A stretch of 33,767 bases of DNA, taken from Granulosicoccus sp. GTDB lineage: Bacteria > Pseudomonadota > Gammaproteobacteria > Granulosicoccales > Granulosicoccaceae. The translations under genes and the position numbers were made by a program. Shown in pieces: positions 1-33,767 of the stretch; the first letter of the stretch is position 1, and every line of letters starts with the position of its first letter. Where the stretch lies: positions 1 through 33,767 of the forward strand of contig JALZWO010000239.1 of NCBI GenBank assembly GCA_023300375.1. Reading direction: 5' to 3'. The notes beneath the pieces were generated by a model. It had not been told where the DNA came from. It did no database searches and saw only the letters and a list, made by a program, of their open reading frames with translations.

Positions 1-748
1 CCAAGGGTGACCGTTTTGTGCTGTTCAAGAAATTGCGAAATGTTTGGGCAATACCATCGTTGGCAATGGGCTGGGTCAAGGTTTTTGTGGCAGTGTTAAC
101 AATGTCCTCAGGTAGGAGGTCTTTTCGAGCCTCTACTAAGGCGCCCACGAAACTTTGATTAAACTCGGGGTGAGGTTGGATAGTCAGGATGGTGGATCCG
201 TAAGCCAGAGCTGCATGCTTGCAAAAATCGCTGCTGCCAACCGTTTTAGCGCCGTCTGGAATTTCTACAACCTGATCTTGATGAAATGCCATCAACGCGG
301 ATATAGGTTCTGACTGATTAGCGAACGTCACTGGATCTAGATCATATTCTGCCCGACCCACTGACCACCCCCCGTCAAATTTGACGACTTTGCCGCCTAG
401 TGCCTGTGCAATGATCTGGTGTCCGAAGCAGATACCTATCAAGGGTGCACCCTTAGCTTGAATGTCACGAATCAGTTGTTCCAGAGGGGGGATCCAATCG
501 TGATCTTCGTAAGCACCAAAGCGTGAGCCGGTAATTAGCCAAGCATCAGCGTCATTTATGGAATCTGGGAATTCATTGTCTAACACCGCCCAACTTTGAT
601 AGTCGAATGTCGACTCCCCGAGCAGATCAACAAATAGCTGATTGTAATCAGGGTATTGATCAATAATTTCCTCAGGTGCGCGGCCTGCCTGAAGTATGCC
701 CAGTCGTTTTTTCGTATTGGCTGCTGAGGACGTGCTGTGCGATGTCAT
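1..748 (-). CDS. Class I glutamine amidotransferase, GMP-synthase-like (3' end outside window)
   Basis: The reading frame is open from an ATG at 748 to base 1 with no stop, so the C-terminus lies outside the window; about 249 residues are visible. The amidotransferase triad is present: the nucleophile Cys107 sits in GICFGHQ and the His193/Glu195 pair in QPHPEF. This places it in the type 1 glutamine amidotransferase family close to the GuaA glutaminase domain, not in the peptidase C26 (PuuD) type. A TAGGA-type ribosome site lies about 11 bases before the ATG. It follows the PuuB-like gene by 93 bases on the same strand, so a role in hydrolysing gamma-glutamyl intermediates of polyamine or amine catabolism is a reasonable inference; the actual substrate is not shown by the sequence. 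Confidence 0.85.
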   Translation of the reverse strand, partial: MTSHSTSSAANTKKRLGILQAGRAPEEIIDQYPDYNQLFVDLLGESTFDYQSWAVLDNEFPDSINDADAWLITGSRFGAYEDHDWIPPLEQLIRDIQAKGAPLIGICFGHQIIAQALGGKVVKFDGGWSVGRAEYDLDPVTFANQSEPISALMAFHQDQVVEIPDGAKTVGSSDFCKHAALAYGSTILTIQPHPEFNQSFVGALVEARKDLLPEDIVNTATKTLTQPIANDGIAQTFRNFLNSTKRSPL

Positions 749-841
749 GATGAAGAATTCCTACGCAAAAAGGGTTGCGTGTTGAGGGATAGCATACTGT
801 GATAGCACGCCTCTCGGAACGGGGTAACAATCCTTTTCAAT

Positions 842-2119
842 TCACAGGCCAACTGCATCGCGCAGGCCGTACCACCACGAGCCCACTGTTGAATATTGTG
901 CGCCAAACCGCTGGCCTCCTGGAAATGGGTACCATGGCAGTTTGGCAATCTGGTCAAATCTCTCAGTGTTACCGGCTGCGGCTTCTGCAATAAGTCGACC
1001 AAACAAATGCGAGCCGGTGACGCCGTGGCCGCTATAGCCCATTGCATAGTAGGTGGAAGGCCCGAGTTTTCCGAGCTGTGGTACGCGTGAAAACGATAGC
1101 GCAAAGTTACCGCTCCAAGCGTGCGTCACTTTCACCGACTTGAGTTGTGGAAAAACCTTTTCCATATGAGGGCGCAATTTGGCTTCCACATCGGCAGGGT
1201 CGGTCCCGCCGTATACGCTGCCTCCACCAAACAGCAATCGCTTGTCGGCCGACAAACGGTAGTAGTCCAAAATGTAGCGAACATCTTCAACACAGCTGTC
1301 GCTGGGTAAGATCTGTGCGGCAAGATCGTCACTTAATGGCTCAGTTGCCATCACTTGTGTTGATACTGGCATGACGCGAGCGGCCAACTCGGGGACATTC
1401 TTGCCTAAATAGGCATTGCCACAAATCACCAACGTGTTGCAACGCAGTTGTGCGTCGGCTGTGGTGACGAGAGGTTTATCGTGCATTGATTCAATGCTAA
1501 GAACGCGGCTCTGTTCGTGGATGACGCCACCGAGTTGTTCCAGCGCCCGTGCCTCGCCCAAGGCTAGGTTCAAGGGGTGAAGATGTCCACCTGAGTGATC
1601 GACCATACCTCCGCAATATCGGCTGGAGCCCACATGAGCTGCAAGTGCTGAACGATCCAGCATTTCATGATCATCCATGCCATGAGAGGCCCATAGTCGC
1701 TGCTTGGCTTCCAGAGCCTGCATTTGGCGTGCATTGAAAGCCACGAAGATACTGCGTGATTTAAGGTCGCACTCAATTGAATAATCATTAATGAAGTCGC
1801 GAATGATAGATGCACCCTCCTGCAGCACCGTACCCATAAATTGGGCTGATGATTCGCCAAAACGCTTCTCGATGGACTCAAGGCTGGCATTCAGTCCGTT
1901 GATCAACTGACCGCCGTTGCGTCCTGATGCGCCCCAGCCAATGCGCGCTGATTCCAGAAGTGTGACTTGTCGACCGGCTCGTGCCATGTGTATGGCTGCC
2001 GATAATCCACTGAACCCGCCGCCGACAACACAGACGTCGGTTTCATGTTCGCCAGAGATTGCCGCTCGTTGTGGCGAGCTGTTCGCGGAAGCTGCGTAAT
2101 AACTGTCTATATGTTCCAT
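842..2119 (-). CDS. puuB: FAD-dependent gamma-glutamylputrescine oxidase-like protein
   Basis: A 425-residue DAO-family flavoenzyme. The N-terminal HIDSYYAASAN stretch is typical of PuuB proteins and is followed by an FAD-binding Rossmann motif (VVGGGFSGLSAA, about residues 31-42), the acidic end of the second strand (LLES) and ASGRNGGQ at 64-71. A second flavin-contact block, YAMGYSGHGV, lies near the C-terminus. E. coli PuuB oxidises gamma-glutamylputrescine to the aldehyde with release of ammonia and peroxide. Length is close to that of E. coli PuuB. It is the first gene of a minus-strand pair with the glutamine amidotransferase. The exact amine substrate is uncertain because this family is wide, and no glutamine synthetase-like PuuA is visible in the window. 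Confidence 0.82.
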   Translation of the reverse strand: MEHIDSYYAASANSSPQRAAISGEHETDVCVVGGGFSGLSAAIHMARAGRQVTLLESARIGWGASGRNGGQLINGLNASLESIEKRFGESSAQFMGTVLQEGASIIRDFINDYSIECDLKSRSIFVAFNARQMQALEAKQRLWASHGMDDHEMLDRSALAAHVGSSRYCGGMVDHSGGHLHPLNLALGEARALEQLGGVIHEQSRVLSIESMHDKPLVTTADAQLRCNTLVICGNAYLGKNVPELAARVMPVSTQVMATEPLSDDLAAQILPSDSCVEDVRYILDYYRLSADKRLLFGGGSVYGGTDPADVEAKLRPHMEKVFPQLKSVKVTHAWSGNFALSFSRVPQLGKLGPSTYYAMGYSGHGVTGSHLFGRLIAEAAAGNTERFDQIAKLPWYPFPGGQRFGAQYSTVGSWWYGLRDAVGL

Positions 2120-2194
2120 TTTCTTGATCTGGCGTGTGGCTTTAGGTTTTTGATTCGAGGCAATTGCCAGAACTTCGGAATCAGCAATTCACCT

Positions 2195-2224
2195 ATAGTA
2201 GAGGTTGAAGTGGCCTGAAGGCAA
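2195..2224 (-). promoter_or_regulatory. Possible sigma-70 promoter for the puuB-like gene
   Basis: Read on the minus strand, TTGCCT (2224-2219) and TACTAT (2200-2195) are separated by 18 bases, about 75 bases before the puuB ATG. Each box matches the consensus at four of six positions, so this is only a candidate. It lies in the 152-base divergent gap shared with the sucrose-phosphate synthase gene. Confidence 0.3.
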
Positions 2225-2261
2225 TCCAAGGCAGTAGCAGGTTCGAAATAATAGTAAAAAT

Positions 2262-2265
2262 GGAG
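2262..2265 (+). promoter_or_regulatory. Ribosome binding site that decides the sps start
   Basis: GGAG ends six bases before the ATG at 2272. An in-frame ATG at 2260 overlaps this site and has no purine-rich sequence before it, so 2272 is preferred as the start of sucrose-phosphate synthase. Confidence 0.6.
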
Positions 2266-2271
2266 CAATAC

Positions 2272-4476
2272 ATGTCCGATACCCCTTTGCATATCTGTCT
2301 TATCAGCGTTCATGGCTTGATTCGTTCCGACGACTTAGAGCTAGGGTGTGATGCGGACACAGGGGGGCAAGTGCTCTACGTGGTTGAATTGGCAAGGGCA
2401 CTGGCGGCTGAGGCGGCCGTTGGACGTGTTGATCTGGTGACTCGCCAAGTTAGTAGTCACGCTCATAGCAATGATTATTCGCAACTCAGTGAAAAACTCG
2501 CTGATAACGCCAATATTATTCGAATTGAAGCTGGTGGCGATGCTTATCTGCCCAAAGAACAGTTGTGGGAGCATTTAGATAGTTTCGTCGATAATCTGAA
2601 ATTTTATTACGCTGAACAAGGTGTATCGCCGGATGTTATTCATTCGCATTATGCAGACGCTGGTTACGTGGGTAGTCGCCTGTCGTATTTGCTGGACGTG
2701 CCGTTGGTGCATACCGGCCACTCCCTAGGCCGAGTTAAGCGTCGTCGCTTATTCGCCAGTGGAGTCGACAAAGAGACTATTGAAAAGAGTTACAACATGA
2801 GTCGTCGTCTTGCCGCTGAGGAGCAAACGCTCGCTAGTGCGGCTCGGGTTATTACCAGTACACATCAAGAAATCGAGGAACAATACGAACTCTATGACTT
2901 CTATCGTCCGGATGCTATGAGAGTCATTCCACCGGGCACTAATTTGGCAAGATTTCAACCGCCACTTGGGGATGAGGCTGATTCAGACATGGCGATGGCT
3001 TTACAGCGATTTTTGCGCGATCCTGAAAAACCGATGATTCTTGCCCTGTCGCGTGCAGATGCGCGCAAGAATATCGCAACACTTGTGCATGCGTATGGTC
3101 AAGATACTGCCTTGCAAGACCGGGCCAACTTAGTGATTGTGATGGGTAATCGCGAAGAGATCGCCCAGCTGGATGATGGTGCCAGAAAAGTGTTTACAGA
3201 ATTACTCACACTTATAGACACCTACGATCTGTACGGTAAAGTGGCGTATCCCAAGCATCATGGTTCGAATGATGTGCCAGTGCTTTATCGCCTGTGCACC
3301 CTATCGAAAGGTGTATTTGTAAACCCCGCTTTAACAGAGCCTTTTGGCTTGACGCTGATTGAAGCTGCCGCTAGTGGGTTGCCCATTATTGCCACTGAAG
3401 ATGGCGGCCCCGTGGATATCATTGGCAACTGTAAAAATGGTTTGTTGATAGACCCGCTTGATGCGAAGGCGATGGCTGAAGCTGTGCATGCTGTTATTGG
3501 CAATTGGGAGTCTTGGCAGCAAAAATCAGTGGCTGGATTAAAAGGTGTGCGGGAGCACTATGCGTGGGACGCACATGCAAAAAGCTACTTGCAAATGTTG
3601 TCAGGCATCGTAGAGGCCAAAGAGGGGCCCAGGGTACCGGCGGCGGGTCAGGATTTTACGGCCAGCAAAATTGATCGCGTGTTGTTTACAGACTTGAATA
3701 GAAGTTTGATTGGTGATGAAGCCGCATTGCAGAAGCTCATTAGCCTAGTGCGTTCTAACCGACGACGCATGAAATTCGGTATCAACACAGGATTGCGATT
3801 TGATGCAGCTTTACGGCTGCTAAAGCAACATCGAATTCCCGAGCCCGACTTTCTTATCACAAGCACTGGCACGCAGGTGAATTTTGCACCCAAGCTCACC
3901 GACGATACGGCATGGACTCTACAAATTGAGAAGCAATGGACGCCCAAGCAAGTTAAGCGGGTAATGCGTGAGATTCCAGGTGTTAGTTTGCGAGACGCCG
4001 AGCAACAAAGTCCGTTTAAAATCAGCTATCTGTACGATGGGCAGCTTGCGCCATCTCTGGCGGAAATCAGCGCTCGTCTCTATCAAGAGGCACAGGCGGT
4101 TAATGTCATCTTCTCGCACGGAAAATTTCTGAATGTTGTGCCTATTCGCGCATCAAAAGGTTTGGCGATGCGCTACGTAGTTGAGCAGTTTGGAATTCCT
4201 CTCGAACGCACACTCGCCATTGGTGGCTCAGGTGCTGATGAAGACATGATGCGCGGCAACATGCTGGCAGCCATTGTGGGTAATCGTAGCCATGAGGAAC
4301 TCTCTGGAGTTTCAGAGAACAATACGATATACGTGACAAGGAAGAGTTTTGCCGCTGGTATCCTCGAGGCCATGGAGCATTACGATTTCCTTGGTGCTTG
4401 TGTTGCACCGGCCACTGAACAAGCCGATGACAGTGGTGCACAAACAGCTGATACTACAACGGAGCCTGTTGAATGA
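2272..4476 (+). CDS. sps: Sucrose-phosphate synthase with degenerate C-terminal phosphatase-like domain
   Basis: A 734-residue, two-domain protein. The GT-B glycosyltransferase part (about residues 5-450) opens with DADTGGQ, the sugar-acceptor loop of sucrose synthesising enzymes. It also has GHSLGR, LSRADARKN and the donor-site block EPFGLTLIEA with the two conserved glutamates (about 356 and 364). It should make sucrose 6-phosphate from UDP- or ADP-glucose and fructose 6-phosphate in the cytoplasm. The C-terminal part (from about 465) is a HAD-IIB domain whose first motif reads DLNRS instead of the active DxDxT, and whose last motif reads GGSGADED, so the phosphatase is probably inactive, as in plant and cyanobacterial two-domain SPS. 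The separate phosphatase gene overlaps its end by four bases. Sucrose is a known compatible solute in salt-adapted bacteria. Confidence 0.9.
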   Translation: MSDTPLHICLISVHGLIRSDDLELGCDADTGGQVLYVVELARALAAEAAVGRVDLVTRQVSSHAHSNDYSQLSEKLADNANIIRIEAGGDAYLPKEQLWEHLDSFVDNLKFYYAEQGVSPDVIHSHYADAGYVGSRLSYLLDVPLVHTGHSLGRVKRRRLFASGVDKETIEKSYNMSRRLAAEEQTLASAARVITSTHQEIEEQYELYDFYRPDAMRVIPPGTNLARFQPPLGDEADSDMAMALQRFLRDPEKPMILALSRADARKNIATLVHAYGQDTALQDRANLVIVMGNREEIAQLDDGARKVFTELLTLIDTYDLYGKVAYPKHHGSNDVPVLYRLCTLSKGVFVNPALTEPFGLTLIEAAASGLPIIATEDGGPVDIIGNCKNGLLIDPLDAKAMAEAVHAVIGNWESWQQKSVAGLKGVREHYAWDAHAKSYLQMLSGIVEAKEGPRVPAAGQDFTASKIDRVLFTDLNRSLIGDEAALQKLISLVRSNRRRMKFGINTGLRFDAALRLLKQHRIPEPDFLITSTGTQVNFAPKLTDDTAWTLQIEKQWTPKQVKRVMREIPGVSLRDAEQQSPFKISYLYDGQLAPSLAEISARLYQEAQAVNVIFSHGKFLNVVPIRASKGLAMRYVVEQFGIPLERTLAIGGSGADEDMMRGNMLAAIVGNRSHEELSGVSENNTIYVTRKSFAAGILEAMEHYDFLGACVAPATEQADDSGAQTADTTTEPVE

Positions 4477-5348
4477 AACTGGTCTGTTCTGACCTAGACA
4501 GAACCCTGCTACCCAACGGAGACCAGCCTGAATCGCCTCATGCTAGAGCGATTCTCTGGCATTTGTTGATCACTCACGAGCTTGCCATTGCTTATGTCTC
4601 AGGGCGCAATCTTGATCTTGTGCTCAGGGCCATTGAAGATTACGACCTCGCAGTGCCTGTTGCTATCGCGGCTGATGTGGGTACTAGCATCTACTGGAGG
4701 ACAAAAGACACTTGGCAATTTGATGTCAGTTGGCAAGGCCTGATTGGTCTGGACTGGAACGGGTGCGATAGTGAACACATACAGCGATTACTCGAATCTG
4801 TAACGTCGCTGAGTAGTCAAAGTGCGGATAGGCAGTCTCGGTACAAGTGCAGTTTTTTCTACGTCCACGGTATGGATGAAGTGCAGATCGAGCAAGAAGT
4901 CCAACAGCGATTAACAGGCGATGGCATCAAGGCATCTCTGTTATTCAGTCATGATCCGTTAACCGATCAAGGCTTGCTGGATGTTGTGCCACAATCTGCG
5001 ACCAAACGTGAAGCTGTGGCGTACATGGCTACACAGTCGAAGCTCCATCTAAACGATGTGCTTTTTGCCGGCGATAGTGGCAATGATGTGACAGCTTTAG
5101 TGGCTGACCATCCAGGCGTTTTAGTAGCCAATGCTGATGACGCTACGAGAGCTGCGGTGCTAAAACGTAAAGACGAGATGGCAAATGCTGCCCATATCTA
5201 TTTTGCTGGTGGCAACCTTGAGGTTGCAGGGCATGAGAGCCTAAATGGTAATTACTCATCGGGTATTATCGAAGCTCTTTTGCACTATCAGCCAAGCTTG
5301 CGAGCCTGTTTAAATGACTTGAACTGGCTTCGTGCTGCGTTGAAGTGA
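4473..5348 (+). CDS. spp: Sucrose-6-phosphate phosphatase (HAD-IIB)
   Basis: A 291-residue HAD hydrolase with all four catalytic motifs intact: DLDRT with nucleophile Asp7 and acid/base Asp9, the SGR motif around Ser43, Lys178 in TKRE, and GDSGND at 200-205 for magnesium binding. It would remove phosphate from sucrose 6-phosphate made by the upstream enzyme. The ATG overlaps the stop of the synthase gene (ATGA), so the two are translationally coupled. The contrast between its complete active site and the degenerate domain of its neighbour explains why both are kept. No fructokinase, sucrase or transporter gene lies beside it. Confidence 0.88.
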   Translation: MKLVCSDLDRTLLPNGDQPESPHARAILWHLLITHELAIAYVSGRNLDLVLRAIEDYDLAVPVAIAADVGTSIYWRTKDTWQFDVSWQGLIGLDWNGCDSEHIQRLLESVTSLSSQSADRQSRYKCSFFYVHGMDEVQIEQEVQQRLTGDGIKASLLFSHDPLTDQGLLDVVPQSATKREAVAYMATQSKLHLNDVLFAGDSGNDVTALVADHPGVLVANADDATRAAVLKRKDEMANAAHIYFAGGNLEVAGHESLNGNYSSGIIEALLHYQPSLRACLNDLNWLRAALK

Positions 5349-5406
5349 TCGCCTGTTTTAGCAGTTATACTGGTACTCCGCTGGCAACGCCCTAAAGGCC
5401 CACATC

Positions 5407-6756
5407 ATGTCCTCGCGTAATTATCCGACGGTATCACTTCACCTACTCGACCAGCTCGATGACGCTCAGCGTGCCCAGCTGTTGAGTCGCTCAGAAGATG
5501 ATCTGACATCGTTTCTTGATGGTGTTAAGCCCATCATCAAGGCTGTGAAAGAGGAGGGCGATTTGGCGCTTGCTCGTTTTGCTCAGCAATATGACGGTGC
5601 AATTTCCTTGCAATCTGACGAAATTGCCGCCACTCGGCAAGAGATAGACAAGGCTTTTGATCAGATCGACAAAGCGATGATCGAAACGCTGGAATATTCA
5701 GCAGATAATATTCGCCGTTTTCATGAGGCTCAGCGCCCTCCCGAGATGTGGATGAAAGAAATCCGTCCAGGCGTGCTGGTGGGGGAGCGTGCAACGGCCA
5801 TTGACTCGGTGGCCTGTTATTCACCACGAGGTAAGGGTGTGTTCCCGTCTGTCACGCTAATGACAGCAATACCTGCAGTGGTTGCTGGGGTGCCAGAGCC
5901 CATTATCCTGACGCCTCCTGGTGCTGACGGTAAAGTTGACCCGGCCACACTGGTGGCAGCTAGATTGGCTGGGGTCGAGCAGGTTTACAAGGCCGGTGGA
6001 GCGCAGGCCGTCGCCGCTGCCGCTTTCGGCACAGCCACTGTACCGCGCTGTTTCAAAATCGTGGGCCCGGGTAGTTCATGGGTAGTCGCTGCTAAACGAG
6101 AGCTTATCGGATTGATAGATCCGGGATTGGTAGCAGGGCCTACCGAAACTATTATTCTTGCCGACGAGACGGCCAACCCGTTAATTGCAGCGCTGGATAT
6201 GACGATCGAATCAGAGCATGGCAACGATAGCAGTGCATTTTTGGTGACATGGGATGCCGATCTGGCTCGAGCGGTTGTTAATGCTATTCCCGATTACTGG
6301 GACCAGCAGAGCGAGACGTTGGCGGGTTACTCATCAACCGTGCTTAGCGGCAAGCGAGGAGGTGTCGTTTTAGCGAGCTCCCCAGAAGCTGCGTATGCCT
6401 TCATTAACGATTATGCTCCCGAGCACTGCCAGGTATTGTCGAAACACCCGTACGAGCATCTGGCGTACATTCGCAATGCCAGCGAAATTCTTCTGGGTGA
6501 ACACGCCGCTGGATCTATCGCCAATTACATGATGGGTCCAAATTGTGTGTTGCCAACATCGGGCGCTGCCCGTACCCAATCTCCACTGGGCGTACATGAT
6601 TTTATGAAAACCTGTTCGGTGGGGCATATGACAGCCAATGGCTATAAGGAAATGGCACCGCACACGCATCGCTTTGCCAGTTACGAAGGCTTTGACGGAC
6701 ACGCTAATGCTGTCTCTGAGCTGCGCGATGAAGCTATGCGTAGTAACGACTATTAA
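5407..6756 (+). CDS. Divergent histidinol-dehydrogenase family protein, probably not histidine biosynthesis
   Basis: A 449-residue protein aligned end to end with HisD from memory of the E. coli sequence. Conserved are the catalytic pair in APEH (Glu339, His340), the GPG/AKR nucleotide-binding region (220-231), His271 in SEHG and His432 near the C-terminus. Two of the four zinc-ligand positions differ: E. coli Gln259 corresponds to Glu268 and Asp360 to Asn373. The glycine-rich loop reads YSPRGKG where HisD has YxPGG. The HisD family also contains sulfopropanediol 3-dehydrogenase (HpsN), so a different alcohol substrate is likely. No other his gene is present. The dsrC-like gene starts three bases after its stop, so it heads a sulfur-relay operon. 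A TATACT at 5366-5371 may be its -10 box, with no good -35 box. Confidence 0.82.
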   Translation: MSSRNYPTVSLHLLDQLDDAQRAQLLSRSEDDLTSFLDGVKPIIKAVKEEGDLALARFAQQYDGAISLQSDEIAATRQEIDKAFDQIDKAMIETLEYSADNIRRFHEAQRPPEMWMKEIRPGVLVGERATAIDSVACYSPRGKGVFPSVTLMTAIPAVVAGVPEPIILTPPGADGKVDPATLVAARLAGVEQVYKAGGAQAVAAAAFGTATVPRCFKIVGPGSSWVVAAKRELIGLIDPGLVAGPTETIILADETANPLIAALDMTIESEHGNDSSAFLVTWDADLARAVVNAIPDYWDQQSETLAGYSSTVLSGKRGGVVLASSPEAAYAFINDYAPEHCQVLSKHPYEHLAYIRNASEILLGEHAAGSIANYMMGPNCVLPTSGAARTQSPLGVHDFMKTCSVGHMTANGYKEMAPHTHRFASYEGFDGHANAVSELRDEAMRSNDY

Positions 6757-6759
6757 AAA

Positions 6760-7086
6760 ATGACGACATTACTAGGCACTGTAGAAACTGATCACGAAGG
6801 CTATTTAATGAGCCGTTCCTCTTGGTCAAGAGAGTTGGCTATTGATATGGCTGCCACCGATGACATAACACTGTCGGATGCTCACTGGGAGGTTATAGAA
6901 TTTTTGCAGGAGTACTACGACAACTATGAAATTGCGCCTGCGATTCGTATTTTGACCAAACAGATCGGCAAACGATTCGGGCAAGAAAAGGGTAACAGTA
7001 AGTATTTATACGAGCTTTTCCCCAAAGGCCCTGCAAAACAAGCGTGCCGCTACGCTGGATTACCTAAGCCTACAGGCTGTGTTTGA
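6760..7086 (+). CDS. dsrC: DsrC-type sulfur carrier / thiol relay protein
   Basis: A 108-residue protein closely matching DsrC, including LTKxIGKxxG, GNSKYLYxLFPxGPAKQA and the flexible C-terminal arm with both redox cysteines, Cys96 and Cys107, eleven positions apart as in genuine DsrC. TusE-type proteins keep only the last of these, so this copy can form the intramolecular disulfide or trisulfide typical of dissimilatory DsrC. In known systems DsrC carries sulfur between DsrAB and the DsrMKJOP membrane complex. Here it lies three bases after the HisD-like gene, and its last codons overlap the GTG start of the DsrM-like gene by eight bases. No clear Shine-Dalgarno precedes its ATG, in keeping with coupled translation. 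Its partner enzyme here is not DsrAB as far as the window shows. Confidence 0.93.
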   Translation: MTTLLGTVETDHEGYLMSRSSWSRELAIDMAATDDITLSDAHWEVIEFLQEYYDNYEIAPAIRILTKQIGKRFGQEKGNSKYLYELFPKGPAKQACRYAGLPKPTGCV

Positions 7087-7756
7087 TTTAGCCCTAGCGC
7101 TATCTTATTCTCTAGCATTGGTGTGGCTTGTGGGTGGCTGCGCATATCGCGTGGGCATCTGGCTTAAAGCACGTAATAGTTTACCCATACCGCTAACGCC
7201 AGCACCGCGCACGCGTTCAGGTGTGGTGATGCGCTTGTGCCTTGAGTTGTTCGCTTTTCGCTCGTTGGCACGCGCAGATAAAACAACTTGGTTAGCCAGC
7301 TTGTTATTTCACTATGGTCTATTGTGGCTGGCGATCGTTCATTTGCGATTTGTGTTTACGTCCCTGCCCACGTTTTTGATACCGTTTATTCAATACAGTG
7401 GTTGGGCCACACTGTGCGTCATTGTTGGTTTGTCGGTTTTGTTGCTGCGTCGTTTGCTGGTCGATAGAGTGCGTTATGTCTCGGCTCCTAGCGACTACTT
7501 GCACCTTATGCTGCTGATATCGATTGCTGTTTCTGGCGCGCTTCTTAAGCGTGTGTGGCCAGTGAATTTGTTCGAGGTGGGTGAGTTTTTGCGTGGTGTA
7601 TTCAGGGTCTCCTGGGTGCCATTGCCCGATCATGCTGGTTTGGTGGTTCACTTGTTGTTAGTCCTCGTGTTGTTGTTGGTATTTCCAATCAGCAAACTCT
7701 TGCATGGTGTTGGGGTCATTGTTAGCCCCACGTTTAATCAACGAGACCGAGGCTGA
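7079..7756 (+). CDS. DsrM/NarI-like cytochrome b membrane subunit
   Basis: A 225-residue membrane protein starting at a GTG that overlaps the end of dsrC. It has about five hydrophobic segments (roughly 5-28, 72-93, 105-127, 138-155 and 186-208). Histidines lie inside or at the ends of these helices: His78, His88, His142, His191 and His209. That pattern fits the two-haem b NarI/DsrM/TmcC family, which exchanges electrons between the quinone pool and a cytoplasmic iron-sulfur subunit. The next gene encodes such a subunit three bases on. An unusual point is the short length against typical DsrM proteins. Haem ligation is inferred from spacing only. Confidence 0.8.
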   Translation: MFDLALALSYSLALVWLVGGCAYRVGIWLKARNSLPIPLTPAPRTRSGVVMRLCLELFAFRSLARADKTTWLASLLFHYGLLWLAIVHLRFVFTSLPTFLIPFIQYSGWATLCVIVGLSVLLLRRLLVDRVRYVSAPSDYLHLMLLISIAVSGALLKRVWPVNLFEVGEFLRGVFRVSWVPLPDHAGLVVHLLLVLVLLLVFPISKLLHGVGVIVSPTFNQRDRG

Positions 7757-7759
7757 GCT

Positions 7760-9247
7760 ATGAAAGAGTCTTCTGTACCTGCCGCCCAAGTGGTAGGGCG
7801 CTACCGCGTTATTCCTATTATCCAAGAACAGGCCATGGCCAATATCAGCACGGCTAAGGCTACGCCTGCGATACAACATGAGGTGGGTTTGCCGGGCGCT
7901 CTAGTCGCTGATTGGCACGACAAGGCTATCAGTCGTTTAGGTACGCTACTGAAAGAGCGACGTGGTTTACAGGTGTTTATGGACAGCTGCACCAAATGTG
8001 GTGCTTGCACCGACAAATGTCATTACTTTCTAGGTACGGGTGATCCTTTAAACATGCCGGTAGCAAGGCAGGATTTGCTTCGCTCGGTTTATCGGCGTCA
8101 CTTTACCTTTGCTGGCAAGTGGTTTCCCAAATTGGTTGGCGCACGTGAACTGGATAAACCCATGCTGGAGGACTGGTATCGCTATTTTCACCAGTGTTCC
8201 GAATGTCGGCGGTGTACCGTATTTTGCCCCAAAGGAATAGACACCAGCGAAGTGACGATGGCTGGCAGAGATATTCTTGCCAGCATTGGTATTGGACAAC
8301 AGTACTCGCAGGAAATCATTGCTAAGGTGAACCGTGTGGGCAACAACTTGGGTATGAAAAAGCCAGCGTTGATTGATGTACTGGACAATCTGGCTGAAGA
8401 TATCAGTGACGACACCGGGCTTGCAATACGTATTCCTTTAGATGATGCGAGCGCTGATATGTTGATCGTGACGCCATCAGCCGATTTTTTCGCAGAGCCT
8501 CATGTTGATGGATTAATCGGCATGATTAAGGTTCTTCATGTTGCAGGCATTCGCTACACCTTTAGTTCTCAAGCCTCAGAGGCCGCTAACTTTGCCCTGT
8601 TCACAGGTCAACGCGATCAAATGCAAGGCATAGCACAGCGTATCAGCACTGCAGCACAGGCATTGGGTGTTAGTCGTATCGTTATGGGCGAGTGTGGTCA
8701 TGCTTGGCGAGTTGCCTATAGTTTTATGGATACTCTGGTTGGTGGCTTTGACTACCTTGATCCCGAACATCCTAGGCCTGAACACATTTGTGAATTGACT
8801 TACGAGCTATTGAAGGCTGGGCGCATTCAGCTTGATCCCACGCGCAACGATGGCAAGGTAGTCACATTCCATGATTCTTGTAATGTGGCACGTGGCTCTG
8901 GAATGGGCGGTATTAGACGTGGACAATTCATTGTTCCGCGTGCGTTGCTCAAAGCAAGTGTTCCTGAAATAATTGAGATGAGCAGCGATGCCACGATGCA
9001 GAAAACATTTTGCTGTGGTGGTGGCGGTGGCTTGCTAACAGATGATCTGATGGAGCTTCGAATTAAAGGGGCTTTGCCACGTGCGCAAGCGTTGCAAGCT
9101 GTTGTTGATTCACACGGAGTTACGCATCTGGTCGCTATCTGCGCTATCTGCAAAACACAATTGTCACAGGTTTTACCTCACCATAATCTGGGTGATGTTC
9201 AAGTAACCAGTCTGCATGAGCTGGTGGGTAATGCAATTATTTTATGA
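7760..9247 (+). CDS. DsrK/HdrD-like iron-sulfur protein
   Basis: A 495-residue cytoplasmic protein. It has two [4Fe-4S] motifs: Cys77/80/83/87 in CTKCGACTDKC and Cys146/149/152/156 in CSECRRCTVFCP. These are followed by a CCG domain formed by Cys374 (HDSC), Cys418-Cys419 (FCCGGGGG) and Cys461/464 (CAIC). A first CCG-like half is degenerate, keeping only a GECGHAWR segment around Cys312. This order matches DsrK and HdrD, whose CCG-bound cluster reduces disulfides; in sulfate reducers DsrK acts on DsrC. With the DsrM-like gene just upstream and dsrC before that, it should form a two-subunit membrane module trading electrons between quinone and the DsrC disulfide. Its stop overlaps the start of the peptidase gene (ATGA). 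Confidence 0.88.
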   Translation: MKESSVPAAQVVGRYRVIPIIQEQAMANISTAKATPAIQHEVGLPGALVADWHDKAISRLGTLLKERRGLQVFMDSCTKCGACTDKCHYFLGTGDPLNMPVARQDLLRSVYRRHFTFAGKWFPKLVGARELDKPMLEDWYRYFHQCSECRRCTVFCPKGIDTSEVTMAGRDILASIGIGQQYSQEIIAKVNRVGNNLGMKKPALIDVLDNLAEDISDDTGLAIRIPLDDASADMLIVTPSADFFAEPHVDGLIGMIKVLHVAGIRYTFSSQASEAANFALFTGQRDQMQGIAQRISTAAQALGVSRIVMGECGHAWRVAYSFMDTLVGGFDYLDPEHPRPEHICELTYELLKAGRIQLDPTRNDGKVVTFHDSCNVARGSGMGGIRRGQFIVPRALLKASVPEIIEMSSDATMQKTFCCGGGGGLLTDDLMELRIKGALPRAQALQAVVDSHGVTHLVAICAICKTQLSQVLPHHNLGDVQVTSLHELVGNAIIL

Positions 9248-11325
9248 AACCACCCATTGCTAAACGCGTGCCGTTTGAGCGTGAACTACACGACTCAACT
9301 TGGACTGATCATTATCATTGGTTGCGAGCAAGCAACTGGCGAGAGTGCATAGATGAGCCCAGTTTGTTGCCTGAAGATATTAGCCAGTATCTGAATGCCG
9401 AGAATGATTGGTTTGAGCACTGCATGGCTGATACAAAAGCCTTACAAAAAACACTATTGGCGCAGATGCGTGGTCGCATACAAGACGTTGAGCAATCACT
9501 TCCTGATGCCATAGACCAATGGTGTTATCTGGATCGCTACCAAGAGGGGGCCGAGCATCCGCAATATGTTCGCTATGCAAGACACAAAGAGATTGGCGAT
9601 AAAGATATGCAAGTGCTCATCGACTTTAATAAGGAAGCGCTTGCACATGCGTATTTCGATTCCGGTGATGCCGAGTACAGTCCAGCACACACGCATCTTG
9701 TATGGTCGATGGACAACAGTGGGGCAGAGCGCTATACGGCGTATGTTCGCAATCTGACAACCGGACTGGATGAAGACATCATCGAAGATGTTGAGGATAT
9801 TACCTGGGGATCATCTGAGTTCCTGTTCTATACCAAGCTTGATGAGGATCATCGGTCGAGTCGGATTTACCGTCATCGACTAGGCACTTCTGCAAATGAT
9901 GACGTATTGATTTTTCACGAAAAAGATAATCGTTTCTCGTGTTCTGTATGGGCTAGTTTGTCAGCAAGCTATGTTTTCATTAGTGTTGATACTGATGATC
10001 AAAGTGAATGTTGGTTCATACCCTGCGACGATCTCACAGCCTCGCCTCGTTGTATCGAGCCCAGAGCGCTTGATCTTGAATACAGTGTGGAACACGTCGG
10101 GGATGCCTTTTACGTTTTAACCAATGCCGATGGCGCTGAGAATTTCAAGCTCATGTCTGTGTCATGTCAATCACCTGAACGTGCAAACTGGCAAGATTGG
10201 CTCGTACCCCCTGAAGGCGTCATGGTGCTGGATGTATATGCCTATCAAGATTGGCTTATGTGGCTAGAGCGTGAGCACGCATTGCCGCGCATTTGCTACC
10301 GTCGCCTTTCAGACGCAACAGCTGAAATACACACCGTAAAATTCAATGAACAAGCGTATGCACTGAGCCTTGAACCTCTGCTGGAATTTGATAGCTCTGA
10401 GTTTCGCTTTAGCTATCAGTCGCCATCAACGCCTGAACAAACCTTTAGTCTGGATATGCGCAGTGGCGAGCGTGCCTTATTAAAAGAGGATGTGATTCCC
10501 TGTGGGCATAATCCAGAACAGTATGTTGTACAGCGCTTATCAGCACAAACGTCAGATAAGCAAAGTGTACCTGTCACCGTGTTGTCTCATGTTGATACTG
10601 TCATTGATGGCTCTGCACCGTGTTTTCTAACCGCGTATGGAGCGTATGGATCGTCTATTCCTGCTTGTTTTTCAAGCTCGATTCTATCGTTAGTGGATAG
10701 AGGCTTTGTCTATGCTATTGCTCATGTTCGAGGTGGGCAAGAAAAAGGACGTGCATGGTATGACGGGGCGCGTGGTGAGTTTAAGCAAAACACGTTTAAT
10801 GATGTGGTTGCGGTAGCTCACTCCTTGATAAGTGATCAATTCACTAGTGCCGGCAAGATTGTGTTGTCTGGCGGTTCTGCCGGTGGGTTGATGGCAGGGG
10901 CTGTGATTAATCAGTGTGAAGATTTGTGGGCAGGTGTGATTGCTGATGTGCCTTTTGTTGACGTCGTCAATACACTTATTGATGACTCGTTGCCACTAAC
11001 CCCTGGTGAATGGTCGCAGTGGGGAAATCCTTTGAATAGTGTTGAAGAATTTGACATTATTCGACGATATTCGCCCTACGAGAATGTGCAGTCGCGCCCT
11101 TATCCCCCTATGTTGGTGACCGCTGGTGTTTCCGATCCAAGGGTCACGTATTGGGAGCCTGCCAAGTGGGTAGCACAGCACCGACATGTTCGAGATGACG
11201 ACAACTTACTGATGCTGAAGACTCACATGAGTACTGGTCATTTCGGGGAGTCTGGGCGCTATGCTTCACTGGTTGATGAAGCTATTGCGCAGGCTTTTGC
11301 GTTGAAAGTGACGCAACAGCATTAA
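9244..11325 (+). CDS. ptrB: Oligopeptidase B (prolyl oligopeptidase family, S9A)
   Basis: A 693-residue serine peptidase with an N-terminal beta-propeller region and a C-terminal alpha/beta hydrolase domain. The triad is visible: Ser545 in GGSAGG, Asp631 in SDPRV and His666 in GHFG. AYGAYG and AHVRGGQEKGRAWY are family blocks before the nucleophile. Length is near that of E. coli PtrB, which cleaves short peptides after Arg or Lys in the cytoplasm. No signal peptide is seen. The ATG overlaps the stop of the DsrK-like gene by four bases, so it belongs to that transcript, although no mechanistic link between the two is evident. Its stop overlaps by four bases the convergent psuG stop, leaving no room for a terminator. 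Confidence 0.88.
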   Translation: MKPPIAKRVPFERELHDSTWTDHYHWLRASNWRECIDEPSLLPEDISQYLNAENDWFEHCMADTKALQKTLLAQMRGRIQDVEQSLPDAIDQWCYLDRYQEGAEHPQYVRYARHKEIGDKDMQVLIDFNKEALAHAYFDSGDAEYSPAHTHLVWSMDNSGAERYTAYVRNLTTGLDEDIIEDVEDITWGSSEFLFYTKLDEDHRSSRIYRHRLGTSANDDVLIFHEKDNRFSCSVWASLSASYVFISVDTDDQSECWFIPCDDLTASPRCIEPRALDLEYSVEHVGDAFYVLTNADGAENFKLMSVSCQSPERANWQDWLVPPEGVMVLDVYAYQDWLMWLEREHALPRICYRRLSDATAEIHTVKFNEQAYALSLEPLLEFDSSEFRFSYQSPSTPEQTFSLDMRSGERALLKEDVIPCGHNPEQYVVQRLSAQTSDKQSVPVTVLSHVDTVIDGSAPCFLTAYGAYGSSIPACFSSSILSLVDRGFVYAIAHVRGGQEKGRAWYDGARGEFKQNTFNDVVAVAHSLISDQFTSAGKIVLSGGSAGGLMAGAVINQCEDLWAGVIADVPFVDVVNTLIDDSLPLTPGEWSQWGNPLNSVEEFDIIRRYSPYENVQSRPYPPMLVTAGVSDPRVTYWEPAKWVAQHRHVRDDDNLLMLKTHMSTGHFGESGRYASLVDEAIAQAFALKVTQQH

Positions 11326-12236
11326 AGCGAAGCGACTGCACTAGCCAATTGGCCAGCCAGTTTGGCGTTGTTGATAATCAACGCCTGATTGGTAACAAGG
11401 CTAGCCCCATCGCTAATGTCAACGATGCGCCCTAGTAACCAGGGCGTAACTGCTTTGCCACTTATACCTTGCTCTTGCGCCTCAGTAACGGCTTGCTCAA
11501 TGAAGCCGTTCATTTTGCTACTGGGTATCTCGTCTGCTTCTGGTACCGGGTTGCCAATGAGTATACCGCCTTCAATGTTCATCGTTTGTCTGGCCTGCAT
11601 GAAGCTTACAACTTCATCAACAGAGTTAATGTTTAGTGGAGCAGCAAGACCACTGTCACGTGACCAGAATGCAGGAAAGTTGACTTGACCAAATGCCAAT
11701 ACGGGAACACCTAAGGTCTCTAACACCTCCAATGTTTTAGGGATGTCGAGAATAGCTTTGGCACCTGCACTAACCACGCATACTGGGGTTTTGGCTAGCT
11801 CATGCAAATCGGCTGAGATATCAAAGCTCTCTGCGGCACCTTGATGCACACCACCAATACCGCCGGTTGCGAATACCTTGATGCCTGCAAGATGCGCAAG
11901 AATCATGGTGGCTGCTACAGTGGTTGATCCGTTTACCCCTTTTGAAACTGCCATGGCAAGATCGGCACGCGACAACTTCATCGCATTGTCAGAACGTGCA
12001 AGCTGCTCAAGTTTTTCGTCATCAAGCCCTATCGTTGGGATGCCATTGAGAACAGCGATAGTGGCGGGCACACAACCAGCCTCGCGCACCGCTTGCTCCA
12101 CCGCCATTGCTGTATCGCGATTAGTAGGGTAGGGCATACCGTGTGTGATGATCGTGCTCTCCAGAGCAACTACGCCTTGGCCACTGGCCAGTGCTGTTTG
12201 TACTTCGGCGCTAATGCTGATGGTTGAATGGGTCAT
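11322..12236 (-). CDS. psuG: Pseudouridine-5'-phosphate glycosidase
   Basis: A 304-residue protein with the strongly conserved PsuG blocks: VALESTIITHGMPYP near the N-terminus, then NGIPTIGL, KGVNGSTTVAATM and ATGGIGGVHQGA. The enzyme splits pseudouridine 5'-phosphate to uracil and ribose 5-phosphate in the cytoplasm and needs a divalent metal. Length equals that usual for the family. The PfkB kinase gene lies upstream on the same strand, which is the normal kinase-then-glycosidase pairing of pseudouridine breakdown, though here the two are separated by 283 bases, so psuG may have its own promoter. Confidence 0.93.
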   Translation of the reverse strand: MTHSTISISAEVQTALASGQGVVALESTIITHGMPYPTNRDTAMAVEQAVREAGCVPATIAVLNGIPTIGLDDEKLEQLARSDNAMKLSRADLAMAVSKGVNGSTTVAATMILAHLAGIKVFATGGIGGVHQGAAESFDISADLHELAKTPVCVVSAGAKAILDIPKTLEVLETLGVPVLAFGQVNFPAFWSRDSGLAAPLNINSVDEVVSFMQARQTMNIEGGILIGNPVPEADEIPSSKMNGFIEQAVTEAQEQGISGKAVTPWLLGRIVDISDGASLVTNQALIINNAKLAGQLASAVASL

Positions 12237-12283
12237 AGCGATTTGTTGTTCAGGTTTGAGAGGGCAATAGTACCCTTAATAGG

Positions 12284-12404
12284 ATGGCACTTATATAAGC
12301 TATTCATTCTCACGTCAGTGGGAATCCACGCAGCTATAAACCTTGGATTCTTAGCCTTCACGAAAATGGCGTTGCCTAGTATTTTTGCAAACAGTAAGTG
12401 CCAT
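12284..12404. repeat. Spaced 10-base inverted repeat in the psuG-psuK gap
   Basis: ATGGCACTTA at 12284-12293 is the exact reverse complement of TAAGTGCCAT at 12395-12404, with 101 bases between. The pairing does not extend past ten bases on either side. The 283-base gap (12237-12519) otherwise holds no convincing gene; two plus-strand reading frames that run through it have no family resemblance. It could be a regulator site pair upstream of psuG or chance. Confidence 0.3.
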
Positions 12405-12519
12405 TGCCTTTAGGTGTCGTTGTTAAGGCCTCTAAGCGTTTCGATACTGGGCCGCCTTTTGCCAGATTTTTATGGGTACCAAGGGTTGCGTAAGGATGCA
12501 AGTGCCAGTGAGCTGATCG

Positions 12520-13551
12520 CTACATTTTTAGCGGTGAGCGCTTGCCGGTTAGTACATCTGCGGCAAGTGGTAGCCCCACCAGCTCTATCGCCCGCAATTG
12601 ATCTAGCCCAGTGGTCATGGCTGCCAGCGTGGCACCTGCCAGAGTGTCACCTGCGCCGTTGACATTGTGAGTGATACTGACATCGGGTACTTGCATTGTG
12701 GTGTTAACTCCTTGGCATCGACTTAGCAATCCGTCGCCGGCGTCGGTAATGATTAAGTCGGAAAATCCAAGTTCAACCAGATAGCTGGTCAACTGCTCTA
12801 GCGACATGGCTTTTTCAGTATGATGGGGGTAGCCGGCTGTTGCACTGGCAAGAGCTATGGCTTCACGTCTATTGCAAAATAATAAATCCACCTGCTTAGC
12901 TACTGGTAATAACCTCTTTGCCTTGTGGGGCGAGACTGCTAGGGCTGCGATAAATGAGTGATCATCGCTCGCCTCTTTGGTCAATCCATTGATACAGTCA
13001 GCGCTTAAATTGGCGTCGATCAGTAGTGTGTAGGGAGGAGTGCCTGGCAGTGTGTTGGCTAAACTATTTTGAGCAGATTGGTTGAGCTTTTCTAGCACAT
13101 GGCTGGCTTGAAGTTGCTCGGCAACACTGACATCAGCTAACCCAAGTAACAGGTTACCGCCACTATCCATAATGGCGCTATAACGTCCTGTGCTGAATCC
13201 ATCAACATAGTGTGACTCCACTAGTAAATCTATCGATGCCATAGTGCTCAGTAGAGCAGCAGCATCGCTGTCGTCACCCAGCGCTGTGTGTAGCGTGACT
13301 AATGCCGTGCTCGAGCACGAGTCTGGGCCAGATTCTGGAAGATAATTCTGGCTCTTGTATACGGAGCAGGCAGCACGAGCGGCATTGGCGGCCACACCTC
13401 CTGCATATCGCCTCCACGCTACCGGATTAGACGCTCCACTCATCAAACCGCCTTCAACGATTGCCGTCTCGTCCAGCAACAGGCCACCTGCGACATGTAG
13501 CTCGATGTGTTCAGTAGTTTTGTCAGTCACGCGGCACGATTTTGTGATCAA
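12520..13551 (-). CDS. psuK: PfkB-family sugar kinase, probably pseudouridine kinase
   Basis: A 343-residue ribokinase-family protein. The N-terminus has the substrate lid strand (HVAGGLLLDE) and the R-x-x-GG-x-AAN block (RYAGGVAANAARAA). The C-terminal signature NGAGDTLAG carries the catalytic aspartate. The family phosphorylates nucleosides or sugars using ATP. Its position upstream of psuG on the same strand makes pseudouridine the likely substrate. The start is unsettled: the longest frame begins at a TTG (13551), while an in-frame GTG at 13530 would shorten it by seven residues. Neither has a good ribosome site. It diverges from dmdA across about 142 bases. Confidence 0.78.
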   Translation of the reverse strand: MITKSCRVTDKTTEHIELHVAGGLLLDETAIVEGGLMSGASNPVAWRRYAGGVAANAARAACSVYKSQNYLPESGPDSCSSTALVTLHTALGDDSDAAALLSTMASIDLLVESHYVDGFSTGRYSAIMDSGGNLLLGLADVSVAEQLQASHVLEKLNQSAQNSLANTLPGTPPYTLLIDANLSADCINGLTKEASDDHSFIAALAVSPHKAKRLLPVAKQVDLLFCNRREAIALASATAGYPHHTEKAMSLEQLTSYLVELGFSDLIITDAGDGLLSRCQGVNTTMQVPDVSITHNVNGAGDTLAGATLAAMTTGLDQLRAIELVGLPLAADVLTGKRSPLKM

Positions 13552-13693
13552 AGACCCAATAGTTTACGTCAATGAACACTTGGATCGACTGCCTATCTTG
13601 AGAGCGGCATGGCTTGACGTTTTCAAGACAGATTATCTACAACCCAAGTGAGTATTATCACGCATCAGAGTCTTTCGGAAGAGAACATCCCCA

Positions 13694-14908
13694 ATGAGCG
13701 TAGATCCACGTATTGCCATCTCTCGCCGATTGCGTAAAACACCTTTTACTTCTCGCGTTTTTGAGCAAGGGGTTACGGCGTTCACTGTCTATAACCATAT
13801 GCTGCTAGCAACTGAGTTTGAGTCCCTTGAAGCGGACTACTGGCATCTGTGTTCTGCCGTTCAGGTATGGGATGTGAGTGTCGAGAGGCAGGTTAGTCTT
13901 AAGGGGCCCGATGCTGACAAGCTAGTGCAACTGATGACACCACGCAATATAGAAGGACTAGCAGCTGATCGTTGCGTTTACTTACCTTTGGCTGATGAAA
14001 AAGGATTACTGGTTAATGACCCTGTTGGCATGCGCGTTGAAGATGACCATTGGTGGCTCTCCATTGCAGATTCAGATGTGAAATTGTGGGCTAGTGGATT
14101 GGCTGCAGGCGCTGGACTTGATGTGTGTGTTACTGAGGCTGATGTGTGGCCCTTGGCGGTTCAAGGCCCAAAGGCTGAGGAACTGATGCAGCGTGTGTTT
14201 GGTGATGATGTTGCAGATATTCGATTTTTTCGGCACAGACGTATGGCTTATGGCAATGCAACATTCGTCGTGTCACGTTCGGGTTGGAGCAAACAAGGCG
14301 GGTTCGAAGTCTATGTAGATGACGTCGCTGAAGGGCAGGCTTTGTATGATGAGTTGTTTGAAAAGGGACAAGATCTCGATGTGAGGGCAGGTTGTCCTAA
14401 TCTTATCGAACGCATGGAGAGCACCTTACTGTCATTCGGTAACGATATGGATTCCAGGCATTCTGTTCTTGAGTCTGGATTGGGTGCGTTTATCGACCTT
14501 GATGCAGACATAAACAGTCTTTCTATCAAAGCCCTAAGAACTGAACGCGATGCCGGCCCAAAGAGACGTCTGATGGGTCTTTTTATACCTGCTCCAGCAG
14601 GTGCACGTCGATTGGCAGAACAGCCGTTTGCTGAACAGTTGGGTATGGATACCAAGCAAGTTGGCTCATCTGAAGATATCCTTAAACAGGGGCTCATACA
14701 ACATTGCTTGGGATCCCAAGTTTACTCACCGCGCTATGGCGTTCAGCTGGCCACTGCGATGCTCGATGAACCATTGGCCAGTAGCGACGTTTGTAAGGTT
14801 TTGTTGGCTGATAGCACAACCGCCGAGGCTATTATCTGCGCGCTGCCTTTTACTCCTCACGTTTTAATGGCCTTAGCTTCTGACGCAGAGGATGTGGCTG
14901 TTTGCTAA
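13694..14908 (+). CDS. dmdA: Dimethylsulfoniopropionate demethylase (GcvT-like aminomethyltransferase family)
   Basis: A 404-residue folate-dependent enzyme. It resembles the marine DmdA protein, as recalled, over its length: RKTPFTSRV, TVYNHMLLAT, VQVWDVSVERQV, LSIADSD, SGWSKQGGFEVY and GCPNLIERMES all match the DmdA pattern better than plain GcvT. DmdA passes a methyl group from DMSP to tetrahydrofolate, leaving methylmercaptopropionate. Ordinary glycine-cleavage partners (gcvH, gcvP) are absent. The ATG follows a GGAAGAG purine stretch about ten bases upstream. DmdA-like paralogues without DMSP activity exist, so the function is likely but not certain. The next gene, 100 bases on, is an acyl-CoA hydratase/dehydrogenase fusion, which could handle the downstream thioesters. 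Confidence 0.82.
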   Translation: MSVDPRIAISRRLRKTPFTSRVFEQGVTAFTVYNHMLLATEFESLEADYWHLCSAVQVWDVSVERQVSLKGPDADKLVQLMTPRNIEGLAADRCVYLPLADEKGLLVNDPVGMRVEDDHWWLSIADSDVKLWASGLAAGAGLDVCVTEADVWPLAVQGPKAEELMQRVFGDDVADIRFFRHRRMAYGNATFVVSRSGWSKQGGFEVYVDDVAEGQALYDELFEKGQDLDVRAGCPNLIERMESTLLSFGNDMDSRHSVLESGLGAFIDLDADINSLSIKALRTERDAGPKRRLMGLFIPAPAGARRLAEQPFAEQLGMDTKQVGSSEDILKQGLIQHCLGSQVYSPRYGVQLATAMLDEPLASSDVCKVLLADSTTAEAIICALPFTPHVLMALASDAEDVAVC

Positions 14909-15008
14909 AGGCTCTTTGGCCGCTCGTTGATGTCTGGTTCATACACCTCTATTGCAAGTGCGCCATTACTAGTACACTAGGGCATCTGTTCACAGCACGC
15001 TCGACATC

Positions 15009-17321
15009 ATGTTTTCAAAAATTGCAGTTATTGGTTCTGGCACCATGGGCGCGGGCATTGCCGGACACATCGCCAATGCCGGGCATGAAGTACTGCTTCT
15101 TGATCTGCCATCAGACGATGGTGCCAATGCCAGCGCCATCAGTGAGCGAGCCAAGCAACGCCTGATAGATGCTGAACCACCGGCACTCATGCACCGTAGT
15201 GCTGCGGATCTCATCACGGTTGGCAATACACGCGACGACTTCCACAAGCTAGCCGAGGTTGACTGGGTGGTAGAAGCGATTGTTGAGCGCTTGGATATTA
15301 AACGCGAGCTTTATCATCGTCTCGAGCAAACTGTGTCGAGCGATTGCGTGGTGACGTCAAACACCTCAACCATTCCTATCAGCTTGTTAGTTGAAACCTT
15401 GCCCACCGATTTTCAACGACGCTTTGCCATCACACATTATTTTAACCCTGTTCGCTATATGCGATTGCTGGAACTGGTTCGTGGTGAGCAATCTGATGAT
15501 GCCATCATGCAAAAACTGGCTGACTTCAATGATCGTGAATTGGGCAAGGGTGTTGTGCAGTGTAGGGACACGCCTGGATTTCTAGGTAACCGTGTTGGCG
15601 TGTTTGCCTTACAGGTGGGGATTGACGAGGCACTGTCATTAGACTTGCCTATAGAGATTGCTGATGCTTTGATGGGGCGGCCCATGGGTATCCCTAAAAC
15701 GGGTGTGTTCGGGCTTTATGATCTGATCGGTATTGATCTTATGGCAGACGTTGTGCGCTCTCTTCGTAGCATCCTCCCCGAGAATGATGTTTTTCATGCG
15801 GTAGGTGCCGAGAGCGACATCATCAACGGCATGATAGCCACTGGCCTGACAGGTAATAAAGGTGATGGTGGTTTTTATCGACGTGGTGAAGGCGGTGAAA
15901 AACTCGCTCGGAATTTATCAGATGGCAGCTATCGCTCAATTGCAACCGAACTGCCACAACGCGCTCTTGATGCAGCACAAGCCATTGTTGATCAACGCGA
16001 GCCTTTGATAGATCTGGTTCAGGGTGATGATGTGCAAGCGCGTTTTTGTCAGCATGTTTTAGCGCGTGTGCTTGGTTACGCTGCTAGCTTACTGGGCACT
16101 GTTACTGATTCTCCTCAGGATATCGATGATGCCATGAAGCTTGGCTTCAACTGGATTCGTGGCCCATTTGAAATGATTGATGCCCTAGGTGCGAGCCGTG
16201 TGCGTGGACTGATGAACGAGCTCGATATGCCAGTGCCTGCGGTGCTTGAAAGTGATCTTGCCTTCTATCAGGTGAATAGAAATGAGAAAGTGTTGATGGT
16301 GCGTCATGCATCAGGTAACACGGCGCCTGTATCGTTGCCTGAAGGTGTGGTCAGGTTTCATTTGCAACGCAGAACGCTGACGCCCATTGTTAGCAATCGT
16401 GCTGCTAGCTTATATCGTATTGCTGGTGACTATCGTTTAATCGAATTTCATTCCAAGGCTAATGCACTAACTGATGAATCCATGCAGATCGTTATGCAAG
16501 CAGCCACTGATCATGGCAAGGGCATTCTGGTGCACAACGACGCGCAGCATTATTCGGCGGGTGTTGATCTTAATGCGTTCCTTGCGTTAATTGACAGTAG
16601 CAACTGGTCCGGTATTGATGCCTTCTTGAACCGATTCCAGAGGGCGGTAGCGGCGCTCAAGTACGCACCTGTTCCTATCGTGGGTGCGCCTTCTGGGTTG
16701 TCGTTAGGTGGTGGCCTTGAAGTGTTATTACACTGCGATCAATTAGTCATGAACGCGAATACGGTGGCTGGATTGGTTGAAAGCGGCGTGGGCTTGTTGC
16801 CTTCAGGGGGCGGTGTTAAAGAAACCTACTTACGTTGGTATGCAAAAACGGGCGATTGGAACAAGGCTGCCTGGAGTGCCTGGATGAACCTTGGCTATGG
16901 CGCTATTGCCAGCTCTCCACAAGGCGCAGGTAAACTACTGTATTTCAAGCCTGAGCATGATCAGTGGGTTATGAATCGCGATCGCTTATACACACAATCG
17001 GTGCAAACGCTGGATGCTTTGTCTGCAGGCTATCAAGCACCTGAGCGGCCGGTTTTCGAACTAGCCTCGGGTGATATTTTGCCGCGTATGGCCAAGTTTA
17101 TGGATGAAGGTATCGAACGTGGTGACTTCTTTGCCCATGATAAAACGGTGGCCATGAGTATCGCGTCTGTGATTTGTAGTGCGGATGGGCAACCTGAGCA
17201 AGTGTCAGATGCAGACATGTATCAGCGTGAGCGCAAAGCTTTCGTAGCCTTGGCAAAAACGCCTAAAACACGTGAACGTATCGTTGCCTTACTGCACGGT
17301 GGTGGGGCAATCCGCAACTAG
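15009..17321 (+). CDS. Fused 3-hydroxyacyl-CoA dehydrogenase / enoyl-CoA hydratase (FadN-type order)
   Basis: A 770-residue fusion with the dehydrogenase first. The NAD-binding motif IAVIGSGTMGAGIA begins at residue 5, and THYFNPVRYMRLLELV holds the catalytic His and Glu of the dehydrogenase. The crotonase domain follows at about residue 460. It keeps both catalytic acids, one in SLGGGLEV and one in GLVESGVGLLPSGGG. This order is that of FadN/FadE-type proteins and the reverse of E. coli FadB. The enzyme would hydrate enoyl-CoA and oxidise the hydroxyacyl-CoA. No thiolase gene lies next to it. The closeness to dmdA allows, but does not prove, a role in methylmercaptopropionyl- or acryloyl-CoA turnover. 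Confidence 0.87.
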   Translation: MFSKIAVIGSGTMGAGIAGHIANAGHEVLLLDLPSDDGANASAISERAKQRLIDAEPPALMHRSAADLITVGNTRDDFHKLAEVDWVVEAIVERLDIKRELYHRLEQTVSSDCVVTSNTSTIPISLLVETLPTDFQRRFAITHYFNPVRYMRLLELVRGEQSDDAIMQKLADFNDRELGKGVVQCRDTPGFLGNRVGVFALQVGIDEALSLDLPIEIADALMGRPMGIPKTGVFGLYDLIGIDLMADVVRSLRSILPENDVFHAVGAESDIINGMIATGLTGNKGDGGFYRRGEGGEKLARNLSDGSYRSIATELPQRALDAAQAIVDQREPLIDLVQGDDVQARFCQHVLARVLGYAASLLGTVTDSPQDIDDAMKLGFNWIRGPFEMIDALGASRVRGLMNELDMPVPAVLESDLAFYQVNRNEKVLMVRHASGNTAPVSLPEGVVRFHLQRRTLTPIVSNRAASLYRIAGDYRLIEFHSKANALTDESMQIVMQAATDHGKGILVHNDAQHYSAGVDLNAFLALIDSSNWSGIDAFLNRFQRAVAALKYAPVPIVGAPSGLSLGGGLEVLLHCDQLVMNANTVAGLVESGVGLLPSGGGVKETYLRWYAKTGDWNKAAWSAWMNLGYGAIASSPQGAGKLLYFKPEHDQWVMNRDRLYTQSVQTLDALSAGYQAPERPVFELASGDILPRMAKFMDEGIERGDFFAHDKTVAMSIASVICSADGQPEQVSDADMYQRERKAFVALAKTPKTRERIVALLHGGGAIRN

Positions 17322-17405
17322 TCGCTTTTGAGCCATACATTAATGTTGAGCGTGCCTATGTTGGCGATTACAGCGCTCCAGTGAATCAGGCCGTGACTTA
17401 GTGCT

Positions 17406-17441
17406 ACTGGGCTTGTTGTCCAGTATTGTTGGCCCAGTTTT
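17406..17441 (+). terminator. Weak intrinsic terminator candidate after the acyl-CoA fusion gene
   Basis: ACTGGGC (17406-17412) pairs with GCCCAGT (17432-17438) across a 19-base loop and runs into TTTT. The stem is seven base pairs and the T run is short, so this is a weak candidate. It lies between the convergent fusion gene and the exported-protein gene, where a terminator is expected. Confidence 0.3.
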
Positions 17442-17447
17442 GCAGAG

Positions 17448-18218
17448 TTATTCTGCGACTGAGGCTTCCTCACCAAGTTCTGCAGCATTAGCTGCTCCCA
17501 GGCTTGGAGTCTTCGTGGTAGACGTGTCCACGCCGGATGTATCCACGGAAGGGACGTTGACAGATGATTGTTCGGCACTTTCACTTGTCGTAGAGTCTTC
17601 TGGAGTGGACTCTTCGGTGGGGGTGAGCTGCATACTCTGCGCTTCAGATTTGACGATGGGTTCTAGTACCCCATTAACTGATGCAAAAGAGTGCGCACTG
17701 GAGTTCGGGGCTGTGCCCACTGCATCAACTGGCGGTGACTTTCTCAGTTTGACACTTCCTCCGATAACGTATCGTCGCGGAGCCGCATCGTCTGTGTAGT
17801 GCACACCAGGCCGTGTTAGCCACGCGAGCATGCCATCGTCACCTTCTCCAATTTCTGTTCTGTTCAGCAGCGGCGCTCGAGTTTCCGTGTCCAGAGCATC
17901 GCCTCTGGCCAAAAGTGTTAGCCGCCGGCCGTCTTCAGTGTCGCAATGAATAAACATGCGAGAGCCGCTGGCGTCTACATCAGCATCGATCACGGTTTTG
18001 CCGTGTTGCACAAATGCATCGATAGCCAAGAGACAGGAGGCATCTGAGTAAAAAGTGGCTTCTAGCGGTGCATCTGCCACCCCGACAATAGTTGAAGCCA
18101 AGCTGGCTGCAGGCATTCCTAGTAGGACAAGCAATGCCGAAACCTTCCAAAACTGGCTGGCCTTGTAGGGTTGTTGGTCAAGTTGTAGAGTGCGACTGGA
18201 AATTACTGAGGTCATCAT
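17448..18218 (-). CDS. Exported protein of unknown function with Ser/Thr/Glu-rich tail
   Basis: I do not recognise the family. The ATG at 18218 gives 256 residues. A hydrophobic stretch (VSALLVLLGMPAASLAS) after a basic segment at about residues 26-43 resembles a signal peptide or signal anchor, with a possible cleavage after ASLAS. The following ~130 residues form a compact-looking domain with two cysteines (in ASCLLAI and IHCDTED). The last ~90 residues are rich in Ser, Thr, Glu and Pro and have low complexity. The frame stays open upstream to a TTG at 18323, but that would place 35 extra residues before the signal; no start has a clear ribosome site. It converges with the acyl-CoA fusion gene. 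Confidence 0.6.
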   Translation of the reverse strand: MMTSVISSRTLQLDQQPYKASQFWKVSALLVLLGMPAASLASTIVGVADAPLEATFYSDASCLLAIDAFVQHGKTVIDADVDASGSRMFIHCDTEDGRRLTLLARGDALDTETRAPLLNRTEIGEGDDGMLAWLTRPGVHYTDDAAPRRYVIGGSVKLRKSPPVDAVGTAPNSSAHSFASVNGVLEPIVKSEAQSMQLTPTEESTPEDSTTSESAEQSSVNVPSVDTSGVDTSTTKTPSLGAANAAELGEEASVAE

Positions 18219-18395
18219 TGAGGGAGGAAAACTGTTACCAAGGTATCGAACCGGATTTAGACGTACGGTTAGTATGATCTCACTGCAGCTCCAAGTGTGC
18301 TGAGCGAGAACGTAAAACCACAAAAATTGTACATTTTCAGAACTCTGTCATATCCTGAATTACCAACAGAACCGCATAGGTACAACATTTTGTGA

Positions 18396-19007
18396 CTAAT
18401 TCAATGGTATGTGATTGGCGGTTTTACCCGATTGGTACACATTAGAAGCCGTTTCATAGCGAGATTTTATACTGTTTACCAGCGCGGTCAGCTCTTGCTG
18501 GATTGCCTCATCGGTTAGGTTTTCCAGCTGCTGAACAATATTAAAGCTATCCCAGAACTCGTTCTTCGTATTGTACTGCCCTGGTTTGAGTGCAAATACC
18601 TCGTCAAGAATTTTTAAATCGTGCGGAATATTGAACGCATCACGTGAATCTTCATGACTGAAGAAATGGCAAAAATTGTCAAAACCGCTCCATGTAATCG
18701 CAGACAGGCACATGCTGCACGGCTCATGGGTGCTAAGAAAGATCAGCTCGCTCACGGGCGCACGTTCTGATGCGGGTATTTCGTGAAATAACTTGAGCAA
18801 ATGCATCTCGCCATGATGAAGAGGGCTCTGTATCTCGTTATTGGTCGCAGCTAAATACAGCGAGTGATCGCTTTTTCGTAGCAAGGCTGCGCCGAATATT
18901 TTATTACCCGCCTGTACTGCCCGCTCTGTTAGTGGCAGTATGTCTTTGGCCAGTACTTCCAGCAGGCGTCGCAGCAGAGAGGCGTCTGGTTGTGGGTTTT
19001 CAGTCAT
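18396..19007 (-). CDS. Nucleoside/cytidine deaminase-like zinc protein
   Basis: A 203-residue protein with the two zinc motifs of the cytidine deaminase fold: HGE at 65-67, in place of the usual HAE or CAE, and PCSMC with Cys97 and Cys100. Glu67 would be the proton shuttle. The C-terminal half, with many acidic and aromatic residues, has no motif I can name. The substrate is not clear; guanine, cytosine, adenosine in tRNA and nucleotide deaminases share the motif. It diverges from the small membrane protein gene with 43 bases between the two ATGs. Confidence 0.75.
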   Translation of the reverse strand: MTENPQPDASLLRRLLEVLAKDILPLTERAVQAGNKIFGAALLRKSDHSLYLAATNNEIQSPLHHGEMHLLKLFHEIPASERAPVSELIFLSTHEPCSMCLSAITWSGFDNFCHFFSHEDSRDAFNIPHDLKILDEVFALKPGQYNTKNEFWDSFNIVQQLENLTDEAIQQELTALVNSIKSRYETASNVYQSGKTANHIPLN

Positions 19008-19050
19008 AAATTCAGGTAGTCGGTTTTCGCGGGCAAGTTATGATCAGCAA

Positions 19051-19323
19051 ATGAACTTATTGGACATCGTTAGTAGTGGGCGCATTGTAGACTTTATGAT
19101 CTTGTTTGTTGTTATTGAAGTCATAGTGTTAACTGTTTATTGGCGACGCACTGGCCAAGGAATCGCCTTTGTGCCACTGCTTGTCAATATTGGTGCTGGT
19201 GGCAGTTTGATGCTAGCTCTTGGGGCGACACTGAAAGGCTTTGCTCCAGAGATTATTGCGCTTTGTCTGATATCGTCATTGGTATTCCACGTAAGCGATC
19301 TTATTATTCGTTGGAAGCGATGA
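19051..19323 (+). CDS. Small three-helix membrane protein, unknown function
   Basis: The ATG at 19051 gives 90 residues, with hydrophobic segments at about 13-30, 38-60 and 65-85 and a basic end (IIRWKR). The reading frame stays open further upstream to 18940, but those residues are polar, Ser/Arg-rich and lie antisense to the deaminase N-terminus, so the shorter form is preferred. No clear ribosome site is seen. The deaminase gene starts 43 bases away on the other strand, and the downstream gene converges. Confidence 0.6.
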   Translation: MNLLDIVSSGRIVDFMILFVVIEVIVLTVYWRRTGQGIAFVPLLVNIGAGGSLMLALGATLKGFAPEIIALCLISSLVFHVSDLIIRWKR

Positions 19324-19417
19324 AGCTCGTAAAGACATAGCGCTGAGTTGTTTGCCGTTGTGCGTGTCAATTCAACTATGAGCTGGCACTGCTCTGGAAT
19401 ACGGGTAACGCTAGGGT

Positions 19418-20149
19418 TTAAATAACTTCTGGGCTTTGCCGAGAAAGTACTCTTCGTCGTTGCAAGTGAATTTTGAACTGATGGTATAGCAACAAGCTGA
19501 CTCCAAGCGTGCAGGGTGTTGCCCAGAGGATGGGGTTGAAGGCAAGCTCTGGCATCAGGTTCACCGCACCAAAGGCGAAGAATGCTGTGTATACAGATAT
19601 ACCTGCTCCCACTAGCCCCCGCGTGTGTTGAATCAACCATTCGTTAAGGGGCGGGTTTTCCTGGAAAATGAAGCGGGTGTTCAGTGTTGAGGACAGTAAT
19701 CCTATGATCGATATCCCCATCATTAGCGGCTGATTGATCAGATATCCTTGCCAGGCGCAATTTGCTGCCGTGATAAAGGTAGCTGCTTGCAGTGCCAGAT
19801 TCGGTATATGACGGTTAGAGGAGTGGTTGTGGCGATTGTGTATGCACCACATGCCATAGCGGCTTAGCATGATGGTCAGCGTTGCCAGATACAGCATCAT
19901 CCAGCCAAACATGCCTCGGACCAAGGCAGCATCATTGGAAAAAGGATGAGTTTCCAGTGGGTAGCGCAAAGTGACAAGGCTGATGCCAATGGCCAGAATG
20001 CCTGTCACGAGCAACGCATGAGCAAAAATTCGCCCCCAGCGTTTGTGTGTTTTCCCACCTTTTTTGCCCACTATGGGCACCCACATAGTTATGAGTCCGA
20101 TGGTGCCAGAGACGATGTGCAAGGCAACGAGCGCGTTAAAGATGAACAT
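19418..20149 (-). CDS. DUF2306-like integral membrane protein
   Basis: About 243 residues with seven or so hydrophobic segments. The N-terminal ALHIVSGTIGLITMWVPIVGKKGGKTHKRWGR pattern (here in two overlapping blocks, about residues 8-40) resembles the DUF2306 family of membrane proteins, whose function is unknown. Conserved-looking histidines occur in helix 1 (LHIV) and after the first loop (THKRWGR). The frame is open to a TTG at 20161, but the ATG at 20149 is preferred. A good sigma-70 promoter lies 39 bases upstream, so it is likely transcribed by itself and not with the CrtD-like gene. Confidence 0.68.
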   Translation of the reverse strand: MFIFNALVALHIVSGTIGLITMWVPIVGKKGGKTHKRWGRIFAHALLVTGILAIGISLVTLRYPLETHPFSNDAALVRGMFGWMMLYLATLTIMLSRYGMWCIHNRHNHSSNRHIPNLALQAATFITAANCAWQGYLINQPLMMGISIIGLLSSTLNTRFIFQENPPLNEWLIQHTRGLVGAGISVYTAFFAFGAVNLMPELAFNPILWATPCTLGVSLLLYHQFKIHLQRRRVLSRQSPEVI

Positions 20150-20187
20150 GAAAAGCGTCAACCCAGATTGACAGTAAACCTTTGTTC

Positions 20188-20216
20188 TTTATACAGTCAG
20201 CGTAAACAGCTTGCAA
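20188..20216 (-). promoter_or_regulatory. Sigma-70-type promoter for the DUF2306-like gene
   Basis: On the minus strand, TTGCAA (20216-20211) and TATAAA (20193-20188) are separated by exactly 17 bases. The expected transcript start is about 30 bases before the ATG at 20149. This is the best promoter match found in the window. Confidence 0.55.
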
Positions 20217-20242
20217 GTGATACACGATAAAGGAATGCTGCC

Positions 20243-21745
20243 CTAGGATTTGGCGTATCCATCCGTGCACAGGCTGTCGGCTGCCAGTTGGCCGGATAAA
20301 CTGGCCATGGGTACACCGGCTCCTGGATGCACGCTGCCTCCACACAGGTACAAACCCCGGACTGCGCTACGTGATCCAGGACGCTTGAATGATCCCATCC
20401 AGCCGTGTGTTGGTCGTCCGTAGAGCGCGCCATCGCTAGCAGGAAACAATCGTCCAAATTGGCTAGGCCCGGTAACGATACTTTGGCCTTGCTCATCGTC
20501 AATCTGCAAACCTTGAGAACTCAGTGTGTGCTTCATACGTTCAATAGCCTCTGCGCGTTCGACATCGCTCATGGCACGTGCTGGCGCATTGACCAGCGAG
20601 AAGAGGCGCTCGTGTTGCTCGTCAGCTATCGAGGTATCTGCACTACCGCTGCGATCCTGGGCACATACATACACCGTCGGATTGTCAGTTATCTCACTAC
20701 GCTCGAAAATACCTTCAAATTCATCGTGGTAATCGTTGCCAAAAAAGACGGTGTGATGAGCAAGGGAATAGCCGCGCGTAACAGCGTACTGGCAGTGTGT
20801 TACTGCTGAAAGAGAGGCTTCCGGTCGTGACGTGCAGGATTCTGTTGCTGGCTCTCCCAATAGGCCTGTGGCCAACGCTTGGGTATCGCCATTGAAAATA
20901 ACGGCATTGGTTAGCAGGGATTCTCCATTCTCAAGTTGCACTGAGGTAATTTGCTTGTCGTCTATGTTTAATTTTGCGACGCCTGTGCCGTAGCGGATCT
21001 CACCACCTAGTAGCTCTAGGGTATTTGCCAAAGTGCGCGCCAGTGTGTGCATGCCACCTTGCACCATCCACACTCCAGCCTTTTCAACATGTGCTATGAG
21101 CATTAGAGTGGCTGGAGCCTTAAATGGAGAGCTTCCACAATAGGTTGCATAACGAGCAAAGAGCTGACGTAACCGAGGATCGCTAAAGTCTTTGGACAGT
21201 GCATTCCACAGAGTGACAAAGGGTTGAGTTTTTGCCATGTCTACGATGCCGCTAAGCCCACCTTGCAGACTGAGCGCGATTGGGTTTGGGCGTTGTGCAC
21301 GCATGAAACTGTGATCTAGCGTGTTGAACACCTGTCTTGTTTTTTTCGCGAACCGAAGGTAGTTGTCTGCCTCGCTATTGCCAGCGAATTCGCTGATAGC
21401 CTGCATGGATTGATCGAGCTCTGTAAATAAATCAAGTGAGTCGCTGCCTTGCCAGCTATGGCGGGCCAGCAAGTCGGCTTTATCCATACGCAGGTGTTCC
21501 GAAAATTCCAGACCGGCATTGGCAAAAAGGTTTTCAAATACCCAACGCATAGTGAATACGGTGGGGCCAGCATCTATCCCCTGGCCTGCAACATACAACT
21601 GTCTCATCTTGCCGCCTGGGTAGGCATGCCGCTCTAGTAAAACTACGGGTATTTTCTTTGTGGCTAGCGCAATCGCTGCGGTAAGCCCCCCTATACCTGC
21701 ACCAATAACAACGACAGGTTGAGTTTTTTGTGTATTTACACTCAT
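20243..21745 (-). CDS. crtD: CrtD-like carotenoid desaturase (phytoene desaturase family)
   Basis: A 500-residue FAD-dependent oxidoreductase. The N-terminus has VVVIGAGIGGLTAAIAL and the acidic LLERHAYPGGK, the FAD fold of the CrtI family. GIDAGPTVFTMRWVFE is close to the 1-hydroxycarotenoid 3,4-desaturases as recalled. The C-terminus has the closing flavin block GLYLCGGSVHPGAGVPMASLSG. CrtD adds a double bond to hydroxylated acyclic carotenoids. The ATG overlaps the P450 stop by four bases, so both are co-transcribed. No crtB, crtE or crtI is in the window, so the substrate supply must be elsewhere. Another CrtI-family role, such as a different carotenoid or lipid desaturase, is possible. 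Confidence 0.78.
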   Translation of the reverse strand: MSVNTQKTQPVVVIGAGIGGLTAAIALATKKIPVVLLERHAYPGGKMRQLYVAGQGIDAGPTVFTMRWVFENLFANAGLEFSEHLRMDKADLLARHSWQGSDSLDLFTELDQSMQAISEFAGNSEADNYLRFAKKTRQVFNTLDHSFMRAQRPNPIALSLQGGLSGIVDMAKTQPFVTLWNALSKDFSDPRLRQLFARYATYCGSSPFKAPATLMLIAHVEKAGVWMVQGGMHTLARTLANTLELLGGEIRYGTGVAKLNIDDKQITSVQLENGESLLTNAVIFNGDTQALATGLLGEPATESCTSRPEASLSAVTHCQYAVTRGYSLAHHTVFFGNDYHDEFEGIFERSEITDNPTVYVCAQDRSGSADTSIADEQHERLFSLVNAPARAMSDVERAEAIERMKHTLSSQGLQIDDEQGQSIVTGPSQFGRLFPASDGALYGRPTHGWMGSFKRPGSRSAVRGLYLCGGSVHPGAGVPMASLSGQLAADSLCTDGYAKS

Positions 21746-23160
21746 ACTGGTTTTCGGTGCTTCAACTGCATTTGGACTTCTATCGCAGGCCGCGTAGTCA
21801 ATCGCGCAACAGGGCGTACGGTATCTGCATTCATAGTATGGAATGTATAACGCTGCGCCAGCCTACCGATAATAAGAACCGCTTCAGTGGTGGCAAACGA
21901 GGCCCCTATACAAACACGTGGGCCGATTCCAAAAGACATGTGCGTGCCTTTGTCAGATGTACTCGTCGCGTTTGCCTGCTCTGATGAGTCCAGAAAGCGG
22001 TCTGGGTCAAAGCGATCAGCGTTGTTCCACAACAGGGCGTTGCGATGGGCTGTCCATGGTGAAATCATGATCATGGCCCCTCGCTTTAGCTTTTTGTCGG
22101 CAATGCGGGTCGCTTGCGCAGCCACTCGTGGCAAAAAAGTAATGGGTGGATATAAACGTAATACCTCGCGGAAAACATGGCGAACATAAGGTAGCTGTCG
22201 CATGTGCTCCATTTGTAGATCCTGCCCTTGTGTCACGTGATTGATATCGTTGGCGATACGTTGTGCTACGTGAGGTTGTTGGGACAAAATGAAAAACACC
22301 CAAGTGAGCACACTAGCGGTAGTTTCGTGGCCAGCTAGAAAAAACACGCCTATCTGATCAATCAGCTCTTCACGCGTAAACGCTTTACCTGTTTGCTCGT
22401 CTTTAGCTGCAATAACAGCAGACACGATATCGTTTGGCTGTTGGGCTTGGTTACCTTGTGCGTGCATCGCCTCGATGCGCGGATCAAGCATAGCGCCGAT
22501 ATGGTGACGAATGCGTTGGCAGGCTGCAACCACCTCAGGTGGTTGCTTGATGCGTGCCCAGGGTTTACCAAAAATGAGCTGCTTCAAATCCACGCTAGCT
22601 ACACTGCGTTCAAATAGTAGAAAATCGGTGAAAACATCACCTGCGATAGTAGAGTTCAGGGGTTGAGAAAAAATGGTTCGGCAAATGATGTCAGCTGTTA
22701 AATGGCTCATAGCCTTATCGAGCGAAAACGATTGTTGCGTACCTACGTGTTGGTCAAGTGTTGATTCATAATCACTAACCGCCTCCACCATCGATGTAAA
22801 AGCTTCGTTAATGCGAAGCTGTGAAAAAGCGGGATCAATCATTTGCCGCTGCCGTCGCCATTGCTCCGCACTAGAGACAAACAGGGAGTTACCCACCAAG
22901 CCCTCCAGAGCGCCCACCATCAGATCGTTTTTTGGGAAGATGCCTTGTTTGTCGTGGAGTACTTGACGACACAGTTCGGTATCGTTAATCAGCAGTATGG
23001 ATCGGCGAGAATACCCAAGCCAGGTGAGTGGTTTGACGTAGGCCTCTTCTGGCACAAGGCTCAACAGATCACCATCACCTTGGCGTATCACTCTTAAAAG
23101 AGAGCGCAGAGGCGAGGAGGGTATGGGCGCAGGTGGGCGGTAAAGTGGTGCTCGGGACAT
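21742..23160 (-). CDS. Cytochrome P450
   Basis: With the ATG at 23160 the protein has 472 residues. All P450 landmarks are present: the I-helix AGHETTAS, the K-helix ExxR in EVLRLYPP, and the haem loop FGIGPRVCIG with the thiolate Cys417. The frame stays open to an ATG at 23229, but MSRAPLYRPPAPIP is a natural P450 start and a TATACT (-10 type, 23191-23186 on the minus strand) lies inside the longer version, so the shorter form is chosen. It overlaps the CrtD-like gene, which suggests that a carotenoid is hydroxylated, as with the CYP175A1 beta-carotene hydroxylase of Thermus. No ferredoxin or reductase gene is adjacent. Substrate is inferred from context only. Confidence 0.88.
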   Translation of the reverse strand: MSRAPLYRPPAPIPSSPLRSLLRVIRQGDGDLLSLVPEEAYVKPLTWLGYSRRSILLINDTELCRQVLHDKQGIFPKNDLMVGALEGLVGNSLFVSSAEQWRRQRQMIDPAFSQLRINEAFTSMVEAVSDYESTLDQHVGTQQSFSLDKAMSHLTADIICRTIFSQPLNSTIAGDVFTDFLLFERSVASVDLKQLIFGKPWARIKQPPEVVAACQRIRHHIGAMLDPRIEAMHAQGNQAQQPNDIVSAVIAAKDEQTGKAFTREELIDQIGVFFLAGHETTASVLTWVFFILSQQPHVAQRIANDINHVTQGQDLQMEHMRQLPYVRHVFREVLRLYPPITFLPRVAAQATRIADKKLKRGAMIMISPWTAHRNALLWNNADRFDPDRFLDSSEQANATSTSDKGTHMSFGIGPRVCIGASFATTEAVLIIGRLAQRYTFHTMNADTVRPVARLTTRPAIEVQMQLKHRKPV

Positions 23161-23228
23161 GATTAAGATACGCGACGTTAGCTTCAGTATACACTTGGTC
23201 TCACGCAAAGAAATTCTGAACGCAAACA

Positions 23229-24377
23229 TTGGCTCATTCAGTCGGTAAAACAGCGCTACTCACCCTTGGCCGCTTGCCAGTCAGTTTGCACTTGGCTCGT
23301 GCACTGAAGTCTCAAGGCTGGCGCGTGATAGTTGCTGAGCCTTTTAGATTCCACCTTTGCCGATTATCGAACGCCGTCGATAAGAGCATCAAGGTGATAG
23401 CGCCAACCGTGGATTTGGACGCGTATTTGCGCTGCTTGCAAACCATTGTCACTGACGAAGAGGTATCGCTGGTCATTCCGGTATCTGAAGAGGCAATGTA
23501 CGTTTCGATACTGAAAGATAAGTTACCGCAAAGCGTGCGAATGCTGTGTATGGATCAGACAACACTCATTCAGTTGCACGATAAGTATGAATTTTTCAAG
23601 TTGGCCGATAGCCTCGATGTGCCAGTGCCCAAAACCCTCAAAGCAGATTCTGCGTTTTCGACTATGGCAGGCATCAACGACGACATTGTGTTGAAACCAA
23701 GGTTATCCTGCTCTGGGATGGGTGTGTGTTTTCTAAATTCCGCCCACTTGTTGACACCCATGCAAAGGAATAATAAATATATTGTGCAGCAACGGATGCT
23801 GGGTGCTGCATGTTGCAGTTTTTCTATTGCAGTGGATGGGGTGGTTTTGCATACCGTTTGCTATCGCAGCCTACAAACATCTGGCTCTGTGTCAGTGTGC
23901 TTTGAGCACATGCCTGTACCAGAGCGCATTGCTGAGTCTGTTAACACTATTGTAAAATCGATAGGCTATACCGGAATGATTTCATTTGATTTCATGGCCA
24001 ATGAAGCAGGGCAGTGGCACGCCATTGAATGCAATCCCAGAACAACGAGTGGCGTGCATTTCTTAACACTCGATGATTTATATGAAGTTCTGATCAATAC
24101 CAACACTCAAGCTGACGAAAAAAAAATAGTCGCGGTTAAGCTTCAGGAATTCTGGTCCTGCCTTTCGTCTGTTGAAGCACAATTGTTGAAAGGTAAATTA
24201 TGCAGCGCGGCATGGCAACGCTTGTTCACTACTAAAGATATCAATTGGAAGTTGACAGATAGTAAGCCGTTTTTATTGATGAGCATTGTACTAGCCCCTA
24301 TGTTGTTTAAAGCAATTACAACCCGCAAACCAATGACAGAATTACTGATGGAAGATGTGGGTTGGCATGATGTATAA
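23229..24377 (+). CDS. ATP-grasp ligase-like protein
   Basis: A 382-residue protein starting at a TTG (23229); no in-frame ATG lies near, and the pre-ATP-grasp strand (ALLTLGRLPVSLHLARAL) begins at once, so this start is needed. ATP-grasp features follow: DKYEFFKLADSLDVPVPKT, the ATP-binding VLKPRLSCSGMGV loop around residue 157, and the metal-binding ECNPRTTSG near 265-273. Such enzymes join a carboxylate to an amine, thiol or alcohol through an acyl phosphate. The last 100 residues carry two short hydrophobic stretches. The GNAT gene overlaps its 3' end. Substrate unknown; the closest analogy I can offer is carbamoyl-phosphate-synthase-like or peptide ligases. Confidence 0.75.
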   Translation: MAHSVGKTALLTLGRLPVSLHLARALKSQGWRVIVAEPFRFHLCRLSNAVDKSIKVIAPTVDLDAYLRCLQTIVTDEEVSLVIPVSEEAMYVSILKDKLPQSVRMLCMDQTTLIQLHDKYEFFKLADSLDVPVPKTLKADSAFSTMAGINDDIVLKPRLSCSGMGVCFLNSAHLLTPMQRNNKYIVQQRMLGAACCSFSIAVDGVVLHTVCYRSLQTSGSVSVCFEHMPVPERIAESVNTIVKSIGYTGMISFDFMANEAGQWHAIECNPRTTSGVHFLTLDDLYEVLINTNTQADEKKIVAVKLQEFWSCLSSVEAQLLKGKLCSAAWQRLFTTKDINWKLTDSKPFLLMSIVLAPMLFKAITTRKPMTELLMEDVGWHDV

Positions 24378-25470
24378 ATTGTCAAAAACTGATGATCAAG
24401 CAAAATCTTTGCTGGGTTCTGCACCTGGCATTCGATCCCGACTTCCCTTTGGATTCACCGTAAGCGTTGATGAGCAGGCGCATGATCAGTTACCCAAATT
24501 GGTGGAATCTGTCACGTTTGGTGCTGATGGTTTGCTTTATAGACGTCTTGATGTTGCGCTACAGCTGCAGCGTTTTAATCAACCTGTGTTCTTCCATGCT
24601 CTCATTGATGATCAGTTAGTTGGAGCTTATGTATTGGATAAACGTGATCTATTGGTATTCAACCAAGCGGTCACTGCTTACTATCGAGGTGTGCTTGCTG
24701 TTAGTGAGGCGTATCAGCGACTTGGGATCGGAAAATCACTAGCATTGGCAGCTCTGGCGTGGATAGAAAAACAACCTTCTGAGTCAACAATGCTGTCGTA
24801 CGGTTGTATCGACAAAAACAACGTGCGCTCATTGCAATTGTTGAAGACAATGGGTGCGGTTGAAGTAGCTGGTTTATCGATGTACATGATGTACAAGCAG
24901 TGGCCAAAGCCGCTTAATGATGTGCAACGACTGGATGAACTAAGCCAGGAACAATGGAATGAATTGCAGATGGCGACTAACAATGACTATCAGTTGCGTG
25001 ATATTAGTCGGCCCAAAAGCCCTGTATTCGTACTCAAGGATACCGATGGAGCCGTCATTTTTGCCAGCGCCTCTGTTACTCGTTTTAGTATTCGGCACAT
25101 GGGAGCTGCTGCTCGCTGGTGCACCCGTTTGTTTGTAACGCCATTCGCTGCCGCTCGAAGACGCTTTAATCCAATTAAGTTCAGCTATGTGTCGTTTTCG
25201 GCTGTTTCAATTCGTGCAGGCTCTGAAAAACTATGGCCTCAATTTGTTAGCTCAATTTTGTATGAACATCAATGTCATTTTGCAGTGGTGTACGTTGATC
25301 CGCAAAGTCATCTTTTTGCTCAGCTGCAGAGTTCAGGGTGGCTAAATCGCTGGGTTCATTCGTCGCAAGACAATATTTCAATTTTAATGCATACGGCTAC
25401 AGCTGATAGCGATTTAGTTAAGTTAGCCAACAGTCGAACGATTATGGGCGTCTGGCCAGTTGATTCATAA
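24367..25470 (+). CDS. GNAT N-acetyltransferase, possibly two tandem domains
   Basis: The N-terminal domain (about residues 30-175) contains the acetyl-CoA pyrophosphate loop QRLGIGKSLALAAL and a late strand NVRSLQLLKTMGAVEV, both GNAT features. The C-terminal half has a GNAT-like end (VYVDPQSHLFAQLQSSGW) but no glycine-rich CoA loop, so it may be a degenerate second copy. About 367 residues from the ATG at 24367; in-frame ATGs at 24355 and 24370 also exist, and GGAAG at 24350-24354 is best placed for 24367. It overlaps the ATP-grasp gene by about 11 bases, so the two act together. Substrate unknown. Confidence 0.72.
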   Translation: MMYKLSKTDDQAKSLLGSAPGIRSRLPFGFTVSVDEQAHDQLPKLVESVTFGADGLLYRRLDVALQLQRFNQPVFFHALIDDQLVGAYVLDKRDLLVFNQAVTAYYRGVLAVSEAYQRLGIGKSLALAALAWIEKQPSESTMLSYGCIDKNNVRSLQLLKTMGAVEVAGLSMYMMYKQWPKPLNDVQRLDELSQEQWNELQMATNNDYQLRDISRPKSPVFVLKDTDGAVIFASASVTRFSIRHMGAAARWCTRLFVTPFAAARRRFNPIKFSYVSFSAVSIRAGSEKLWPQFVSSILYEHQCHFAVVYVDPQSHLFAQLQSSGWLNRWVHSSQDNISILMHTATADSDLVKLANSRTIMGVWPVDS

Positions 25471-25494
25471 TTAGGTTGTTGGATGGGTGCTACG

Positions 25495-25950
25495 TCACGG
25501 TACCAGCCCGGCTTTAACCGCATCAAGTAGGGCGTGCGGCTGATCATTTGAATAAGCGATCGCGTGTTCGAAACCCCAAACAGGACTTGGCCAGTTGATA
25601 TCACCTTCTTCTCTGGCAATAACATGGCAGTGTAAGTCAGGTACCACGTTGCCTAGCATTGCAATGTTGACGCTTTTGCATTGCGTGTGCTGCTTTACTA
25701 GCTCACTGACCCGCGTAACATCGCCCATAAACCCTGTGCGTAGCTTCTCTGGTAGGTCGTGCAATTCAGCGCTAGGGGTATTTGCAGCGTTCAATCGCTG
25801 AGATTCATTGGGCAATAAAATAAACCAGGGCCAGCGTTTGTCATTCATTAGGCGTATGTGTGAGAAAGCGGTTGTGCAAATAGCGGTCGTGTCCGCTTTA
25901 ATGCGTGGGTTCATACTTTGATCCATTGTGTGTTCGTTGATGGCGTTCAT
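25495..25950 (-). CDS. HIT-family nucleotide hydrolase or transferase
   Basis: A 151-residue HIT-fold protein. The motif reads D-L-H-C-H-V-I-A-R (residues 105-113): the nucleophilic middle His107 and His109 are kept, while the first histidine of HxHxH is Asp105. PWFILLPN near residue 41 is the second conserved HIT strand. These proteins hydrolyse or transfer nucleoside monophosphates. The extended N-terminus (about 12 residues with three Met) makes the start unsure. It converges with the GNAT gene, with 24 bases between, and has its own divergent upstream region. Confidence 0.8.
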   Translation of the reverse strand: MNAINEHTMDQSMNPRIKADTTAICTTAFSHIRLMNDKRWPWFILLPNESQRLNAANTPSAELHDLPEKLRTGFMGDVTRVSELVKQHTQCKSVNIAMLGNVVPDLHCHVIAREEGDINWPSPVWGFEHAIAYSNDQPHALLDAVKAGLVP

Positions 25951-26052
25951 TGATGTTAACGGTTAGTTTCACGGTCTACACGTAATTTTGGATTGAGCGT
26001 CGGCGAAATGCGCCGTTAACGCCAAAGAGCATAGAAGATCCTAGCTCTGCGA

Positions 26053-26080
26053 TTGTTTGGTCAAAGCGTGCCAGTATACT
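26053..26080 (+). promoter_or_regulatory. Possible sigma-70 promoter for the PAS chemoreceptor gene
   Basis: TTGTTT (26053-26058) and TATACT (26075-26080) are 16 bases apart and face the chemoreceptor gene, whose ATG is about 97 bases further on. No good flagellar sigma-28 box was found. The 226-base gap 25951-26176 otherwise holds no gene. Confidence 0.35.
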
Positions 26081-26176
26081 CTGCGGTAGTGATGGGGTTT
26101 AGTGATCCTGAACCTTTTGACTGCCAGATCATTCAGTTCGTGCGTCTAAGTATTCCTCTATCAGAAACACGCTACT

Positions 26177-27934
26177 ATGTTTAATCGATTTCGTTCGAGA
26201 GATTTTTCGCCGCAAAAGCAAGAGCAAGAGGTAGAGGATTCTCAGGCCAGAGAGGCTCAACAAATTGGGCAATCGCTACGTGCCTCATGTGCAATAATTG
26301 AGCTCGGGCTGGACGGAAATATTCTCAATGCCAACGACAAGTACCTTGAAATCATGGGCTGTGAAATGCACCAGATCGTTGGCAGAAATCATAGAGATTT
26401 TGTAGATCCAGAATACATATCTGCTTCTGACTACGAGAGCCGATGGCTAGCTTTACGCAGAGGTGAATCGGGTTTTAGTGCGAATTGCCGTTACATAAAC
26501 GATGGGCGCGGAATGTGGCTGCAAGAGAATGACATACCGATAAAAGACGGTAATGGAAAAATATATAAGGTTGTTAAAATTGTAAAAGATGTGACCGAGC
26601 GTGCGTTAAGTTTTTCCGAGCTAGAGTGTCAGGTAGACAGCTTACGGCAAAATATGGCGGTCATAGAATTCGATATGGATGGCACCATCATAACGGCTAA
26701 CGATAGTTTTTTAGATGTTACCGGCTATACGCTGAATGAAATTCGTGGCAAACATCACCGAATTTTTGTCGACCTTATAAGTCAAAATACAGAAGAATAC
26801 ATAAACTTCTGGAAAAAACTAAACGAAGGTCAGCCCTCCTCAGGTCAGTTTCCCAGGATGCATAAAACGGGTAAAAAGCTCTGGCTTGAGGCTATCTATA
26901 GTCCCGTGTTTGACTCGACGGGAGATCCCATAAAAGTGATTAAGTATGCCAGTGATATCTCAAATCAGAAACTGCTATCAAATTCTTTAGACAACCTTAT
27001 TCACGAGGCCGGCGGGGTTATGGGTTCTATTGCAAAGGGTGATTTGACTCAAACCATGAAGGGCGAATATACCGGTGAATTGGCTGTGTTGTCGAACGCT
27101 ATCAATGTCACAGTGACACAGCTAAAATCGATGATGCGGGAAATTCTTGAGCATAGTGTTAGTTTGGTTGACGGGTCACGGAAGCTGTCAAGCCTCAATG
27201 ATAATTCTCAAAAAGCGGCTTTACGTACCGCTGAACAAACGGATAGATCATCTTCCACAGCTTTGCAAATTTCAGAAAGTGTTGGTTCAGTTGCCACCTC
27301 TCTGGAGGAGATGAGTAGAGCGATTCATGGTATTGCAGAGAATTCTGCTAGTGCCGTTAGTGTGGCTGAGAAAGCGGTTGGACTCTCTAACGAGGCCAAA
27401 CTCAACGTTACTCAGTTATCCGAATCCTCCAATGCCATTAGCGCGGTTATCAAAGTGATTAACTCAATCGCTGATCAAACTAATTTGTTAGCACTCAATG
27501 CTACCATTGAAGCTGCCAGAGCTGGTGACGCAGGGCGTGGATTTGCAGTGGTTGCTAACGAGGTTAAAGAACTGGCTAAAGAGACAGCTCGTGCGACAGA
27601 AGATGTGGGCCAGAGAATTAAACAAATCCAGACAGACAGTCGAATGGCTGAAAAAATCATTGGTGAAATTAGCACAACCATTGAACAAATTAACGCAAGT
27701 CAGGTGTCGATAGCCGGCACGGTCGAAGAGCAACGATCCATGTCAAGTCACATTACTGGGTCTATCAACGAGACTGTCAAGGGTAACAATGTGATTGCTG
27801 ACACCAATAGAGAAACTGCTGAAGTTGCTAAAGAAAATTTGCAAATAGCGGAAGAATCTCAGCAAACAACACGTGTGCTTTTAGAGCGATCAGATAAACT
27901 AGGTGAATTAGCTGCCAGATTTACTCTGAATTAA
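26177..27934 (+). CDS. Cytoplasmic PAS-PAS methyl-accepting chemotaxis protein
   Basis: A 585-residue receptor without transmembrane segments. A Gln/Glu-rich lead (residues 9-32) precedes two PAS domains, about 33-145 and 155-275; each has an N-terminal NDxFLxVTGY/[10 protein letters not shown] strand and a [10 protein letters not shown] or [10 protein letters not shown] block, like Aer-type PAS domains. A HAMP-like linker follows (about 282-325, with [19 protein letters not shown]), then the helical signalling domain with the tip [20 protein letters not shown] (about 430-449) that binds CheA and CheW. It probably senses redox, haem or another soluble ligand. It stands alone; no cheA or flagellar genes are near. 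No C-terminal CheR-binding pentapeptide is seen. Confidence 0.88.
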
Positions 27935-27969
27935 GGGCGAAATTGGTGTCGTGTCGTAAGCCCATCTTG

Positions 27970-28800
27970 TCACCTCAGTAAAACGCGATCAAGCAAGCTA
28001 GTACTTAGTACGCGTTTTAGTAAACCTGCAACATGTGTTGGAGTAGTTACATAGTAGCGAGGCTTAGGCTTTGTATTCTCCAGCGCGTGAATCAGCTTGC
28101 TTGTTACTGCTGAACAATTCAGTTCGAACCGATCTTTCTTTGTGGCAGGTGTGTATAGCCGAGGAATGAGCTGCTCTTCATATTTCTCACGCACTAGCGA
28201 ATTTTTCCAATCAATCCAGCGTTCAAAATGCGGTATGGAATTCTCGCGTATTTTTGTACCAATAGGGCCAGGTTCAATCAATACTACTTTGATATTGGTA
28301 TCGTGCAGTTCCAGGCGTAGCGTGTCTGTCAAGCCTTCCATCGCAAACTTGGTTGAGTTGTAAGCACCTCGAAAAGGTTGTGCCGCAAACCCCAGAACAG
28401 ACGAGTTGTTTATGATTCTGCCGTGGCCATGTTCTCGCATCTTGGGTAACACCGCATTGATCAGCTCAAATTGCCCAAACAAATTGGTCTCGAATATAGA
28501 TCGAAGTGCATCACGTGGCAGATCCTCCACACGGCTCGGGATGGCGTAAGCACCATTGTTGAAAAGCGCATCTAACTTTCCATCGGTTAGCTCGTGTACC
28601 TTGGCAACAGCGTTGTTGATAGATTGGCTACTGTCGTAATCGAGCACAAAAGACTCTAGGCCTTTTTCACTCAGGGTATCGCAGTCGTTCTGTGAACGAC
28701 AGGTGGCGAAAACGCGCCAACCTCGTTGGTGCAAGGTATGCGCTGCGTGTTCACCAATACCTGATGAACAGCCGGTGATTAATATGGAGTGCTTAGGCAT
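27970..28800 (-). CDS. Short-chain dehydrogenase/reductase
   Basis: A 276-residue classical SDR. The cofactor motif TGCSSGIG (9-16) is followed by an Arg after the second strand (ATCR), which favours NADP. NNGAY at 81-85 stands in for NNAG. The catalytic residues Ser134, Tyr147 and Lys151 fall in NNSSVLGF and YNSTK. It would reduce or oxidise a ketone/alcohol in the cytoplasm; the family resembles the retinol-dehydrogenase-like SDRs. The racemase gene lies 39 bases away upstream on the same strand, so they may share a transcript. The substrate cannot be read from the sequence. Confidence 0.85.
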   Translation of the reverse strand: MPKHSILITGCSSGIGEHAAHTLHQRGWRVFATCRSQNDCDTLSEKGLESFVLDYDSSQSINNAVAKVHELTDGKLDALFNNGAYAIPSRVEDLPRDALRSIFETNLFGQFELINAVLPKMREHGHGRIINNSSVLGFAAQPFRGAYNSTKFAMEGLTDTLRLELHDTNIKVVLIEPGPIGTKIRENSIPHFERWIDWKNSLVREKYEEQLIPRLYTPATKKDRFELNCSAVTSKLIHALENTKPKPRYYVTTPTHVAGLLKRVLSTSLLDRVLLR

Positions 28801-28839
28801 AAAGTAGTAGTTAGTGGGTAGAACAGAGGTTACAGGCTA

Positions 28840-29535
28840 TCATTCAAGCTCTGTAGCCGCATGCAAAGCTGCTTCACAATGCAACTTGGTAGTGTCGAAT
28901 ACGGGAACCGATACGTTATGGCTGCCTAGCAGCATACCGACTTCGGTACATCCTAGAATTAGGCTGTCGCAGCCATTATCAATCAGACGTTGAGCCACGA
29001 TTTCATAGTGTGCTCGACTTTCGCTGCTAATAAAATTTTTACACAGTTCGTCATAGATAATTGTGTGGATGGTCGCTCGGTCTGCCTTATTGGGTACCAC
29101 TGCGTCCAAACCCGCGGTTTGAAGCCGATCAAGGTAAAAACGTTGTTCCATGGTGAAGCGCGTAGCCATGAGCCCCGGCCGTTTCAAACCTGCCTTCTGG
29201 ATAGCCTGTGCTGTGGCGTCAGCAATATGAATCATTGGAATGTTCACGCCTTGCATCATCTCATCGGCCAGTTTATGCATGGTATTGGTGGCGAGAACGA
29301 GGAGCTGAGCTCCACCGTCTTGCAAGCGTTTTGCTTCTTCATTAAGTAGAGTGCCTGCAGCTTTCCAGTTATTGCTCATCTGGAGGCTTTCTATCCTCGC
29401 AAAATCAACCGAGCGAATCAGCAGCTCCGGCGAGTGTAAGCCGCCGAGCTGCTCTTTTGTGAGTTCGCACAAGTACGCATAATACAGCTGAGTGGAGGCG
29501 GCAGACATACCGCCAAGAATCCCTAGAGTTTTCAT
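28840..29535 (-). CDS. Aspartate/glutamate racemase family protein, YgeA-like
   Basis: A 231-residue protein that follows E. coli YgeA (as recalled) along its length: MKTLGILGGMS, GGLHSPELLIRSVDF, ATNTMHK, IHIADATAQAI and LGCTEVGML. Thr83 stands at the position where most racemases have the first catalytic cysteine, and Cys196 is kept. As far as I recall, YgeA (EcL-DER) also has the Thr/Cys pair and is a weak, broad-specificity racemase, so this is the subfamily pattern and not a lesion. It would interconvert L- and D-amino acids. It lies between the SDR and the RND pump genes on the same strand, 12 bases after the pump gene's stop. Confidence 0.83.
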   Translation of the reverse strand: MKTLGILGGMSAASTQLYYAYLCELTKEQLGGLHSPELLIRSVDFARIESLQMSNNWKAAGTLLNEEAKRLQDGGAQLLVLATNTMHKLADEMMQGVNIPMIHIADATAQAIQKAGLKRPGLMATRFTMEQRFYLDRLQTAGLDAVVPNKADRATIHTIIYDELCKNFISSESRAHYEIVAQRLIDNGCDSLILGCTEVGMLLGSHNVSVPVFDTTKLHCEAALHAATELE

Positions 29536-29547
29536 ATTGCGTAAAAA

Positions 29548-32500
29548 CTAAACACCCTTACCTAACATCAAGGATTCTGCGTTTTCTAACTCAGCACGCA
29601 AGCGCTTTTCATCGGCAGCTTTTGGCTTGGATAAACCTGCCAGTAAACTGTACGCCACTGGTGTCAGGAACAAGGTGAACACCGTAGCCAAACCCAAACC
29701 ACCCACGATGACCCAACCCAAGGCTGTGCGTGCTTCTGCACCAGCACCAGAGGCGAACACCAAAGGTATGCCACTCAACACGGTGGACAACATGGTCATG
29801 GTGATTGGACGCAGACGGCGAGTTGCTGCTTGTAGCGCTGCCTCTTTAACAGCCATACCCTCATCACGGAGTTGATTGGCAAATTCGACCATCAATATAC
29901 CGTTCTTGGCCATAATACCCACCAGAAGCACGAGTCCGATTTGACTGTAAACATTCAATGAAGTGCCAGTCAGGTGAAGTGCGAATATTGCACTAGCCAG
30001 CCCGAACGGTACGGTAAAAATGAGAATGAAGCTGCTCACAAAGCTTTCGAATTGTGCTGCAAGAACTAAGAAGACAATGACGATAGCGAAACCGAAGGTG
30101 AGTAGCAGGCCGCTGGATGTTTCATTGAGTGTTGCAGCTTCAGCCAGTGGCAATAGGCGCATATCTGCCTGCAGTAGTGGCTCAGCTAGAGAGGCTAATT
30201 CATTCATTGCATCACGTAGTGCAAATTCAGGCGTGAGCCCAGCGGTTAAAGTAACAGCGCGTGATCGGCCTTCACGGGGTAGGGAGGCAGCTATCGCTTT
30301 TTCCTCTACGGTTGCGATGGTGCTCATGGGAACAATGCGCCCGTCAGAGGCTTGCAGGAACAGGTTTGATAGGTCTGTAGGATCGTTAACCGGGTGTGTC
30401 GTTGAGACTAGTTTGACAGCCACTGCACGATCTTCGATGAACACATCTCCTATCTCGCGGCCGTCGAGCACAGACTGCATGGCTGAATCTAATCCATCAA
30501 TGGGGATACCCAGATCTGTAGCACGTTCTCTGTCGATGGTGATAGATAACTGCGCCTGATTGGTTTCATAATCAAGATTCACTCGGCCGAACCTTGAATC
30601 TGCTTCCAACTTAGAGAGTAGCTCATCAGCGATAGTAGCAAGCTCTCCATAGTTGTCACCCGTGAGTGCCACTTTTAAACCTGAGCCTGCACCACGAATA
30701 CCTAGACTATTAGGCTGAATGGCAAAAGCGCGGACACCTGGAATGCTCCCTAACCCTCGGTTAAGTTCGGCGACAATGTCCTGTTGGCTGCGCTCTCGCT
30801 CATCCCATGGTTTCAGTGTGAGCACCATAAAGCCACGGTTGGCGCCGCCTCTACCTGAAATAGAGAAAATGTTTTCAGCTTCCCCATTGGCCTGAAATTT
30901 AGTAAGTATTTCTTCTATCTTGCGCAACTGTGAAGCGGTGTATTCCATACTCACACCTTGCGGTGCTGAAACGCTGAGCAGTGCAACGGAGCGATCTTCG
31001 CGTGGTACCAGTTCTTCTGGAATTTTATCCAGCGTGATCCATGCTAAGGCACCCACACCAAAGGCTGCCAACACGATCAAAAGCGGGGCTGCCAGACAAA
31101 AAGACAAGATGCTTTTATAGATACCCGCCAAGTGATGCCCAACTGCATGCACTGCGCGCACGGGTGCAGGGGGGGTGTGATTTTGAGGAGTGTTCGCCAA
31201 TAATTTCGAGGCAAGCATGGGACAAAGCGACAGAGCCACCACGGAAGATATGGTGACAGCTATTGCTAGCACATAGCCAAATTCGAGAAACAGACCGCCG
31301 GCCTGACCTGGTAGGAACGATAAGGGCACAAACACCGCGGCTAGTACAGCGGTGGTGGTGATTACCGCGAAGAAGACTTGGCGTGTGCCGATGACCGCAG
31401 CGGCCTTAGCCCCCATGCCTTGATTGCGTCGATTAACGATGTTTTCCAGTACAACGATAGCGTCATCCACCACCATGCCGGTTGCCAATACCAAGGCCAG
31501 CAAGGTTAAGATGTTGATTGAAAAACCAGCTATCCATATACCAGCAACCGTACCTATAAGTGCGACAGGCAGGGTCAGTGCTGGAATCAGTGTGGCGCGC
31601 CAGTTCAACAAAAAAATAAATATGATGGCCACTACAATACTGATTGCCAAGAGCAAAGATGTTAATACTTCTTTTATAGAGCCATTGATAAAGACTGCAT
31701 CGTCACTGGTGACGCGTATGTCCATTCCCTCTGGCAGTAACTCGCTGACGCGTGCGGCTGCAGCTCTCACATCAGTTGATATTTCCAGTGTATTGGCACC
31801 AGCTTGTTTAACGATGCCTAAGCCAACACCTGTTTTGCCATTAGCGCGTAACGAGCTTGAGCCTATGTCTGCGCCTAACGTCACCGTTGCAACATCTCCG
31901 ATGCGTGTTCTACCGCTGATGATAAGGTCTTCAAATTCCTCGGGCGTATCCACAGATGCAATAGCGCGAACTGATAGATCCTGAGTGTCGCTGGATAAAG
32001 ATCCGGCTGGTGCATCGAAGGCTGCATCGGAAAGAGCAAGTGCAATGTCGGCGATGGTTAAACCACGGCTGGCAAGCTTTGACTGATCTACATCAATACT
32101 GAATACTTGTTCACGGTCACCATAGACTTGAACATCGGCAACACCGTTAAGTGTTATGAAGTTATCTACAACAAGCTCTTCTACTACCAGTGTCATCTCC
32201 TCTGCACTCATGCTTGCAGATGTGATGGCTAGTCGCATGATAGCTTGAGCGTCGCTATCGGCTTTAACAATCTGCGGATCATCCACGTCATCTGGCAAGT
32301 CTCGTGACACACGTGCGATAGCGTCTCGCATATCACTGGCGGCGACATCAAGGTTGGTTGAATCACGAAAATCTACAGTGACTCGGCTGCTTGCAAACGA
32401 TGAAGAGGACGAGATGTTTTTCACACCTGACACGCGGCCAGCGGCGGCTTCGATGATGGCCGTAACTTCCCTATCTACCGTCTCAGGGGACGCTCCCGTG

Positions 32501-32682
32501 TACGTGGTTGTCACTGTAACTACTGGGCTTTCAACCGCCGGTAGTTCTCGAATTTCCACGCCCCCAACGGCTGCTATTCCAGCCACTATGATCAGTAAGC
32601 TGAGTACTACCGCAAGCACTGGACGTCTGACAAACAACGATGTTACGTCGGACATGCTGGTATTTGTAGCGAGTGAACTCAT
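29548..32682 (-). CDS. RND multidrug efflux permease (HAE-1, AcrB/MexF-like)
   Basis: A 1044-residue inner-membrane transporter. It starts with VRRPVLAVVLSLLIIVAG, the first helix after a short cytoplasmic lead. The proton-relay Asp-Asp pair lies in GMVVDDAIVVLENI (helix 4) and the matching Lys in GIMAKNGILMVEFANQ (helix 10). Two large periplasmic loops carry the porter and docking parts. It would export drugs, dyes or metabolites by proton antiport as part of a tripartite pump with the upstream membrane-fusion protein; the two genes overlap by four bases (ATGA at 32682-32679). The outer membrane channel gene is not in the window. An in-frame ATG at 32655 is an alternative start. Substrate cannot be inferred. 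Confidence 0.93.
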   Translation of the reverse strand: MSSLATNTSMSDVTSLFVRRPVLAVVLSLLIIVAGIAAVGGVEIRELPAVESPVVTVTTTYTGASPETVDREVTAIIEAAAGRVSGVKNISSSSSFASSRVTVDFRDSTNLDVAASDMRDAIARVSRDLPDDVDDPQIVKADSDAQAIMRLAITSASMSAEEMTLVVEELVVDNFITLNGVADVQVYGDREQVFSIDVDQSKLASRGLTIADIALALSDAAFDAPAGSLSSDTQDLSVRAIASVDTPEEFEDLIISGRTRIGDVATVTLGADIGSSSLRANGKTGVGLGIVKQAGANTLEISTDVRAAAARVSELLPEGMDIRVTSDDAVFINGSIKEVLTSLLLAISIVVAIIFIFLLNWRATLIPALTLPVALIGTVAGIWIAGFSINILTLLALVLATGMVVDDAIVVLENIVNRRNQGMGAKAAAVIGTRQVFFAVITTTAVLAAVFVPLSFLPGQAGGLFLEFGYVLAIAVTISSVVALSLCPMLASKLLANTPQNHTPPAPVRAVHAVGHHLAGIYKSILSFCLAAPLLIVLAAFGVGALAWITLDKIPEELVPREDRSVALLSVSAPQGVSMEYTASQLRKIEEILTKFQANGEAENIFSISGRGGANRGFMVLTLKPWDERERSQQDIVAELNRGLGSIPGVRAFAIQPNSLGIRGAGSGLKVALTGDNYGELATIADELLSKLEADSRFGRVNLDYETNQAQLSITIDRERATDLGIPIDGLDSAMQSVLDGREIGDVFIEDRAVAVKLVSTTHPVNDPTDLSNLFLQASDGRIVPMSTIATVEEKAIAASLPREGRSRAVTLTAGLTPEFALRDAMNELASLAEPLLQADMRLLPLAEAATLNETSSGLLLTFGFAIVIVFLVLAAQFESFVSSFILIFTVPFGLASAIFALHLTGTSLNVYSQIGLVLLVGIMAKNGILMVEFANQLRDEGMAVKEAALQAATRRLRPITMTMLSTVLSGIPLVFASGAGAEARTALGWVIVGGLGLATVFTLFLTPVAYSLLAGLSKPKAADEKRLRAELENAESLMLGKGV

Positions 32683-33767
32683 GAGCCACTTTCCCCGCTA
32701 GTGTTCGCGCTGGGAGTTGTCAGTTTTTCGGTATCAGATTTGGCCTGAGCTGCTGGAGTGCCTGTCTCTGATGGCGATTCTTTTTTACCTGAGCCACCTC
32801 CACCTTGAGCAGCAGTAGGCTGGGCGCCATCTACTCTCACCTTAGCGCCTTCACGCAGGGTCAGCAAACCTTCAATGATCACTTGATCATCGGGTGTCAG
32901 CTCTGCATCAACTAATACTGATTCCGGATTTCTTTGAATGATGAGTGCAGGTACGCGTTTCACGGTATCGTTCTGCAGTTGCCAAACATAGGAGCCGTTT
33001 GAATCCCATTGGACGGCCAGCGGATTGACTGCGGGGTAGGTCTCTCCGGGAAATGTCATTTCAAGATTGAACGACATGCCCGGTCGAAACACATCACCGA
33101 TGTTTTCAATGATCGCTTTTACTTCAAGAGTTCGACTGTCGGGTTCGATGCGACTGCCGATGCCTGTAATCGTGCCGTTTATTGGTGAGCCGGGCGTGGA
33201 AAGAGCAACCGCTTTAACGGTTTGCCCAATACGCACCTTGTTGGAGAATCGCTCAGGAACCCAGAACTGAACAACGATTTTTGATCGATCATCAAGCGTA
33301 AGAAGTTGTGATTGAGCAGAAATAAAGTTGCCCCGATCGTGCTCAACAAATCCGACGATACCCGCCATGGGTGCAGTTATGGTCCGTCTGGCCAACGTTA
33401 GTTCTGCATCGCGTAGTGCAAGCTGTGCATCGCGGCTTACTGCTAGCGCTCGGTTGTACTCGACCTCGGTGACCGTTTGTGAACGAAACAAGCGTTGGAG
33501 TCGTGAAGCGTCAGTTTGTGCCTCCTCGGCGGTTCGAGCAGCGCGATCACGAGCAATCTGTTGTTCCTCGTTATCGAGCCGTGCCAATATTGTGTCGGCC
33601 TCTACCCGTTGGCCCGCGGAGACGAGAACGTCAGTTAGGATGCCACCCAGCAAAGGCACAACATTAACCGATGCAAGGGCATTTCCGTTGCCCACTGCCC
33701 TGAGCCTGTTGTCGACGAGTCTGTCTGTAACAGGGCTGGCTACAACCAGAGGTGCTGGCCGTCCGCC
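32679..33767 (-). CDS. RND periplasmic membrane-fusion protein (5' end outside window)
   Basis: The frame is open to the right edge, so the N-terminus with its signal or lipid anchor is missing; about 362 residues are visible. The sequence shows the HlyD/AcrA order: a lipoyl half (LLGGILTDVLVSAGQRVEADTIL), a coiled-coil hairpin rich in Ala, Glu, Arg and Gln, the second lipoyl half (RRTITAPMAGIVGFVEHDRG), then beta-barrel and membrane-proximal strands. The last ~50 residues are Gly/Ser/Pro-rich and probably disordered. A GTG at 33695 is internal, not the start, because lipoyl-preceding residues continue upstream to 33767. It forms the pump with the permease encoded next. Confidence 0.88.
   Translation of the reverse strand, partial: GGRPAPLVVASPVTDRLVDNRLRAVGNGNALASVNVVPLLGGILTDVLVSAGQRVEADTILARLDNEEQQIARDRAARTAEEAQTDASRLQRLFRSQTVTEVEYNRALAVSRDAQLALRDAELTLARRTITAPMAGIVGFVEHDRGNFISAQSQLLTLDDRSKIVVQFWVPERFSNKVRIGQTVKAVALSTPGSPINGTITGIGSRIEPDSRTLEVKAIIENIGDVFRPGMSFNLEMTFPGETYPAVNPLAVQWDSNGSYVWQLQNDTVKRVPALIIQRNPESVLVDAELTPDDQVIIEGLLTLREGAKVRVDGAQPTAAQGGGGSGKKESPSETGTPAAQAKSDTEKLTTPSANTSGESGS

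Follow-up and report, generated by a model that had tools for sequence, protein, structure and literature searches.

A Glu/Asn metal-site variant of the HisD family as the probable histidinol dehydrogenase of Granulosicoccus

Introduction

HisD is usually treated as a single enzyme whose metal site is invariant. The excerpted text of PMC11382572 describes the zinc of both HisD and HpsN (the R-DHPS 3-dehydrogenase) as octahedral, held by two His, by Asp in an equatorial and by Gln in an axial position. For HpsN, the same excerpts report that the equivalents of the catalytic Glu–His pair matter, as shown by mutation, that changing Asp352 to Ala abolishes activity, that His126 recognises the sulfonate, that the substrate carboxylate contacts the carbonyl oxygen of His359, and that the HpsN of C. 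pinatubonensis is inactive on histidinol.

Here we describe a family member from Granulosicoccus sp. in which Glu and Asn stand at the positions of the Gln and Asp ligands (hereafter E/N type). It is encoded within a stretch of 33,767 nucleotides (the window; contig JALZWO010000239.1 of assembly GCA_023300375.1), and we consider it very probable that the gene encodes the organism's NAD-dependent L-histidinol dehydrogenase, as a member of an E/N variant clade with a rebuilt metal site.

Results and discussion

The window protein and its active site

The open reading frame runs from an ATG to a TAA, encodes 449 amino acids (Table 1) and is a full-length PF00815/TIGR00069 member (416.2 bits against a curated cut-off of 243.8), a result that does not discriminate within the family because HpsN and the KFPM paralogues described below also score above the cut-off. 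NCBIfam models were rejected as group separators, as they do not tell HisD, HpsN, KFPM and E/N members apart. Alignment with E. coli HisD from NC_000913 (about 33% identical) places Glu268 at the position of Gln259, Asn373 at that of Asp360 and Cys380 at that of His367; the ligands His262 and His419 are kept as His271 and His432, the catalytic pair Glu326/His327 is kept as Glu339/His340, and the loop YIPGGSA reads YSPRGKG. A sequence-only reading of the window had proposed these two ligand changes, the Cys at the His367 position, the altered loop and the retained catalytic pair, and the alignment confirms them all. Across a 16-member clade alignment Y138, P140, R141, G142, K143 and G144 are invariant, and the His367 position is occupied within the E/N clade by Cys, Ala or Asn.

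Table 1. Positions of the E/N gene and its active-site codons in the window, and of type B E/N clusters in their own loci.
Feature	Position	Strand	Basis
E/N-type histidinol dehydrogenase gene, proposed hisD of the genome, 449 aa	5407..6756	+	profile, alignment, trees
Codons 138-144, loop YSPRGKG	5818..5838	+	sequence, alignment
Codons 268-271, Glu-Ser-Glu-His: Glu268 aligned with ligand Gln259, His271 with His262	6208..6219	+	sequence, alignment
Codons 339-340, Glu339-His340, at the HisD catalytic pair Glu326-His327	6421..6426	+	alignment
Codon 373, Asn aligned with the E. coli ligand Asp360	6523..6525	+	sequence, alignment
Codon 380, Cys aligned with E. coli His367	6544..6546	+	sequence, alignment
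Codon 432, His aligned with the E. coli ligand His419 (from the partner subunit in HisD)	6700..6702	+	sequence, alignment
Type B E/N cluster, L303	4400-7526		
Type B E/N cluster, L304	5084-9280		
Type B E/N cluster, L040	2249-9317		

An Asn at the Asp360 position is not obviously tolerated, because the Asp352-to-Ala variant of HpsN is inactive according to the excerpts of PMC11382572. By our own count HpsN His359 is the E. coli His367 position and, since the contact described in those excerpts is made through its carbonyl oxygen, a Cys or Ala at this position need not be harmful.

The best solved relatives of the window protein are HisDs (255 bits, against 202 for 8wwe and 183 for 8v35). Its AlphaFold model (monomer, pLDDT 90.8) finds HisDs with bound ligand as the best solved fold matches (Z 50.7 for 5vld, and 50.2) and gives Z 48.0 with 1kae and 47.1 with HpsN 9cp9, fold matches being unable to separate HisD from HpsN function. 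With HisD (E. coli 1kae, M. truncatula 5vld) the protein shares the fold, the two His ligands, the catalytic Glu–His and the proposed reaction, but it has Glu and Asn for the Gln and Asp ligands, a PRGKG loop and a separate clade. With HpsN (8v35, 9cp9, 8wwe) it shares the fold and the catalytic Glu–His, but lacks His126 and the GRY[AS]H motif (Phe146 lies in PRGKGVF), has both ligands changed and belongs to another clade, so that an earlier impression that the loop does not match HpsN is borne out; that the window gene is itself HpsN was rejected by motif and trees. The HisDs examined carry Leu or Tyr at the HpsN His126 position, and the Phe146 of the window protein would fit an imidazole rather than a sulfonate substrate.

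The E/N signature marks a clade

Among the family rows collected, 89 carry Glu and Asn, 146 carry Gln and Asp, and none is mixed (88 and 143 sequences, respectively, distinct in their last 200 residues, four reference rows having been entered twice; six further rows in which one or both positions were unreadable were left out). The ligand pair is therefore not a product of chance or sequencing error, and its fixation suggests one coupled event in which a carboxylate and an amide would have traded places with the charge of the metal site kept. A scan of 84,980 species genomes returned 73 loci spanning Granulosicoccus and its relatives, Rhizobiales, SAR116, other Alphaproteobacteria and two Bacillota, and the signature is present in all but a few (the exceptions being L078, L082 and broken or partial loci). 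Even sampling put the gene in 12 of 199 Pseudomonadota genomes, counting that of the window, and in 3 of 61 Bacillota genomes. In a Brucella oryzae record (L077, 8115-9283) the E/N gene is split over several frames with stops; assembly errors are likely here, because hisG of the same assembly also contains in-frame stops.

Two trees, thinned by similarity (122 of 167 candidates in the first, 89 of 221 in the second), both recover the E/N rows as one group with SH-aLRT 100 (56 rows in the 122-row tree, 38 of 38 in the 89-row tree). The group lies outside ordinary HisD, for which 41 of 42 rows group at SH-aLRT 97, and apart from HpsN and its relatives, which group at SH-aLRT 100. The subgroup with the window protein receives 100/100 in the careful tree, the bootstrap of which is not fully settled, and the placement of E. 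coli HisD, a long branch, is unsure. The E/N stem is long (1.27 changes per column) and has no intermediates, so the order of the two ligand changes cannot be read from the tree. The sequence-only reading had raised the possibility of a third group beyond HisD and HpsN, to be checked by a family tree; signature and trees both support it, the E/N clade falling outside ordinary HisD as well as HpsN. No paper on an E/N-type HisD was found by title or abstract among open-licence PMC papers.

The group that we label KFPM (L003 1456-2784, L009 and about 40 relatives) belongs to the same family and has the loop YVP[AG]GK[FY]PMVASAH and no HpsN His126; unlike the window protein, its members keep the Gln/Asp ligands and group with HpsN. 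Three single family members fit no named group (L227 3937-5232, L292 3936-5225 and L264 2-1093, with loops GRYPILSAPV, GSYPIVASAN and GRYPLLSAPI, respectively); L227 and L292 group with HpsN in the tree.

Histidine genes of the host and surroundings of the window gene

The host assembly (4.58 Mb in 247 contigs, 97.51% complete) contains three PF00815 genes, namely the window gene, an HpsN on contig C206 and an HpsN-related gene on contig C99. The C206 gene is identified as HpsN by 739 bits to the solved R-DHPS dehydrogenase 8wwe and by its GRYSH motif and, by our reading, adjoins SDR and TRAP-like transporter genes. The C99 protein, a KFPM member, is nearest HpsN (391 bits to 8v35), with KFPMV replacing the HpsN motif; by our reading, its gene adjoins ABC transporter, SnoaL-like and SDR genes. 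As neither is an ordinary HisD, no ordinary hisD was found in this 97.51% complete assembly. HisG, HisB, HisH, HisA, HisF and HisI are present by comparison with E. coli, the first two and HisI above curated cut-offs as well; there is one HisG, one HisB and one HisC above cut-off.

In the sister genera an ordinary hisD lies beside aroG in 11 of 11 genomes, as a hisG-aroG-hisD row in ten of them, the stretch of the eleventh coming to an end. All seven Granulosicoccus genomes examined have murA-hisG-aroG, with only about 400 bases past aroG seen in six; in the window genome the next open reading frame after aroG (223 amino acids, no NCBIfam match) is not hisD, and the contig then ends.

The window gene itself is not beside his genes. 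A DsrC-like gene starts 3 bases downstream, the first of a set (window 6760-9247) whose next two products, by Pfam, are a membrane subunit resembling NarI and an iron-sulfur protein carrying Fer4 and CCG domains; we read the last as DsrK-like and the cassette as of sulfur-relay type. A DsrC-like neighbour occurs at seven E/N loci, none of them alphaproteobacterial, and a role as a non-histidine oxidoreductase of a DsrC/DsrK-like cassette was set aside on that ground. Upstream (window 2260-5348) lie a glycosyltransferase resembling sucrose-phosphate synthase, which itself carries an S6PP phosphatase domain, and then a separate S6PP protein. A tie to sucrose-phosphate metabolism was also set aside, these being neighbours in only part of the Granulosicoccus loci.

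E/N genes and ordinary hisD are complementary in the order

Thirty genomes of the order (at least 90% complete, all of one family; two, G025 and G056, with more than 5% contamination) divide into 19 with the E/N type and 11 with ordinary HisD, none having both and none neither. The E/N carriers make up two genera and the ordinary HisD carriers three others, and the split is one or a few evolutionary events rather than 30 independent ones. Within this table, five full-length matches that were not fetched (G005:C10, G054:C9, G055:C120, C204, C27) score 429-453 bits, against 537-570 for ordinary HisD, and three fragments and one 20-bit match were left unclassed (G002:C8, G053:C342, G064:C200, G012:C60); the fragment L265 of G002 is HpsN by BLAST. 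The E/N gene of G005 is a 100-amino-acid piece at a contig end. In the genus Granulosicoccus an E/N match is present in 25 of 27 genomes (22 checked by motif; G015, G017 and G022 by profile range only), and none was found in two less complete ones, G018 (88%) and G020 (87%).

Of the 73 loci, 26, chosen for lineage spread, were followed to the genome level. No ordinary HisD was found in 19 of these 26 genomes (of unstated completeness, and some of them small), among which are SAR116, Ahrensia and a Rhizobiaceae MAG that has a contig of 4.45 Mb. Ten proteobacterial genomes among them were tested for other his genes, with hisB in all ten and hisG in eight (such checks took in 21 of 53 genomes overall). 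Two E/N genes make up the whole family complement of G133 (100% complete). In the f39 lineage, E/N is the sole family member found in five g72 genomes, and the family genes fetched from five of six genomes of its sister g85 are all ordinary. This second case of clean replacement is suggestive only, because hisB in g72 is represented only by a very divergent HAD-IGPD-IGPD fusion and no IGPD match was found in G159. The fusion (L300 10971-12911, L327 1432-3474, L328 1426-3465) combines one HAD phosphatase with two divergent IGPD domains (by Pfam for L300); it lies beside a hisC-like gene in L327 and L328 and, in G166 and G198, no more than about 10 kb from the E/N gene.

An E/N gene in a his operon of Bacillota

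In one Bacillota genome (G071) the E/N gene forms part of a his operon, hisZ-hisG-hisH-hisA/hisF-hisIE-[E/N]-hisB, with overlaps or gaps of less than 20 bases and with hisA/hisF as one open frame. HisZ and HisIE pass curated models; the last gene has HisB as its best name, yet falls below every curated HisB cut-off. The E/N protein is about 45% identical to the window protein, and the genome's second family member is of Gln/Asp type and groups with HpsN. The operon shows that an E/N site is compatible with a HisD role, and it is the distribution data that carry the claim to the window gene. Three further genomes (G049, a Dethiobacter MAG, G050 and G122; like G071, of unstated completeness) each yielded a single family member, of E/N type, and a single hisB, with the E/N gene on the 5′ side of hisB and a HAD phosphatase gene after it (by reading in all three, by Pfam in G049).

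The predicted HisB proteins of the Bacillota E/N genomes (L071 9327-9974, L291 8198-8830 and L234 2848-3474) are divergent, at 117-131 bits to PF00475 compared with 210-229 in 19 other genomes, and HisB and the E/N HisD look as if they had changed together.

E/N copies alongside ordinary HisD

The remaining seven of the 26 genomes followed from E/N loci have ordinary HisD as well, as do all five f43 genomes with an E/N gene; because of this, the E/N members there do something extra. At two of the five f43 loci, whose neighbours were read (L303, L304), and at L040, where a large Granulosicoccus genome has its second E/N copy, the gene (type B) lies with ABC transporter, SDR and GntR/UTRA regulator genes, the L303 regulator passing the HutC model (276 bits, cut-off 220). 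L030 and L301, the latter from G133, have only ABC transporter genes beside the E/N gene. Our guess is that these clusters serve to take up and metabolise histidinol or a related imidazole alcohol.

Alternative explanations

Such catabolic-looking type B copies (L303, L304, L040, L301) lend some weight to the view taken in the sequence-only reading, that the window gene is a neofunctionalised paralogue which differs in metal or substrate and oxidises some other alcohol or diol, histidine being made through a different gene, as does the fact that its two ligand positions and loop differ from all 143 Gln/Asp relatives. We nonetheless consider it improbable, as ordinary HisD is absent from 19 of 19 E/N genomes of the order, an E/N member lies inside the G071 his operon, and HutC-type control would itself point to imidazole compounds. 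A substrate other than histidinol is thus unsupported, because no other hisD was found and a clade member sits in a his operon; the lack of any other hisD, which that reading had itself set against its proposal, holds as far as a 97.5% complete assembly shows, with HpsN-type genes uncounted.

Should another family member supply the activity, the candidate would be the KFPM paralogue on C99, in which every HisD metal ligand and the catalytic pair are conserved, leaving the window gene to do something else. This is very unlikely, however, since KFPM genes also accompany ordinary HisD in 9 of its 11 genomes and are missing from G006 and G016, which are of E/N type without ordinary HisD, and since one tree joins KFPM to HpsN at SH-aLRT 90 and the other places it, together with two odd members, inside a group at 97-100. 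HpsN and KFPM, being on both sides of the split and KFPM being missing in G006 and G016, do not explain it. Least credible of all is an ordinary hisD hidden in an assembly gap, a notion that the 247 contigs and incomplete state of the host assembly would permit. Against it, G001 (a single 7.78 Mb contig) and G007 (20 contigs, 100% complete), both with all members classed, yielded no ordinary hisD, and the full-length matches across the 27 genomes of the genus all score at most 461 bits, against 537-570 for ordinary HisD of the sister genera (partial matches in G009 and G011 being unclassed).

Proposed role and mechanism

Under the preferred reading, the E/N gene would have replaced the ordinary hisD that sister genera keep after hisG-aroG, and its product would carry out the two-step NAD-dependent oxidation of histidinol to histidine. 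The data establish the signature and its fixation, the clade, the lack of an ordinary hisD, the complementary distribution and the place of a relative in a his operon, and from there we infer histidinol as the substrate, as well as the ligand geometry and the metal. The protein would be a dimer with the HisD fold, its metal held by Glu268, His271 and Asn373 together with His432 of the partner chain. The carboxylate would thus have shifted from an equatorial ligand (Asp360) to the axial one (Glu268, at the Gln259 position) and the amide in the opposite direction (Asn373), leaving the net charge at the metal unchanged. Hydride would be passed to NAD twice, with Glu339 and His340 handling protons and water as in HisD, and Arg141, Lys143 and Phe146 would lie in the substrate loop.

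Implications for the HisD family

The Granulosicoccus E/N gene is probably a working hisD with a rebuilt metal site. More tentatively, and with rather more doubt than confidence, we suggest that it belongs to a third, horizontally spread HisD branch with a Glu/Asn site, in which a coupled, charge-preserving swap, probably with a shifted metal preference, may have displaced ordinary HisD several times, its Bacillota branch travelling with an equally divergent hisB. A paired ligand swap in an enzyme that seems to have assumed an essential step in separate lineages offers a natural test of metal-site remodelling with function kept. TIGR00069 and PF00815 lump HisD, HpsN, KFPM and E/N proteins together, so that a hisD label assigned automatically in a marine bacterium such as Granulosicoccus obscures which gene is responsible for histidine synthesis.
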